This document shows positions 1-64,000 of a stretch of 64,000 nucleotides of DNA, piece by piece (the first letter of the stretch is position 1; every line of letters begins with the position of its first letter). Made by a program: the position numbers and the translations under genes. Origin of the DNA: an uncultured Sutterella sp. (lineage in GTDB: Bacteria; Pseudomonadota; Gammaproteobacteria; Burkholderiales; Burkholderiaceae_F); assembly GCA_949287305.1 (NCBI GenBank), contig CASEFX010000022.1, positions 1-64,000 on the forward strand, in the 5' to 3' direction. The notes below the pieces were generated by a model. The model was not told the DNA's origin and made no database searches. It was given only the letters and a program-made list of their open reading frames with translations.

Positions 1-70
1 AGGCACTTGTTTACACAATCTATTTTACCATAAATTTACCTACAATATTACTACAAAAATTGATCACAGC

Positions 71-105
71 AAAAAGGCTCTGAAGTCTTGCACCTCAGAG
101 CCTTT
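71..105 (-). terminator. Terminator hairpin at the 5' flank of the group II intron
   Basis: Arms GGCTCTGA (76-83) and TCAGAGCC (95-102) flank an 11-nt loop. On the minus strand the hairpin is followed by five T (71-75), so it works best in that direction. Positions 1-70 are AT-rich and hold no gene I can see. Group IIC introns are known to insert next to terminator hairpins, which fits this position. Confidence 0.6.
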
Positions 106-117
106 CAAGCAGCAAAA

Positions 118-1994
118 GTGTGATTTTTGCCGAAAGTCGGGACATAGCCAGAGACAAGGGTGTCCGTCGTTAGGCGGAATCTGAAAGAAGTCCGAGGCAA
201 ACCGTTGATCTGACGAACAGAAACCGCATCAGGCATACGAGGGCGGATAAGCCTGCCGAACAAGGTGAAGTCCAATAGCTACACGGACCCGAGGTGTAAA
301 TGCGGCAGATGCATGACGGGAAAGAACGTGACCTTACCCGAGGAGGTCTCACGGACGGAAGCCCCGAAGGGTGACCGGAGTAAAGCTTGCCGTGAGAAGT
401 CAGCAGAGGCCATAGTACTGCCGGAATGGTCGGCAGGAAGGGCTGAAACTTATGGAGGTGATGCCGAAGGCCACCAAAACGATCATGCGAAAACCGCGAA
501 ATTCCCAAAGGGATACCTAACGACGAAGCAAGACGGAATCATGCGGAGACGTTAAGGGGCGGCGAGGGATCTGAGGACAGCACGAGGGTACACATCACCA
601 GCGAACGACGAACGTGATGACTGACTTGGAAACCATCCTGGAGCGAGTGAACTTGAACCGTGCGCTCAAGGAAGTAGTCGCCAACAAAGGTAGCGCAGGC
701 GTGGATGGCATGGGGGTCAAGGATCTCCGTGCACATCTTTGGTCCAACGGCGCCGAACTAGTTCGGGACATCAAAGAGGGACGATACAAACCGTCTCCCG
801 TTCGACGTGTATTCATCCCCAAGGAGAATGGACAGAAAAGACCGTTAGGAATTCCAACAGTCGTGGATCGTTTTGTGCAACAGGCGGTCGCCAGAGTGCT
901 GAGCATGCAATACGAAGAAGTATTCAGCGACAGTAGCCATGTCTTTCGCCCTGCGCGCAGTTGCTCCACGGCCATGGATCAGGCTCTCAAGCACGCCAAC
1001 GAAGGATACTGTTGGGTGGTCGACCTGGACCTTGCAAAGTTCTTTGACACCGTCAACCACAGCAAGCTACTGCAAGTTGTGGCGAAACGCGTGAAGGACA
1101 GGAGGGTAATTCGGTTGATCCACCAGATGCTGCGCGCACCCGTATCCGTTGACGGCAAGATAGAGAAACGAGAAATTGGAACGCCGCAGGGCGGACCGAT
1201 TAGCCCCGTTCTCGCCAACATCTTGCTCAATGAGCTCGATCAAGAGCTCGAAGCACGCGGTCACCGTTTCGTCCGATATGCGGACGACATGATGATCTTC
1301 TGCAGGAGTAAGAAGGCGGCCTACAGAACGCTTGAGCGCATCAAACCCTTCATCGAAGAAGAGCTGTTTCTTGTGGTAAACGAAGAGAAGACGAAGGTAC
1401 GGTACATTACCCAACCCGACGTTAAATTTCTTGGTTTCGGCTTCTGGGAACAGAAGGACAAGAAGAGCGGGAAAATGATCGTCCGAGATCGCCCTCATCA
1501 GAAGTCCCTCGCCAAATGCAAGGCCACGCTCAAGAAGCTGACCTCGCGGAGCCGCGGACAGAGCCTTGACGCATTTCGGGAGAAACTCGCGGAGTACGTG
1601 GGCGGCTGGGTGCAGTACTACGGCCGATCAACCATGAAGAGGTTTGTGAAGGAGACAGATAAATGGCTACGCCGCCGCATCCGACAGCTTTACTGGAAAC
1701 AGTGGAAGGGACCGAGGACGCGATTCAAGGCACTCCGAAAATTGGGAGTGTCCGAGGAGAAGGCGTGGCAATGGGCCAACACGAGACAGTCTTACTGGCA
1801 CATAGCAAACAGCTGGATTCTTAGTACCACCCTAACGAATAACGTCCTGAAATCTCTGGGATGGGTCAGCTTGGCGGACGTCTACCATTGAGGCGTTCGT
1901 TCCCATCGCAACATAGGTAACCGCCCACTACGGATCCGTACGGTGGGTGGTGTGGGAGGTCGGCGCAGGGATTGTCCTGCGCCTCCTACCCGAT
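118..1994 (+). mobile_element. Group II intron with encoded reverse transcriptase
   Basis: The likely 5' end is GTGTGA at 118. A structured RNA stretch without coding signal precedes the RT gene. After the RT stop there is a domain V hairpin (1920-1951, arms ACCGCCCAC and GTGGGTGGT around a TACGGATCCGTA core), then a domain VI hairpin (1954-1991). In domain VI, GGG pairs with CCC and an A at 1988 is left bulged as a predicted branch point, 6-8 nt before the 3' end. The 3' end is therefore about 1994 and could be off by a few bases. A ~1.9 kb size, an RT without an endonuclease domain and a terminator at the 5' flank resemble class C introns. I could not fold domain I to confirm the class. Confidence 0.85.
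617..1891 (+). CDS. ltrA: Group II intron reverse transcriptase/maturase
   Basis: A 424-residue intron-encoded protein that splices its own intron and copies it during mobility. The N-terminal half carries reverse-transcriptase blocks, including the YADD catalytic box (residues 221-224, RYADDMMIF) and the preceding GTPQGGPISPVLANILLNEL block. The C-terminal part is the maturase domain, with the GGWVQYYG motif and the KQWK...TR stretch. No HNH endonuclease follows, so mobility would rely on hairpin or replication-fork targets. A GTG at 614 directly before the ATG could also start the protein. The gene ends 28 bases before domain V, as expected inside domain IV. Confidence 0.93.
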   Translation: MTDLETILERVNLNRALKEVVANKGSAGVDGMGVKDLRAHLWSNGAELVRDIKEGRYKPSPVRRVFIPKENGQKRPLGIPTVVDRFVQQAVARVLSMQYEEVFSDSSHVFRPARSCSTAMDQALKHANEGYCWVVDLDLAKFFDTVNHSKLLQVVAKRVKDRRVIRLIHQMLRAPVSVDGKIEKREIGTPQGGPISPVLANILLNELDQELEARGHRFVRYADDMMIFCRSKKAAYRTLERIKPFIEEELFLVVNEEKTKVRYITQPDVKFLGFGFWEQKDKKSGKMIVRDRPHQKSLAKCKATLKKLTSRSRGQSLDAFREKLAEYVGGWVQYYGRSTMKRFVKETDKWLRRRIRQLYWKQWKGPRTRFKALRKLGVSEEKAWQWANTRQSYWHIANSWILSTTLTNNVLKSLGWVSLADVYH

Positions 1995-2033
1995 TTTTTG
2001 GGAATTCCCAAAAAGGAACGGGACGCCCGTTCC
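1995..2033 (-). terminator. Terminator of the Sel1 gene plus adjacent 20-bp palindrome
   Basis: On the minus strand GGAACGGG (2015-2022) and CCCGTTCC (2026-2033) form an 8-bp stem with a 3-nt loop followed by TTTTT (2010-2014), a standard Rho-independent terminator for the Sel1 gene. The T tract is half of a perfect 20-bp palindrome (1995-2014, five T, GGGAATTCCC, five A) that abuts the intron 3' end. Confidence 0.8.
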
Positions 2034-2072
2034 CGAACGCCCCGTCGGCTGATTTCCCTTGTCAGCAGAGAA

Positions 2073-2813
2073 TCAGTACTGCGGCTCGTGCTTTTCGAGT
2101 CCTTCGAGTTCCTTGAGGATCTTTTCGGCGGAGAGCGACTGCGCGTACTTGAGGTCGTCCGCGTTCATGTGCGAGCGGATCACCTTCGCGCTTTCGGCGG
2201 CCGTGTAGACGCTGTCGAACTTGTCGGAGGGCTTCGAAGCGGCTTCGAAGAGGACGTAGGCGGCGAAGACGTCGCGCTCCACGCCGTCGCCCATGTTGAG
2301 CTGACGGGCAAGCGCGTCGAGCGCCGCGGGATTCCCCTGCAGGGCCGAGCGGCGGAACCACTTCGCGGCTTCCGTCAGATCCTTCGGCACGGACGTGCCG
2401 TAGAGCCAATAGGTGCCGACGTTGTACTGCGCAAGGGGATTCCCCTGACGGGCGGCCGTGAGGTCCCAAACGTAGGCCTGACGGGGTTCGGCCTTGACGC
2501 CGAGCCCCTTGTTGAAGACTTCGGAGAGGGCGAGCATGGCGCGTTCGTTGCCGAGATAGGCGGCCTTTTCCCACCAGTAGATGCCCGTGAGGCGCTGCGG
2601 ATTCATGCCGAGGCCGCGGTGGAAGATTTCGCCGATGTAGTACATGGCTTCGGCGTTGTCCTTGGCGGCTTCCGCTTCGAATTCCTTCATGGCGGCCTTG
2701 TAGTCCTGCTTGTTGAGGAGGGCTACGCCTTCGGGAACGCCCGCCGAGGCGGGAAGCGCCACGGCCGCGGCGAGGGCCGCAAGGAGCGCGGTCTGACGAA
2801 TACGCTTGAACAT
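2073..2813 (-). CDS. Exported Sel1/TPR-repeat protein
   Basis: A 246-residue protein with an N-terminal signal peptide (MFKRIRQTALLAAL..., cleavage expected after PASA near residue 24). The rest consists of Sel1-type helical repeats of about 36 residues. Recognisable repeat cores are EAMYYIGEIFHRGLG, RAMLALSEVFNKGLG, LAQYNVGTYWLYG and AALDALARQLNMGDG. Sel1 repeats mediate protein-protein contacts, so a periplasmic adaptor role is plausible, but no partner is indicated. The start is supported by GGAG 10 bases upstream. The gene has its own terminator and is separated from the gsi operon by about 250 bp, so it is probably a single-gene unit. Confidence 0.85.
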   Translation of the reverse strand: MFKRIRQTALLAALAAAVALPASAGVPEGVALLNKQDYKAAMKEFEAEAAKDNAEAMYYIGEIFHRGLGMNPQRLTGIYWWEKAAYLGNERAMLALSEVFNKGLGVKAEPRQAYVWDLTAARQGNPLAQYNVGTYWLYGTSVPKDLTEAAKWFRRSALQGNPAALDALARQLNMGDGVERDVFAAYVLFEAASKPSDKFDSVYTAAESAKVIRSHMNADDLKYAQSLSAEKILKELEGLEKHEPQY

Positions 2814-3012
2814 TCGTTTTTCTCCAAATGGTGTGGGGTCTCATCCGGACGCGGTTTCAAAAAAAACACGGCGTCCATGGTTGCGGAAAGTCTAGCCTCG
2901 CATTCTTAAGAGAAACTAAACGCCGCTCCCCTTCCCTCCCCGTGCGGCGGATCGGGCGCTGTCGCAAGCACACCGCACGGGAATGAGGCGAAAATCCGGT
3001 TCACGCTTGGAC

Positions 3013-3041
3013 TGTCGGGGTTCCTTCGGGGAACCCCGACA
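3013..3041. terminator. Strong hairpin after the gsi operon
   Basis: A perfect 12-bp stem (TGTCGGGGTTCC at 3013-3024 with GGAACCCCGACA at 3030-3041, loop TTCGG) lies 25 bases past the stop of gsiD. It lacks a clean T tract on the minus strand, so it may act as an mRNA-end stabiliser or a weak terminator. Confidence 0.55.
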
Positions 3042-3066
3042 CGTTTGTTCGGACCGTACGAAGACC

Positions 3067-4020
3067 TTACGCGGCGTCGATTTCCGACTTCGGATCGAAG
3101 GCGTCGCGAAGCGCGTCCCCTAGGAGATTGAAGGCGAGCACCGTAAAGAAGATCGCGAGCACGGCGAAGATCGCCGTGTGCGGCGCCGTCATCAGGTCGG
3201 CGCGCGCTTCGTTCAGCATCGCGCCCCACTCGGGCGTGGGCGGCTGCGCCCCGAGACCGAGAAAGGAGAGTGACGCCGCCGTGATGATGGCCGTGCCGAT
3301 GCGCATCGAGAGGTAGACGAGAATCACCGAGACCGTGCCCGGAAAGATGTGCCGAAAGAGAATCGCAAAGTCGGACGCTCCGATGCTGCGGGCCGCCTCC
3401 ACGTAGGTTTCGTGCTTGAGGTAGAGGACGTTTGCGCGCACGAGTCGCGCAAAGGCGGGCACCGAAAAGATCGCCACGGCCGCCACGACGTTGAGCATTC
3501 CGCCCCCGAGGACGGCCACGATCCCGATTGCAAGCAGAATCCCCGGAAAGGCGAAGAGCACGTCGGAAACGCGCGAGACGATGCGGTCAATCCAGCCTTC
3601 GTAGTAGCCCGCAAGGAGTCCCAACACCGCGCCGATCAAGGCGCCCGCAAGCACCGAGAAGAACCCGCAGAAAAGCGAGATCCGCGTCCCCGCGAGAATG
3701 CGGCTGAAGACGTCGCGGCCGAGCGCGTCGACCCCGAACCAGTACGCGGCGGAAGGCCCTTCGTTCAGGTGGTCGTAGTCGTAAAAATTTTCAGGATCGA
3801 AGGGCACGAGATACGGCCCGAAGATCGCAAGCAAAAAGAGCGCCGCCACCAAAACGGCGGACGCCATTCCCACGGGATTGCGGCGAAACCGCGCGCAGGC
3901 GTCCGTCCAGGGCGTGCGGATGCGCGTGGAAACCGGCATCGTCTCGGCGGCGTCCGGGAGACGTTCGGTCGGCTCGGAAGTTTCGGTCGTTTTCACTTCG
4001 ACCTTGTCGTTTACCGTCAT
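3067..4020 (-). CDS. gsiD: Peptide/glutathione ABC transporter permease GsiD-type
   Basis: A 317-residue inner-membrane permease of the DppC/OppC class and last gene of a four-gene importer operon. It has about six membrane helices: one near residues 54-75 preceded by a cytoplasmic N-terminal tail of about 50 residues, then the transport domain. The ATPase-coupling EAA-like loop is visible ([20 protein letters not shown]), as is the C-terminal [20 protein letters not shown] signature of this subfamily. It starts 10 bp after gsiC ends, with GGGAGAG upstream. Gene order and sizes (dual ATPase, binding protein, two permeases) match E. coli gsiABCD. Glutathione as the substrate is inferred from that order only; dipeptides are equally possible. 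Confidence 0.85.
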
Positions 4021-4030
4021 GATCTCTCCC

Positions 4031-4957
4031 TCACTTGTTTCCGTAACGGATGCTCGGGTTCAACCATCCGTAGAGCAGGTCCACGGCCAGGTTGATGAGC
4101 AGGAATTCCATTGAGAAAAGCAGAACGCAGGTCTGCATCACGGGATAGTCGCGCATTTCCACGGCGTCGACGAGAAGCCGCCCCATCCCCGGCCAGTTGA
4201 AGACCTTCTCCACGACGATCGAGCCGCCGAGAAGGAAGCCGAACTGCAACCCCATCATCGTGACGACCGGAATCAGAGCGTTGCGAAGCGCGTGGCGCGA
4301 GAGCACCTGGCGGGCGGGCAGTCCCTTGGCGCGCGCCGTGCGCACGTAGTCTTCCGAGAGAACCTCGATCAGGGCCGAGCGCGTAAAGCGCGCCATCACG
4401 GCGGCGACGCCCGCGCCGAGCGTGATCGACGGGAGAACGTAGTGACGCCAGCTCTCCGCCCCCACCGTCGGGAACCATCCGAGCCAGACGGAAAAGACTT
4501 CCATCAGAAGGATCCCCAACGCAAAGGGCGGCATGGAAATGCCGGAGACGGCGAAGGCCATCCCGAGCCGGTCGGGCCAGCGGCCGCGCTTCACGGCCGA
4601 CACGATGCCGATCAGAAGCCCGAACACCACGGCCCACCCCATGGCGGCGACGGTGAGAAGCAGCGTCGGCCCGAAGCGGTCGGCCACCTCGTCGATCACC
4701 GGACGCTGCGAGCGGATCGACACCCCGAAGTCCCCCGTCACGGTCTTTTTCACGAAGAGCACGAACTGCTCAGGCAACGGCCGGTCAAGCCCCAGGCGCT
4801 CGCGCACCATCTGCACTGTTTCCTCGTCGGCTTCCGGACCCGCCGCCAACTGTGCGGGGTCGCCCGGCAACAGGTGCACGAAGAAGAAGACGCACACCGT
4901 CACGAGAAAGAGGGTCGGCACGAGTCCGAGGAGCCGCATCACGAAATAGCGAAACAT
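4031..4957 (-). CDS. gsiC: Peptide/glutathione ABC transporter permease GsiC-type
   Basis: A 308-residue inner-membrane permease of the DppB/OppB class, partner of the following permease. The N-terminus ([20 protein letters not shown]) is the first membrane helix, followed by the conserved periplasmic LLPGDPA segment. The EAA loop reads [24 protein letters not shown], and the C-terminal [18 protein letters not shown] motif is typical of this family. Its length equals that of E. coli GsiC (306 residues). The start has AAGGAT upstream. It is co-transcribed with the flanking gsi genes. Confidence 0.86.
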
Positions 4958-4978
4958 CGTTCTTATCCTTTTCTCATT

Positions 4979-5008
4979 GCGTCGGAAGGCCCGGAGGCCC
5001 TCCGACGC
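4979..5008. repeat. Intercistronic hairpin between gsiB and gsiC
   Basis: GCGTCGGA (4979-4986) pairs with TCCGACGC (5001-5008), and GGCC/GGCC adds an inner stem. There is no T tract, so it is more likely an mRNA-processing or stabilising hairpin that raises gsiB expression relative to the permeases than a terminator. Confidence 0.5.
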
Positions 5009-5015
5009 TTCGGCG

Positions 5016-6548
5016 TCACTTCACGATTTCGGCTTCGTAAAAGTCATAGCTGCTGTCGGGGCGCAGACGGAAGTTCTTGAGCGTCTTCACGCTCGCGCCC
5101 GTCACGTCTTCGGTCACGAGGAAAGCCCAGGGCGCGTCGTTCCAGATCGTCGACTGCACCTCTTCGTAGAGCTTCGCGCGCTTGGCCTTGTCGGGCTCGG
5201 CGATCGCTTCGTCGAGAAGACGGTCGACCTTTTCGTTCTTGTAGAAGCCTTCGTTCGCAAGCGCCGGCGCCCAGCTTTCCGAGTGGAAGAGCGGCCGCAT
5301 CGCAAGGTCGATTTCGCCGGTCGAATTCGACCACCCGATGTAATACAACCGCATCCCGGCCTTCATCGGATCCTGCACGCTTTCGACAAGCGCGACGCGC
5401 TGACCGGCTTCCAGACTGCGAAGCGTCGTGCGGATGCCGACCTGACGGAGCTGCTGCTGGATGAACTGGATCACCTTTTGACCGGTCGTATTGTTGTACC
5501 CGGACCACAGCACCGTCTCGAAGCCCTGCGGATAGCCCGCCTCCTTCAGGAGTTCGCGCGCCTTCTTCGGGTCGTAGGGCCAGGGACCGAGCTTCGTCGC
5601 GAATTCGAAAACCTCCGGCACCACGCCCGTCACCGGACGGGCGTAGCCCGAGAAGGCCACCTTGGCGAGCGCCTCCTTGTTGATGGCGTAGTTGATCGCC
5701 TGACGGACGCGCACGTCGGTGAAGGGCTTCTGCAGGTTGTTGATGAAGAGGTAGCGCACGATGACGGAAGGCTGCACGAGGATGTCGATCTTCGGGTCGT
5801 TCTGCAGAACCTTGATCTGTTCCGCAGGCATCGGGTGCGCAAACTGCGCCTCACCCGTGCGGACCATGGCCGCGCGCGTGCTGTTTTCCACGACCGGACG
5901 CCAGAGGATGCCGTCCAACTTCGGAAGGCCCGCCACTCGGTAATTGGGGTTCTTGACGACGTAGAGTCGTTCGCTCGGGTTGTAGTCCTTGAGAACGTAT
6001 GGACCCGTGCCGCAGGCGTTGAAGGCGACGTCCTTGCCGCTCTTCAGAAGGCTCGGGCAGACCATCTGCACCGTGCCGTTCGCCAGACGCGAGAGGAAGG
6101 TGCCGAGCGGGTGCTTGAGCGTGATGCGCACCGTCAGGGGATCGGCGACCTCCACTTTCTCAATCGGCGTGAAGTAGGTGCGGCGCGAGAGGTGATTGGC
6201 GGGATCGAGCAGTCGGTCGATGTTGAGTTTCACCGCCTCGGCGTCGAACGTCGTGCCGTCGTGGAACTTCACGTCGGGGCGAAGCTTGATCGTGTAGACG
6301 AGCCCGTCGGGGCTCGTTTCGTAGCTTTCGGCCAACTGCGGCACGGGCTTCATGTTCTGATCGAACGTGAAGAGCCCTTCGTAGAAGGACTTCACGACGG
6401 TGCGCGAAAGCATGTCGGTCGCATCGTACGGATCGAGCGTCGTAAAGCCCGAGCCCACGGCCACCGTGATTTCTTCGGCCGAGGCGGGTTGGAAGGCAAG
6501 ACTGGTTGCGGCAAGGCAAAGCGCCAAAAACGTTGCACGCGGTTTCAT
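5016..6548 (-). CDS. gsiB: Periplasmic solute-binding protein, family 5 (GsiB-type)
   Basis: A 510-residue periplasmic binding protein for peptides or glutathione. The signal peptide runs to about residue 24 (LAFQPASA then EEITVAV). The family-5 signatures are present: [19 protein letters not shown] near the N-terminus, then [19 protein letters not shown] and [15 protein letters not shown], the usual start of the SBP-bac-5 fold. Length matches E. coli GsiB (512). The start follows AAGGA. It lies between the ATPase and permease genes; the 102 bp to gsiA show no terminator. Confidence 0.87.
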
Positions 6549-6650
6549 GAGGGTTTCCTTTTTGCTGAGTGGAGAGTGGGGAACTCTCGGCGGACCTTGG
6601 GCCGCAATGCGGCCCGGGATCCGCGCGGGAGAGATTCTTGGGAATTGCGG

Positions 6651-8507
<1,857 letters not shown>

Positions 8508-8798
8508 GATGCACCTCAATCAGAAGAAGGATCCCGACACGGATTCCGGGCTCCAAAATCATCCACGACCCCCACCCCGTCCGGCGCTTTTCCGTTTTAG
8601 GGACGCTGACCGAATCGGTTGACGATGGACATCGTTCATTGACGAGGCTATCACCACTTTCCGGGAGAATGCTATTCAAAATTACCTATACGACTTGCGT
8701 AGCGACACGGAAAACAAAAAGAAATTTGAAACTTTTCCGAAGTATCTCCTTCTTTCCCTTGCGGGAAACGCTTTTCCCTTTGTTCAAAAAAATCGAAT
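8508..8798. other. Non-coding upstream region of the gsi operon
   Basis: No gene is visible here. The stretch must hold the gsi promoter on the minus strand. The AT-rich segment around 8680-8800 is the best location, but no convincing -35/-10 pair could be assigned by eye. Confidence 0.5.
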
Positions 8799-8822
8799 AA
8801 AAAAGGGCTCCGCGAGGAGCCC
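8799..8822 (-). terminator. Rho-independent terminator of the RibD-C reductase gene
   Basis: On the minus strand GGGCTCC and GGAGCCC (8805-8811 and 8816-8822) form a 7-bp stem with a 4-nt loop followed by six T (8799-8804). A second GC hairpin (about 8834-8859) lies between it and the stop codon. Confidence 0.8.
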
Positions 8823-8882
8823 GGAAGTCTTCGGGGAAGCCGCTTTGCGGTCTTCCCCGTGTTTTGGAAATGAGAACGTCGA

Positions 8883-9593
8883 TCAGGCCTTCTTGACCGC
8901 GTAACGCAGCCACACGACGCCGCCCGGGAAGGTTTTGGTCGCAATGTGCTCGAGACGCTGGCCTTCGGCGGGACGCTCGCTAGGCGCACCCGGGTAGCCG
9001 ATCACGGAAGAGACGCCCGCGAGGCCGTCGATCGCCGGATAGATGAGGAAGCTCAGTTCGTCGATGAGACCCGCCTTGAGGAAGGCGCCGTTGATGATGC
9101 CGCCCCCTTCAAGGAGCAACGTATGAGCGTCAAAGCGACGTTCGATTTCGGCCAAGGCGGCCGGGAAGGCATCGTCACCCTTCCCTTCAAAGACGTAGGA
9201 GACGCCGCAGTCGCGAAGTTCGGCGAGATATTCGTCGCCCGCGTCGGGCGAGAGGACGGCGACGAGGTGTTCGCCCGTGGGAAGGGTCGAATCAGGATAG
9301 TGGAGCTTTCCCTTCGGGTCGAAGACGACCGCGATGGGACGACCTTCGCGCTTCCCCGTGTAGGGTTCGGGAACGCTACCGTCCGTACGAAGCGCGGCGG
9401 GTTCCTTTTCGACGATGCCGTCGGCATATTCCGCCATGGTGGTGCGACCCACCATCCAGCCCGCAGCGTTGAACTGCGAGGCGGCGGTTTCGTATACCGT
9501 CGTGATCTCGGCGCCTTCGGGACCCGGCGTCCAACGACTCGGGTAGAGACGACCGTCGACCGAGGCGATCATGTGGCAGATGATCTGGGGCAT
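8883..9593 (-). CDS. RibD C-terminal/dihydrofolate-reductase-fold reductase
   Basis: A 236-residue cytoplasmic NADPH-dependent reductase of the RibD-C family. Visible family motifs are MIASVDGRLYPSRW at the N-terminus, the GWMVGRTTMAEYA segment that forms part of the nucleotide fold, HTLLLEGGGIINGAFL, and LIDELSFLIYPAIDG near residues 180-195. The deaminase half of bifunctional RibD is absent, so it is a stand-alone reductase. Such proteins act on pyrimidine intermediates or other small carbonyl substrates; the true substrate is unknown. The start is well supported by AAGGAG. The next feature upstream of it is the helicase gene relic. Confidence 0.82.
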   Translation of the reverse strand: MPQIICHMIASVDGRLYPSRWTPGPEGAEITTVYETAASQFNAAGWMVGRTTMAEYADGIVEKEPAALRTDGSVPEPYTGKREGRPIAVVFDPKGKLHYPDSTLPTGEHLVAVLSPDAGDEYLAELRDCGVSYVFEGKGDDAFPAALAEIERRFDAHTLLLEGGGIINGAFLKAGLIDELSFLIYPAIDGLAGVSSVIGYPGAPSERPAEGQRLEHIATKTFPGGVVWLRYAVKKA

Positions 9594-9695
9594 GTTCTCT
9601 CCTTAGGGAAACAGAGTTATCACCCCATGCTATTACTATCGTAGCCAAATAGGGCGACTGATCCCACGGAAAGATTGCCCGATTCTGCCGATTCC

Positions 9696-9800
9696 TCAGC
9701 GCATGAAGCGGTCAAGCCACCTCGCGGGAATCGGCGTTTCGAGTTCCCAGACGATCGACATCGGGCACTCGCCCGTGCCCGAGACACGGGCGAATTGTCC
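9696..9800 (-). pseudogene. Relic of the 3' end of a PLD/SF2 helicase gene
   Basis: The minus strand encodes [18 protein letters not shown] followed by [16 protein letters not shown] and a stop. This is nearly identical to the last 34 residues of the helicase encoded at 15686-18898. Over 100 aligned bases (9701-9800 against 15691-15790) I count 15 mismatches, most of them synonymous. Similarity ends at the stop codon on one side and just before the cas12c stop on the other. No start codon or upstream gene remains, so it is a fragment. Its position on the opposite side of the CRISPR-Cas locus from the intact gene makes it a boundary marker of the inserted cassette. Confidence 0.88.
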
Positions 9801-9814
9801 GTGAGGAACCTCCA

Positions 9815-12800
9815 TCACTTAGGCATCAGACTTTCAAGGAAACGACGCCCGATGTTGATCGCCGCATTGATGTCCGCGTGCTGTTCCTGGTTATGGCAAC
9901 AGCAATCGGTGAAAACACAGAAATAGCGGCTCTGCGACGTATCCTTACTCTGAAGACTCTTGGGTTGACGACGCATGTTTTCGGCGACGGCCCTGCGAAA
10001 ATCGTCGAGCGAAAGCTTGACGTCGGCGCGCGGTTCCGTCCACGGAGCCCGCTCGTTGCGGCGTCGGGCTTTTCTGCTTTGCTCTTCCGAAGGTCGTTTG
10101 TAAAGGCGCAGCGTCTTTCCGAAGAGCGTGACTTCGCCGTTCTTGTCGAGCGTCACGGTCTTCACCTTTTCCTCTCTGGCCTTCTCGATCAATTCCATCG
10201 CGTTGCCGCCGCACTGCGAACAGATGCGGCTCGTCCACTTAGCGTTCACCGCCGCCCCCGGAGTCACCCGCAGCGTTCGGTAGAACTTTCCGTCCTTTTC
10301 CAGAATCTCGCCCTTCTTTGCCTTAGCGGCATAGCTTTCCGGAACCTCAACCCAAAGATCGGGGAGAACCCAGTCGGAGGTTCCGCACCACCAGGAGGTG
10401 CGCTCAAGACTGTGCATCGGAATGCGGTCGTCCAGGAATCGGGCGTTGACCATCTTGTAGACGAGTTCCAGCTGCTTGCCGCCGCTCGCAAGATTGCTCA
10501 CCTGACGTTCCAACACCGGGATGGCGCGGTAGCGGCACATGAGACCGGCGATGGAACCGCATACGTCGCCCGCCACGTTTTCGCGCAGGGTGAACATCGT
10601 GGAGTCAAAGCGCTGACTGAATTTTTGCACGGACTGCTTGCTCTTGCGGAAGGAGTGCACGCGGGCGATGAGACGGCGAATGGACGGAATGTTCACAAAT
10701 CCCGTGGCAAGCGGCTGCGCTCCCGCCTTTCCGGCGTCTTCCAATCGGAAGACGGCGTAGGCGAATCCCCTTTCCCCCTGGTCGATGGCGACGATTCTCT
10801 TGAAGAGCGTCGACTTCCTCTCGCTCTTCACTTCGTCCTCGTTTTGCTCGGCCGGCGCCGAAATCGGCACGGAAAGCGAGAACTGCAGTTTGCCCAGAGA
10901 TAGCACCGTGCGACCGTCCTCCACTTTCTGAAGAACCTCCTGATCGGCGAGGAGCGTCATGTCGCAGGCCACTTCTCCAACATCCAACAGCAAACGGTTG
11001 AGCCGTTCCTTGTGGGTGCTCGGCCCGACGAGGCGAGCCAGAGCCGTAGCCGCAATCTTTTTCGAGAGGATCTTGGCGTCGTACTTCCCTTTTTTCTCCA
11101 CAATCAAAACGTCCCGATCGTCCTCTTTCCGACCCGTCGAGGTCTTGCCGTCAGAACTCCGAACGGAGATTTGGTAACACCAGTCGTGCGGCATCTGATG
11201 AAAGAGTTCCCGCAAGGCTTTCTTCACAGCGGGGTCAGTCGTTTGTCCCCAGAGCGCGGCAGCACGGCGGAAGGTTTCGGCTACCTCCACCTCGCCTGTC
11301 GAGAGGCGTATCAACACGTCGTTCTCGAAAATCGGCGTCCAGGCGGGCGAAGCTTCGTAGCGCGCGGGCATCGACCAGCTCTTTTCCTTCGGAACGTAGA
11401 CGAGCGCCGTATTGCCGACCAAGGAGAACTTGGTGCGAAGGAAAAAGCGTTCCCGCCGCAACGCGATCAGGCAACCGCTCAGCAGACTGACGTAGACGTT
11501 GAAGGCCTTGACAAGCACCGAAGGCGGCACTTCGGCTTGCCGGAGCTGCAGCTTCAGACCTTCTGAGACGCTCTCGCGCACCGTCTCGTCGTCGAGATGG
11601 AGAGCGGCGATTGACACGGGAACGTTCTTGGTGAGGGCACTGATCCGCATGCCCATCAAGAGGCTTTCCAGACGCAGGAACGTTTCTCCCGCTTCCGAGA
11701 GCGAGGCATAGGCGTCCTTCTTTTCCTTCACAAAGGCAAGCAGTGCGTTCCAGACGGCGTCCGAACGTTCCGTCAACCCGGCGGTCAATTTGTAGCCTTC
11801 ATGACGACGGTTGCTGAAGGGCGAAACGTAAAGGCTCCCCAGACGATTGGAGAAGAACTTGTTGAAGTCCTTGCGCTCGGCAAAGACGTTTTCCTTCAGG
11901 AACCACTGTCTGACGTCCTCGGCGCAGGCGTCGGAACGGTCGCGCACGACGCGGGCGACACGCTGCAGGACAAGACGCAAAGCGAGTTCCCGACCATCGT
12001 ATTTGCCCGGAGCGCGTTGATCGGCACGCTGCTGTTCCGTCTCGGCGAACTTTTTGAGGACATCGCCTTCGGCGCCCGTTTTGGCCGCCCACTCCATGAC
12101 GGCATCAAAATGTTCGCTTGCCCCTCGACCTACGTCCGAGTATCGGGCAAGGATCGTTTCAAGTTCGTCCTGCGCAGGAGGCACTCCGCCCGACATGCCG
12201 TTGAGTTTCGGAAGACGAATGAGCTTCTCCCAAGGAGCAAACTCAGCCTTGACCTCGGACCAGAGCGTATTCCATCGAGAGGCTTTGTCATCCTCGGCTT
12301 GTCGGAGAGCATTGACGATCTGCTCCCTGATGGCGTAGAGGCGGTTGACGATTCGACTGCATTCCTCGATCGCCGCGACATCGTTCGCCACTTGCATGGG
12401 ATCGGCGCCGAGGAGGTGTTCCACGGCCGTCTTCGCCCGATCGCGCTTCATGGCGAAACTGCAGCACAAGACCTCCGCCTCCTCCCGACGGCAGTCGGTC
12501 GTCGCGAGAAAATCCTCGCCCTCTCGAACAAGATCGGGCAAGCGGAGTTCGTCCGTCAAATCGTGAAGAAGTCCCTGGAGTTCTTCAAGACGATTGAGGT
12601 AGTTTGCCGTCCAACTGTTGATGCGGCCGGCAAAGGCGCTACGGAAGTCGTGGTATCCGAGGGGCGTCCCGCCTTTCTTCAGGAAAAAGCTTTGTTTCGG
12701 GGTCATCCGAGCCGCATTTTGGATTTGGGTCACGCGGAACGCTTGGTCTTCCGGCACCTGAAAGAGCCGACACAGTTCTTCGACGCTTTCCGCCGAAAAG

Positions 12801-13705
12801 AGTTCCAGTCCCCGATTGAAAAGCCAGCTCAAGCCCGCTGCGGAGGCCGTTGTGAGATGACTTTGGACGAATTCGCGTCTCTGTTCTCCGACACTTTCGG
12901 GATATGAGAGCAGTGCCGACACTACCGCGTAGGGCATGGCATCGACTCCGATCTTTTGTACGTCAATGAAAGGCAATTGAGGATCAAAGACGATGGTCGA
13001 ATCCTTCGGCAATTTATGTGAAGCAGCCTGCGCCGCCATCGACGCCAAAGAAGGAAAGTCGCCGAAGCCCCGCAACGCCGTGTCCACCGCTTCACAAGCG
13101 CCGAGCAGATCGCTCTTCAGTTCGTTCCAGGAGTGGTAGCGCGTAGTCAGTTCCTGGGCGATCTCCTCAAAAACCCGGTCGACATAGGTTTCGTCAACTC
13201 CTTTGGGGAGAAGTTTGCCACAGAGCGTCAGTTTGTATTCCTTTGCCATGACTTCCGGAACAAAGCGATTGTCCTTGCCCCCTCGAGCCCGCACCTCCTG
13301 CTGCAGCCGCTTGATGAGCGCCTTGACGGTAAATTGAGGCAAAGGCGCACCCACCGCCTCCGTCAGAGCAATCCGGAATGCATCCTCGTCATAGACAGAG
13401 CTGTTGGAGAAGATCTCGGCCAACTTACCGTCCGGAAAGATCCGAAAGCCTGAAAGAATGACGGCGAAGAGAAATCCGGTGAGCGTACCGTTTCCGCACC
13501 CCTCCACCACGTCATAGAGTTTTCGGCACTTGTCAAACGTGGCGGCATCCTCGCGAAGCGGGCAACCGGCGGGAAGGTCGAGCTTGAACTTGGTCGTCAG
13601 CATGGCGTCAGCCGGTCTCGTTCCCACCGAAGCCAGACGTCGACGGAAATTCTTTAGAGCTTGGCCAGAAGGCAAATCACGCAGTTTCAGGACTTGATGG
13701 GACAT
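9815..13705 (-). CDS. cas12c: Type V-C CRISPR effector Cas12c
   Basis: A 1296-residue RNA-guided effector, within the usual Cas12c size range. The RuvC active site is complete: D975 (RIVAIDQGERGFAYAVF), E1066 (AIPVLERQ) and D1278 (HADINAAINIG). The nucleic-acid-binding zinc ribbon between RuvC-II and RuvC-III has C1162/C1165 (CSQCGG) and C1263/C1268-1270. N-terminal stretches such as GTLTGFLFAVILSGFRIFP and central KFSLVGNTALVYVPK resemble Oleiphilus Cas12c2 as I recall its sequence. Known of the family: Cas12c works with a crRNA and a scoutRNA; the studied enzyme binds DNA without cleaving it and uses RuvC to process pre-crRNA. The gene follows cas1 after 137 bp, without a clear Shine-Dalgarno. 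Cas2 and Cas4 are absent, as usual for V-C. Confidence 0.93.
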   Translation of the reverse strand: MSHQVLKLRDLPSGQALKNFRRRLASVGTRPADAMLTTKFKLDLPAGCPLREDAATFDKCRKLYDVVEGCGNGTLTGFLFAVILSGFRIFPDGKLAEIFSNSSVYDEDAFRIALTEAVGAPLPQFTVKALIKRLQQEVRARGGKDNRFVPEVMAKEYKLTLCGKLLPKGVDETYVDRVFEEIAQELTTRYHSWNELKSDLLGACEAVDTALRGFGDFPSLASMAAQAASHKLPKDSTIVFDPQLPFIDVQKIGVDAMPYAVVSALLSYPESVGEQRREFVQSHLTTASAAGLSWLFNRGLELFSAESVEELCRLFQVPEDQAFRVTQIQNAARMTPKQSFFLKKGGTPLGYHDFRSAFAGRINSWTANYLNRLEELQGLLHDLTDELRLPDLVREGEDFLATTDCRREEAEVLCCSFAMKRDRAKTAVEHLLGADPMQVANDVAAIEECSRIVNRLYAIREQIVNALRQAEDDKASRWNTLWSEVKAEFAPWEKLIRLPKLNGMSGGVPPAQDELETILARYSDVGRGASEHFDAVMEWAAKTGAEGDVLKKFAETEQQRADQRAPGKYDGRELALRLVLQRVARVVRDRSDACAEDVRQWFLKENVFAERKDFNKFFSNRLGSLYVSPFSNRRHEGYKLTAGLTERSDAVWNALLAFVKEKKDAYASLSEAGETFLRLESLLMGMRISALTKNVPVSIAALHLDDETVRESVSEGLKLQLRQAEVPPSVLVKAFNVYVSLLSGCLIALRRERFFLRTKFSLVGNTALVYVPKEKSWSMPARYEASPAWTPIFENDVLIRLSTGEVEVAETFRRAAALWGQTTDPAVKKALRELFHQMPHDWCYQISVRSSDGKTSTGRKEDDRDVLIVEKKGKYDAKILSKKIAATALARLVGPSTHKERLNRLLLDVGEVACDMTLLADQEVLQKVEDGRTVLSLGKLQFSLSVPISAPAEQNEDEVKSERKSTLFKRIVAIDQGERGFAYAVFRLEDAGKAGAQPLATGFVNIPSIRRLIARVHSFRKSKQSVQKFSQRFDSTMFTLRENVAGDVCGSIAGLMCRYRAIPVLERQVSNLASGGKQLELVYKMVNARFLDDRIPMHSLERTSWWCGTSDWVLPDLWVEVPESYAAKAKKGEILEKDGKFYRTLRVTPGAAVNAKWTSRICSQCGGNAMELIEKAREEKVKTVTLDKNGEVTLFGKTLRLYKRPSEEQSRKARRRNERAPWTEPRADVKLSLDDFRRAVAENMRRQPKSLQSKDTSQSRYFCVFTDCCCHNQEQHADINAAINIGRRFLESLMPK

Positions 13706-13842
13706 TTTCGGAAAACGGTTGAGGTTGAATTTGCTACACTACGTTCAAACTCCTTCCAGCTTTCGGACCGTCTGCTTGCAGACCTCCTTACCTTGGCCGG
13801 AGGGACATCGCCGGGGGTCGATGCCTGTCACTTACCCCCATT
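13706..13842. ncRNA. Candidate scoutRNA region between cas1 and cas12c
   Basis: This 137-bp gap has no ORF that looks real. It contains a tight hairpin (GTCTGC and GCAGAC around TT, about 13770-13783). It also contains two short matches to the CRISPR repeat: CCTGTCAC (13824-13831) and TTCAAAC (13744-13750). Both occur on the plus strand and match the minus-strand form of the repeat, so a plus-strand RNA could pair with a plus-strand crRNA, or a minus-strand RNA with a minus-strand crRNA. ScoutRNAs are known to pair with crRNA over only a few bases, so this is suggestive and not proof. An 8-nt match in this length is expected by chance several per cent of the time. Confidence 0.35.
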
Positions 13843-14904
13843 TCACTCTCTTCTTGGCTTGGTTTCTCCGGGTAGACGATACCCGACTTTCGGCGGTCTT
13901 CCGCCTTTTTTTGCGCCCTCCGTCGGGATCACCAGGCGAACGCTTTCGTCCAGAAGATACGCGCGCAAGGCGAGCACCACGCCGTGAAGCAGGTTCTTGC
14001 GCCGTACGTATTGACGAGTTTCCGGCACGTAGACCACGACGTCAAGCGCCTCCTTGAGCGTATTGAGCGTCGCCGACACAAGCTTCTTCTCGCTCTCCTT
14101 GTCATCGACGGAGGCATAAGCCGCGGCCGCGCACTCCTCAATGATGTACCGATAGGGCTCCATCAGGTCGTACACCAAAGACGGATACCCCGTCGGTTCA
14201 TGAAGGTAGCCGTGACAGGCCGAGAGCTTGTGAAAGAGAATCCAGCGCAGGATGACGCCGTAGAGAAACTTGGAACCCGCATCGAGCGCAGCCGATAAGG
14301 GACTGTTGTCGCGTCGGGACGCCTCCACTTCAAGTTTTTCGAACCAGGCTTCCCAATAGCGGGCGGAGGTTTTCGCCTCGATCTGCCGCACGGCATCCAC
14401 GGTTTTCGCCCTGGCAAGTTCCTTGTAGAACATATCAGGTACCGGAATCAACGACTCAAACTTGCGGAGACGGTGCCGAATCAGCGTCTTGGCGACGTAC
14501 GTCTTCTTTTGCGCGTGCTCGCGCACCAGGATTTGCCGCGTCAGGACATTCTCGTTGTCCGAGTGAACGGAAGGAAAGAAAACGTAGGGATCCGTCAGGT
14601 TGCGCCGATGGATCATAAAAGGAATCTTGTGCTGAGCGAGCGCATCCAGGAACTCCAGCGGCAACTCCCCGCACGCGCCGTAGAACATGATGAAGTCCAC
14701 CTTCTTCAAGTCGACGCTCAGCTCGCCCCCGTTGTACGCGATGGTCCAGGTTTTCGTACGAGGTACCTTTTCGACCGCGGAGAAATAGGGGATCCAGAGA
14801 CTCACCTTCGCGTTGCGGGCATTGCTCTTCCAGGTCCATATAAAATCGGGATGTTGGTTCGGGTCGACGAACACGGGATTTCTCCATGTCGAAAAAGCAA
14901 ACAC
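13843..14904 (-). CDS. cas1: Type V-C Cas1 integrase
   Basis: A 353-residue Cas1. The catalytic metal ligands are recognisable: E176 (RQIEAKTSARYW), H235 (GYLHEPTGYPS) and the LVYDLMEP motif, with D246 and E249. No cas2 is present in the window. The V-C Cas1 has been shown to work as a Cas2-free mini-integrase preferring 17-19-bp DNA, which matches the spacer lengths in the neighbouring array. I use the GTG start at 14904 because no better start with a ribosome-binding site is visible. The start codon sits next to an 8-bp inverted repeat that may affect expression. The C-terminal tail is Lys/Arg/Gly-rich (GAKKGGRPPK). Confidence 0.93.
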   Translation of the reverse strand: MFAFSTWRNPVFVDPNQHPDFIWTWKSNARNAKVSLWIPYFSAVEKVPRTKTWTIAYNGGELSVDLKKVDFIMFYGACGELPLEFLDALAQHKIPFMIHRRNLTDPYVFFPSVHSDNENVLTRQILVREHAQKKTYVAKTLIRHRLRKFESLIPVPDMFYKELARAKTVDAVRQIEAKTSARYWEAWFEKLEVEASRRDNSPLSAALDAGSKFLYGVILRWILFHKLSACHGYLHEPTGYPSLVYDLMEPYRYIIEECAAAAYASVDDKESEKKLVSATLNTLKEALDVVVYVPETRQYVRRKNLLHGVVLALRAYLLDESVRLVIPTEGAKKGGRPPKVGYRLPGETKPRRE

Positions 14905-14989
14905 TTTGAGAAAAAGCTAACTTTTCTCAGTAGTTTACATGCTTTTTACTCCGAATTTTCTTTGCACCACAAACGATTTATGGTAGTCT
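14905..14989 (+). promoter_or_regulatory. AT-rich putative CRISPR leader / divergent promoter region
   Basis: These 85 bp between cas1 and the first perfect repeat are clearly AT-rich, unlike the surroundings. They hold an inverted repeat TGAGAAAA (14907-14914) and TTTTCTCA (14922-14929) with a 7-nt loop, directly upstream of the cas1 GTG. The degenerate repeat is at the far end of the array, so this end is inferred to be the leader and insertion end, and the array is then transcribed on the plus strand, divergent from cas1. Confidence 0.55.
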
Positions 14990-15617
14990 CCCAGATGTGA
15001 CAGGGTTTTGAAGGACCTTCGTGGGGATTAGGCCCAGATGTGACAGGGTTTTGAAGGGTCACGACCCGACAACCGACCCAGATGTGACAGGGTTTTGAAG
15101 GCGACGGGGCTTGCGCTGCCCAGATGTGACAGGGTTTTGAAGGTCCGGCGTCGATGGAAAACCCAGATGTGACAGGGTTTTGAAGGCTTCGCATCGATCT
15201 TGTTCCCAGATGTGACAGGGTTTTGAAGGTTATCCCATTACTTATATCCCAGATGTGACAGGGTTTTGAAGGCCGCCTCTGCATGGGTCTCCCAGATGTG
15301 ACAGGGTTTTGAAGGGGAGGTTGAGGTCCGCTTCCCAGATGTGACAGGGTTTTGAAGGAATGCGGAAGCCCTTAGCACCCAGATGTGACAGGGTTTTGAA
15401 GGGAAGAACTTACGGTTGCTACCCAGATGTGACAGGGTTTTGAAGGAACACTCCTGCCCCGCGCCCAGATGTGACAGGGTTTTGAAGGCGCCACGACATT
15501 GGGCAGCCCAGATGTGACAGGGTTTTGAAGGGCGCGGCCATGAAGGCGGCCCAGATGTGACAGGGTTTTGAAGGAATGCGCGCAATGACAGGCCCAGATG
15601 TGACAGGAGGCCGTAGG
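14990..15617 (+). CRISPR. Type V-C CRISPR array, 15 repeats and 14 spacers
   Basis: Fourteen identical 25-bp repeats (starting CCCAGATGTG, ending TTTTGAAGG) begin at 14990, 15033, 15077, 15119, 15162, 15205, 15248, 15291, 15334, 15378, 15422, 15464, 15507 and 15550. A degenerate repeat at 15593-15617 keeps only the first 15 bases and the last three. The spacers are 18, 19, 17, 18, 18, 18, 18, 18, 19, 19, 17, 18, 18 and 18 nt, and all differ. Short repeats and 17-19-nt spacers are characteristic of V-C (and V-D) systems. Identity among the repeats and a single degenerate end suggest an array that is, or recently was, active. Orientation is inferred from the degenerate end. Confidence 0.97.
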
Positions 15618-15651
15618 GATTCAAAAGAACATCCTCCACGGCCTCTTGTCA
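15601..15651. repeat. Large hairpin overlapping the degenerate terminal repeat
   Basis: TGACAGGAGGCCGT (15601-15614) pairs with ACGGCCTCTTGTCA (15638-15651) with one mismatch. The stem continues inward with AGGGAT and ATCCTCC around a TCAAAAGAAC loop. The outer arm is made from bases 9-15 of the terminal CRISPR repeat. No T tract follows on the plus strand; instead there are eleven C (15661-15671). It could end the array transcript or be part of a guide-related RNA. Confidence 0.6.
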
Positions 15652-15685
15652 TATCAGCCGCCCCCCCCCCCAACGGTTCAGAGGT

Positions 15686-18600
15686 TTACCGCATAAAACG
15701 GTCAAGCCAGCGCGCGGGAATCGGCGTTTCCAGTTCCCACACGATCGACATCGGGCACTCGCCCGTATCCGAAACGTGGGCAAGACGTCCGAGGTAGACG
15801 AAGGGCTGCGTGGCGCCCTTTTCGTTCTTCTTTTCGCGCACGAACAAATGCGCCTGCGGCGCGTCTTCGTTTCGGAAGTCGACCGCCCTGTAGCGGCGTC
15901 CCTTGTCGCTCTCCGAGCGGGTCGTCGACTGCGTCTGCCAATGGAAGCGAGTCGCGTTCATGGCGTAGTCGTCGTAGCGGCGCGAAAGCGCAAAGTGGCG
16001 TTCCTCCTTGTCGATCGTGACGAAAAAGAGGTCCGCGTGCCGGTCCTTCAGATACATGACGCCCTCGCGGAAATTGGCGGCCTGTTCGTAGCCGAAGGCG
16101 GCGAGCGCTTCGCGCGCCGAATAGGACGCGTGCAGTTCCAGCGGCACGTCGTTAGGCACCGATGCGGGCGGACTCAAAAAGTCGACGTCCGCGAGAAGCG
16201 CTTCGAGAAGTCCCGTCACAGCCCTTCGCCACCCTGAATTTTCGAGAAGCGAATCGTGGAAGGCCTTCGCGGCCGGGAGATTGCCGCCGAACTTTCGAAC
16301 CTCCGCTTCGATCCAGGTGAAGGTGAAGAGCACCCAGTTGGCTTTCTGTCGCTTTGAGAAACTTTCAAAGGGCGTTCCCTCCCGCAGGTCACGGAGAAGC
16401 TCCGTAATCGATCGGAATCCGTTCTTGCGGCAAACGCGCAGAAACGCCTTCTGCGAAAGTCGGAAGGCTTGCGGAACCTCCACACCGGCTCCGTGGCCGG
16501 CGTCGAGCTTTGCAAGGACTTCTTCGAAGAAAAGATCGTCCCTGCCCTTCTCGATTCCGGACACCCAAAGCGGCCAGTCTCTGACACGCAGGTTCTGCGA
16601 GCGCAGAAAGTCCGCGAACTTCGGTTCGCCTTGTTGATGAGCAAGCCACTCGCCCGCCACTTCGAGTTCGCGTCCCTTGAGCCGGCGGTGCGCCTTGATG
16701 TTCGCAAGAACGTCCTCCATGGCCTGCTTTTCGAGGGTCAGCGTGCAGCCGAGCGGCAAGAGGGTCGAGTCAGTTCCCTCCACGAGATCCACGACGTTCG
16801 CCGTCGCCGCCCGCGTGAGGGCGCGAAGGCGAGCCTCAAACGAGAATTCCTTTCTGGCCGTGCCCACGAAGTCGAGCACCGTGAGACGCACTTTGTCCGC
16901 GCACTTTCGCAAGCCGCGCCCCAACTGCTGCAGGAAGACCGTCACCGACTCGGTCGGGCGCAGAAAGAGAACCGTGTTCACTTCGGGGATGTCGACGCCC
17001 TCGTTGTAGACGTCGACCGTACAGAGAAAACGAAGTTCGCCGCTCACGAGCCTTCTCGGCGCATTCCGGCGTTCTTCGGCGGGGGTTTCCCCGTCGATCG
17101 CGGCCGAGGGAATGCCGGCTTCGCACAGCACCTTCGCGACGTGCGCCGCGTGCCTGCGTCCCGCGCAAAAGACGATCCCGCGAACGTCGGAGAGGTCCGG
17201 GAGATAACGCTTCACGGCCGAGAGCACCGCGCGGTCGCGATCCCTCGCCGAACCGCCTTCGGTGTAGAGGTCTTCGAGTTCGGACGCGGCGTAGCTTCCG
17301 CGCGTCCACTTGAGGCCGGCGAGCGACACCGGGTCCGTCACCATCAGATAGTCAAACGGCACGAGAAGCTGCCGATCGATCGCGTCGCCGAGACCCAGTT
17401 CCGCCGTGATGCGGCCGCCGAAGCGCTCGAGCACGTCCCGTCCGTCTCCGCGCCAGGGCGTAGCGGTGAGACCGAGGAGGACCTTCGGGTCAAGCGTGTC
17501 GAGAAGCGCGCGGTAGCTCTGTGCCGCCGCATGGTGGAATTCGTCGACAACCACGTATTCAAAATGGTCGGGCGGATAGAAATGCGCGAGGTCTCGGCTT
17601 GCGGCCGTCTGCACCGAGAGGAAGACGTGGCGGTGCTCCTTCGGGGTTTCACGCCCCGTAAAGAGTTCGCCGAAATTCATGTCGTTCAAGACGTACCGGA
17701 AGGCGTTTCTCGCCTGAAGGAGGATTTCCTCGCGGTGCGCGACGAAAAGGAGATTCTCGCGTCTTCCGAGTTTCCTCGCCCTTTCCCGATAGTCGAAGGC
17801 CGCGATCATCGTCTTTCCCGTTCCCGTCGCCGCGACGACAAGCGATCGAGTTTCTCCGTGCAGGGTTCTCGCGGCGTCGAGCCGCTCGAGAATGGCCTTC
17901 TGGAAGGGATAGGGTTCGAGCTCGATCCCGAAGGTCGACAAGGGCGTGGCGGACGAAAGGGACGCACCCGATTCGCCGCGTCTCGCCTCTTGGATGGCTT
18001 CGCGCAGTTGCGCTTCGTCCCGCACGGGATCGAACCGCTTGAAGCGCTCCGCGTCCGTCACGTAGGCGTCGAAAATCGTCTTCATGCGCTCGAGAAGCGC
18101 CGCGTCGGACGCTTCCGTCACCTTGACGGTCCACTCGAGACCGTAGCTCAGCGCCGCCTTCGAAAGGTTGGCGCTTCCCGCGTAGGCGGTCGAGAGGCCG
18201 TGGGTGCGATGGAAAAGATAGGACTTTGCGTGGTGGCGCGTCGCGCCCGTGTCGTAGGCCACGAAGATTTCGGCGTTGGGAAGGCTTGAAAGCCAGAGCA
18301 CCGCTTCCGGATCGGTCGCGCCGACGTAGGTGGTCGTGACGACGCGCAGCCGTCCGCCCCGCTCGGCGAAGCGCTCGAGCACCGGCATCATGGGACGAAG
18401 CCCCGACATCTTTACGAAGGAAACCAGCCAGTCGACGCTTTCGGCCGTTTCGGTTTCGCGCCGCAGTTCATCGAGGAGCGCGGGCTCCCCGCGGGCGCCC
18501 GTAAGGAGCGTCGTTTGCGAAAAGGACGTCTCAGGCCGCACCGCGTCCGCCCAACGGGGCTCGCCCGGAACGGGATTCAGGCGGTCGGCGGCGAGAAGCA

Positions 18601-18898
18601 CCGAGAGAGGATCCGCAAAGAGCGAATCTCCCGACGGGGTGCGGTCGATTTCTCCGAGCACCCGCTCGACGATGGCCCGGGCCTTTGCGACGCTTTCCCC
18701 GTCCTCTTCCTTTTCGAGGGCTTCTCCGATCGCCCTGCGAAGGGCCGTCGCCGCATGGCGGTACAAAAGCGCAAAAAGCAGATCCCGATCTTCGTCCGCG
18801 GCCTGCGTCGTGAGTGCCCGGTCGGCGAGCGCCGACTGCAGCCCCCGCGTCAAAAGGCATTCAAAAAGTCCTACACGGTCCTTTTCGCACTCCCGCAT
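15686..18898 (-). CDS. PLD-nuclease/SF2-helicase fusion with DUF3427-type C-terminus
   Basis: A 1070-residue protein. The N-terminal third contains a phospholipase-D-type nuclease site (H223 and K225 in RHHAKSYLF, then YAGSANLS). It is followed by an SF2 DEAD/DEAH helicase with Walker A AATGTGKT (K362), DEFH box (D452), TATPWRGDG and the C-terminal helicase motif QQLGRGLRK. The last ~400 residues match the conserved C-terminal region of this family (DUF3427-like). Related proteins occur in restriction and defence settings, but a role in CRISPR function is not established. I start at the ATG preceded by GAGGAAG rather than an earlier in-frame one. A partial second copy of its 3' end lies at 9696-9800. 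Confidence 0.85.
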
Positions 18899-19173
18899 GC
18901 TCTTCCTCTTTCCATGAAACAACGTTGCAGCGTAACCGGAGGCGGAACCGGGCGTCAACGATCGGAGCCGTCGGGCGAGATCCGGAAAAACCAGGAGGGA
19001 CGAACGGCGGCGCCGAACCGCAGCGGTCACAACCGGTCACCTTTTTCACGGGATCAGCCTTTCGGACGAGCCCGAAATGTGCAACAATGCGGAACCCGTT
19101 TCGGACGCGGGCGCTCTTGCGTCCCGTCCGCCATCCGTTTTCACCGGCCTCGGGCCGGTTTCTGGAGAAACAC

Positions 19174-19668
19174 ATGATTCGCTTCACCACCAACATGGGC
19201 GTCATCGACATCGAGCTCGACCATGAACGCGCCCCGCTCACGTCCGCCAACTTTGAAACCTACGTCAAGGAAGGCTTCTACGACGGCGTGATCTTCCACC
19301 GCGTCATCCCGGGCTTCATGATCCAGGGCGGCGGTTTCCTCCCGGGCATGCACCAGAAGGAAACGCACGCGCCGATCCAGAACGAGGCCGCCAACGGTCT
19401 TAAGAACGACCGCTACACGATCGCCATGGCCCGCACGATGGATCCGCACTCCGCCACGGCGCAGTTCTTCATCAACGTGGTGGACAACGACTTCCTCAAC
19501 CACACCTCCCCGACGCCGCAGGGCTGGGGCTACGCCGTCTTCGGAAAGGTCGTGGCCGGCACCGACGTGGTCGACGCCATCGCCAAGGTGAAGACCGGCA
19601 CGCGCGGCTTCCACGGCGACGTTCCCCGTGAAGACGTCGTCATCGAAAAGGCCGAGATCGTCGACTGA
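19174..19668 (+). CDS. ppiB: Peptidyl-prolyl cis-trans isomerase B (cyclophilin)
   Basis: A 164-residue cytoplasmic cyclophilin that speeds proline isomerisation during folding. Family motifs are [19 protein letters not shown] (the FHRVI...QGG core), [18 protein letters not shown] and GYAVFGKV. Length equals E. coli PpiB (164). There is no signal peptide, which separates it from the periplasmic PpiA. The start follows GGAG by six bases. It is monocistronic with its own terminator and sits divergently from the helicase gene. Confidence 0.95.
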
Positions 19669-19693
19669 TCAGGATCGGCAAGCCCTCTCCGAA

Positions 19694-19724
19694 CCCCGCG
19701 CCGCATCGAGCCCGCGGGGTTTTT
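19694..19724 (+). terminator. Terminator of ppiB
   Basis: CCCCGCG (19694-19700) and CGCGGGG (19713-19719) form the stem, followed by TTTTT. Confidence 0.85.
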
Positions 19725-19997
19725 CATACCTTGCGGCCGCCGGAATCCGCCCGCCCCCTTCCACTGCACGATCGTTCCGATAGACGCCGCTCACTCGAAG
19801 CATAGACTGCGCACATTGGCGAAATCCCGAGCGATCCAGTAAGATGATTCCTCGTCTCTCTTTGACACCCCACCCAAGGAGGTTCGCAAAGAAGAAAACA
19901 CAATATCTTGCGGATCACCGTCTTTTCTCCTTCGACCGGTCCTCTGCGCCCGCCAAGGCGGGAAGACCTCCGTCGACCACAATCAGGATCCCCACCC
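19725..19997 (+). promoter_or_regulatory. nrdA upstream region with NrdR-box-like site
   Basis: No gene is seen in this 270-bp leader. The 16-mer at 19898-19913 (ACACAATATCTTGCGG) matches the NrdR consensus ACACwATATaTwGTGT at 13 positions. NrdR boxes normally occur in pairs about 31 bp apart and I find no second copy, so the site is tentative. AGGA precedes the nrdA ATG. Confidence 0.4.
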
Positions 19998-21773
19998 ATG
20001 ACCGTGAAAATCGATCTCTCCCGCGACGCGCTCTTTGACGAGCTCGGCCTCATCCGGCTTCGCGAAAGCTACATGCGTCCCGACGAAAAGAGCCCGCAGG
20101 AACGCCTCGCCTTCGTCGCCGAGCAATTCGCCTCGAACGACGCCCACGCGCAGCGCATCTACGACTACGCCTCGCGCCACTGGCTCTCCTTTTCGACGCC
20201 GATTCTTTCCTTCGGGCGCTCGAAAAACGGCCTCCCCGTCTCGTGCTACCTCACCTACATGGCCGACAGCGCCGACGGTCTCGTCGAGACGCTGAGCGAA
20301 GTGAACCGCCTTTCCATGGCCGGGGGCGGCGTGGGCATTCACGTGGGCATCCGCAACGCCGACGAAAAGAGCGTGGGCGTGATGCCGCACCTCAAGGTCT
20401 ACGACGCGGCCTGCCTCGCCTACCGACAGGGCTCGACTCGACGCGGCTCCTACGCCGCGTTTCTCGACGCGGACCACCCCGACATCATTCCCTTCGTCGA
20501 AATGCGCAAACCCACGGGCGACCAGAACCTGAAGGCTCTGAACCTGCACCACGGGGTCAACCTCACGGACGCCTTCATGGAGAAAATCGAGGCTTCGATG
20601 CGCGACGAAAACGCGGACGACTCGTGGGACCTCAAGAACCCCGCCACGGGCGAAGTCGTCGAGACGATCTCGGCGCGCGACCTCTGGCAGCGCATTCTGG
20701 AAATGCGCATGCATACGGGCGAACCGTATCTCGTCTTCCTCGACACGGCGAACCGCGCGCTGCCCTCCTGGCTTAAGGAAAGGGGCCTGCGCATCCGGGG
20801 TTCCAACCTCTGCACGGAAATCTTCCTCCCGACGTCGGAGACCCGCACGGCGGTCTGCTGCCTATCGTCCCTCAATCTCGAATACTTCGACGACTGGAAG
20901 GACCACCCCGACTTCATCGCCGACACGATGGAATTTTTGGACAACGTCCTGCAGTACTTCATCGATCACGCGCCCAAGCATCTCGCGAAGGCCCGCCACT
21001 CTGCCGAGCGCGAACGATCCGTCGGGCTCGGAGCCCTCGGCTTTCACGCCTACCTGCAAAAAAAGGGCATTCCGCTCGAATCGGCGCTTGCGAAGTCCGT
21101 CAACATGAGGATCTTCCGCCACATCCGCGACGCCGCGCTCGCTGCGGACGCGAAGCTCTGCGAAGAACGCGGCCCCTGCCCCGACGCGGCGGACGCGGGC
21201 GTGGCGCGTCGCTTCTCGCATCACACGGCGGTCGCGCCCAATGCGTCGTCCTCCCTCATCATGGGCGGCACGAGCCCCTCGATCGAACCGTACCGCGCGA
21301 ACATCTACCGGCAGGACACGATCTCGGGCGCCTACATCGTGAAGAACCGATTCCTCAAGGCGGAACTCGCCAAGCGCGGCCTCGACACGGACGAAGTCTG
21401 GGCGGACCTCATCGCGCACGACGGGTCGGTCGCGCACCGCGAAGATCTGCCCGAATCCGTACGGATGGTCTTCAAGACCGCCTTTGAAATCGATCAGCGC
21501 TGGCTCGTGGACCTCGCTGCGGACCGCCAGGCCTACATCGATCAGGGACAGAGCCTCAACCTCTTCTTCCCGCCCGACGTGTCGGTGTCATATTTGCACG
21601 CCTGCCACTTCCTTGCGTGGAAGAAGGGCTTGAAGTCGCTCTACTACAACCGCTCCGACAAACTGCGCAAGGCCGACCGCGTCGGCGTGCGCATGGAGCG
21701 AAAGCGCATCGAAGACGAAATCGACATGCGCGCCGTGGCCGACGACACGACCTGCCTTGCCTGCGAAGGCTGA
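19998..21773 (+). CDS. nrdA: Ribonucleotide reductase class I large subunit
   Basis: A 591-residue catalytic subunit reducing ribonucleoside diphosphates. The active site is intact: C83 and C287 as the redox pair, N270-C272-E274 (GSNLCTEIF) as the radical site, Y549-Y550 (SLYYNRSDK) on the radical-transfer path and a C-terminal CLAC relay. It is far shorter than E. coli NrdA (761) because the N-terminal ATP-cone is missing, so the usual dATP activity switch should be absent here. The start is the ATG with AGGA upstream; an earlier in-frame ATG lies in the leader and is unlikely. nrdB follows after 13 bp. Confidence 0.94.
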   Translation: MTVKIDLSRDALFDELGLIRLRESYMRPDEKSPQERLAFVAEQFASNDAHAQRIYDYASRHWLSFSTPILSFGRSKNGLPVSCYLTYMADSADGLVETLSEVNRLSMAGGGVGIHVGIRNADEKSVGVMPHLKVYDAACLAYRQGSTRRGSYAAFLDADHPDIIPFVEMRKPTGDQNLKALNLHHGVNLTDAFMEKIEASMRDENADDSWDLKNPATGEVVETISARDLWQRILEMRMHTGEPYLVFLDTANRALPSWLKERGLRIRGSNLCTEIFLPTSETRTAVCCLSSLNLEYFDDWKDHPDFIADTMEFLDNVLQYFIDHAPKHLAKARHSAERERSVGLGALGFHAYLQKKGIPLESALAKSVNMRIFRHIRDAALAADAKLCEERGPCPDAADAGVARRFSHHTAVAPNASSSLIMGGTSPSIEPYRANIYRQDTISGAYIVKNRFLKAELAKRGLDTDEVWADLIAHDGSVAHREDLPESVRMVFKTAFEIDQRWLVDLAADRQAYIDQGQSLNLFFPPDVSVSYLHACHFLAWKKGLKSLYYNRSDKLRKADRVGVRMERKRIEDEIDMRAVADDTTCLACEG

Positions 21774-21786
21774 TGGGAGACCGAAA

Positions 21787-22779
21787 ATGACTGAAAAGAA
21801 GCAAACCGCACCCGCCTCGGGACTCCTTGCCGAGCGCACCGCCTTCAAGCCCTTCGCCTATCCGTGGGCGTACGAGGCCTTCATGCAGTCCGAACAGATG
21901 CACTGGCTCTGGACGGAAGTTCCGATGATGGAGGACGTCAAGGACTACCGAAGCAAACTCACCGACGACGAGCGCGAGTTTCTGACGAAGATCCTTCGCT
22001 TTTTCACCCAGGGCGACATCGACGTCTCGGGCGCCTACGTGAACGTCTACCTTCCGCGCTTTCGGCAGCCCGAAATCCGGATGATGCTCTCCTCGTTCGC
22101 TGCGCGCGAAGCCGTGCACATCGCCGCCTATTCGCATCTCATCGAGACGCTCGGCCTCCCCGAGTCGATCTACAACGAGTTTATGGAATACGAGGCGATG
22201 GCCGCCAAGCACGACTTCTTCCGGGAAGTCGAAAAGGACGACCGCGACCTTCCCGCCCAGATCGCGGCCTTCTCGGCCTTTACCGAAGGCATGCAGCTCT
22301 TCTCGAGCTTCGTGATGCTTTTGAACTTCACGAGAAACGGGACGATGAAGGGCATGGGCCAGATCATCGCCTGGTCGATCGCCGACGAAACGCTCCATAC
22401 GGAATCGATGACGAAGATCTTCCGCGAATACGTGAAGGAAAATCCGGAAGTCTGGACGGACGACTTGAAGCGCAAGATCTACGAAATCGCCGAAACCATG
22501 GTGACGCTCGAAGACCGCTTCATTGAACTCGCCTTCGGCGTGACCGACATGAAGCGCCTCACGAAGGACGAAGTGCGTGCCTACATCCGCTACATCGCCG
22601 ACCGCCGCCTCGCGGGGCTCGGCCTCAAGGCGATCTTCGGCTCGGGCGACAATCCCCTTCCCTGGGTCGACGCCATGCTCGGGGTCTCGCACACGAACTT
22701 CTTTGAAAACCGCGTCGTCGACTACGCCAAAGGAGCGCTCACGGGCGACTGGGCCGACGTCTGGGGTCAAGCCAAATGA
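21787..22779 (+). CDS. nrdB: Ribonucleotide reductase class I small subunit
   Basis: A 330-residue ferritin-like subunit that generates the tyrosyl radical. The motif EAVHIAAYS supplies E108, H111 and the radical Y115 at the classical spacing (E. coli E115, H118, Y122). The second metal-ligand helix is IADETLHTESM. A canonical di-iron/tyrosyl mechanism is therefore expected. The start has GGGAGA upstream. Its stop overlaps the start of the next gene (ATGA), indicating translational coupling. Confidence 0.94.
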   Translation: MTEKKQTAPASGLLAERTAFKPFAYPWAYEAFMQSEQMHWLWTEVPMMEDVKDYRSKLTDDEREFLTKILRFFTQGDIDVSGAYVNVYLPRFRQPEIRMMLSSFAAREAVHIAAYSHLIETLGLPESIYNEFMEYEAMAAKHDFFREVEKDDRDLPAQIAAFSAFTEGMQLFSSFVMLLNFTRNGTMKGMGQIIAWSIADETLHTESMTKIFREYVKENPEVWTDDLKRKIYEIAETMVTLEDRFIELAFGVTDMKRLTKDEVRAYIRYIADRRLAGLGLKAIFGSGDNPLPWVDAMLGVSHTNFFENRVVDYAKGALTGDWADVWGQAK

Positions 22780-23963
22780 GCGTCGGCGCCGCTCTCTTTG
22801 AATTCGCCCTGCCGACCCGAATCGTCTTCGGGACGGGCGCGCTCGAGCGTCTTGCAAAGCTCCCGATTCCGGGGAAGAAGACGCTCCTTGTCACTACGTC
22901 GGGCGGTTCGCTCGTGCGCTCGGGCCTTCTGGACCGCGTGAAGGCGCTTTTCGCGGCCCGCGGCGTCGAAATCGTCTTGTTCGACCGCGTCTTTCCGAAC
23001 CCGACCGACACGCTCGTCATGGAGGCCTCGGCCCTCGCACGCCGCGAAGGCGTCGACTTCGTGACGGGACTCGGCGGAGGCTCGGCTCTCGACGTCGCGA
23101 AGGCGATCGCCATGACGGCGGTGAACGAAGGCGACGTCTGGGACTACGTGCGGGGCGGCACGGGCGGCGGCAAGAGCCCGGCACACCCGTCACTTCCCAC
23201 GCTCCTCATCCCCACCACCGCGGGGACCGGGTCGGAGGCCGATCCCTGGATCGTGCTCGGAAAACTTGAAACGGGCGAAAAGATCGCCTTCGGAAACCGA
23301 GGAACCTATCCGACGATGTCGGTGGTCGATCCCTCGCTCACGCTCTCGGTGCCGCCCTTTCTCACGGCCTGTCAAGGCTTTGACGCCCTCTGTCACGCGG
23401 CGGAAGGTTATCTCAACCGCCGCGCCTCGCCCGTATCCGACCTCTTTGCGCTCGAAGCCGTGCGGCTTCTCGGGAGGTCGCTCGTCACGGCCGTGAGGAA
23501 GGGAGATGATCTTCACGCGCGAAGCGACGTGTCGCTTGCCGCGACGCTCGCGGGCGTCAACGAGTCGCTTGCGGGCTGCATTTCGCTTCATGCCTTGGAG
23601 CATGCGCTGAGCGCAAAGAATCCGAACCTCACTCACGGTCAGGGTCTTGCCATGCTGGCTTTCGCCTACTTCCGCCACCTTATCAACAAGGGCGCCGCAC
23701 ACGAGCGCTTCGTCGATCTTGCCCGTGCGCTCGGCTTCCCGAGAGCGGCGGCACCCGCCGATTTCCTTGCGGTGCTACACCACCTTCTCATTGCCTGCGG
23801 TCTTGCGAACCTCTCATGGCGGGAGGCGGGCTTTTCGAAGAAAGACTTCCCGGACCTCATCGACAATGCCCGAAGCGCCATGGGCGCACTCTTCCGGTGC
23901 GACCCGGAGGAACTCTCGGACGAAGATCTCTTCGAAATCCTCGAGTGCGCCTGGTGGGACTGA
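22776..23963 (+). CDS. Iron-containing alcohol dehydrogenase
   Basis: A 395-residue group III (Fe) alcohol dehydrogenase using NAD(P)H. Visible are the nucleotide-binding GLGGGSALDVAKAIA, IPTTAGTGSEA, and the metal-binding histidines in FDALCHAAEG, HALEHALS and LTHGQGLAM. The substrate cannot be told from sequence; butanol, propanediol and hydroxybutyrate enzymes all share these motifs. The unusual point is its 4-bp overlap with nrdB, which puts a fermentative-type dehydrogenase under ribonucleotide-reductase control. Confidence 0.88.
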   Translation: MSVGAALFEFALPTRIVFGTGALERLAKLPIPGKKTLLVTTSGGSLVRSGLLDRVKALFAARGVEIVLFDRVFPNPTDTLVMEASALARREGVDFVTGLGGGSALDVAKAIAMTAVNEGDVWDYVRGGTGGGKSPAHPSLPTLLIPTTAGTGSEADPWIVLGKLETGEKIAFGNRGTYPTMSVVDPSLTLSVPPFLTACQGFDALCHAAEGYLNRRASPVSDLFALEAVRLLGRSLVTAVRKGDDLHARSDVSLAATLAGVNESLAGCISLHALEHALSAKNPNLTHGQGLAMLAFAYFRHLINKGAAHERFVDLARALGFPRAAAPADFLAVLHHLLIACGLANLSWREAGFSKKDFPDLIDNARSAMGALFRCDPEELSDEDLFEILECAWWD

Positions 23964-23992
23964 GCGTTCCGCCGGTCCCCCAAAAATGACGC

Positions 23993-24018
23993 AACCCCGG
24001 CCGTTTCGGACCGGGGTT
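23993..24018. terminator. Bidirectional terminator between the ADH gene and metQ
   Basis: AACCCCGG (23993-24000) and CCGGGGTT (24011-24018) enclose a 10-nt loop, followed by GTTTTG on the plus strand. It serves the convergent ADH (plus) and metQ (minus) genes. Confidence 0.75.
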
Positions 24019-24047
24019 GTTTTGTTCAGAGGACTGCGTTATCCGCA

Positions 24048-24881
24048 TCAGAAGGCGGGAACCACGGCGCCCTTGTACTGTTCTTCAAGGAACTTCTTCA
24101 ATTCGGGCGACGAAAGCGCAGCCTTGAGCTTCTGGAATTCGGCGCGGTTTTCCTCACCCGTACGGACCGCCACGACGTTGGCGTAGGGCGAATCCTTGGC
24201 TTCGATCGCGATGGCGTCCTTGAGGGGGTTCAGGTTGGCGCCGAGCGCGTAGTTGGAGTTGATGACGGCGAGGTCGACGTCGTCCAAAGCGCGCGGGAGC
24301 TGGGCGGATTCGATTTCGATGAACTTCACCTTCTTCGGATTTTCCGCGACGTCGCCCACCGTGGCGAGAATGCCGGCTTCGGGCTTCAACTTGATGAGAC
24401 CGGCGGTTTCAAGAACCTTCAGCGCACGACCGCCGTTGGTCGGGTCGTTCGGGATCGCGACCTGGGCGCCTTCCGCGACGTCCGCGATGCCCTTCACCTT
24501 ACGGGAATAGACGCCCATCGGTTCGATGTGCACGGCCGTGAGGCTCGAGAGCTTGAGACCGCGGTCGGCGCAGAATTCGTCGAGATAGGGCTTGTGCTGG
24601 AAGAAGTTGGCGTCGATTTCCTTGTCGGCGAGCGAAAGGTTCGGCTTGATGTAGTCCGTGAACTCCATCACCTTGAGGGTGACGCCCTCCTTGGCGAGCT
24701 GCGGCGTGATGAACTTCAGAATGTCGGCGTGCGGCACGGGGCTCGCACCGACGGTGATCGTGACGGAAGCGTCCTTGCCTGCGGCCGCAGGCTGGGCGGG
24801 TTCGGTCTTTTCGCCGCAGCCGGCAAGGGTGAGCGTGAGCCCGCAGGCGACGAGGACGGAAGCAAGCGCGTTGATTCTCAT
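24048..24881 (-). CDS. metQ: NlpA/MetQ-family substrate-binding lipoprotein
   Basis: A 277-residue lipoprotein. The signal peptide ends in the lipobox LAGC (LTLTLAGCGEK), so the mature protein is acylated at that Cys. NlpA-family signatures include GASPVPHADILKFI, TDYIKPNLSLADKEIDANFFQHKPYLDEF and VAIPNDPTNGGRALKVLE. The family binds methionine for the MetNI importer. Neither metN nor metI is adjacent, so the partner ATPase and permease must be elsewhere. The start is placed at the ATG with AGGAAAG upstream. No methionine riboswitch was recognised in the leader. Confidence 0.9.
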   Translation of the reverse strand: MRINALASVLVACGLTLTLAGCGEKTEPAQPAAAGKDASVTITVGASPVPHADILKFITPQLAKEGVTLKVMEFTDYIKPNLSLADKEIDANFFQHKPYLDEFCADRGLKLSSLTAVHIEPMGVYSRKVKGIADVAEGAQVAIPNDPTNGGRALKVLETAGLIKLKPEAGILATVGDVAENPKKVKFIEIESAQLPRALDDVDLAVINSNYALGANLNPLKDAIAIEAKDSPYANVVAVRTGEENRAEFQKLKAALSSPELKKFLEEQYKGAVVPAF

Positions 24882-25181
24882 GATGTTTTCTTTCCTGATT
24901 TGCAGCCTTCGGCTCGGGCGGTTCGAGATCCTGCAGTGCTTTTGAGGAGGGTCCCGATCCGAAAGCGTTTGTTTTGTCGAAGAATCGGGATTCCGACGAA
25001 GATCGGCCGAGAATTTGGGGAGAGCGGAGAGGATCCGTCCGGCCGCCGCGTCTTTTCTGGCGGGAATCCACGCTTGGGGCCCCGCGGGCCCTGGCGATTG
25101 GGTAAGTGTAGCAAGCAAAGCGCCCCGCGGAGGGCGGGGCGCAGGGGATTTTTGCCTTGTTTGCGGTATTACCCCGCGGAA
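24882..25181 (-). other. Non-coding stretch with terminator of the CysE-like gene
   Basis: 300 bp without a convincing gene. At 25120-25142 GCGCCCCG and CGGGGCGC form an 8-bp stem that on the minus strand is followed by TTTGCTTG, a probable terminator for the operon ending at 25182. The remainder should hold the metQ promoter. Confidence 0.6.
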
Positions 25182-25811
25182 TCAGTCCTTCGACGCTCCT
25201 TCGGGGTCGACTTCGGCCGTGAGGGCCGCGGCCTTGGCGGCCGTCTCCACCGAGGCGGGAACGCCCTGGTACTTTGCGTCGCGCGAAGGCGAAGAACGGC
25301 GGCGTCCCGCCTTGCGGCGTGCGGACTTGGCGGTCTCCCGCGGGGGTGCGGATTGGCGTGATTCGAGCTTGCGGCAGCGCTCTTCGAGCGCCCCGATTTT
25401 CTCTTCCTGCGCGCGGATCAGAAGGAGCGCCTCGGAAAGCGCCCCCTCCACCTTCTTGAGACGTTCTTCGTCGCTTTCGGCGCCCGGCGCCGCAAGGAGC
25501 GCCGGCCCCTCGGGAAAGACTTCGGCGCCGTCGGGGACGACCGCGTCGGGTCCGAGCCAGACGCCCGGCGCAAGATAGACGTTTTCGCCCACGCGAGCGT
25601 CGGCATGAATCCGAACGCCCGTCATCTGAGCGGAGAGCGCGGCGATGCCGTCGGCTAGACCCCGCCAGCCTTGCAGCGCGCAGAAGTGCGCGGCGCGGTG
25701 TGCGAGGACCGCGTGAAAGCCCGGTGCGCGAAAGAGCGTGTCGGCCGCGGTGAGGCCCCGCGGGTCGCGCGCGCGGTAGACGGCAAGGAGCGTACGGGTC
25801 TTCTCAAACAT
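25182..25811 (-). CDS. CysE-derived hexapeptide protein, probably non-catalytic
   Basis: A 209-residue protein. Residues 1-80 resemble serine O-acetyltransferase: YRARDPRGLTAADTLFRAPGFHAVLAHRAAH is the CysE helical region, followed by one or two hexapeptide coils (TGVRIHADARVGENVYLAPG). The catalytic DHG/HG segment of CysE is missing, replaced by APGVWLG, and the left-handed helix stops early. It is succeeded by a coiled-coil (residues ~112-150) and a basic, Ala-rich tail. cysE follows trmJ in many proteobacteria, so this looks like the ancestral cysE position occupied by a remodelled protein. Serine acetyltransferase activity is unlikely. It overlaps the trmJ 3' end by 8 bp. Confidence 0.7.
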   Translation of the reverse strand: MFEKTRTLLAVYRARDPRGLTAADTLFRAPGFHAVLAHRAAHFCALQGWRGLADGIAALSAQMTGVRIHADARVGENVYLAPGVWLGPDAVVPDGAEVFPEGPALLAAPGAESDEERLKKVEGALSEALLLIRAQEEKIGALEERCRKLESRQSAPPRETAKSARRKAGRRRSSPSRDAKYQGVPASVETAAKAAALTAEVDPEGASKD

Positions 25812-26619
25812 CGGTTCCTCCGGAAGGTTTCTTCGATCCGGCCCGGTCTCGTTTCGGGCGAATGACGGCGGCGCAGATGCCGCGCAGAAGATCGATTTCG
25901 GTTTGCGTGAGATTCGCGCGCGAGAAGAGCCGACGCGTAATCGACATGAGGTTCTTGGGCTTTGCGGGATCGTGCACGCCGCAGGCCGTCATGGCCTCTT
26001 CCCAGTGGCGGTAGAAGCCTTCCACGGCTTCGTTCGTGGCGGGCGCCTCTCCTTCGAAGCGCCGCTGCCAATCGTAGAGGGCGCCCTCGTGTCCTTCGCG
26101 GGCAAGGCCCGCCATGTGCATTTCGTAGGCGGTGAGCTGCACGGCCTGCGCGAGATTGAGCGAAGGACTTTCGGGGTCCGCCGCGATCGCGGCCTGGCCC
26201 TGACAGAGAAGCACCTCCTCGTTCGTGAGACCGCTTCGCTCGCACCCGAAGACGAAGGCTACGTCTCCTTCGGGGAAGCTCTCGAGCCAGTCGCAGGTCT
26301 TTCCGCAGGCCTCGCGCAGGGGCGACATCGGCGGTCCGAACTCGCGGTCGTAGCCCGTCAACGCCCAGGCGAAAGTCACGCCTTCGAGCGCCTCGGCCAA
26401 AGTCGCGTGCGTGCGGCAGGCTTCAAGGACGTCGACGGAACTCGTCGCGAAGGCGATCGCCTCCTCGTGCGTACGAAAGCCGGCTTCGCGGGGCGCCACG
26501 ACGCGCAGGTCGCGAAATCCCATGGTCTTGATGGCGCGCGCCGCCGATCCGATGTTCCCCGGATGACTTGGCTCGCACAAAACGAAGCGCACGCGCCGCG
26601 ATTGTCGTGGTGTCTGCAT
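25804..26619 (-). CDS. trmJ: tRNA (cytidine/uridine-2'-O)-methyltransferase TrmJ
   Basis: A 271-residue SPOUT methyltransferase that modifies tRNA position 32 with SAM. The N-terminal RFVLCEPSHPGNIGSAARAIKTMGF is the substrate-binding motif; VAFVFGCERSGLTNEE and PSLNLAQAVQLTAYEM form the knotted SAM site. A C-terminal helical extension of about 80 residues is typical of TrmJ. The start is the ATG with AGGA nine bases upstream. A good extended -10 box (TGCTACAAT, TACAAT at 26652-26657) lies 33 bases upstream on the minus strand. Confidence 0.9.
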   Translation of the reverse strand: MQTPRQSRRVRFVLCEPSHPGNIGSAARAIKTMGFRDLRVVAPREAGFRTHEEAIAFATSSVDVLEACRTHATLAEALEGVTFAWALTGYDREFGPPMSPLREACGKTCDWLESFPEGDVAFVFGCERSGLTNEEVLLCQGQAAIAADPESPSLNLAQAVQLTAYEMHMAGLAREGHEGALYDWQRRFEGEAPATNEAVEGFYRHWEEAMTACGVHDPAKPKNLMSITRRLFSRANLTQTEIDLLRGICAAVIRPKRDRAGSKKPSGGTDV

Positions 26620-26651
26620 GGAAATCCTGCTCAAAAGTTTTGAAGAGGCGA

Positions 26652-26657
26652 ATTGTA
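26652..26657 (-). promoter_or_regulatory. -10 box of trmJ
   Basis: TACAAT preceded by TGC on the minus strand, an extended -10. The same element recurs upstream of suhB and the GntR gene; simpler TACAAT boxes precede the DMT gene, cyuA and gluQ. Confidence 0.55.
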
Positions 26658-26709
26658 GCAAACGAAGCCTCTTTCCCCGAAGAGAAAAAGCGGTCTTGCC
26701 GCCGCGGCC

Positions 26710-27585
26710 TCAGGATTGGGGCTCGGGCTTCTTTTTCTTTCGCGTCTCGAGCGTCGCCGTGACGCCGGCAATGATGATGACGCCGATCCCCGTGCCCGTA
26801 AGGAGCGAAATGGGTTCGTCAAAGGAAATCCAACCGATGAGGGACGCGAAGATGATGGCGGAGAATTGAAAGCAGCTCGTGACGAGGACGTTGCCGCCGC
26901 TCCATGCACGCGTCATGGCAAGCTGCGCGATGACGCCCGAAACGGCCATCCCCGCGAGCGCCCAGACGTTGTCGAACGTGATGGCGGTGAGCGGTCCCTC
27001 CCAGAGAAAGTGTCCGATCACGCCCGCCACGGTGCCCGTGAGCGTGAAGTAAAAAACTATGCGCCACGCAGGTTCGCGCATTTTGGCGAGCTGTCGCACC
27101 TGAAACTGCGCGAGCGCGGCGAAGAAACCCGCGGAAGAACCGATGAGACTCGGCATCAGGTCGCTCGCCCCCACGTCGGGCCGCAAAATGAGCGTGATGC
27201 CGAAAAAGCCGAAGATGACGCAGGCGATGAGTTTCTTCTCCAGGGCCTCTCCCGCGCGTACGGCGAGGTACGAGACGATCGCGGCCATGAAGAGCGGGCT
27301 CGTGTAGTTGAGGGTCATGGCCGTGCCGAGCGGCAGTCGCCCGAGCGCGTAGACCCAGATGAGGAGCGCGAGCGTCCCGAGGAGACTTCGCTTGAGATGC
27401 GAGGGAACGAGGTGCGTCACGACCGTGCGGTGCGTCGCGACGACCCAGAGGAAAATGAGGCCGCAGCCGACGATCTGACGATAAAAGACGAGCTCGAACG
27501 TGCCAAAGTCCGTGGCCCCGAGCTTCGTGAATGCCGCCATCAATGAAAAGAAAAAGGATGAGACGAGCATCCAGACGCTCTGCAT
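26710..27585 (-). CDS. DMT-superfamily (EamA) metabolite exporter
   Basis: A 291-residue inner-membrane protein with ten predicted helices formed by two EamA repeats. Typical features are FFSLMAAFTKLGATDFGTFELVFYRQIVG in the first repeat and the LNYTSPLFMAAIVSYLA and LILRPDV segments. Substrates of this family vary (amino acids, nucleosides, other metabolites), so none is assigned. The start is chosen for GGAGAG upstream; TACAAT at 27619-27624 is a likely -10. It resembles the transporter truncated at the right window edge, including the shared LILRPDV motif. Confidence 0.83.
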   Translation of the reverse strand: MQSVWMLVSSFFFSLMAAFTKLGATDFGTFELVFYRQIVGCGLIFLWVVATHRTVVTHLVPSHLKRSLLGTLALLIWVYALGRLPLGTAMTLNYTSPLFMAAIVSYLAVRAGEALEKKLIACVIFGFFGITLILRPDVGASDLMPSLIGSSAGFFAALAQFQVRQLAKMREPAWRIVFYFTLTGTVAGVIGHFLWEGPLTAITFDNVWALAGMAVSGVIAQLAMTRAWSGGNVLVTSCFQFSAIIFASLIGWISFDEPISLLTGTGIGVIIIAGVTATLETRKKKKPEPQS

Positions 27586-28070
27586 ACGGCTCTCCGATAG
27601 AAATGAAAAGAAATTTTGATTGTACACCCTTGGAGAGCGCTTCCCGCGAAACGCACAGGGGCGACCGAGGACAGGAAGCCGCCGAACCCGCCCGACATTC
27701 AGATGCGGTTTGTCAGCAGGTCCGTTTCTTCGCGCCGAGAGAGCAGAAGCGCCGCGCGGGCGGCCTCGACTGGATGGTCCGCATCGCAGAGCGCATGCTG
27801 CGCAAGTGGCCGAAAGCCATTACCTTCGTGTGCCCCCCCCTCCGTGGTTTCGTGCACGTCATTTCGGCGTGGCTGCGGGCTACCCGCTCTACGCCGTGAT
27901 GGGCTGATCATCGTCGGTGGAACATCATTGCGCGGCGGGCGATCTCAAGACCTCCGGCACAATGTCAATTATTTGCGTCCTTCCCGACTCTCTTTCTTCT
28001 CTGTACGATAAAATCTCCTGGTGCGCAGCATTTCACTGTCTTTTCCCAACTCCTTTGATTTTTTATCATC
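27586..28070 (+). other. Gap with a possible gene remnant
   Basis: 485 bp with no intact gene. Between about 27750 and 27830 one plus-strand frame has strongly GC-rich third positions and reads GGLDWMVRIAERMLRKW. After a run of eight C (27833-27840) the coding-like pattern seems to continue in the next frame (RHFGVAAGYPLYAVMG, stop at 27907). This may be a decayed gene frameshifted at the C run. I do not recognise the protein. The AT-rich 27961-28070 likely holds the promoter of the next gene. Confidence 0.35.
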
Positions 28071-28430
28071 ATGAAGAAACTCCTCCTTCTCGCCCCCCTC
28101 GCCATCCTTCTCGCGGGTTGCGGCTCGATTCCCCAAGGCGCCGACCGCATCAACATGATCACGGCCGAAGAAGCCAAGGCGAACGGCTGCAAGCTCCTCG
28201 ACAAGGCGGGCTCGGTTTCCGGCATCCTCATCAACGGCTACAAACGCAATACGCAGGTTGCCGTACGCAAGGCCCTCAAGGTTCCGGGCGCCACGCACGT
28301 GGGCTACACGAAGGGAAAGCCCGGCGCCTCGAACGTGCGCATGTTCATTTGGTCCTGTCCGAATCCCGATCTGAAGACCAACGACCCCAAAGTCGCCGCC
28401 TGGCAGAAGGAATATCTCGGTCACGACTAA
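28071..28430 (+). CDS. Small lipoprotein, DUF4156-like
   Basis: A 119-residue lipoprotein. The signal peptide MKKLLLLAPLAILLAGCG ends in an LAGC lipobox. The mature part has the pattern of DUF4156 proteins: ADRINMITAEEAKANGCKLLDKAGSVSG followed by a second half with one more Cys (FIWSCPNPD) that could pair with the first. Function is unknown; outer-membrane anchoring is plausible. No strong Shine-Dalgarno is visible. A hairpin (GCCGTCC at 28448-28454 with GGACGGC at 28462-28468, then GTCGGTTTTG) ends the transcript. Confidence 0.78.
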   Translation: MKKLLLLAPLAILLAGCGSIPQGADRINMITAEEAKANGCKLLDKAGSVSGILINGYKRNTQVAVRKALKVPGATHVGYTKGKPGASNVRMFIWSCPNPDLKTNDPKVAAWQKEYLGHD

Positions 28431-28447
28431 ACGTCCCGCCGCCCGCG

Positions 28448-28479
28448 GCCGTCCTCTGAAGGGACGGCCCGTCGGTTTT
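28448..28479 (+). terminator. Terminator of the DUF4156-like gene
   Basis: A 7-bp stem GCCGTCC/GGACGGC followed by CCGTCGGTTTT. Confidence 0.6.
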
Positions 28480-28525
28480 GTCGGGCAATTCCTTCGAGCG
28501 GTGATGCTTTTTGGAAAAAACAGTC

Positions 28526-28690
28526 TTGACATCCTCACCGCCCTGAAGGACGGTGATTCCCTACTGTGCCGTTGTCGGCAGAGCCGCCAACGGTCGCTTC
28601 GACGGGTTCCTGTTGCTGGACGACGCTTCTCTTACGGGAAGGTCGACTCACTTGAGCTGCGTTCACAGGAACGAGCTCCCCACAGGCTCT
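28526..28690 (-). ncRNA. Predicted omegaRNA at the tnpB 3' end
   Basis: In IS605-family elements the TnpB guide RNA overlaps the end of tnpB and the right end, and its guide is the first ~16-20 nt outside the element. Here the scaffold would end at TCAA (28526) with guide starting GACTGTTTTTTCC on the minus strand. The hairpin CACCGCCCTGAAGGACGGTG is in the expected place. The 5' limit is a guess. Confidence 0.5.
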
Positions 28691-29830
28691 GAGGCGCTGC
28701 CCGCGCCCGAGAATGTTCACCGCAGCAACGGCGTCCGCATTGCCTTCGTACCCGCAGGACGTGCATCGAAACTTCGCCTGCGTCCTGCGGTTCTCTTTCG
28801 ACACGCATCCGCAGACCGGGCACGTCCGGCTGGTGTTCTGCGGAGGTACCGCGAACACCAGACCGCCGAGTTCGGTCATCTTGGCGTTGAGGAAGGAAAA
28901 GAACATCCCCCAACCCTGATCCAGAATCGCACGGTTGAGGCCCCTCTTCTGCTTCACGTTCTTGCCGGGTTCCTCCACGGTACCCTTGGCCGACGCGGTC
29001 ATGTTCCTGATCTTCAGATCCTCGCGATAGAGCACTGCGTGGTTTTGGCAGAGCCTGTTCGCGGCTTTCCGAAGCAGATCGCGACGACTGTCGGCCACTT
29101 TCTTGTGGAGACGGGCAATGCGCTGCTGCTGCTTGATCCAATTCTTGGAAAACTTGACCATCCGCTTGAGACGACGCTGTTCCTTGGCGAGCTTCTCCAA
29201 CTTGTCCCGAAGACAACGGACGCCCTCTTTGAAGGTTCCGTCGGAGCACGTGTAGAGACGCACGACGCCCATGTCGATGCCGGCCTCGGTTCCCGCTTTC
29301 GGGTGAACCGGATCGGGCACTTCCCGCTCCGTCTGCACGGATACGTACCAGCCGTCCACCTTGCGGCTGACGGTGACGTTCTTGGGTATTCCTTCGATGA
29401 AGCGGCTTCTTCGGTATTTCACCCAACCGATGCTCGGCAAAAAGATCTGCCGACGGGCTTCATCCACCTTGAAGCCCTGTGGATAGCGGATGGAATCTTC
29501 GTTGCGGAACTTCTTGTGAAACTTTGGGAAGTCCGTGCGCCCTTCGAAGAAGTTCGTGAAGGCACGCATCAGATCCTTGAGACTCTGCTGCAGAACCTGA
29601 CTGTGGCACTCGGAAAGCCACTTCGTTTCCTCGGCGGACTTCCACTCCGGAAGCTGTTCGCAAAGCTTCGCATACGAGATTTTGAAGTTCGGATCCGACG
29701 AACGCTGATCACGATTCCAAGCCAAAGCCTTGTTGTAGACGAAACGCGCACAGCCGCAGAACCGGGAGAGTTTGCGGCCGGTGGCCCCGTCGGGCTTGAG
29801 CTTGAATTGATAGGCTTTTCGTAGGATCAT
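28535..29830 (-). CDS. tnpB: TnpB RNA-guided nuclease
   Basis: A 431-residue TnpB with a complete RuvC site: D186 (AGIDMGVVRLY), E270 (VLYREDLKI) and D366 (GNADAVAAVNI). The zinc finger is intact (C337, C340, C356, C359). The N-terminal helix-turn-helix region reads YQFKLKPDGATGRKL. TnpB cuts DNA next to a TAM using the omegaRNA and helps retain the element. The stop codon lies inside the right-end hairpin, as is common. The start ATG is 29 bp from the divergent tnpA start. Confidence 0.93.
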   Translation of the reverse strand: MILRKAYQFKLKPDGATGRKLSRFCGCARFVYNKALAWNRDQRSSDPNFKISYAKLCEQLPEWKSAEETKWLSECHSQVLQQSLKDLMRAFTNFFEGRTDFPKFHKKFRNEDSIRYPQGFKVDEARRQIFLPSIGWVKYRRSRFIEGIPKNVTVSRKVDGWYVSVQTEREVPDPVHPKAGTEAGIDMGVVRLYTCSDGTFKEGVRCLRDKLEKLAKEQRRLKRMVKFSKNWIKQQQRIARLHKKVADSRRDLLRKAANRLCQNHAVLYREDLKIRNMTASAKGTVEEPGKNVKQKRGLNRAILDQGWGMFFSFLNAKMTELGGLVFAVPPQNTSRTCPVCGCVSKENRRTQAKFRCTSCGYEGNADAVAAVNILGRGQRLRACGELVPVNAAQVSRPSRKRSVVQQQEPVEATVGGSADNGTVGNHRPSGR

Positions 29831-29859
29831 ATGGGTATTGTAGCACTTGGTCTTATGAA

Positions 29860-30270
29860 ATGACAGAGAGTATTCGAACTGGAAGACACTGCGTATTCGA
29901 GATGTATGTGCATTTGGTCTTCGTGACGAAATATCGAAAGGCAATCTTTAAAGCGCAACACCTGAAGGCGATGCAGGAAGTGGCCGCAAAGGTGTGCCTC
30001 GATTTCGGTGCGGAGCTTCGGGAGTTGGACGGAGAACGGGATCACGTTCATCTGTTGGTGAGTTATCCGCCGAAGGTTGCGGTCTCGTCGCTTGTGAACA
30101 GTCTCAAGGGCGTGACGAGTCGAATGCTGAGAAAACAGTTTCCGGATTTGGAAGCGGCATACTACAAGGGACAACTCTGGTCACCCTCCTACTTTGCCGC
30201 GAGTTGCGGGGGAGCCCCCTTGGAGAAGATCAAGGAATACGTTCGGCAACAGGACACGCCGTCTAAGTGA
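29860..30270 (+). CDS. tnpA: IS200/IS605 Y1 transposase TnpA
   Basis: A 136-residue HUH single-strand transposase. The metal-binding HUH pair is H62 and H64 (RDHVHLLV) and the catalytic tyrosine is Y127 (IKEYVRQQ), the same position as in IS608 TnpA. The N-terminal GRHCVFEMYVHLVFVTKYR motif is standard. The length is only slightly below the usual ~140-155, and no key residue is missing. Confidence 0.93.
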   Translation: MTESIRTGRHCVFEMYVHLVFVTKYRKAIFKAQHLKAMQEVAAKVCLDFGAELRELDGERDHVHLLVSYPPKVAVSSLVNSLKGVTSRMLRKQFPDLEAAYYKGQLWSPSYFAASCGGAPLEKIKEYVRQQDTPSK

Positions 30271-30366
30271 AGGGAACGGGGCGCCTTATATCCCCGCCCT
30301 GAAGAGACGGGGCTTTACGGCGTATTGGGTAAAGCTGTCGGCAGGACCGCACATCAGGAGCCGACC

Positions 30367-31620
30367 ATGTAGCGCCGAACGTTCTTCACCGCTTCCGCCG
30401 CCCTCGCCCTCTCGACGGGCATCCCCGCCCTCGCCTCGCCGGATTCCGCCCCGGAGATCCTCCTTCCGAAATCCTCTTTCGATCTTCGCGTCTTTACGGC
30501 CGAAGTGGCCGAATTGGTCGCCATCGACTCCTAGACCGGATACGAAGAAGGCAACAACCGCATCGTCAAAATCTTTGCCGAGCGCTTCCGCTCGATCGGC
30601 TGGTCGGTGGAAACGCCCTACTGCGCCGAGCGCGGCAAGGCCCTGCTCGCAACGAACCGCCCCGACGCGAAACGCTTCGACATCGTGTTTTGCGCGCACA
30701 CCGACACGGTCCAGCCCGTGGGAAGCGCGGCCAAGCATCCGTTCCGTCTCGTCGACGGCATCGCCTACGGCGCAGGCGTCGCGGACGACAAGCGCTCGCT
30801 CAACGCCGTATGGTGGGTCGCCAAAGATCTGCCCGCCCGCGTCACCGACCGCCTCGCCGTCGCGGTCGTTCTTAATCCCGGAGAGGAATCGGGGTCGAAA
30901 GCGACTTCGGCCTTCCTCCGCGGCGTCGCGCAAAAGGCCGACCGCGTGATGGTCTTCGAGCCCGGACGAGGCGAAGTTCCGGGCGGCGGTTTCGTCAAGG
31001 TCCGCAAGGGGGCGATCTTCCTCAAGGTCCGCTTTCACGGCAAGGCCGCCCACGCCGGCAACAACCCGCAGGACGGACGCAACGCCATCACGGCGATGGC
31101 GCTCGCGATCCCCGAGATTCAGAACGTCGCCAAGAAGTACCCGGGCGTCACCATCAACGGCGACCTCGTCTCGGGCGGCACGGCCGTCAACACGATCGCG
31201 GCCGAGGCCGAAGTGACCTTCGACCTTCGCTTTGCCGACAACGCTTCGCGCGACGCGGTGCTCGCCGACACCGAAGCGCTTTGCCGTCAAGGATTCCTCG
31301 AAGGCGTCCGTGCCGAAATGGTTCCGCCCGGCGCATCAAGCGCCATGGCCGAGACCGAAGCTTCGCGCGCCCTCATGGCTCTGGTCGACGGTGCGGCCGC
31401 GAGCCTCGGTCAATCCGCTCCGAAATGGCTGACGGTCGGCGGCGCGTCGGACAGCAATCTCTTTGCCGAGTACGTCGCGGGCGTCGTCTGCGCCATGGGC
31501 GTCGTGGGAAGCAAACTGCACGATCCGGAAAAGGAATGGTCCGACCTACGCACGGCACGCGACCGCGTCCTTCTTGCGCAGGTGACCCTCCTGCGGATGG
31601 CGGCGCAACGCCGCAACTGA
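30367..31620 (+). pseudogene. M20 peptidase (CPG2-like) with two in-frame amber codons
   Basis: An otherwise intact 417-codon gene for an exported M20 metallopeptidase of the glutamate-carboxypeptidase type. AGGAG precedes the ATG, but codon 2 is TAG (30370-30372) and codon 56 is TAG (30532-30534). Replacing each with Gln gives MQRRTFFTASAALALS, a proper Tat signal, and AIDSQTGYEEGN. Zinc-site motifs are all present: FCAHTDTVQP, GVADDKRS, NPGEESGS and GGASDSNLF. There is no frameshift. Most likely it is a recent pseudogene (two CAG to TAG changes, plus an IS insertion 38 bp upstream); amber readthrough is the alternative. A start at 30607 would lose the export signal. Confidence 0.8.
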
Positions 31621-31669
31621 CGCCTGAATCCGGTTTTGCGGCGTATCCCGGTTCGGGACCTGCCGAAGG

Positions 31670-32593
31670 TCAGTCGGCGTCGAGGAAACGCGTCACCTCG
31701 TCGAGAAACGCCTGAGGGCACTCTTCGTGCGGCGAATGGCCGCAGTCGAGCGCCTTGCCGGAAGGCCGGAGCGCCTTGTCGCGCCAGGTGTCCACCACGT
31801 CGTAGAGCTTTCCAACCGTGCCGCGTCGGCCCCAGAGCAAAAGGAGCGGCGCCTCGATGCGCTTATCGGCGTCCGCCGCGTCGTCCTCGAGGTCGATCGT
31901 TGCGGCCGCGCGGTAGTCTTCGCAGATCGCGTGGATCGTGGCGGGATTTCGGTAGCAGCGCAGATACTCTTGGAACACCTCTTCCTCAAGGGATCCCGGA
32001 ATCTTGAGTTGTCCGCCGATGTGATGACGAAGGAAATATCCCGGATCGAAGTTGATCAACTTTTCGGGGAAGGGTTCGGGCTGGATGAGGAAGAACCACC
32101 AGAAGTAGCGCGTCGCAAATTCCTTCTCGGTTCTTTCGTACATGGTCTTGGTGGGCGCAATGTCGACGAAGACCGACTTTCGCACGAGCTCGGGCCAATC
32201 GAGCGCGAAGCGGTGGCCGACGCGCCCGCCCCGGTCGTGTCCGACAAAGTCGCAACGCTCCACCCCGAGAACCTTGAGGAGCTGAGCCAAGTCCTCGGCC
32301 ATCACGCGCTTGCTGTATGGCCGGTGGTCGGGCGTGCTTTCGGGCTTGCTCGAATCGCCGTAGCCGCGCAGGTCGACGAGAATCACTCTGCGGTCGCGCG
32401 CGAGCGTCGGCGCAACCTTGCGCCAGATCACGTGGTTGTGCGGATGCCCGTGCACCATGAGAAGCGGCGTCTTTCCTTCCTTTCCGCCCGATGCCACCCG
32501 CAGGGTAAGCCCGTTCGGGATCTTTACGTCGAAGAGTTCGAACCCGGGCACGAAGGGAGAGGGTCCTCGGGAAACGATCGTCGCGTCGGTCAT
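31670..32593 (-). CDS. Alpha/beta hydrolase, haloacetate-dehalogenase-like
   Basis: A 307-residue alpha/beta hydrolase closest in motif to fluoroacetate dehalogenases. The nucleophile is D120 in GHDRGGRVGH, with R121 and R124 positioned like the carboxylate-binding arginines of that family; D144 and H286 could complete the triad. Family members usually have His-Trp after the YF of the cap region, forming the halide pocket. Here it is Trp-Trp (YFWWFFLIQPEPFPEKLI, W165-W166), so halide release may be altered. Epoxide hydrolase or ester hydrolase activity cannot be excluded. The start has AAGGAGA upstream. Its promoter shares an operator and -10 with leuC. Confidence 0.82.
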   Translation of the reverse strand: MTDATIVSRGPSPFVPGFELFDVKIPNGLTLRVASGGKEGKTPLLMVHGHPHNHVIWRKVAPTLARDRRVILVDLRGYGDSSKPESTPDHRPYSKRVMAEDLAQLLKVLGVERCDFVGHDRGGRVGHRFALDWPELVRKSVFVDIAPTKTMYERTEKEFATRYFWWFFLIQPEPFPEKLINFDPGYFLRHHIGGQLKIPGSLEEEVFQEYLRCYRNPATIHAICEDYRAAATIDLEDDAADADKRIEAPLLLLWGRRGTVGKLYDVVDTWRDKALRPSGKALDCGHSPHEECPQAFLDEVTRFLDAD

Positions 32594-32896
32594 GATTGGT
32601 CTCCTTTTCATTCGGACGGAAAGCCGCGTACGTTCGCCGAAGAAGCCCTCCCAAACGGTCCGGGGGCGGGCCGAGTACGCCGCGGCGGGAGTTTCGCATG
32701 GTTTGAGTGTAGTGCCGGCGGTTCGTCCTGAAAACGACCTTTTTCTCACAACACCGTTGAGTCATCGGCAAAGAAGGCGTTTCCCCCACCCTCCTCCCTC
32801 GCCCCGTCGTCCGCCCTTCGATTTCCTTTGACGGCCTTTCCCCGCACACCCCGCATTCTTCCCCGCGTTTTTCCTTACGCCCGATCCTCGATCTGT
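32594..32896. promoter_or_regulatory. Regulatory region of the hydrolase gene, with leuC-like promoter
   Basis: No gene here. On the minus strand the half-site TGTTGTGAGAA (32743-32753) is followed by 25 bases and then CGGCACTACACT (32706-32717), whose TACACT is a plausible -10. The identical arrangement precedes leuC. The -35 region is poor, suggesting activator dependence. Confidence 0.6.
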
Positions 32897-32902
32897 TACA
32901 AT
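32897..32902 (+). promoter_or_regulatory. Extended -10 of suhB
   Basis: TACAAT preceded by TGT. Downstream, the leader contains a GCGCGCC/GGCGCGC hairpin (32922-32928 and 32938-32944) followed by a T-rich stretch, a possible attenuator-like element before the suhB start at 32987. Confidence 0.5.
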
Positions 32903-32986
32903 ACGCCCACTTTTGAGAGGAGCGCGCCCTACAGTCAGGCGCGCTTCTTGCTTTCTTCTTTAAAAATTTCATCCATTCGCACCGCC

Positions 32987-33835
32987 ATGGCTTCGCCTTA
33001 CATTGCCACCGCCGTCAAGGCCGCGCGCCGCGCCGCTCAAGAAATCACCGCCGCCGCTCAGCAACTCGACCGTCTCGCGATCGACAACAAGTCGGAAAAC
33101 GACTTTGTGACCGCCGCGGACCGAGCCGCCGAAGAGGCCATTCTCAACGTTCTCTCGAGCGCCTATCCGCGCCACGCGATCCTCACGGAAGAACGCGGCC
33201 TCGTGGGCAACACGAAGAGCGAATGGATGTGGATCGTCGACCCGATCGACGGCACGACCAACTTCATTCACGGCGTTCCGCAGTACGCCGTCTCGATCGC
33301 GCTTTGCCGCCGCGGCGAACCCGTGGTCGCGGTCGTCTACGACGTCGCCAAGAACGAACTCTTCACCGCCGTCAAGGGTGAAGGCGCCTTCCTCGACAAC
33401 CGCCGCATCCGCGTCTCGGAAAACGCCGAAATGCGCCGCGCCCTCATCGGCACGGGCTTCCCCTTCCGCAAGGGCGACAACTTCAAGGACTACATGCAAA
33501 GCTTCATGCGCGTGACGCAGGCCACCGCCGGCGTTCGCCGTCCGGGCGCCGCCTCGCTCGACCTCGCCTGGGTCGCCGCGGGCCGCTACGACGGTTTCTG
33601 GGAGTCCGGCCTCTCGAAGTGGGACATCGCCGCGGGCGGTCTCCTCGTCTTTGAAGCGGGCGGTCTTCTCACCGACCTCGAAGGCGGCGAAGAATGGCTC
33701 GAAAAGGGTTCGGTCTGCTGCGGCAATCCGAAGATCTTCGGCCAGCTCCTCCCGCTCGTGGGCAAGCTCCCCGCTCCGGAAGCCAAGACCGACGAAGCGA
33801 AGGAAGAACCCGCCGCCGAAGGCGACGCGAAGTAA
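32987..33835 (+). CDS. suhB: Inositol-1-monophosphatase family protein SuhB
   Basis: A 282-residue Mg-dependent phosphatase. Metal-site motifs are SENDFVTAAD, LTEERG, WIVDPIDGTTNFIHG and the C-terminal WDIAAGGLLVFEAGG. In bacteria SuhB also joins antitermination complexes on rRNA operons, so either role is possible. The C-terminal ~25 residues are a charged Glu/Ala/Lys tail not needed for the fold. No Shine-Dalgarno is visible before the ATG; a long leader with a hairpin precedes it. A terminator (33857-33880) follows. Confidence 0.93.
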   Translation: MASPYIATAVKAARRAAQEITAAAQQLDRLAIDNKSENDFVTAADRAAEEAILNVLSSAYPRHAILTEERGLVGNTKSEWMWIVDPIDGTTNFIHGVPQYAVSIALCRRGEPVVAVVYDVAKNELFTAVKGEGAFLDNRRIRVSENAEMRRALIGTGFPFRKGDNFKDYMQSFMRVTQATAGVRRPGAASLDLAWVAAGRYDGFWESGLSKWDIAAGGLLVFEAGGLLTDLEGGEEWLEKGSVCCGNPKIFGQLLPLVGKLPAPEAKTDEAKEEPAAEGDAK

Positions 33836-33856
33836 TTTCGCCTTTCCCTTTCGCAA

Positions 33857-33880
33857 AGCCCGCCCATGCGCGGGCTTTTC
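33857..33880 (+). terminator. Terminator of suhB
   Basis: AGCCCGC (33857-33863) and GCGGGCT (33870-33876) form the stem, followed by TTT. Confidence 0.75.
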
Positions 33881-33940
33881 TTTGGGGGTTCTGACGACCC
33901 CCGCCCGTCTCCCAACCGCGACACTGTGGAGCCCGCGCCC

Positions 33941-36568
33941 GTGACCACTTACGATTCGGATCAACTCGCCCGCTTTACGCCGGCCATGCGGCAGTTTCTC
34001 GAGATCAAGGCCCGCTACCCGAACACGCTCGTCCTCTTTCGCATGGGGGACTTCTACGAGACGTTCTTCGAGGACGCCGTGCTCGCCAACCGCCTGATCG
34101 GCATCACGCTCACGAAGCGCGGGAAGGACCCCGACGGCACCCCCATTCCGATGGCGGGCGTCCCCTTCATGACGCTCGATCAGTACATCGCGCGGCTCGT
34201 ACGCCTCGGCGAATCGGTCGTGGTGGTCGAGCAGCAGGGCACGCCCGGCAAGGGGATGCTCGAGCGCAAGATTTCGCGCATCGTGACGCCGGGAACCCTC
34301 ACCGACACGGCGCTGCTCCCGCAAAAGAGCGACTCGATTCTCCTTTCGGTCGCCCCGCCCGCGCGGCGCGGCCAGCCCTGGGGCTTTGCGTGGCTGACGC
34401 TCAGTAGCGGGGAATTCCGGGGCGCTAGCCTCAAGGACGTCGACCTCGAGACGGCGCTCTCGCGCATCGCTCCCTCCGAAGTGCTCATTCCCGAAGGGGA
34501 AAAGGCGACGCTTCGCGAGCGCTTCGCCTGCGCCGTCACGCCCGTCCCCGACTGGCACTACGACGCCGAGCGCGGCACGGAAACGCTCAAGGCGAAGTTT
34601 GAAGTCGACCATCTCGACGCCTGGGGGGTCGCCGACCGTCCCGAGATTCTGCGCGCCGTCAACGCCCTTCTCGACTACACCTCGGAAACTCAGGTCGATT
34701 TGCTCCCCTTCATCCTGCCTTTGCAGATCGAAGAGGAAACCGACACGATCGTGATCGACGCCGCCTCGCGCCGCAATCTCGAGATCACCGATCCGATCCG
34801 CGCCGATTCGGCCGGCCCCACGCTCTTTTCGGTTCTCGACGGCTGCCGCACGTCGATGGGAAGCCGCACGCTCAAAAAGTGGCTCAACAATCCCCTTCGC
34901 TCGCGCGAGAAGGCGCTTTCGCGTCAGGCCGCGATTTCGGCCTTCTTTGAGGACGAGGCCCTGCGCGAGACCGTGCTTGATCTTCTCAAGACGCTCCCCG
35001 ACCTCGAGCGCATCACGACGCGCACGGCCATGAAGAGCGTTCGCCCGAAGGAGCTCGCTTCGCTTCGCGACGCGCTTCCCGTGCTCGACAAGCTCGCCGC
35101 CCGTCTCTCGAACCTCGAAGCCTTCGCGGCGCTCACGCCCGACCTTCGGCTCGACACGGCGCTCTTTCAGAAGCTTGACGCCGCGATTCTCGAAGAACCC
35201 GCGACGCTTCTGCGCGACGGCGACGTGATCAAGAGCGAATACCATCCCGAACTCATGGATCTGCGCCGTCTGCGCGACCACACGGGGAACTTCCTGATCG
35301 ATCTTGAGGAGCGCGAAAGACAGGCAACGGGCATTCCCACGCTTCGCGTCGAATACAACCGCGTACAGGGCTTCTACATCGAAGTCTCAAAGGCGCAGTC
35401 GGCGAACGTTCCCGCGCGCTACACGCGCCGTCAGACGCTCAAGAACACCGAGCGCTACATCACGGAGGAACTCAAGGCCTTCGAAGACAAGGCGATTTCC
35501 GCGAGGGAACGAAGCGCCGCGCTCGAAAAGGCCCTCTACGACCACCTCGTCGCGGAATTGGCCGCCTACGTCGACGGCCTCATGAAGGCCGCCCACGCAG
35601 TGGCGGCGCTCGACGTCTTCGCGGCGCTCGCCGACCATGCCCGGCGCTTTCACTGGGCCGCGCCCGTGCTCTCGGAGCGCCCGATCGTGAGAATCGGCAA
35701 GGGCCGCCACCCGGTCGTCGAGACGGTGATCGAAACCTACGTCCCGGCCGACTGCGTGATGGGAGACGGGCGCCGCTGCCTCATCATTACGGGCCCGAAC
35801 ATGGGCGGGAAGTCGACCTACATGCGAAGCGTCGCGCTCATCACGCTCCTAGCCTGGATGGGGAGCTTCGTGCCGGCCGAGAGCGCAGAAATCGGTCCGA
35901 TCGACCGCATTCACACCCGCATCGGCGCTTCGGACGATCTCGCCCGCGGACGCTCGACCTTCATGGTCGAAATGACGGAGGCGGCCGCCATTCTTCATCA
36001 GGCGACCGACCGAAGCCTCGTTTTGATGGACGAAATCGGACGCGGCACGTCGACCTTCGACGGGTTGTCGCTGGCAAGCGCCATCTGCCACGAACTCGTG
36101 CAACCGATCCGCGCCTTCACGCTCTTTGCGACGCACTACTTTGAAGTCACACAGTTGGCGGGCCTTCTCAAAGAAGCCGTCAACGTACACGTGAGCGCCG
36201 CGCAGGACCGCGACAAGATCGTGTTCCTGCACGAAATCAGCGAAGGGCCCGCGAACCAAAGCTACGGGATCGCCGTCGCGAAGCTCGCGGGTGTGCCCGC
36301 GCGCGTCGTGCAGCGCGCCAAGAACTACATGAAGGAGTTGGAGCGCCGCGACTCGATGAGTTCGGGCGACATGCCCGACCTCTTCACGTCGGTGCGCCTC
36401 GCCGAAGAGGCCCGCAAGCCCGCGGAGCTCACGGACCGGCAAAAGGCCTTGATCGCCGCCGCGGAGTCGATCCTCGCGGTCGACGTCGACAGTCTGACGC
36501 CGCGCGAAGCGCTCGAGCGCCTCTACGACCTCCATCAGCGCGCGCTCGAAGCTTCGACGCTCCAATAA
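33941..36568 (+). CDS. mutS: DNA mismatch repair protein MutS
   Basis: An 875-residue mismatch-recognition ATPase. The Phe-X-Glu mismatch wedge is F38-Y-E40 (RMGDFYETFF). Walker A is GPNMGGKST with K624, Walker B is LVLMDEIGRGTSTFDG, and the H-loop FATHYFEVTQL follows. I chose the GTG at 33941, with GGAG nine bases upstream, because it places these residues close to their E. coli numbers (F36, E38, K620). Longer in-frame starts reach back into the suhB terminator. mutL is not in the window. The LysR gene follows after 13 bp. Confidence 0.95.
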   Translation: MTTYDSDQLARFTPAMRQFLEIKARYPNTLVLFRMGDFYETFFEDAVLANRLIGITLTKRGKDPDGTPIPMAGVPFMTLDQYIARLVRLGESVVVVEQQGTPGKGMLERKISRIVTPGTLTDTALLPQKSDSILLSVAPPARRGQPWGFAWLTLSSGEFRGASLKDVDLETALSRIAPSEVLIPEGEKATLRERFACAVTPVPDWHYDAERGTETLKAKFEVDHLDAWGVADRPEILRAVNALLDYTSETQVDLLPFILPLQIEEETDTIVIDAASRRNLEITDPIRADSAGPTLFSVLDGCRTSMGSRTLKKWLNNPLRSREKALSRQAAISAFFEDEALRETVLDLLKTLPDLERITTRTAMKSVRPKELASLRDALPVLDKLAARLSNLEAFAALTPDLRLDTALFQKLDAAILEEPATLLRDGDVIKSEYHPELMDLRRLRDHTGNFLIDLEERERQATGIPTLRVEYNRVQGFYIEVSKAQSANVPARYTRRQTLKNTERYITEELKAFEDKAISARERSAALEKALYDHLVAELAAYVDGLMKAAHAVAALDVFAALADHARRFHWAAPVLSERPIVRIGKGRHPVVETVIETYVPADCVMGDGRRCLIITGPNMGGKSTYMRSVALITLLAWMGSFVPAESAEIGPIDRIHTRIGASDDLARGRSTFMVEMTEAAAILHQATDRSLVLMDEIGRGTSTFDGLSLASAICHELVQPIRAFTLFATHYFEVTQLAGLLKEAVNVHVSAAQDRDKIVFLHEISEGPANQSYGIAVAKLAGVPARVVQRAKNYMKELERRDSMSSGDMPDLFTSVRLAEEARKPAELTDRQKALIAAAESILAVDVDSLTPREALERLYDLHQRALEASTLQ

Positions 36569-36581
36569 GGAGTCTTCGGTC

Positions 36582-37460
36582 GTGACGCGCCCCTCCGACT
36601 TCGCCTTTTTTCAGCTCCTCGCCCGTTCGGCGTCGCTCACCGACGCCGCGCGGTCACTCTCGATGACGCCCTCGGCCGTGAGCCGCCGGCTCGGCGCGAT
36701 CGAAACGAGGCTCGGCGTGCAGCTCGTGCTTCGCAACACCCGCAGCATGCGGCTCACCCCCGAAGGCGAACGTTATCTCGAAGCGGCGGAGGCGATCCTC
36801 GCCGAAACCGAAAGGCTCGAAGCCGACATCGCCTCGCGTCCCCTCGGGCGCCTTCGCATCTGCGCGTCGTTTGGGTTCGGGCGCACGCACATCGCGCCCG
36901 TCGTCGCCGACTTCGCCAAGGCGAATCCCGACGTGCGGGTCGACCTCACCCTCACCGACCGTCCGGTCTCGATCATCGAAGAAGGATTTGACGTCGGCAT
37001 TCACCTGGGCGTTCCCCACGACTCTCGTCTTCGCGCCCGAAAGCTTCTGGAGAACGACCGCATCCTCTGCGCATCACCCGCCTATCTCGAGACGCACGGA
37101 CGCCCCCTTTTGCCCGCGGACCTCGCGCGCCACCGCCTCATCGAGATCGCCGAGGATGCAAACACGGTCGGCCGCTGGACGCTCACCCACCGAAAGACGA
37201 AGAAGGTCGTGAACCTCGCCGCCGTTCCGGTTCTGCGAAGCAACTCGGGCTCGGCCGCGCTCGACTGGTGTCTCGCCGGACTCGGGATCGTTCTGCGAAG
37301 CCGTTGGCACGCGGCGGCGCCTCTCGCCGACGGAAGTCTCGAAGAGGTGCTTCCCGACTGGCACATGCCCGCGGACGTCTACGCCTACTTTGCGGCAAAG
37401 AAGCCTTCCGCGCAGCTTCGCGCCTTTCTCGACGCGATGGCGTTGCGTTTCGAGGCCTGA
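36582..37460 (+). CDS. LysR-family transcriptional regulator
   Basis: A 292-residue LysR regulator. The N-terminal winged helix-turn-helix reads LLARSASLTDAARSLSMTPSAVSRRLGAIETRLGVQL; the remainder is the effector-binding domain. The GTG start has AAGGAG upstream. It is followed by an inverted repeat and then leuCD. The same operator and promoter layout upstream of the alpha/beta hydrolase gene makes this protein the best candidate for controlling both. The effector is unknown. Confidence 0.9.
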   Translation: MTRPSDFAFFQLLARSASLTDAARSLSMTPSAVSRRLGAIETRLGVQLVLRNTRSMRLTPEGERYLEAAEAILAETERLEADIASRPLGRLRICASFGFGRTHIAPVVADFAKANPDVRVDLTLTDRPVSIIEEGFDVGIHLGVPHDSRLRARKLLENDRILCASPAYLETHGRPLLPADLARHRLIEIAEDANTVGRWTLTHRKTKKVVNLAAVPVLRSNSGSAALDWCLAGLGIVLRSRWHAAAPLADGSLEEVLPDWHMPADVYAYFAAKKPSAQLRAFLDAMALRFEA

Positions 37461-37494
37461 GAAGCGTCTCCCTGAGCATCCCATCTTTGCGTTT

Positions 37495-37552
37495 TTCTCA
37501 CGGATGTTGTGAGAACTCCGCTCTTTCCCGCCTTCGGTTTCGGCACTACACT
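37495..37552 (+). promoter_or_regulatory. leuC operator and promoter
   Basis: TTCTCAC-N7-GTGAGAA (37495-37515) is an inverted repeat centred about 54 bases before the expected transcription start. CGGCACTACACT (37541-37552) contains a TACACT -10, and the -35 region is weak. TGTTGTGAGAA, the 25-base spacing and CGGCACTACACT all recur at the hydrolase promoter on the minus strand (32706-32753). Confidence 0.65.
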
Positions 37553-37612
37553 TTTCCCTTGACAGCCGCGCCCAACCCCCGCCGCGCGGCGGCCCCGACA
37601 GGAGACACCCTC

Positions 37613-39049
37613 GTGACCCAAGCCCGAACGCTCTATCGAAAGATCGTCGACGCACACACCGTGAAGACGATCGACTCGGATACCGTCCTTCTTTACTGCG
37701 ACGCGCACTTCGCGAACGAATACACGTCGCCCCAGGCCTTTGCGGGCGTCGCCGCCCGGGACCTTCCCGTCCTCTCTCCCGACTCGCACCTCTGCGTCGT
37801 GAGCCACATCATTCCCTCGCGCGACGAAAGTCCCCGCCGCATCTACGACGCGGCGTCGCTCAAACAGGCCGAAACGCTCGAAGCCAACTGCCGCCGCTTC
37901 GGCATCAAGGCCTTCTTCGGCGCGAACGACCCCGATCAGGGGCTCGAGCACGTCGTCATGGCCGAGCGCGGCCTCGTGCGTCCGGGCATGGTCGTGATCT
38001 GCGGCGACAGCCACACAACGTCCCACGGCGCCCTGGGCGCTCTGGGTTTCGGCGTCGGCACGTCCGAGATCGAACACATTCTCGCGACCGAGACGCTCGT
38101 CTACCGGCTCGCCTCTTCGATGAAGATCACGATCCGCGGGAAGCTCCGCCCGGACGCCACGGCGAAGGACCTGGCGCTCTTCGTGCTGCGAAAGATTTCC
38201 GCGGGCGGTGCATTGGGCTGCGTCGTCGAATACGAGGGTGAAGCGATCGAAGGACTTTGCGTCGAAGGCCGCATCACGCTCTGCAATCTGACCGTGGAGG
38301 CGGGCGCCCGCGGAGCCTTGATCGCCCCCGACCAAAAGACGGTCGACTGGGTGCTCGCGCACGCACCGGAACTCAAGGGCGAAGAAAAGGAAATGGCGCT
38401 CGCCTACTGGAAGACGCTCAAGGCCGATCCCGACGCTGAATATGCGCGCACGGTCGAAATCGACGCCGCCGAAGTCCGCCCGAGCGTCACCTGGGGGACG
38501 AGTCCCGATCAGAACGTCTTCCTCGACGAAGCCGTCCCCTCTCCCGAATCCTTCCCGGATCCGGTCGAACGCGAAGCGGCCGAACGCGGCCTTCGCTATC
38601 AGGGGATTGCCGCTGCTCAGAAGATGTCGGACGTTTCCGTCGACTACGTCTTCATCGGCTCCTGCACCAACGCGCGTCTCCCCGACCTCGTCGCGGCCAC
38701 CGAAGTGTTGAAGGGCCGCCGTCTGGCGCCGGGCGTCCGGGGCATGGTCGTTCCCGGATCCATGCGCACTCGGCGCGACGCGGAAGCCCTGGGGCTCGAC
38801 GTCGTCTTCAAGGACGCGGGATTCGAGTGGAGAAAGCCCGGCTGCTCGCTTTGCCTTGCGATGAACGAAGACGTTCTCGAGAGCGGCGTCCGCTGCGCGG
38901 CGACCACGAACCGCAACTTCGAAGGCCGCATGGGGCGCGGATCGCGCACCCACCTCGTGAGTCCCGAAACGGCTGCGGCAAGCGGCGTCCTCGGGCGCTT
39001 CGGCACGGCCGAAGAACTCGACCGTCTCATGCCCCGCACGAACGACTGA
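37613..39049 (+). CDS. leuC: 3-isopropylmalate dehydratase large subunit
   Basis: A 478-residue aconitase-family subunit that isomerises isopropylmalate in leucine synthesis. The 4Fe-4S ligands are C351 (FIGSCTNARL), C411 and C414 (PGCSLCLAMN), close to E. coli LeuC C347, C407 and C410. The substrate motif VICGDSHTTSHGALGALGFGVGTSE is present. The start is the GTG with AGGAG eight bases upstream. leuA and leuB are not nearby, so a related hydratase role (for example citramalate-type) is possible. Confidence 0.9.
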   Translation: MTQARTLYRKIVDAHTVKTIDSDTVLLYCDAHFANEYTSPQAFAGVAARDLPVLSPDSHLCVVSHIIPSRDESPRRIYDAASLKQAETLEANCRRFGIKAFFGANDPDQGLEHVVMAERGLVRPGMVVICGDSHTTSHGALGALGFGVGTSEIEHILATETLVYRLASSMKITIRGKLRPDATAKDLALFVLRKISAGGALGCVVEYEGEAIEGLCVEGRITLCNLTVEAGARGALIAPDQKTVDWVLAHAPELKGEEKEMALAYWKTLKADPDAEYARTVEIDAAEVRPSVTWGTSPDQNVFLDEAVPSPESFPDPVEREAAERGLRYQGIAAAQKMSDVSVDYVFIGSCTNARLPDLVAATEVLKGRRLAPGVRGMVVPGSMRTRRDAEALGLDVVFKDAGFEWRKPGCSLCLAMNEDVLESGVRCAATTNRNFEGRMGRGSRTHLVSPETAAASGVLGRFGTAEELDRLMPRTND

Positions 39050-39061
39050 GAGGAGAAAACC

Positions 39062-39700
39062 ATGGAAAAACTCATCACGCTCGAAGCCGTTGCGGCGGCC
39101 CTTCCCTTCGACAATCTCGACACCGACCAATTGATGCCGAAGCAGTTCCTGCGCGGGATCGACAAGTCGGGACTTGCCAAGGGCATGCTCTACAACATGC
39201 GCCACCTTGCGGACGGCTCCGTCAATCCCGAGTTCGTTCTGAACCGCCCGGGCTGGGAAGCTACGAAGATCCTCGTCGCCGGACCCAACTTCGGCTGCGG
39301 TTCGAGCCGCGAGCACGCCGTCTGGGGCCTGATGCAGTACGGCATCCGCGCCGTGATCGCGCCGAGCTTCGGGGAGATCTTCTATTCGAACTGCTTCAAC
39401 AACGGCCTTCTCGCCGCACGCGTCTCGCCCGAAGCGGACGAACGCCTGCTTGCGCTTTTGTCGGCGCCGACGCCGCAGACGCTCACGGTGTCGGTCGAAG
39501 ACCGCACGATCACGACGGCCGCGGGCGAAGTCTTCCCCTTCACGATCGGCGAACGCCACCGCACGATGCTCCTTGAAGGGCTCGACGCCGTGGAGACCAC
39601 GATGAAGGACATGGACGAAATCCGCCGTTGGAAGGAAGCGCACGAAAAGGCCTTCCCCTGGATGGCGGGCCTGCCGGGACGAAGCGCCGCCGGAAAGTAA
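39062..39700 (+). CDS. leuD: 3-isopropylmalate dehydratase small subunit
   Basis: A 212-residue swivel-domain subunit that completes the LeuCD enzyme. Motifs are FDNLDTDQLMPKQFLRG, LVAGPNFGCGSSREHAVWGL and FGEIFYSNCFNNGLL. It starts 12 bp after leuC with GAGGAG upstream, so the two are co-translated. Its length is normal (E. coli 201). Confidence 0.93.
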   Translation: MEKLITLEAVAAALPFDNLDTDQLMPKQFLRGIDKSGLAKGMLYNMRHLADGSVNPEFVLNRPGWEATKILVAGPNFGCGSSREHAVWGLMQYGIRAVIAPSFGEIFYSNCFNNGLLAARVSPEADERLLALLSAPTPQTLTVSVEDRTITTAAGEVFPFTIGERHRTMLLEGLDAVETTMKDMDEIRRWKEAHEKAFPWMAGLPGRSAAGK

Positions 39701-39750
39701 ACTCACGCGTCGCCCTCTCCACGGGCGACGGTGAAGCGCGTAAAGAAAGC

Positions 39751-39808
39751 GAGGCCGCCCGAACGTTCGGACGGCCTCCTTCGTTTCGCGGGGCGCCGAA
39801 AGGCGCCC
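39751..39808. terminator. Convergent terminators between leuD and the amidohydrolase gene
   Basis: GAGGCCG/CGGCCTC (39751-39757 and 39772-39778), with an inner CCGAACGTTCGG, ends leuCD. GGGCGCC/GGCGCCC (39791-39797 and 39802-39808) lies just past the amidohydrolase stop on the minus strand. T tracts are short in both. Confidence 0.6.
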
Positions 39809-39814
39809 GCTTTG

Positions 39815-41443
39815 TCACTTGCGGACGAAGACCGTGCGGCCGTTCACGATCGTGCGGTCCACGCGGATGTCGCGCATCTTGAGGGGATCGCGCGTGAAGA
39901 TGTCGTCGGAAAGGAGCACCAGGTCCGCGGCGTAGCCCGGGAGAAGCCGCCCCTTCGTGTTTTCTTCGAAGCTCGCATGGGCGCTGCCCGCCGTATAGCA
40001 GTCGACCGCCTCTTCGACCGTCAGCTTTTCCGAGGCGTAGAAGCCGTCGGGCTGCCCTTCGGCGTCGCCCTTCAGGTCCCGACGATTCACCGCGCAGTAG
40101 AGGTTGTCGATCGCGTTGATGTCTTCGACGGGGCTGTCGGTGCCGAGGCTCGTCGGGATGCCCAGGTTCAGCATGGTCTTGAAGGCGTAGCTCGTCGACG
40201 CTAGTGCCTCGCCCACGCGGTCGGTGACGACGTGCATGTCGTAGTGGAGGAAGATCGGCTGAATGTGGGCGAGAACGCCCATCGAGGCCATGCGCTCGAG
40301 AAGCGGACGGTCCGTGATCTGCACGTGCACGATCCCGAGGCGCATCGGGTTTTCGCCGTTTTGGCAGAAGGGTTCGTAGGCGTTAAGCACCCGCTCGATC
40401 GCGCCGTCCCCGATCGCGTGAATCGTCGCCTGCATGCCGCCCTTCACGGCCGTGCCGACGAGATCCGCGAGCGCATCGGGTTCGATCGTGCCGATCCCCG
40501 AGGTCGAGGGATCGTCCGCGTAGGGCGCGCGAAGAAGCGCGGTGCGCGCGCCGAGACTTCCGTCCACAAAGAGCTTCAGGGGCCCGACTTTGTTCATCGG
40601 GTGGCCCGCCACCGTGCCCGTACGGTTGCCCGCACGGAGGAAGTCTTCGAGCCCCGCCTTTTCCATGAAGCAGCACTGATGATTGACCCGCACGCAAGGG
40701 TTTTCTTCGAGCACTTCCGCATAGAGCGAGAGCACGTCCCGCCAGTTGTCGCCTCTCACGTCCATCGTATGTACCGACGTCACGCCGCACTCGGCCGCGT
40801 GCGCGAAGGCTGCCAACAGCGCCTCGCGGTCGGCATTGCGGTCGGCCGCAGGCAGAATGTGCGTCACCTGCGCCGCGGCGTTCTCGCGGAAAATCCCGGT
40901 CGCGCGGCCGTTTTCGTCTCGGTCGATCGCGCCGCCCGGAAGGGCCTCGGTTTCATCGGTGATGCCCGCCATCTCCATCGCCGCCGTGCTCGCCACAAGA
41001 ATGTGACCGCAGGCGCGCTCGAGAATGAGCGGGACGCCCGGCGCCGCTTCGTCGAGGTCGGCGGCGCAGGGAAGACGGTGTTCGTCCTCGAAGTAGTCCT
41101 GATTCCAGCCCATGCCGTGAATCACGGTCCCCGCCGCGGGTTGACGCTCGACCAAGTAGGCGCGGATGCGGTTCTTTAGGTCCGCGATCCCCGTCGTGCC
41201 GTGAAGCTGAATGTCGCGAAGCGTGTGGCCAAGCATCAAGAGGTGGCAGTGACTGTCGTTGAAGCCCGGCACCGCGGTGCGGCCTTCGGCGTCGATCACT
41301 TCGCAGTCGGCGGGCGCCGCCGCGGCCACCGCGGCGTTCGTTCCGACCGCGCGGATGACGCCGTCGACGGCGAGAAGAGATTCGGCGAAGCGTCCGGCGC
41401 CGAGGTAGACGTGCGCGTTTTGGAGGAGAAGATTGTGTGTCAT
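39815..41443 (-). CDS. Amidohydrolase family 3 protein (YtcJ-like)
   Basis: A 542-residue metal-dependent amidohydrolase. The metal-binding HxH lies in GFNDSHCHLLMLG near residue 66, with further ligands in the VHTMD and HAIGDGAIERV motifs. The N- and C-terminal beta-sandwich halves (LLQNAHVYLGAGRF and ADLVLLSDDIF) frame the barrel. No signal peptide is present, so it is cytoplasmic. YtcJ-type enzymes act on N-acyl or formamide groups; the substrate here is not known. The start has GGGAG upstream. The permease gene upstream may supply substrate. Confidence 0.85.
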   Translation of the reverse strand: MTHNLLLQNAHVYLGAGRFAESLLAVDGVIRAVGTNAAVAAAAPADCEVIDAEGRTAVPGFNDSHCHLLMLGHTLRDIQLHGTTGIADLKNRIRAYLVERQPAAGTVIHGMGWNQDYFEDEHRLPCAADLDEAAPGVPLILERACGHILVASTAAMEMAGITDETEALPGGAIDRDENGRATGIFRENAAAQVTHILPAADRNADREALLAAFAHAAECGVTSVHTMDVRGDNWRDVLSLYAEVLEENPCVRVNHQCCFMEKAGLEDFLRAGNRTGTVAGHPMNKVGPLKLFVDGSLGARTALLRAPYADDPSTSGIGTIEPDALADLVGTAVKGGMQATIHAIGDGAIERVLNAYEPFCQNGENPMRLGIVHVQITDRPLLERMASMGVLAHIQPIFLHYDMHVVTDRVGEALASTSYAFKTMLNLGIPTSLGTDSPVEDINAIDNLYCAVNRRDLKGDAEGQPDGFYASEKLTVEEAVDCYTAGSAHASFEENTKGRLLPGYAADLVLLSDDIFTRDPLKMRDIRVDRTIVNGRTVFVRK

Positions 41444-41502
41444 GATGAAAACTCCCTGCATTTCTGAAAAATTCGTCTTGTCCGTTGGCGTTTAAAGTCG
41501 GA

Positions 41503-42885
41503 TCAGCCGGCCGCGCCTTCGGCCGCCAGGGCCGCGCGGCGTTCCGCCTCGAGCGCTTCCACGTTGCGGCGGAAGAAGACTTCGTAGACGACGAGGCTCA
41601 CCGCGGGAACGATCACGTTGAGAAGCGCCGTCACCGGGTCGGCGATGATCGTGCTTGCCAGAAGCGCCGCCATCACGAGGATCACGGCCCAAATGAGGTA
41701 GGGATAGGCCCAGACCTTGTAGGGACGGTCGACCGTCGGCATGCGGCGGCGAAGGATGATCACCGCGTAGAAGGTGAGCGCGTTGAAGATGATTCCGGAG
41801 ACCGCCACGAGGCTCGTGAGGCTCGAAAGATCGCGAAGCAGCACGAGACCGATGGAAATCGCACCCGAAGCGATGATGGCGTTCACGGGCGTGCGCAGTT
41901 CCGAATGGAGAACGCCGAGCGAGCGGACCATCGCGCCGTCGCGGGCCATCGCGTAGTAAACGCGGGGGAAGACCATCACGCAGCCGTTCAAGGAGTTGAA
42001 GATCGCAAGGATCATCGCCGCCGAAACCAGGACGCCGCCGTAGGTGCCGAAGAGCGTCTCGGCCGCGGCCGTGCCGAGGTAGAAGTTCCCTTCCGAGACC
42101 ATCGCGGCGATGACTTCGGGCGAGAGCACGCGGAAGATCGAGTAGTTGAAGAGGACGTAGAGAAGTGCGACGCCGACGATCGAAAGGAGGATCGCGAGCG
42201 GAATGTTGCGCTGCGGATTCTTGATTTCTTCGGCGATGCTGTTGAGGTTGTGCCAGCCTTCATACGCCCAGAGCGTGGCGACGACCGCGAAGGCGACGAC
42301 CGGGAGGAACGCGGTGAGCGACGGCGTTTCCGAGGGCATGGCGAGGAGGTCGGGCGACTCGGTCCCAAAGAAGAGCCCCGCGATCATGATGAGGCCGATC
42401 GGAAGGAGCTTCAGGACCATGAAGACGTTCTGCACGAAGGCGCCCGTGCGGATCCCGCGGATCTGAACGAGCGAGAGCGCCACGATGGTGCCGACCGCCA
42501 CGACCTTCTGCGCGACGGGGCCGAGCGGCAAAACCGTGGCGAGCGCCCCGGCGAAGGCGACGGCGAGCGCCGCGATCGACGCGCTCGAAGAGAGAATGAA
42601 GTTCGAGAAGCCGCTCACGAACGCAGTGCGTTCGCCGTAGGCTTCGCGAAGGTAGACGTAGCTTCCGCCGGCCTTCGGCATCATGGCGCCGAGCTCGGCG
42701 TAGCAGACGCCGCTCATGAGCGTGATGAGACCGCCCACAAGCCAAACGAGAAGAGAGAGACCGAGGCTCATCTCGCAGCGCGCGAGGACGATGCCGCCGA
42801 TGTAGAAGATCCCCGAGCCGATCATGATGCCGGCGAGGACTGAGATGCCGCCGAAAAGGCCGATTTCGCGACGCATGGCCGTCAT
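41503..42885 (-). CDS. APC-superfamily amino acid permease
   Basis: A 460-residue inner-membrane transporter with about twelve helices. The first helix has the family GSGIF motif (GIMIGSGIFYIGG), followed by LGAMMPKAGGSYVYLREAYG and FAVVATLWAYEGWHNLNSIAEEIKNPQRNIPLAI, typical of the LAT/amino-acid exchanger branch. The start is the ATG with GGAGAA upstream; ORF sequence before it is not part of the protein. The direction and 59-bp spacing to the amidohydrolase suggest one operon (permease then hydrolase). Confidence 0.88.
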   Translation of the reverse strand: MTAMRREIGLFGGISVLAGIMIGSGIFYIGGIVLARCEMSLGLSLLVWLVGGLITLMSGVCYAELGAMMPKAGGSYVYLREAYGERTAFVSGFSNFILSSSASIAALAVAFAGALATVLPLGPVAQKVVAVGTIVALSLVQIRGIRTGAFVQNVFMVLKLLPIGLIMIAGLFFGTESPDLLAMPSETPSLTAFLPVVAFAVVATLWAYEGWHNLNSIAEEIKNPQRNIPLAILLSIVGVALLYVLFNYSIFRVLSPEVIAAMVSEGNFYLGTAAAETLFGTYGGVLVSAAMILAIFNSLNGCVMVFPRVYYAMARDGAMVRSLGVLHSELRTPVNAIIASGAISIGLVLLRDLSSLTSLVAVSGIIFNALTFYAVIILRRRMPTVDRPYKVWAYPYLIWAVILVMAALLASTIIADPVTALLNVIVPAVSLVVYEVFFRRNVEALEAERRAALAAEGAAG

Positions 42886-43482
42886 TTTGATTCTCCGAAA
42901 GAAGGTTTTGGATGGCGCCGTCGGTTGCATCCATATCGACGCAACCGACGCGCCGCTTCTTTCGATCGGGACCTCCGCGTCTTTGCGAAAGGCGTCCCGA
43001 GACGGTTTGTTGAGCGAAACGCGCCGACTGGATCGATAGCTCCTCCGAAGGTTTGGGACGGGCGCTTCTGCGCTCCAACCCTTGCCGACGGGAGTCGCAG
43101 ACGTCTTTCGCCTGCGCCCAACTCGTCGAATCCGCCGATTCGACCGTTTCGGCGGTTTTGCCTTTCGCGAATCCTCTCGGGCTGCCGCCTCCGATTCGCT
43201 ACTCATCGCAACCGCGCCTCTATCAACCTAAGGCCCCTTCACTATCACGCAAAAATTGCGGGAAGACGCGGCCTTCGCGCGGCTTTTTTCAGAAACATGC
43301 GCTTTTCTTGACGGAAATGCGGTGAACTATGCCGAAGTACCTACAGACAATCTTCTATTCGCCAGCACTCCCGACCCGCGCCCCACGGAAAACGGGACGC
43401 TCGAAAGCGTCCCGCTCCTTCTTCTGGAAGCCGTCCTCCCGCAACGGACCGGTTGCGCGGAGGACGGAGGCGTCATGCGCAA
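42886..43482. other. Non-coding stretch upstream of the permease
   Basis: About 600 bp without a convincing gene. A terminator hairpin at 43393-43414 (GGGACGCT and AGCGTCCC, then GTTTTC on the minus strand) belongs to the truncated flavoprotein gene. The rest should contain the permease promoter. Confidence 0.6.
43393..43414 (-). terminator. Terminator of the truncated flavoprotein gene
   Basis: A 9-bp stem CGGGACGCT/AGCGTCCCG with a GAAA-type loop; TTTT follows on the minus strand. Confidence 0.65.
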
Positions 43483-43783
43483 TCAGCGCTTCGCCACTTC
43501 CATGCCGGCGATGCGGCCGTTGACGATGCAGTCGGTCGTGGCGTTCGAGCCGAGACGCACCGCCCCGTGCACGCCGCCCGTGGCCTCCCCGGCGGCGTAG
43601 AGCCTCGGAATCACCTTGCCGTCGACGTTGACGACTTCCGCCCTGGGCGTCGTGTAGAGACCGCCCATCGTGTGGTGCACCTTGGGCGAGAGGCGCGAGA
43701 CGTACCACGGCCCTTCGGTGTGCGGCTTCATTTTCGGGTCGACCACGGGACGCCACGGATCCTTGCCGGTTTCGATCGAGCGG
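43483..43783 (-). pseudogene. C-terminal fragment of a fumarate-reductase-like flavoprotein
   Basis: Only the last ~100 codons survive. The sequence includes HHTMGGLYTTPRAEVVNVDG, RLYAAGEATGGVHGAVRLG and ATTDCIVNGRIAGMEVAKR, the FAD-binding C-terminus of periplasmic fumarate/urocanate-reductase-type flavoproteins. The reading frame continues upstream to SIETGKDPW and then breaks into a LysR fragment at about 43780. Confidence 0.85.
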
Positions 43784-43870
43784 TTGCGACATGTGCAGTT
43801 GTTCGGCCGCCCGCGTGATGTTGCCGGTGCGGCTCACGACGAGAAAGGCCTTCAGATCGCGAAAGTTCAT
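43781..43870 (-). pseudogene. N-terminal fragment of a LysR regulator
   Basis: The first 30 codons of a LysR gene (MNFRDLKAFLVVSRTGNITR, then AAEQLHMSQP) join directly to the flavoprotein fragment, out of frame by one base. The shared CCGC at the junction indicates a deletion between short identical sequences. Confidence 0.85.
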
Positions 43871-43924
43871 GGTTCCAACTCGAAAAATACCCGTGGAAGG
43901 AATCCGAAGACTCCTTCTCTATTT

Positions 43925-45925
43925 TCAGGCATTCTGCGCTTCGTCGTCGGAGGCGCTCCAAAATTCCCGCAGACGGTCCGACAGGCCTCCTTCGCGAAGC
44001 GTCGGGGTTGACGCCGCCCGCAGAAAGACTTCTTTTCGTCCGAAGATCACGGCTCCGCGCTTGGCGCGCGTGATCCCCGTGTAGAGAAGTTCGCGCGTCG
44101 CAAGACCCGATTCGGCGTCTTCGGGAAGAATGATCGCGACCTCGTCGAATTCCGAACCCTGCGACTGATGAATCGTCATGGCGTAGGCCGCGTCAAAGCG
44201 CGGGAGAAGCCCCGGCGCAAAGGCGCACTCCTTCACCGTGGGCCCCTTGTCGCCGAACCATACGATCGTCTGCGCGGGATTCTCCGGATCGGGGAGGCAC
44301 ACGCCCACGTCCCCGTTGAAGAGCCCGATCGTGTCGTCGTTCGTGCGCACGATGAGGACGAACCCCGGGAACCAGTCGCCCTCGCGCCCGAGTTCGGACG
44401 AAACCGCCTCGGCCGCCCATTCGTTGAGCGCCGTCACGCCCGCGCGGCCCGCGCGCTGCGCGGAAAGAAGTCGGAAGCGCGCGAGCGCGCGCCAGACCGC
44501 GTCGGCGTGCGAGCGATAGTCGTCTTCTCCGTCAAAAGAGCCTTTCTCGACCATCCTTTGCACCGAACGAACAAAAGGCTTGAGCTGACGGCGCATCCAT
44601 CCGCGAAGCGCCGAGCTGATTTCACCCCCTCGCCCGATCGCGGGCGCACAACGCACGTACTCCGCGCCGCTTTCCTTCGTCGCCTTGCCTTCCTCCCAGG
44701 CTTCTTCAAGCGCTTCCTCGGAAGCGTCGGGGTCGTTCACGAGCCTTGCGAGCCGTCCCACGGGCGAAGCCGCCCCGTAGCGGCGGGAGACCGTCAGAAA
44801 CGCCCGGCAAAAACGAAGCGCTCCCGCTTCGTCGGCGAGGTCCGCATAAACCGCCCCCGGGCCCACGGCGGCGAGCTGATAGGGGTCGCCCAGAACGATC
44901 ACGCGGGTTCTCTCCGGATCGACTGCGGCGAAGAGCTGCGAAGCGAGTCCCACGTCGATCATCGAGGCTTCGTCGACGACGAGGACGTCCGTTTCCATCG
45001 GAGCCGACGCGCTCGGTCGCGAAGCGCCCGAGACGGGCATCGTGAGCCACTTGTGAATCGTGTGCTCGCGAATGCGGGTTTTGAGGTCCGAAGAACGGAT
45101 CGCGGCCCCCGCCTCGCCCGCCCTTTCGTCAAAAAGCCGTGCGTAGCGGGCGATCCCGTCCGAAACCGACTGCATCATGCGGCTCGTCGCCTTCCCCGTG
45201 GGGGCGGCGAGCGATACGCGAAGCATCGGATTTTCGAGAAACAGCAGGAGAAGCATCTTCACGACGCTCGTCGTCTTCCCCGTTCCCGGCCCCCCGCAGA
45301 CGACCGTGAAGCGCCGCGTCACGGCGGAAAGCACCGCCGCGCGCTGATCGGCTTCGCTTTGTTTGGCTTCCGAGAGGCGCAGGGCGCGAAGCTCTGGCGC
45401 GAGTTCCGGCGCGAGCGTCGACTCGACCCAGGCGCGGTCGGCCGCGGCCATGGCGTCGAGCAACGCCGTCTGCGACCCAGTGGCGGCGACGGCGGGCATG
45501 GAGGCAAGGCGGCAGAAGCGCTGCGCAAGCGTGAGTTCCTCAAGGAAGAAGCGCTGCGGATAGAGTCGTCCGCCTTCGTCGTACACGAAGGGAACGGAGG
45601 CGCTCTCGTCAAGAATGAGCGTGCGGCGGGGGTCGTCGGTCAACGACGCACGCGAAAAGACGTCGCCCGAGACGGCGAGACGGAGCTTTTCAAACTGCGC
45701 GCAGGTCTCCTTCGGCACGGCGATGCAGAGGCTTCCCGCCTCGATCGCACCCGCGAGGAGGCGCATCGTTTCCGTTACGAGCGTCCGATCGTCCTCATTC
45801 ACGGCTACCCCCGAACGCTCCACGGCGCGAAGGAGCAACTCCCCCATCACCACGTAGGGCGTCTCGGCCGCGGTCGTTTCGTTCGCGAAGACCGTTTTTT
45901 CTTCGTTTTCCATCTTTTGCGTCAT
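43925..45925 (-). CDS. recD: RecBCD subunit RecD
   Basis: A 666-residue 5'-to-3' SF1 helicase of the recombination nuclease. Walker A is GGPGTGKTT (K217), Walker B DVLVVDEASMIDVGL, and the C-terminal motifs YAMTIHQSQGSEFDE and LLYTGITRAKRG are present. The start ATG lies one base after the recB stop, so the genes are coupled. Length is close to E. coli RecD (608), with some extra loop sequence. Confidence 0.92.
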   Translation of the reverse strand: MTQKMENEEKTVFANETTAAETPYVVMGELLLRAVERSGVAVNEDDRTLVTETMRLLAGAIEAGSLCIAVPKETCAQFEKLRLAVSGDVFSRASLTDDPRRTLILDESASVPFVYDEGGRLYPQRFFLEELTLAQRFCRLASMPAVAATGSQTALLDAMAAADRAWVESTLAPELAPELRALRLSEAKQSEADQRAAVLSAVTRRFTVVCGGPGTGKTTSVVKMLLLLFLENPMLRVSLAAPTGKATSRMMQSVSDGIARYARLFDERAGEAGAAIRSSDLKTRIREHTIHKWLTMPVSGASRPSASAPMETDVLVVDEASMIDVGLASQLFAAVDPERTRVIVLGDPYQLAAVGPGAVYADLADEAGALRFCRAFLTVSRRYGAASPVGRLARLVNDPDASEEALEEAWEEGKATKESGAEYVRCAPAIGRGGEISSALRGWMRRQLKPFVRSVQRMVEKGSFDGEDDYRSHADAVWRALARFRLLSAQRAGRAGVTALNEWAAEAVSSELGREGDWFPGFVLIVRTNDDTIGLFNGDVGVCLPDPENPAQTIVWFGDKGPTVKECAFAPGLLPRFDAAYAMTIHQSQGSEFDEVAIILPEDAESGLATRELLYTGITRAKRGAVIFGRKEVFLRAASTPTLREGGLSDRLREFWSASDDEAQNA

Positions 45926-45926
45926 C

Positions 45927-48900
45927 TCAGTCACCCAACATCTCCTCAAGGATCTTCACGCGGTCGGCCACGTCTTCGTAAGGCAACACTGCCACGCCGC
46001 GTCCCGCAGAGGCGCCGCGCACGAAGAAGTAAAGGGCGCCGCCGAGGCGGTCCTCGGCTCCTTCTCCCAGACGGGCGCGCAGAAGGCGCTTCGCCGCGGC
46101 GAGGTAGCAGAGGTACTGAATGTCGTAATGGGCCTCCTTCATGTGAAGCGCCACGGCGTCTTCCGCATAGAAGTCCCGCCAGTCCTTGGCTTCCGGGAAG
46201 GCCTCGCGAAGAGCCGCGTTCGAGGCGAGGTTGTCGGTCTTCCAGTCGAGAATCCAGATCTTGCCGTTCGCTTCAAAGAGAAGGTCGATCGAACCCGTGA
46301 GGTAGCCCGAGAGCTCTTCCTGCGTGAGCCCCTTCCAACCGAGTTCCGCGGCCTTCTTCGCAAAGGCGGTCTTCGAGAGATTCGGCTTCGTGTGGAGAAG
46401 AAAACCGTATTCCGAGCGGCGGCATTCGGCCTTCAGATTCTTGAGGCAAAAGTCCGGAAGAATCGGAAGCGAGAGGACCGAGTCAAAGAGCGTCCGAAGC
46501 TCTTCAAGGCGCTTTGCGCCTTCGGGCGAGAGACGATCCTCGCCCGGCGCCTCGTCCGAAAGACCTTCCCCGCGGCGCACGAGATCGGGCGTGGCGCCGA
46601 GGATCGACAGAAGATAATTGCGCTGCCGCAGGCGGTTGCGGCGGATTTCGTCCGAGAGTCCGGGATCGGCGAGTTCCTCGTCGGTCGCGAGCACGCGCCG
46701 GCATTCGAACCCGTGGAAGTCCACGACTTCGAAAAGCCGGTGGATCGTCACACCCAATGCGGCGCCCGAACGCCAGCGCGCCATGGGCGAGGCGTCCTCG
46801 ATTCGGCGGCGCAGTTCTTGGGATTCGTCGTCCTCGGTTTCATCCTCCCCGGAGAGCGTCGCGCGCTCGTCGCGGTGAGCATCGGCGTGCGCGCCGAAAA
46901 GGCCCTTTTTCAGTGCCGTGTAGCTCGTCTGCACCCAAGAGGGATCGACCCTGCGCACGGACTCGGGTTCGGGAAGGGCCTGCGCTTCCGGAGATTCGAG
47001 CATCACCGGCACACCGTCCTCCCGGGGCGCCCAAGGCGAGATCGACCAGTAGAGTCCCGTCTCGTCCTTTTGCGGTTTGAGCGTTTCAGAGTCGACCGTC
47101 ATCCCGGGGTGTTCCTCCGCAAAGCGCCCGGCCGTTTTCGCCCAGACGTCCGCAAAATCGTCCGCACGCTCGAGCATTCCCTTTTGAAATTCGTCCCAGA
47201 CGGCGAGATAGTCGTCCCGAGTCCAGCCCGCGAGATTTTCCCGCGCGGCGAGCGCATAAAAGAAGGCCGACCAGGCGTAGGAATTGAGTTCACCCCCGAC
47301 CTTCCACTTCGGAAGACCGTAGATCGTCAGGCGTGCGGAGGCGCGGGTGAAAGCGACGTAAAGAAGCCGCACCGACTCCTCGATCTGGGCGCGCTTGAAG
47401 TCGGGGAGGTCATTGGGCTTCACTTCGCCCGGGAAAAGAACGAGCCGTCGTTCGCCCGCCCCGTCGCGTTCGTGGACCATGGGAACCGCCATGTCTTTGT
47501 AGGGCGCTCCCCACCAACAGCCCGGCAGATAGACGATCGGGTACTCGAGCCCCTTGCTCGAATGAATCGTTTGAATCACGACGCGGTCGTCGTTCGAATC
47601 GGGCCGGACTTTGTATTCGTCGGGTACGGAAGCCTTCTTGTCCGATCCTTTGGCGATCAGCTTTTCAAAGCGCCGCACGAGCCCCGAGAGGGTCTTGGCG
47701 GACTGCTGCATCCCGAAGAGGAGTTCGATCAACTGCCGATAGTTGGCGAGCGCCCGCTCGCCGCCCGCCACGGGCAGAAGACGGCGTTCCACTTCGCAGA
47801 CGCGGAAAAGCTCTCCGAAGGCCGCGGTGAGGCCCGAGCGCCGTGCGCGTTCGGCCGCCGCCTCCATCACGCCGCGCAGGAAAACGAGACGTTCGGTGCG
47901 CTTTTTCTCGTCGGTGTAGGTCGAGAGTCCGTCCCCCACGATGCGCGTTGCGCGGGCGGCCTCGAGGAAACCGCGCTCGGAAGGCATCGCCATCGCCTCG
48001 AGGACCGTGCAGAGTTCCTTGGCCTCCTCGGTCCCGAAGACGTTTTTGTCGGAGGGAAAGCGCACCTTCACGCCCCGCGCCAGAAGGGCGTCGTAAAGCG
48101 GCATCCCGTCGTCGCGGGTCCGCACGAGAATCGCGATGTCGCCAGGGCGCAGGGGACGGCCTTTGACGAAGTGACGGTCGCGCTCCGAGAGCATCGCGGC
48201 GATTTCGTCGGCGATGTCGTCCGCCTCCCACTGAAAGAGCTTGTCCTTGACGGGTTTTTCGAAGTCCCCGAGGCGCACGACGAGCGCGGGTTCGGGTCGG
48301 AAGACCCCGTTTTCATCGACGCGGATGAGGGGCGGCCGATCTTCGTTTGCGGCCACGGCATCGTAACGAATGCCCGACCCGAGGAAGGTCCCCGGACGCT
48401 CGAAGAAAAGATTGAAGAAGTGCATCAGGACCGGCGTCGTCCGGAAGTTCTTCGCGAGCTTTCGGTGACGTCCGATTTCGTCCGACGCCTTCCGATAGGT
48501 CTCGAAGTCCGCGTTTCGGAAGCTGTAGATCGCCTGCTTCGGGTCGCCCACGAAAAAGACGGTCTTCCCGTAGGCGGGGTCCCCGAAGAGCGTGGAGAAG
48601 ATCCCGTACTGCAGGGGGTCCGTGTCCTGGAATTCGTCGATCAAGACGACGTCATAGTGACTGCGCACGACGGCCGCAAACGCCGGATCCGCCTTGAGCC
48701 CCGCTTCGGCGCGAACGAGCATGTCGTCAAACGTCTGGTACGACGCTTCGCGCTTCAGGGCCTCGTAGCGCGCGGGCGCCCAGGTGAGGAAACGCGAGAG
48801 CATTTCCTCGTAGGCCGCGGCGTTCTCGGCGTCAAGATTCTTGGGGAAGCCCTCCTCGGAAAAGACGGCGCGGCTTCGGGCCGATTCGGGCTCGGCGGCG

Positions 48901-49754
48901 AGTTTCGAGAGAGCCTTGTCGAGCTTCAGGGTTCGCAGCGCCCGGAAGGCTGCGGTGGCGCCGCTCTCGTTTGCACGTCTCGCTTCAAGACGCAGAAACT
49001 CCTCCGCAGTGCGGTCGAGAAGGTCGTTTTCCTCCCCCGAGTCGACGCCGTAGCTTCCGCCCGAGGTGAAAACAAAGTCCGAGAGCGTCTTCTGACAGAA
49101 CGAATGGATCGTGAGGATCACGGCGTCGTCGAATTCGCGCACCGCGCGGTCGAGCCGCTCGCGAACGAGATCGGGATCAAGTTCGAGTTTCTTCCAACGT
49201 TCGAACTGCTCGAAAAGATTCTTGTCGGTGGGCGGAACGCCTTCGGTCACGAGCTTGCGTACGGCGATGAGCTTGCCGCGGATGCGGCTCTTGAGTTCCG
49301 CCGTCGCCGCCTTCGTAAAGGTGACGACGAGCATGCGCCCGATCGCGATCCCGCGCTCGACGACGAGACGAAGAACGATGTGTTCGAGCGAATAGGTCTT
49401 TCCCGTCCCCGCGCTCGCCTCAATCAGGGTCCGACCGCGAAGAGGATCGTCGAGGAGCTTGAAGTCCCCGTTCGGATCGTCGTCCGTCTGCGGGTCCGCC
49501 GCGCCGGACTGCGCGGGCTCTACGGCCGCCGGGGGGAAATCCTCCGCGACGGGCGCAAGGTCGTCCGCAACCGACGCCTCGAAAAAGGCGTCGGGCTCGA
49601 ATTCGCCCCCGACGGGCAGCGCCCAGTCGTCGGGAAGATCCGAAGGCATGTCTTCGGGCGGCACTTCGATCCAATCTTCGTTCCCGCCGGCCTCCAAAGA
49701 GGGAAAATCCGCGGGCACTTCATCCGGCCAAACCTGCAAATCCTTTTCCTTCAC
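45927..49754 (-). CDS. recB: RecBCD subunit RecB
   Basis: A 1275-residue helicase-nuclease. Walker A is EASAGTGKTYS with K119, DEFQDTDPLQY is Walker B, and the nuclease domain near the C-terminus contains D1170-W-K1172 with GSIDLLFEANGKIW before it. The helicase starts about 90 residues later than in E. coli RecB (K29) because of an acidic N-terminal extension (PDEVPADFPSLEAGG and similar). The GTG start with GAGGAG upstream is chosen over a TTG nine codons earlier. It begins 10 bp after recC. Confidence 0.93.
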   Translation of the reverse strand: MKEKDLQVWPDEVPADFPSLEAGGNEDWIEVPPEDMPSDLPDDWALPVGGEFEPDAFFEASVADDLAPVAEDFPPAAVEPAQSGAADPQTDDDPNGDFKLLDDPLRGRTLIEASAGTGKTYSLEHIVLRLVVERGIAIGRMLVVTFTKAATAELKSRIRGKLIAVRKLVTEGVPPTDKNLFEQFERWKKLELDPDLVRERLDRAVREFDDAVILTIHSFCQKTLSDFVFTSGGSYGVDSGEENDLLDRTAEEFLRLEARRANESGATAAFRALRTLKLDKALSKLAAEPESARSRAVFSEEGFPKNLDAENAAAYEEMLSRFLTWAPARYEALKREASYQTFDDMLVRAEAGLKADPAFAAVVRSHYDVVLIDEFQDTDPLQYGIFSTLFGDPAYGKTVFFVGDPKQAIYSFRNADFETYRKASDEIGRHRKLAKNFRTTPVLMHFFNLFFERPGTFLGSGIRYDAVAANEDRPPLIRVDENGVFRPEPALVVRLGDFEKPVKDKLFQWEADDIADEIAAMLSERDRHFVKGRPLRPGDIAILVRTRDDGMPLYDALLARGVKVRFPSDKNVFGTEEAKELCTVLEAMAMPSERGFLEAARATRIVGDGLSTYTDEKKRTERLVFLRGVMEAAAERARRSGLTAAFGELFRVCEVERRLLPVAGGERALANYRQLIELLFGMQQSAKTLSGLVRRFEKLIAKGSDKKASVPDEYKVRPDSNDDRVVIQTIHSSKGLEYPIVYLPGCWWGAPYKDMAVPMVHERDGAGERRLVLFPGEVKPNDLPDFKRAQIEESVRLLYVAFTRASARLTIYGLPKWKVGGELNSYAWSAFFYALAARENLAGWTRDDYLAVWDEFQKGMLERADDFADVWAKTAGRFAEEHPGMTVDSETLKPQKDETGLYWSISPWAPREDGVPVMLESPEAQALPEPESVRRVDPSWVQTSYTALKKGLFGAHADAHRDERATLSGEDETEDDESQELRRRIEDASPMARWRSGAALGVTIHRLFEVVDFHGFECRRVLATDEELADPGLSDEIRRNRLRQRNYLLSILGATPDLVRRGEGLSDEAPGEDRLSPEGAKRLEELRTLFDSVLSLPILPDFCLKNLKAECRRSEYGFLLHTKPNLSKTAFAKKAAELGWKGLTQEELSGYLTGSIDLLFEANGKIWILDWKTDNLASNAALREAFPEAKDWRDFYAEDAVALHMKEAHYDIQYLCYLAAAKRLLRARLGEGAEDRLGGALYFFVRGASAGRGVAVLPYEDVADRVKILEEMLGD

Positions 49755-49764
49755 GGGACTCTCC

Positions 49765-52700
49765 TCAATAGTTGCGCGCAACGAGCGCTTCCACGCTTTC
49801 GGCGAGAGAGGTCAATGCCTTCTCCCGCTTTTCCTCGGGCGTGCACTCGGGTTCCTTCTTTTTCGAAGTCTTCTTCTTTGTGCTTTTGCCCTTCTTGGGC
49901 TTGTCCGAAGCCTCCGCCGCTTCCGTCGATTCGGACGTCTCGTCGGAAGACGTTGCGGTCACCTCCGCCAGAGGCGCGAGGAGCGCTGCAATGTCCTCCT
50001 CCACCCGTTCGCGAAGATCACGGGCCTTTTTAATGTCGAGCCCCCGCCAGAAAACGCTGTCCTCATAGGAATCGGGCCAGATGACGGGCAGATCGAAACT
50101 CTCGTCGAAGAGTCGAACGCACTGCCGCAGAATTTCCTCGGCTTCGTCGACCTCCATCGGCCGGTAACGCACGAACACCACGCCGTCGTCCTTTGTCTTC
50201 TTCAGAACGCCGAGCGCCGTTTCGGCCCCCGCCTCCGAGAGGAAGACGTGCGTGAGCAGGGCTTCCTTTTCCGCACGGTTTGAGTCGGCGAGCACGAGCT
50301 GCGCGGACGTTCCGTCCGCTTCCGAGAAGACTCTGACCTCGCCCGTCAGACGGCGCACATGACGTCCCGCAACGTTCACAGCGAGGGAGAGTTTGGACGG
50401 CGTTCGACCTTCGGTAAGCTTCCTCCACTCTTGAGAGAGTTCGTCGGCCTCGGCAATTTCCTCGGCAAACCACCAGCCGCGCACGCCCGGGTCGCCGTTG
50501 ACGGGATTTTCCGCAAGAAGCCGCGTCGCGCGCGCGACGTCCGCGCCCTCTTCGAAGAGCCCCCGCAGGAGACGCTTTCGCATCACTTCCTCGAGGCGCG
50601 ACTTGGCGGGGGTCACGCCCGTTTCTTCGGAGGTCTCGAAATCCTTTTTGTAGACGCCCGTGCGTCCCGAGAGCCACTTGCCCGGAGACGTCCAAAAGCG
50701 CAGGAATTCCTGCCAGCGAACCGTCCCGTCTTCGGGCGGCGCAAGCACCGCACCGTCGGCAAAGGGCTCGGCCTTTCCCCGTCGGTCCGTGGTGCGGGCG
50801 GCCTTCACGGCCTCAAAGAGTTCCGGATCGCGGTTCGTCCAGAAGCGAAGTCCCTCGGGACGGAAGTTTTCTTCTGCGACGCTCGTGAGCGGAAGCCGCA
50901 CGCGAAGGGCGTCCGAAGGCGTCCCTTCGGGAAGGAGCGTCAGCAAAAAGCGCTCGAGCTCCTCCACGACGACCGAAGGAAGCGCAGGCTGCGCCGGATC
51001 CGTTCCGATCGACCAGGAGACGTAGAAGTTCGAACGGGCCGAACGAAAGAGGTCCGCAAAGACGTTGCGGTTGTCCGCGCGGCTGTCGCGATCGCCCGGG
51101 CGCCGAAGCGACCGGATTTCGCCCTCTTTCCCGGACGCGGTGAGCGCCATGAGGTCGAACTCCTCGAAGTTCGAAAGCCCCGGAAAACTCGAGTCTTCCG
51201 AAAGCCCCAGGCAGGCGACGACGCGGTACGGCAATCCCCGGAAGGCCGACATGTCGGCGACCGTCACGGCGTCCCTCGGCATCGCGCCCGACACGGGGTC
51301 GCCGAAGGAGGCGCCGAGCGCCGCACGGAAGGTCTGGTAGTCGACGGGCGTTTCCGTGCCGATCCCCTCCTCCATGTCGATGCGAAGGTGCGCAATGACG
51401 CCGAGAAGCTCGTCGCGCGCCGCCTTGACGTCGGCGCCCGCAAAAAAGTCGGTGACGAGCGTTTCGGTGAAGGCCGCCCAGTCCCGTGCGCCGGGCTCGG
51501 CGTCGTTCACGTCGTTCCAGGCGATGCGGGCGTCTTCGAGGCGCTTGTAAAGCGAAAGAAGGGTTTCGAGCAGATCGGGGCGCTCCGACACCCTTTCGTA
51601 GTGCGCGCGCGAACGGCGCACCGGAAGCGTTCCCGCCCAGTCGACCGCGGGGCTCTCGTCAAACAAAAAGCCCGCCGACAGGCGCTCCAGGGCCCGCGAG
51701 AGCGTGCCGTCCACGGCGCCGCGCCGCTCGGCTTCGCCGTAGGCGCCGCCGAACGAGGCGCTAAGTTTTTCGCTCTGCGCCGCAAGCTGCGCTTCGGAGA
51801 GCCCCTCGCGAAAGCCCGCGTCGTTCACCCACTCGCGAAGAACGGAGAGGTCGCCGAAACTGAGACCGAGGCTTTCCCCGACCACGGGGAGTTCAAGCCA
51901 GGATTCAAAGGCGGAGAGCGTCGTGAGCCCCGAAAGGAGGTCCATTAGCTGCAGAAGAGCCGACGCTGCGCTGTTTTCCATCGAGAGGGGCTTACCCACC
52001 ATGCGGAAGGGAAGACGCCGTTCGGGCGGCAGGGCCGTTAGCACGCCTTCAAGGACCGGCGCGAAGGTCGCGACGTCGGGCGTCGTGACAAGGACGTCGG
52101 AGGGTTTGAGCGTCTCGTCCCGGGCAAAAAGGTCCGTCAGATAGTCGACGAGGCTCTCCGCCTCGCGCACGGGCGTGGGCGCTTCGACAAAGCGCACGGA
52201 ACGGTCCGACTCATCGGGCAGGGACCGCTCGAAAAGATCGGCCTCGTCGGCCGAGAGCAGCGAATCCTGCGCACGGGTGAGTAGCGTCGGTGCTCCGTCG
52301 TTCGTAAGACGCAGATAGAAGCTGTCGCTTTCCCCCTCTTCGTCGGCGCGCAGGTCCTGCAAGCGGTTGCGTAAAAACGAGAAGGGGCGCTCGGCCGGGG
52401 CGTTCGCCACTTCGCCGCGGGCGTCGGGCATCGCCTCCGCCGGCGGCGGCACGTCCGCCGTGAAGCGCCAGAGACGATCGAGCGTCGCGCGCGAACTCGC
52501 CGCGTTGCGGCGCAGGTATTCGAGCGCTGGCGTCGCCCCCTCGGCCGCCGAATCGAACCAGAAGCCGTTTGCGGGCTGCATGAGGTAGAGCCGCACCGTG
52601 CCGCGCCGACCGATTTCCTTCAGGAAGGGAAGCATCAGGGGCGGGACCGTGAAGGGAAGAAAGACGTGGAGGTTTTCTCCCGAGGGGGAATCCGCGAGCA

Positions 52701-53370
52701 CCCGTTCGATATGCTGATACTGCAGGGCGCGGCGCCAACCGCCCGAACCCGAGTCGGACGCGTCCGCGCGCTCCGCCTCCCTCACGATTTCCTGCCACAG
52801 GGCCTTCTGCCAGGGGAAGTCGGGGTGACGCGCGAGCGCCTCCTCTTCTTCGCGCATGGCAATCGACAGGGACGCTTCCGGAAAGACCGCGGGCGACACC
52901 GCGCTCTCGTCCGTCCAGCGAAGGAGCCAGTCGAGACGATAGGACGCGTACTTCGTCAGAAGCTGCGAGACGCGAAGCGCGAGCTTATAGCGCTCCGACC
53001 CGCTTTTGCCCTCGAGAAAGCGCGCGAGACGCGGGAAACGCCCGACGAATTCGTCGTTCGAGAGCCATCGCCACACCACCCAGTCGAGAACGCGCCCCGA
53101 CATGCGGTTGGCCGCCGCCGGATACCATTTGAGCGACTCGAAGAAATCGTTCGTCGTAAGGAACTTGACGCCCGCGCAGATCCCCTCCGATTCGGCGAGG
53201 AGCTGCGTGAGGCGCGTCGCCACGGCTTTGGAAGGAATCAGAATGCGGTCCTCGGCAAAGAGCGGCGCAAGATCGCCCGCCCCGCGGCGGTCCTTGGCGT
53301 CCCACTCGAGATTCGTGCGCAGGATCTCCCACAGGACTTCAAAGGCGTTCGAATAATAGGCGTGAATCAT
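49765..53370 (-). CDS. recC: RecBCD subunit RecC
   Basis: A 1201-residue scaffold and Chi-recognition subunit. Conserved pieces include the N-terminal YYSNAFEVLWEIL and ILIPSKAVATRL region, FLTTNDFFESLKW, and the central VTVADMSAFRGLPYRVVACLGL. The C-terminal ~60 residues are unusual: a Ser/Thr/Glu stretch then KPKKGKSTKKKTSKKKEP, a lysine-rich linker before a final helix. It is the first gene of recC-recB-recD. The start ATG has GGAAAC upstream. Chi specificity cannot be read from sequence. Confidence 0.9.
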   Translation of the reverse strand: MIHAYYSNAFEVLWEILRTNLEWDAKDRRGAGDLAPLFAEDRILIPSKAVATRLTQLLAESEGICAGVKFLTTNDFFESLKWYPAAANRMSGRVLDWVVWRWLSNDEFVGRFPRLARFLEGKSGSERYKLALRVSQLLTKYASYRLDWLLRWTDESAVSPAVFPEASLSIAMREEEEALARHPDFPWQKALWQEIVREAERADASDSGSGGWRRALQYQHIERVLADSPSGENLHVFLPFTVPPLMLPFLKEIGRRGTVRLYLMQPANGFWFDSAAEGATPALEYLRRNAASSRATLDRLWRFTADVPPPAEAMPDARGEVANAPAERPFSFLRNRLQDLRADEEGESDSFYLRLTNDGAPTLLTRAQDSLLSADEADLFERSLPDESDRSVRFVEAPTPVREAESLVDYLTDLFARDETLKPSDVLVTTPDVATFAPVLEGVLTALPPERRLPFRMVGKPLSMENSAASALLQLMDLLSGLTTLSAFESWLELPVVGESLGLSFGDLSVLREWVNDAGFREGLSEAQLAAQSEKLSASFGGAYGEAERRGAVDGTLSRALERLSAGFLFDESPAVDWAGTLPVRRSRAHYERVSERPDLLETLLSLYKRLEDARIAWNDVNDAEPGARDWAAFTETLVTDFFAGADVKAARDELLGVIAHLRIDMEEGIGTETPVDYQTFRAALGASFGDPVSGAMPRDAVTVADMSAFRGLPYRVVACLGLSEDSSFPGLSNFEEFDLMALTASGKEGEIRSLRRPGDRDSRADNRNVFADLFRSARSNFYVSWSIGTDPAQPALPSVVVEELERFLLTLLPEGTPSDALRVRLPLTSVAEENFRPEGLRFWTNRDPELFEAVKAARTTDRRGKAEPFADGAVLAPPEDGTVRWQEFLRFWTSPGKWLSGRTGVYKKDFETSEETGVTPAKSRLEEVMRKRLLRGLFEEGADVARATRLLAENPVNGDPGVRGWWFAEEIAEADELSQEWRKLTEGRTPSKLSLAVNVAGRHVRRLTGEVRVFSEADGTSAQLVLADSNRAEKEALLTHVFLSEAGAETALGVLKKTKDDGVVFVRYRPMEVDEAEEILRQCVRLFDESFDLPVIWPDSYEDSVFWRGLDIKKARDLRERVEEDIAALLAPLAEVTATSSDETSESTEAAEASDKPKKGKSTKKKTSKKKEPECTPEEKREKALTSLAESVEALVARNY

Positions 53371-53523
53371 GTTGGTTTCCGGTTCGGCCGGGAAAGAGGC
53401 CTCTTCGTCTCTGCATTCTAAAGGAGCCGTGCGACAAATCCTTTCGCATGCGAACACAACGGAACCGCAACCGCCGCGATGCTCCCTTCGGCAGTACAGT
53501 CGATTCGAAAGAATGCCATACGG

Positions 53524-53799
53524 ATGGCCGCAATGACCACTCTCACAGTACGACTCAACCCATTCGACGAAGCAATTTTGGAAGACCTCGTCAAGAACAC
53601 GGGAGAAACCAAGACGACTCTCGTGATCGACGGGCTTCGTTTTTTGCATAACGCAATGAGAGAAGAGGATCAGGTGACTCGTCCGTCCGCTCGGGAGTTT
53701 GATGGCTTTTTGCGTCAGCTCGCAGAACGCGAAAAAGATCCTGAAGTGCTTTTGGCCCGAGAACGATTGACAGGCCGCAAACCCGTCTGGGAAGACTGA
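53524..53799 (+). CDS. Ribbon-helix-helix protein, orphan antitoxin-like
   Basis: A 91-residue protein. Residues 4-35 form a ribbon-helix-helix DNA-binding motif (TTLTVRLNPFDEAILEDLV then NTGETKTTLVIDGLRF). The C-terminal part is helical and ends RKPVWED. This resembles antitoxins of the DUF1778/RHH type, but no toxin gene is next to it on either side. It diverges from recC with 153 bp between starts, so it may regulate itself or recC. A second in-frame ATG at 53533 is possible. No strong Shine-Dalgarno is seen. Confidence 0.6.
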   Translation: MAAMTTLTVRLNPFDEAILEDLVKNTGETKTTLVIDGLRFLHNAMREEDQVTRPSAREFDGFLRQLAEREKDPEVLLARERLTGRKPVWED

Positions 53800-53941
53800 T
53801 CAGGCGTTGTTACTTCGCATTCCATGCGAAGGAGCGGCGCCTCTCCGCGTAGCCGGAGGTCGTAGTCGTGGCAGAATGATGTCGATGCCGCCCGTTGTCG
53901 GGCGGCGACGTCGCCACTCGGACCGTTGCCCACGCCACATC

Positions 53942-54862
53942 ATGGATCTCAAGGTACTTCGTTCTTTCGTCGAAATCGCCCGGGAACAGAGCTTCACCGC
54001 CGCCGCGGAGAAGCTCTCCGTCACGCAGCCGACGCTCTCGCGTCAGATTGCAGACCTCGAAGAAGAACTCGGACAGAAACTTTTCGAGCGCACCACGCGC
54101 AGCCTCGAACTCACGGAAAAAGGGCACTTCCTTTTCCGCCGCGCACAGGACATCCTCGCTCTCGTCGACAGAACGAAGCTTGAGGCAATGACGACGGAGG
54201 GACTTGCGGGCGACATCCGGATTTCCGCCGCCGAAACGCCTGCCGTCGGGATCGTCGCCGAAGCCGTACAGCGCTTTCAGGAAAAGTACCCGCGCGTTCG
54301 CTGCCATTTTGTGAGCGCCGACGCGCTTACCGCGGCCGAACACCTTCGGTCGGGACTCTCGCAGTTCGGCGTCTTCAACATGCCCTGCCGGCTCGACGGA
54401 TTCGAATACATCCGTCTGCCGCGGGAAAACCGCTGGGGCGTGCTCACCCGCCGCGACGGAATCCTCGCGGGGAAAACCTTCGTCACACCCGAGGACCTGA
54501 AGCGCCTGCCGCTCTACGTTTCGAAGCAGCGCGGCGTGGAAAACCGCATCGGCGGGTGGCTCAACTACTCCTTCTCGAAGCTTCGCGTCGTCGGCACCTA
54601 CAACCTTCTCTACAACGCGTCGCTCGTCGTGCGCGCGGGCGGAAACGCCCTCTGTCTCGACGGCATCGTGCCGCCCGACGACGACATCGTTTTCCTTCCC
54701 TTCCAGCCGGCCTTTCTCACCGACGTCGTGCTTGCCTGGTCGTCCGCAAGTCAGAAGCAGACGATCACGGAGGAATTTCTCAAGACGTTGCGCAGTCTCT
54801 ATCCGCCGCAGGAAGGAACGAAGGAAGACGGCGCCGAGGCCGAAGAAGAAACCGCTCCGTAA
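53942..54862 (+). CDS. LysR-family transcriptional regulator
   Basis: A 306-residue LysR regulator, with the HTH in VEIAREQSFTAAAEKLSVTQPTLSRQIADLEEELGQKLFE and a standard effector domain. No neighbouring target stands out; the aldo/keto reductase gene is convergent and ends 45 bp away. The C-terminus is acidic (EDGAEAEEETAP). Confidence 0.9.
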   Translation: MDLKVLRSFVEIAREQSFTAAAEKLSVTQPTLSRQIADLEEELGQKLFERTTRSLELTEKGHFLFRRAQDILALVDRTKLEAMTTEGLAGDIRISAAETPAVGIVAEAVQRFQEKYPRVRCHFVSADALTAAEHLRSGLSQFGVFNMPCRLDGFEYIRLPRENRWGVLTRRDGILAGKTFVTPEDLKRLPLYVSKQRGVENRIGGWLNYSFSKLRVVGTYNLLYNASLVVRAGGNALCLDGIVPPDDDIVFLPFQPAFLTDVVLAWSSASQKQTITEEFLKTLRSLYPPQEGTKEDGAEAEEETAP

Positions 54863-54907
54863 CCATCATACGAAGCGGTTTCCCGAAGATTGAACGAAAG
54901 AGCGTCC

Positions 54908-55897
54908 TCACCAAGCGTAGGCCTCGGGGGCTTCGCCGCCCGGGCCCGGGAAGATGCGGTCGAGCTCTTCGAGCATTTCCTGCGGAAGCGTGAGATCCAG
55001 AGCCTTCATCGAGCCTTCGAGGTGCGCGAGCGTTCTCGGACCCACGATCGGCGCCGTGACGACGGGGTTCGCCAAAACCCAGGCGAGCGCCACGTCGGCC
55101 GGGTTCATGCCGTAGCGTTCGCAAAGCGCTTCGTAGGCCGCCACGCGTTCCGCAAATTTCGGATCGCGGATCGGAAGCGAGGGCTTCGCGCGGCGGCCTT
55201 TTCCGTCACCCGCCTGCGAGTGTCCCGCAAGGAGGCCTCCGTCCAAGGGGCTGTACGTGAGAAGTCCCATGCCGTGATGACGACAGGACGGAATGACCTC
55301 GAGTTCGAGCTGACGGCAGGCGAGGTTGTAGCGGCTCTGTTCGCTCACGAGCCCGAAAAGTCCGCGCAGACGCGCTTCGCCCTGCATCGCGGCGATCCCC
55401 CAGCCTGGGAAGTTGCAGCTTCCCACGTAGAGAATTTTGCCCTGTTGGATCAGCACGTCCATCGCCTGCCAGATCTCTTCGAAGGGCGTCTCGCGGTCGA
55501 AGTGGTGCATCTGATAGAGGTCGATGTGATCCGTCTTGAGTCGCCGAAGGCTCGCCTCGCAGGCTTCACGGATGTGATAGGCCGAAAGGCGCCGGCCGTT
55601 GGGACCGTTCACCATCGGTTGATAGAGCTTCGTCGCGAGGACGATTTCGTTTCGTTTTCCGCTCTTTTGGAGCCAGTCGCCCACGATTTCCTCGGAAATG
55701 CCGTAGCCGAGCGGAATGTCGGGGCGTTGCGGACCGCCGTAGACGTCCGCCGTGTCGATGAATTGGATGCCGAGGTCGTAGGCGCGGTCCATGATCTCGA
55801 AGCTCGCGGCCTTGTCGGTGAGGTGCCCGAAGTTCATGGTTCCCAAACACAAGCGGCTCACGATCAGGCCGGTTCTGCCCAAATGCCGATACTGCAT
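54908..55897 (-). CDS. Aldo/keto reductase
   Basis: A 329-residue NADPH-dependent reductase. The catalytic tetrad is recognisable: the Asp in FIDTADVYGG with its Tyr, the Lys in VLATKLYQP and the His in YQMHHFDRETP. The loop SCNFPGW and the C-terminal GPRTLAHLEGSMKALDL complete the family pattern. It resembles the Tas/YghZ-type subgroup. The start is the ATG with GGGAGGA upstream. Confidence 0.9.
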   Translation of the reverse strand: MQYRHLGRTGLIVSRLCLGTMNFGHLTDKAASFEIMDRAYDLGIQFIDTADVYGGPQRPDIPLGYGISEEIVGDWLQKSGKRNEIVLATKLYQPMVNGPNGRRLSAYHIREACEASLRRLKTDHIDLYQMHHFDRETPFEEIWQAMDVLIQQGKILYVGSCNFPGWGIAAMQGEARLRGLFGLVSEQSRYNLACRQLELEVIPSCRHHGMGLLTYSPLDGGLLAGHSQAGDGKGRRAKPSLPIRDPKFAERVAAYEALCERYGMNPADVALAWVLANPVVTAPIVGPRTLAHLEGSMKALDLTLPQEMLEELDRIFPGPGGEAPEAYAW

Positions 55898-56318
55898 AAA
55901 TCCTCCCACGGGTGAACAGCGAGGACAGTCGGCCCCCGCCTTCTCTCAGTTGTCCCGCCTACGGTAGCGCGGGAAGAGGGACCTGTCCAATGCGCAAACC
56001 TCATGCGCATTCATTCAGAAAAGTCATCGGCGCGCGGTCGTTCCCGATCCGAGCGTAGCGAAACGCCGTCCTTTTCCCCTCTCCCCCAGACAACCATCTT
56101 TATCCATGATTTCTCTTGCGACAGAGAAGAATGCGACGAGACCACTCGTTACCTTACCGCCGGTAAGCTTACCGACGGCAAGGTTATTTCGAAACATCTC
56201 CGCATTTTTTTCTTCTGAGCCCCCGCTTCTCCGAAATTTGAGGCAAAATTGCGCTCCTCGGGTTTTCACCGTGATAACCCCGATCAAACCAACGAAAAAT
56301 CAAAAGAAGAAGTCCCTC
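55898..56318. promoter_or_regulatory. Divergent intergenic region with a 40-bp imperfect dyad
   Basis: No gene is supported. At 56148-56187 two 20-bp arms are inverted around AAGCTT with 16 matching positions (core CGGTAAGCTTACCG). This is long enough to be a repressor operator for the MFS gene at 56319, or a structured leader. It also contains the aldo/keto reductase promoter. Confidence 0.5.
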
Positions 56319-57479
56319 ATGCCTCTGCACATCCTTGTTCTGGCACTCGGCACGCTTGCGCTCGGCATCGCCGAATTTTCGATGATGTCGATCCTGAACG
56401 CCGTCGCCGCCGACCTTCAGGTTTCCATTCCGGAAGCCGGCCACTTCATCGCCGCCTACGCCACGGGCGTCTGCGCGGGCGTGATGCTCATGGTCGTCTT
56501 CGCGAGAAACCTGCCGCTCAAACACCTCCTTCTCATCATCGTGAGCCTCATCGTCGTCGGGAACGCCCTGACGGTCTTTGCCGACGGCTACGCCGTGATG
56601 GTGGCTTCCCGATTCCTCTCGGGCCTCCCTCACGGCGCCTACTTCGGCGTGGGCTCGATCATCGCGAGCGAACTCGCGAAACCGGGCAAGGCCTCGCGCG
56701 ACGTCACGCTCATGGTGCTCGGCATGACGATCGCCAACCTTGTGGGCGTTCCGCTCGGAAGCTTTCTCTCCTGGGCCGTCTCCTGGCGCCTCGTCTTCGG
56801 CATCACGGCCGTGACGGGCGTGATCGTCTTCCTTTCGGTCCTGCGTTTCGTACCGGCCATGCCGGCTCTTCCCAACGCGGGATTCCGCGCGCAGTTCCGC
56901 TTTCTCACGCATTTGCGCCCGTGGCTCGTCATGGCGGCGATCTTTTTCGGAAACGGCGGCTTCTTTGCGTACTTGAGCTACGTGAACCCCACGATGGAGG
57001 AAGTGACGGGCGTGGCGCCCTCCTCGATGAGTCTCATCATGGCGGTCGTGGGCGCAGGCATGGTCGCGGGGAATCTCCTCTGCGCGAAGCTCGCCGGACG
57101 CTTTACCGATCCGGCGCTCGCCTGCATGGGCCAGGGCGTACTCTTTGTCGCGCTCGTGACCGTCTTCTTCGGCGCGGCGCATCCCTTCATCGCGATTCCC
57201 GCGACCGTCGTGGCGGCGGGATGCTGCTTCTTCATCTCCGGGCCCGAACAGATCATGATGCTGCAGGGCGCCAAGGAAGGCCGGCTTTTGGGGGCAGCCC
57301 TTGCGCAGACCTCGTTCAACGCGGGAAATGCCCTCGGCGCCTGGGTCGGCGGCCTTCCGATCGACGCGGGCAAATCCCCCGAGTGGAGCGCCCTGCCCGG
57401 CTTTTCGCTTGCCTTCACGGGTTTTCTGATCCTATATCTTCTCTGGTGGATCCACCGGGAAAAGCACCGCCAAAACTGA
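56319..57479 (+). CDS. MFS efflux transporter, AraJ-like
   Basis: A 386-residue inner-membrane major facilitator with twelve helices. The first helix (LALGTLALGIAEFSMMSILN) and the A-motif-like and RFLSGLPHGAYFGVGSI segments are those of the AraJ/DHA1 drug-H+ antiporters. Substrates are not predictable. The start has only a weak purine stretch upstream. It may be repressed through the 40-bp dyad 130 bases upstream. Confidence 0.87.
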   Translation: MPLHILVLALGTLALGIAEFSMMSILNAVAADLQVSIPEAGHFIAAYATGVCAGVMLMVVFARNLPLKHLLLIIVSLIVVGNALTVFADGYAVMVASRFLSGLPHGAYFGVGSIIASELAKPGKASRDVTLMVLGMTIANLVGVPLGSFLSWAVSWRLVFGITAVTGVIVFLSVLRFVPAMPALPNAGFRAQFRFLTHLRPWLVMAAIFFGNGGFFAYLSYVNPTMEEVTGVAPSSMSLIMAVVGAGMVAGNLLCAKLAGRFTDPALACMGQGVLFVALVTVFFGAAHPFIAIPATVVAAGCCFFISGPEQIMMLQGAKEGRLLGAALAQTSFNAGNALGAWVGGLPIDAGKSPEWSALPGFSLAFTGFLILYLLWWIHREKHRQN

Positions 57480-57531
57480 GAGAACAACATCGATCGAAAG
57501 CGAAAATCCTTTCGGTCGCTCCTCATACGAA

Positions 57532-57562
57532 AATGTCCGGTCACACGAAAGTGCCGGACATT
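57532..57562. terminator. Bidirectional terminator between the MFS gene and cyuA
   Basis: AATGTCCGG (57532-57540) pairs with CCGGACATT (57554-57562), with partial inner pairing (CAC/GTG). TTTT follows on the minus strand and TCTCGTTT on the plus strand. Confidence 0.75.
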
Positions 57563-57602
57563 CTCGTTTGGCCCGACCGCCCTCAAGCGGGGCGGCCAGG
57601 AC

Positions 57603-58862
57603 TCACTTCGTTTCGAGCATCACGTTGATGATTTCGCGGTCGGTTCCGACCATGCCGCGGCTCGCGATGCGGCCGACGGCCGCCACCGTGGCGTCGACGT
57701 CGTTCTTGACGATCCCGTCGCCGCCCTTGAAGGCGCGGTCGTTCTTGACCATGTCGATTGCAAGGAGGGCCCCTTCGACGCTCATGGCGATCTTCGAAGC
57801 GCAGGACGACTTCGCGCCGTCACAGATGAGGCCCGACGTGATGGCGAGCGAGTTCGAGATGACGCGTTCGATGTCTTCGGTCGAGAAGCCCAGAAGATAG
57901 GCGATCCCGGCGCCGCTGCCCGCCCCGGCGCTCACGGCGCCGCAGTAGGCGGAAAGTTTGCCGATGCCTTGCTTCAGGCACACCGTCACGAGGTCGGAAA
58001 GAAGAAGCGCGCGAAGGAGTTCCTCTTCCGACTTCTTGAGGTGCTCGGCGTAGATCAGAACCGGCATGCTCGCCGTGATCCCCTGATTGCCCGAACCCGA
58101 CACGATCACGACGGGGAGTTCGCACCCGTTCATGCGGGCGTCCGAGGCGGCCGCCGCAAAGGCGCGGGCGCGCACGGCGGGATCTTCGGGATCGCGGGCC
58201 ATGAGAATGCGGCCGATCGTGGCGCCCCATTCGCCCGAAAGTCCCTGCTCGGCGATGGCGCGGTTGCAGGCGAGCTGACGCTCCAGGAGCGGACGCACGT
58301 GGTCAAGCGGCATCACGCGGGCGGCTTCGATGAGTTCGGAGACGTGCCAGCTCTCGACGGGATGTTCTTCTTCGGGACGGTCCCCTTCTTCCCAAACGAC
58401 CTTGCCGTCCTCTTCGATGCGGGTGACGTTCGTGTGCGACGTGCGGATCACGGTCGACACGCTGTGACCGTTCAAGTGCCCCGTCACGCGGATGAAGAAG
58501 ACGTCGGGTTCGTTCGACTGACGCACTTCGACGGGCGTCGTCTGAACAAGTTCGCGGATGCGGTCGCGCTCTTCGGGCGTGATCGCGGCGAGCACTTCGA
58601 GGGCCGCTTCGGGCTTCGCGGCGACGAAGCCGGCGACGGCCGCGGCTTCCAGGCCCGTCAGGCCGCCCGTGTTCGGGACGACCACGCTCTTGACGTTCTT
58701 CACGATGTTGCGCGAGACGTCGAGCTCGATGCGTTCGGGATAGCCACCGAGGCGCTTGGCGCAGATCGCGGCCGCATAGGCGAGCGCGATGGGTTCGGTG
58801 CAGCCCATGGCGGGAAGAAGTTCGGCGGCGAGCGCCGCTTCGTAAACGGAGTACGGAATCAT
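57603..58862 (-). CDS. cyuA: L-cysteine desulfidase (CyuA/YhaM, UPF0597)
   Basis: A 419-residue cytoplasmic Fe-S enzyme of the UPF0597 family, which converts cysteine to pyruvate, ammonia and sulfide. Candidate cluster ligands are C21 (AMGCTEPIALAYA), and C347 and C354 (LICDGAKSSCASKI). The VSGSGNQGITASMPV and AGAGSGAGIAYLLG motifs are typical. The start has GAGG upstream. A -10 box (TACAAT, 58901-58906 on the minus strand) lies 39 bases upstream. Some family members may use serine, so the substrate is not certain. Confidence 0.87.
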   Translation of the reverse strand: MIPYSVYEAALAAELLPAMGCTEPIALAYAAAICAKRLGGYPERIELDVSRNIVKNVKSVVVPNTGGLTGLEAAAVAGFVAAKPEAALEVLAAITPEERDRIRELVQTTPVEVRQSNEPDVFFIRVTGHLNGHSVSTVIRTSHTNVTRIEEDGKVVWEEGDRPEEEHPVESWHVSELIEAARVMPLDHVRPLLERQLACNRAIAEQGLSGEWGATIGRILMARDPEDPAVRARAFAAAASDARMNGCELPVVIVSGSGNQGITASMPVLIYAEHLKKSEEELLRALLLSDLVTVCLKQGIGKLSAYCGAVSAGAGSGAGIAYLLGFSTEDIERVISNSLAITSGLICDGAKSSCASKIAMSVEGALLAIDMVKNDRAFKGGDGIVKNDVDATVAAVGRIASRGMVGTDREIINVMLETK

Positions 58863-59296
58863 CGGTTGGCCCTCAGGAAGATTCTGTAGAAAGTGCCTGC
58901 ATTGTACAGAGTCGACACAGAAAAAGCGGAAACCGAATGTATATCGGCATTTATCCGTACAATTCTTTTCCTGCAACGTCGTTTTCCCTTCCTGCACGGT
59001 CCTTTCCGCGCCCTGCACGGGATCGGTACGGACCCGCTCTGTTTTCTTTATTCCTTGGGCTTCCCGCCTCGGAATAACCGTTCCCAATTTCCGGCCGTCG
59101 CCGATCAAACGCAGCGCATTTCTTTGCGCGAAAACGGGGGCGTTCGTTTTCTTCCTTTCGAATATCCGAAGAAAGCGGACCGAAACAGAAGCCGTACCGA
59201 AGGCTTCGCGGGTTTTCCTCGCCCTCCCGTGCGTTTTTCTGCGTCCCGCAAACCTGCTACAATTCCCGCATTTTCAGGCCTTCCCGGAGACATCCC
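58863..59296. promoter_or_regulatory. Divergent promoter region of cyuA and the GntR operon
   Basis: No gene in this ~430-bp stretch. cyuA uses TACAAT (58901-58906, minus strand). The GntR gene has an extended -10 TGCTACAAT (TACAAT at 59258-59263) and CGGAGA before its ATG. ATTGTAC (58901) and GTACAAT (58957) are inverted relative to each other, but both can be explained as promoter elements, so I do not call an operator. Confidence 0.55.
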
Positions 59297-59956
59297 ATGG
59301 ATGACGACACCCTCTTTCGCGAAATTCACCAGCACATCCTGACGCAAGCGAAGGAAGGGCGACGCATCGACACGGAAAACGAACTCGCCGAACGCTTCGG
59401 CGTTACGCGCTACAAGGTGCGAAAGGCCCTCTCCGTCCTGAGCCAGATGGGCGTCGTCGACCGCGCCCCGAAGCGCGGCATGACCGTCAACACGCTCGGG
59501 CCCAAGAATCTCTCCGCGCAGATCCAGGTGCAGATGGACATCGCGAACTTCGACATCCGCGAGTTCATCGAAGCGCGTCTCCTGATTGAAGTGCACATCA
59601 TTCCGCTTGCGATCCGCCGCATGACGCCCGCGCTTCTTGGCAAGCTCGACGAAGCGATCTGCCACATCGAGTACTACGCCGGCAACGCCAAGGAAGCGGA
59701 CCGCTGGGACCGCGAATTCCATCTGCTTTTGCTCGAAGCCTGCGGCAACCGCGTGCTGCAGGTCTTCTCGGCGGCGCTCGTCACCTACTTCGAAAAGACC
59801 TCTTCGGCTCTGCCGAAGAACAATCCCCAGTTCTTCCTCAACATCGCCCGTACGGAACGCGCGCTTTTGAACGCCATCCGACGAGGCGACGAAGAACTCG
59901 CCAAGCGTCTTCTTCGTGACCACCTGAGCGAACAGGTGGATCTGCTTACGCCCTGA
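59297..59956 (+). CDS. GntR-family regulator (FadR/FCD subgroup)
   Basis: A 219-residue regulator. The winged helix reads DTENELAERFGVTRYKVRKALSVLSQMGVVDRAPKRG. The C-terminal helical FCD domain has the conserved metal/effector residues in EFIEARLLIE, RWDREFHLLLLEACGN and a late HLSEQ His. It precedes the hydroxyacid dehydrogenase gene by 46 bp, so the enzyme is its probable target; the effector may be a hydroxy or keto acid. Confidence 0.88.
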   Translation: MDDDTLFREIHQHILTQAKEGRRIDTENELAERFGVTRYKVRKALSVLSQMGVVDRAPKRGMTVNTLGPKNLSAQIQVQMDIANFDIREFIEARLLIEVHIIPLAIRRMTPALLGKLDEAICHIEYYAGNAKEADRWDREFHLLLLEACGNRVLQVFSAALVTYFEKTSSALPKNNPQFFLNIARTERALLNAIRRGDEELAKRLLRDHLSEQVDLLTP

Positions 59957-60002
59957 TTCCGGCGCGAAACTTCCCAAAAAAAATCCATAAAAAGGAGGAA
60001 AC

Positions 60003-60983
60003 ATGTCGTTTTCCGTCTCGCCCGACGACAACGTTGCGTCGGACCGCCCCGTGCTCGTGAGTCTTCTGCCCTCGCGCGCCATGCCGGGGATTCTGCGCGA
60101 AGGTCTCGAACAGTGCGGGCGTCTCTACTTCTGGCCCGAAATGCGCTACGAAGAACAGGAACGCATCGGCACGCTCGCGTCCGTCCTCATCGGGACGGCG
60201 AGTTCGCGCGTCACGGCGGAGGTCCTCCGACGCTTTCCCGCCTGTCGCATGATCGCGAGCTTCGGCGTGGGCTACGACGGCTACGACATGGCCGCGCTCA
60301 AGCGCCGCGGCATCGTTCTCACGAACACCCCGAACGTCCTTTCGGACGACGTCGCGGACCTCGCGTTCGCGATGATCCTCAATCTTTCACGCGGCATCGG
60401 ACGCGCAGACAGCTGGCTTCGCGAAGGGCGCTGGCCCGACGGGGGCTTCCCACTGCAGACGCGCGTCTCGGGAAAGCGTCTCGGAATCTTCGGGCTCGGC
60501 CGCATCGGAAGCGAAATCGCCCGCCGCGGCGAAGCCTTCCACATGCAGATCGGCTACACGGACCTCACGGGCAAGAACACCAAGTGGCAGCGCTTCCCGA
60601 CCTTGAAGGAGCTCGCCGTCTGGAGCGACTATCTCGTCGTGATCGTTCCCGCCACCGAAGCGACGCACCACGTGGTCGACGCCGAAATCCTCATGGCGCT
60701 CGGCACGAAGGGCTACCTCATCAACGTCGCCCGCGGCTCGGTCGTGAACACCAAGGCGCTGATCGACTCCCTCAAAACGCGCACCATCGCGGGCGCGGGG
60801 CTCGACGTCTTTGAAAACGAACCCTACGTTGAGGCGGAATTGAAGGCCCTCCCCAACACGATCCTCACGCCCCACATCGGGACGGCGACGCTCGAGACGC
60901 GCCGCATGATGGCGGACCTGGTCGTGCGCAACGTCCACGCCTTCGTGAACGGCAACAAGCCGATCACGCCGGTCGCGAACTGA
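60003..60983 (+). CDS. D-2-hydroxyacid dehydrogenase
   Basis: A 326-residue NAD(P)-dependent dehydrogenase. The Rossmann motif is GIFGLGRIGSEIA. The catalytic Arg is in NVARGSVV, the Glu in DVFENEP and the His in TPHIGTAT. It is closest in pattern to glyoxylate/hydroxypyruvate reductases. AGGAGG lies five bases before the ATG, implying strong translation. It sits between the GntR and XRE genes in one operon. Confidence 0.88.
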   Translation: MSFSVSPDDNVASDRPVLVSLLPSRAMPGILREGLEQCGRLYFWPEMRYEEQERIGTLASVLIGTASSRVTAEVLRRFPACRMIASFGVGYDGYDMAALKRRGIVLTNTPNVLSDDVADLAFAMILNLSRGIGRADSWLREGRWPDGGFPLQTRVSGKRLGIFGLGRIGSEIARRGEAFHMQIGYTDLTGKNTKWQRFPTLKELAVWSDYLVVIVPATEATHHVVDAEILMALGTKGYLINVARGSVVNTKALIDSLKTRTIAGAGLDVFENEPYVEAELKALPNTILTPHIGTATLETRRMMADLVVRNVHAFVNGNKPITPVAN

Positions 60984-60996
60984 CGCGGGGCCCGTC

Positions 60997-61338
60997 ATGC
61001 CGATTCTTCTCACCGAAACGCCCGGAAAGGGCGACGAAGTCGTCTTCACGCTTCGGGCGCCCAAGGAAGAGGCTGCGGCGCTTCGCCGCATCCTCACGGG
61101 GCTCGAATCGCTCTCCCACGTGGGAAAGCCCCTCCCGAAGCGCGAGGGCGAGCCTTTCGAGCGCCTTCGGCAATACCGGCTCCTTCGCAATCTCACGCAG
61201 AAGGACGTCGCCGACGCCGTGGGGACCACGCAGTCCCATCTCTCGAAATACGAGGCGGGTCTCCGGAAGATCCCGACCGAAACGGCGGAACGTCTCGCAC
61301 ACTTCTTTCAGTGCGACGTCACGGAATTTCTCGAATAG
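60997..61338 (+). CDS. XRE-family HTH protein
   Basis: A 113-residue protein. Residues ~55-110 are a lambda-repressor-like HTH (LLRNLTQKDVADAVGTTQSHLSKYEAG). The N-terminal ~50 residues are not recognised. It ends with TAG, the only annotated gene in the window that does. It starts 13 bp after the dehydrogenase gene and ends 3 bp from the convergent MFS gene. Confidence 0.8.
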   Translation: MPILLTETPGKGDEVVFTLRAPKEEAAALRRILTGLESLSHVGKPLPKREGEPFERLRQYRLLRNLTQKDVADAVGTTQSHLSKYEAGLRKIPTETAERLAHFFQCDVTEFLE

Positions 61339-61341
61339 GCC

Positions 61342-62556
61342 TCAAAGTCCCGCCTTGCGGCGCTCGCGCAGCACCACGACCCAGCAGAGCACCGTAAGCA
61401 CCCCCGAAAAGAGCATCACGCCCGCATAGCGCGCGGCGTCTCCCAAAACGATCGGCACCCAGAGGGCCGCGGCGAGCGCAAAGCTCGACGTGTGGAAGAA
61501 CTGCTGCACGGAAGCGGCCATTCCGCGGTTTTTCGGGAAGTAGTCGAGGTTGAGCGTCGCCATGACGGGACGCGACCAGCTCATCGCCGTCTGATAGAGG
61601 CACGGCGCCGCAATGACGAGGGGCCAGACGGGCTCGGTTTCAAGCGCAATCCCGACGCCCAACACCCCCGCCGCGATCAGGACGGTGAGGCCCGAAGCGA
61701 GCGTTTTGCGCCACCCGATGCGTCCGACGAGCCGCCCCGTCAGAAAGCTCCCCGCCATGGAAAAGGCGATGAAGGGAAGCGTCAGATAGCCGAAATCCTC
61801 GACGCCGAACCGCATGATGTGCATGACGAAGTCGGCGCCGCCCGCCGTGTAGACGATTCCTCCCATGAAGCAAAAGCCGTGCCCCATCACGCCGAAGAGA
61901 AAGGCGCGGTGCCGCAAAAGCATTCCGTAAGTCCGGATCGACTCTCCGAGACCAAAGGGACGTCTGGCGGCCTTGGGAAGCGATTCCTTCAGAACCGTGA
62001 GGCCGAGCACGGCGATCGAGAGATTGAGGAACGCGAGCGTCCAGAAGACCGCGCGCCATCCCCAGCGCACCGTCACGGCGCCCCCGACGATCGGCGCGAA
62101 GGCGGGGGCGAGCGCAAAGAGAAGCGTCATGAGGGCGAGCATCTTCGTGGCGGCGACCCCGGACCAACGGTCGCGCACGATCGCCATCGAAACGACGGGC
62201 CCGACCGAGGCGCAGAAGCCCTGCACCACGCGCCAGAAAAGAAGCCATCCGAAGTGATCCGTCGCCGAAGCGGCAAGCGCCGCCAGGCAAAAACCGAGCG
62301 CCCCGCCCACCACGACCGGACGGCGCCCCAGGGCGTCCGAGAGCGTCCCCACAAAGAGCGATCCGACGGCAAAGGCGACGAGATAGACCGAAAGCGACTG
62401 CGAAATCACGTCGGACGACACCCCGAAGGCTTCGGTCATCGCGGGAAAGGCCGGGATGTAAGTGTTCGCGGCGAAGGGGCCCATCATCTGAATGAGCGAT
62501 AAAAGGAGCGCGTCGGCGAGCGTCGGTTTTCGGTCTCTTTCTTCTCTTTCGGGCAT
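61342..62556 (-). CDS. Bcr/CflA-type multidrug efflux MFS transporter
   Basis: A 404-residue inner-membrane DHA1 transporter with twelve helices. Motifs are MGPFAANTYIPAFPAMTEAFGVSSDVISQSLSVYL at the start, the A motif GTLSDALGRRPVVVGG and FVGTLSD preceding it, and the RVVQGFCASVGPVVSMAIVRD motif C region, all as in Bcr/CflA. The start is uncertain; an ATG at 62598 is also in frame. No Shine-Dalgarno is clear for either. It faces gluQ across a short shared promoter. Confidence 0.85.
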   Translation of the reverse strand: MPEREERDRKPTLADALLLSLIQMMGPFAANTYIPAFPAMTEAFGVSSDVISQSLSVYLVAFAVGSLFVGTLSDALGRRPVVVGGALGFCLAALAASATDHFGWLLFWRVVQGFCASVGPVVSMAIVRDRWSGVAATKMLALMTLLFALAPAFAPIVGGAVTVRWGWRAVFWTLAFLNLSIAVLGLTVLKESLPKAARRPFGLGESIRTYGMLLRHRAFLFGVMGHGFCFMGGIVYTAGGADFVMHIMRFGVEDFGYLTLPFIAFSMAGSFLTGRLVGRIGWRKTLASGLTVLIAAGVLGVGIALETEPVWPLVIAAPCLYQTAMSWSRPVMATLNLDYFPKNRGMAASVQQFFHTSSFALAAALWVPIVLGDAARYAGVMLFSGVLTVLCWVVVLRERRKAGL

Positions 62557-62574
62557 TTTGAGGGTCGCTCGCAC

Positions 62575-62580
62575 TACAAT
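62575..62580 (+). promoter_or_regulatory. -10 box of gluQ
   Basis: TACAAT in GCACTACAATTC, 42 bases before the gluQ ATG. The MFS gene is transcribed divergently from the same region. Confidence 0.5.
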
Positions 62581-62622
62581 TCTTGGGATTCCTTTCATTC
62601 TAATTCCAAAATTACACCTGCC

Positions 62623-63501
62623 ATGACGAGCCAGTATCGAGGACGATTCGCCCCCTCCCCCACCGGACGACTGCACCGGGGAAGTCTCGTGGCGGCGATG
62701 GGAAGCTGGCTCGACGCCCGCGCCCACGACGGCGTCTGGCTCGTGCGCATCGAAGACGTGGATCCGCCGCGCGACATTCCGGGCGCGGCCGAAGACATCC
62801 TGCGTGTTCTTGCGCGCCTTGAACTCACGTCCGACGAACCGGTGGTGTGGCAGAGCACCCGGGACGCCGCCTACGAAAAGGCGCTCGGTACGCTGCGCGA
62901 AAAGGGACTTCTCTACGGTTGCGCCTGCACGCGAAAGGAAATTCTCGCGCGCGACGCGGAGCTGGGACTCCCTCCGGGCGTCTATCCGGGCACCTGCCGA
63001 AACGGCACGGGCGGACGCCCCGCGCGGGCGCTTCGCTTTCGCCTCCCCGACAGGACGCTCGGCTTCACGGACCGGCTCTGCGGACATTTCGAGCAGAATC
63101 TTCCGCTCGAGGCGGGCGACGTCGTCATGAAGCGCGCCGACGGGCTCTGGGCCTATCAGCTCGCCTGCATCGTCGACGACGTCGAGTCGGGCGTGACCGA
63201 CGTCGTGCGCGGCGCCGATCTGCTTGACAACACCCCGCGGCAGATCGCGCTCATTGAAGCGCTCGGCGGGCGGGTGCCCCGATACATGCATCTGCCGCTC
63301 GTCTTGAACGACCGAAAGGAAAAGCTCTCGAAGCAGCAGGGCGCCGTGCCGCTTGACGAAACCAATCTTCCGGGCGAACTCGAATTCGCCTGGACGCACC
63401 TCGGTTTCCCCCGCCTCGGCGCCGATTCGATCGCGGCCTTCTGGCGCGCGGCGGTGCCGCTTTGGCGCGAACGTTTTGCCAAGGACCCCGATCATGGTTA
63501 A
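62623..63501 (+). CDS. gluQ: Glutamyl-Q tRNA(Asp) synthetase
   Basis: A 292-residue truncated GluRS paralogue that adds glutamate to queuosine on tRNA(Asp). The HIGH-like motif is FAPSPTGRLHRGSLVAA, the KMSKS-like motif is EKLSKQQGA, and a zinc site (CACTRKE with later YPGTC) is intact. The tRNA anticodon-binding domain of GluRS is absent, as expected for this family. It overlaps the next gene by 8 bp. Confidence 0.93.
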   Translation: MTSQYRGRFAPSPTGRLHRGSLVAAMGSWLDARAHDGVWLVRIEDVDPPRDIPGAAEDILRVLARLELTSDEPVVWQSTRDAAYEKALGTLREKGLLYGCACTRKEILARDAELGLPPGVYPGTCRNGTGGRPARALRFRLPDRTLGFTDRLCGHFEQNLPLEAGDVVMKRADGLWAYQLACIVDDVESGVTDVVRGADLLDNTPRQIALIEALGGRVPRYMHLPLVLNDRKEKLSKQQGAVPLDETNLPGELEFAWTHLGFPRLGADSIAAFWRAAVPLWRERFAKDPDHG

Positions 63502-64000
63502 GGCTTCGTTTTGGATGCTCGTCGGGATCTTCCTCTTCACCTTCACGGCGGCCCTTGCGAAGATCATGGCCTCGGAAGGCTTCGGCGTCTGGGAGATCGT
63601 CTTCTGGCGCTCGATCGTCGGGTGCCTCTTCTGCGCCGCGGTGATGCGGCGCAAAGGCATTTCGCTCAAGACCCGCTATCCGGTGCGCTACGTCGTGCGC
63701 TGCACGGTCGGGACCGTAAGCATTGCGCTCAGCGTCTACACGCTCACCGTCATGCCGATCGCCACCGCGCAGACCCTCACCAATACGGGGCCGCTCTGGT
63801 TCTGCGTCTTTCTCGCGATCGCGGCCCTCTTTACCGCCTATCGGCTCGACAAAGCCGTTTTGCTCGCCGTGCTCGCGGGCTTCGGCGGCGTTCTCCTCAT
63901 CCTTCGCCCCGACGTGTCGCAGGGCATTACGATGACGGCCGCCGTGGCGGGCGTTCTCTCGGGCTTCACTTCGGGCGGGGCCGACTTCATGATCCGGCAT
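63494..64000 (+). CDS. DMT-superfamily (EamA) transporter, cut by the window edge
   Basis: The first 169 codons of an inner-membrane EamA transporter (MVKASFWMLVGIFLFTFTAA, WEIVFWRSIVGCLF, TLTNTGPLWFCVFL, VLLILRPDV). The gene continues past the window. The start overlaps the gluQ end, indicating translational coupling. It is a paralogue of the transporter at 26710-27585. Confidence 0.85.
   Translation, partial: MVKASFWMLVGIFLFTFTAALAKIMASEGFGVWEIVFWRSIVGCLFCAAVMRRKGISLKTRYPVRYVVRCTVGTVSIALSVYTLTVMPIATAQTLTNTGPLWFCVFLAIAALFTAYRLDKAVLLAVLAGFGGVLLILRPDVSQGITMTAAVAGVLSGFTSGGADFMIRH

Follow-up and report, generated by a model that had tools for sequence, protein, structure and literature searches.

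The M20 peptidase locus

The window, i.e. the whole stretch of 64,000 nucleotides analysed here from an uncultured Sutterella sp. (contig CASEFX010000022.1), carries the gene of an M20 peptidase with two in-frame TAG codons, located behind an insertion element of the IS200/IS605 family (Table 1). Reading of the frame placed the start codon ATG at 30367-30369, directly followed by TAG as codon 2, with a second TAG as codon 56. The frame ends with TGA at 31618-31620, this TGA being preceded by 417 codons, and besides the two TAGs neither a stop nor a frameshift was found between ATG 30367 and TGA 31620. Both the ATG-TAG behind AGGAG (30356-30372) and the second TAG at codon 56 (30532-30534) are located as described in the original prediction.

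Table 1. Features of the M20 peptidase locus and the adjoining insertion element (positions in the window).
Feature	Position	Strand	Basis
IS200/IS605-family element	28526..30328		Aligned with another copy in this genome (1807 nt, 88.6% identity); end positions
tnpB, RNA-guided nuclease-type gene	28535..29830	-	NF040570, 1.4e-94, searched as 28535-29821; inner ATG start counted by hand
tnpA, Y1_Tnp transposase	29860..30270	+	PF01797, 4.5e-42
Likely ribosome-binding site AGGAG	30356..30360	+	Sequence; 6 nt ahead of ATG
Pseudogene (very probable), twin-arginine-type exported M20 peptidase (carboxypeptidase G2-like), ATG to TGA	30367..31620	+	Ortholog without stops, 92% identity across 361 residues
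Codon 2 TAG	30370..30372	+	Nearest ortholog CAA (Gln); other residues in 5 others
Codon 56 TAG	30532..30534	+	Lys in 6/6 orthologs
337-codon open stretch from GTG beyond second TAG; remnant, not taken as gene	30607..31620	+	Frame reading

The peptidase stretch corresponds to the portion after codon 56. Its predicted membership of the M20 family was confirmed by two matches above the respective cut-offs, to Peptidase_M20 (PF01546; 62.3 bits, 7.6e-17) and to the dimerisation domain M20_dimer (PF07687; 73.6 bits, 1.4e-20). The nearest relatives of solved structure, as judged by sequence, are the carboxypeptidase G2 entries 7m6u, a circular permutation (5.4e-24), and 1cg2 (6.3e-24), while the best NCBIfam match is the glutamate carboxypeptidase PRK06133 (E 3e-52). 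The latter scored 178 bits, below the cut-off of 349 bits, which leaves the assignment of a substrate tentative. The sequence match to this kind of enzyme (1cg2, PRK06133) sets in at the first metal-binding motif and continues almost to the C terminus, and the orthologs begin with a twin-arginine start; apart from the low PRK06133 score, the window copy differs by its two stops. The motifs that we take to hold the five metal-binding residues are all retained. Elsewhere in the same genome, 12 more M20-like matches were found.

The upstream IS200/IS605 element

An insertion element just upstream of the gene had been predicted, and its Y1 transposase, TnpB and defined ends identify it as a member of the IS200/IS605 family. 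The two genes are arranged in the divergent order of such elements and nothing unusual was seen. The tnpA-side end lies 38 bp ahead of the M20 start codon, and TTAC on the minus strand (30332-30329) adjoins this end just outside the element, as it does in both copies compared. Two other Y1 matches are present in the genome, one (C19) belonging to a copy that is 88.6% identical and the other (C13) giving no DNA alignment. Since the two alignable copies are only 88.6% identical, the window element is not a fresh duplicate of the second copy, and a recent local copy as evidence for a very fresh insertion is unsupported.

Between a small gene that ends at 28430 and the start of the M20 gene, the window contains a block that the nearest relative (genome G001) lacks, and the element is absent from the corresponding gap in that relative. 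A promoter consensus scan of 28400-30420 yielded a single promoter-like site, which is located on the minus strand; the plus strand gave none. The native promoter of the M20 gene was perhaps lost to the insertion. A link between the inactivation of the gene and the insertion is plausible.

Orthologs and the origin of the stop codons

A collection of 41 genomes, including the genome of the window itself and holding one genome per species, was searched, and an M20 match was found in 36 of them. Out of 17 loci, the six with 50 to 92% identity (L107-L112) were used as orthologs and the eleven with 37% or less were left out. The nearest ortholog, L107 of genome G001 (uncultured Sutterella sp., CASDQM010000025.1), shows 92% protein identity. 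It shares the downstream sequence and the small upstream gene with the window, but is free of stops and has no insertion element in the upstream gap. All six orthologs have a full-length open frame, the upstream ATG and a twin-arginine start, so that both TAGs of the window copy fall within a frame that is open in every one of them.

Both TAGs had been predicted to occupy Gln-like positions and to derive from CAG. For codon 56 this does not hold: the residue is Lys in all six orthologs (AAG in L107, L108, L111 and L112; AAA in L109 and L110), and Lys is also found at this place in a locus outside the six (L004 of genome G015, 52% identity, reversed in its locus). The second TAG therefore does not stand at a Gln position, an origin from CAG is ruled out, and the likeliest source would be the Lys codon AAG through one transversion. 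For codon 2 the prediction stands in part. Gln is present in the nearest ortholog only, where it is encoded by CAA and not by CAG, and the other five orthologs have other residues; for this codon an origin from CAG is thus possible, but no more than that. The expected CAG was found in the six orthologs at neither position.

Two stops in a frame where a 92% identical relative has none appear to be more than chance. That both of them are TAG is unremarkable and needs no special cause, because 43 of the 95 routes by which a single base change leads to a stop in the relative's M20 gene give TAG; if all routes were equal, a pair of stops would consist of two TAGs in about 20% of cases.

Decoding of TAG

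The alternative offered in the original prediction was that amber codons are read through, with a check of the genome for a tRNA with CUA anticodon. In the 2.6 Mb draft, 62 tRNA matches were obtained with the Rfam tRNA model, and ARAGORN read the same number of tRNA genes in stretches holding all Rfam matches. None of the 62 has a CUA anticodon; the single 'tag' anticodon in the ARAGORN list belongs to a tRNA-Leu reading CUA. The draft does miss a few tRNA genes: Ile-GAT and Ala-TGC, at least, are lacking from the set, probably along with rRNA operons. Release factor 1 is present (525.4 bits against a cut-off of 423.25). The best match to PylS reached 24.5 bits in this genome, far from the cut-off of 178.15; it is presumably another synthetase, and similarly weak matches occur in most control genomes.

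TAG does serve as a stop here, as shown by the HTH gene at 60997-61338, in which TAG takes the place of the TGA that ends the gene of the relative G001 at the same residue. Neither disuse of TAG as a stop nor loss of release factor 1, as would go with a changed code, was observed. For a wider comparison, 48 open frames of G001 were chosen by composition, 30 of which gave window matches with at least 60% identity (matches of lower identity were left out; the LysR match covers only 10% of its length). Among the 18 frames without a window match, 16 are from G001:C25:1-18000 and the other two belong to the stretch that follows. For 28 of the 30 matched proteins, no stop was present in the aligned stretch of the window. 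One further match, the helicase at 15686-19030, gave two TGA codons, both ahead of the start of the window gene, and the remaining one with stops is the M20 gene. Its comparison showed three stops, one of which lies in a separate aligned piece (28267-28470) outside the gene. The 29 matched genes other than M20 therefore gave no in-frame TAG where they were aligned. Among the titles returned by a literature search, none dealt with stop-codon pseudogenes in Sutterella, and nothing was found there on amber codons in Sutterellaceae.

Selection and timing of the probable loss

Comparison of the M20 gene of the window with that of G001 gave a pairwise dN/dS of 0.129 over the full length and of 0.108 beyond codon 56, with a dS of about 0.4. 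This lies within the range of the neighbouring genes, 0 to 0.211 (23 rows), from which five of 29 rows were left out: 5331, 18826, 32972 and 45858, which were regarded as wrong-frame shadows of listed genes, and 53900, a paralogue match. As the value resembles that of the neighbours, any death of the gene must have been late and most of the divergence arose under constraint.

Amino-acid differences between the two M20 copies were polarised by five outgroups. Excluding the stops, 20 were derived in the window copy and 5 in that of the relative (binomial p 0.004), with 7 ambiguous and 10 unpolarised; after codon 56 the counts were 15 and 5. The controls were more even: MutS gave 11 to 13 with five near outgroups and 12 to 11 with five others, and an amidohydrolase gave 12 to 9 and 9 to 7, respectively. 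Against the two controls pooled, Fisher's test gave p 0.022 for the whole M20 gene and 0.10 after codon 56, and comparison of nonsynonymous with synonymous changes, outgroup by outgroup, gave p 0.026 to 0.38. At outgroup-invariant sites the M20 gene showed 5 to 1, and MutS with the near outgroups likewise 5 to 1. A paralogue, for which the two genomes show just 4 differences, was useless as a control. The prediction of no other damage over 417 codons is right for stops and frameshifts, but five residues common to the five outgroups and the relative are altered in the window copy, now F108, H124, V151, S363 and V370. The window-side excess is a hint of relaxed constraint and would fit a recent death. 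As strong proof of relaxed selection it was rejected: with an ordinary dN/dS and modest p values it is only suggestive.

Interpretation

Production of the full-length peptidase with the aid of a suppressor tRNA or an altered code would agree with the frame being intact apart from the two TAGs, with a dN/dS that is not raised and with the retention of the expected metal-binding motifs. Against this stand the lack of a CUA anticodon among the 62 tRNAs (of a draft in which Ile-GAT and Ala-TGC are missing), the presence of release factor 1 with PylS under the cut-off, the TAG ending the conserved HTH gene where the relative has TGA, the Lys rather than Gln of the orthologs at codon 56, and the absence of other in-frame TAGs from the aligned stretches of the 29 further genes. 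Amber suppression was rejected on the tRNA set, the release factor, PylS and the use of TAG as an ordinary stop, and we consider it extremely unlikely. A weaker form, in which a tRNA missing from the draft, or near-cognate reading by a Gln or Lys tRNA, yields the full-length peptidase at a low level and leaves the gene dimmed and not dead, is hardly credible either. If true, read-through would be a case of amber suppression occurring naturally in a gut betaproteobacterium; the evidence, however, speaks against it.

An error of sequencing or assembly in a gene that is truly intact could be considered, as the genome is a draft of 39 contigs; two separate substitutions that both create stops, with no frameshift, would in our judgement be an unusual error pattern, and several conserved residues are changed as well, which makes this explanation very improbable. 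The same low likelihood is given to a shortened cytosolic peptidase made from a downstream start, e.g. GTG 30607. The 337 codons open from this GTG keep the expected metal-binding motifs, but the product would be without the signal and without the 24 residues following codon 56, no AGGAG-like site precedes the GTG, and all six orthologs start at the upstream ATG with a twin-arginine start.

The locus is therefore best explained, with high confidence, as a recent and ordinary pseudogene beside an IS200/IS605 insertion. The recent inactivation put forward originally is borne out by the intact ortholog, the nearly whole frame and the element in the upstream gap. The ancestral gene would have encoded an M20 metallopeptidase of the carboxypeptidase G2 kind, exported by the twin-arginine route. 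Codon 2 and the conserved Lys codon 56 both changed to TAG in this lineage, so that translation from the ATG is expected to end after one residue and any translation getting past it to stop at codon 56. The insertion 38 bp before the start codon has parted the gene from its former upstream region. Presumably no product is made, and the loss is probably tolerated, with the 12 further M20-like matches in the genome. Gene decay of this kind is common and ordinary. The value of the result lies mainly in annotation, where it averts a false claim of amber recoding for the genus Sutterella, and it provides one example of recent gene loss adjoining an IS200/IS605 insertion.

Two other observations were made in the window. 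At 43355-43873 on the minus strand a decayed locus is located, in which a LysR regulator is reduced to its first 31 codons or so (a 318-codon frame in G001) and adjoins a C-terminal flavoprotein fragment (FAD_binding_2, 1.5e-17). More than 20 places in G001 match the DNA of this fragment, which would fit many flavoprotein paralogues. At 45603-52000, DNA identity to the relative is 98%, against 86-89% in the two preceding stretches; a contig of the relative ends where the identity jumps, and the jump could reflect a recent exchange or an assembly matter.
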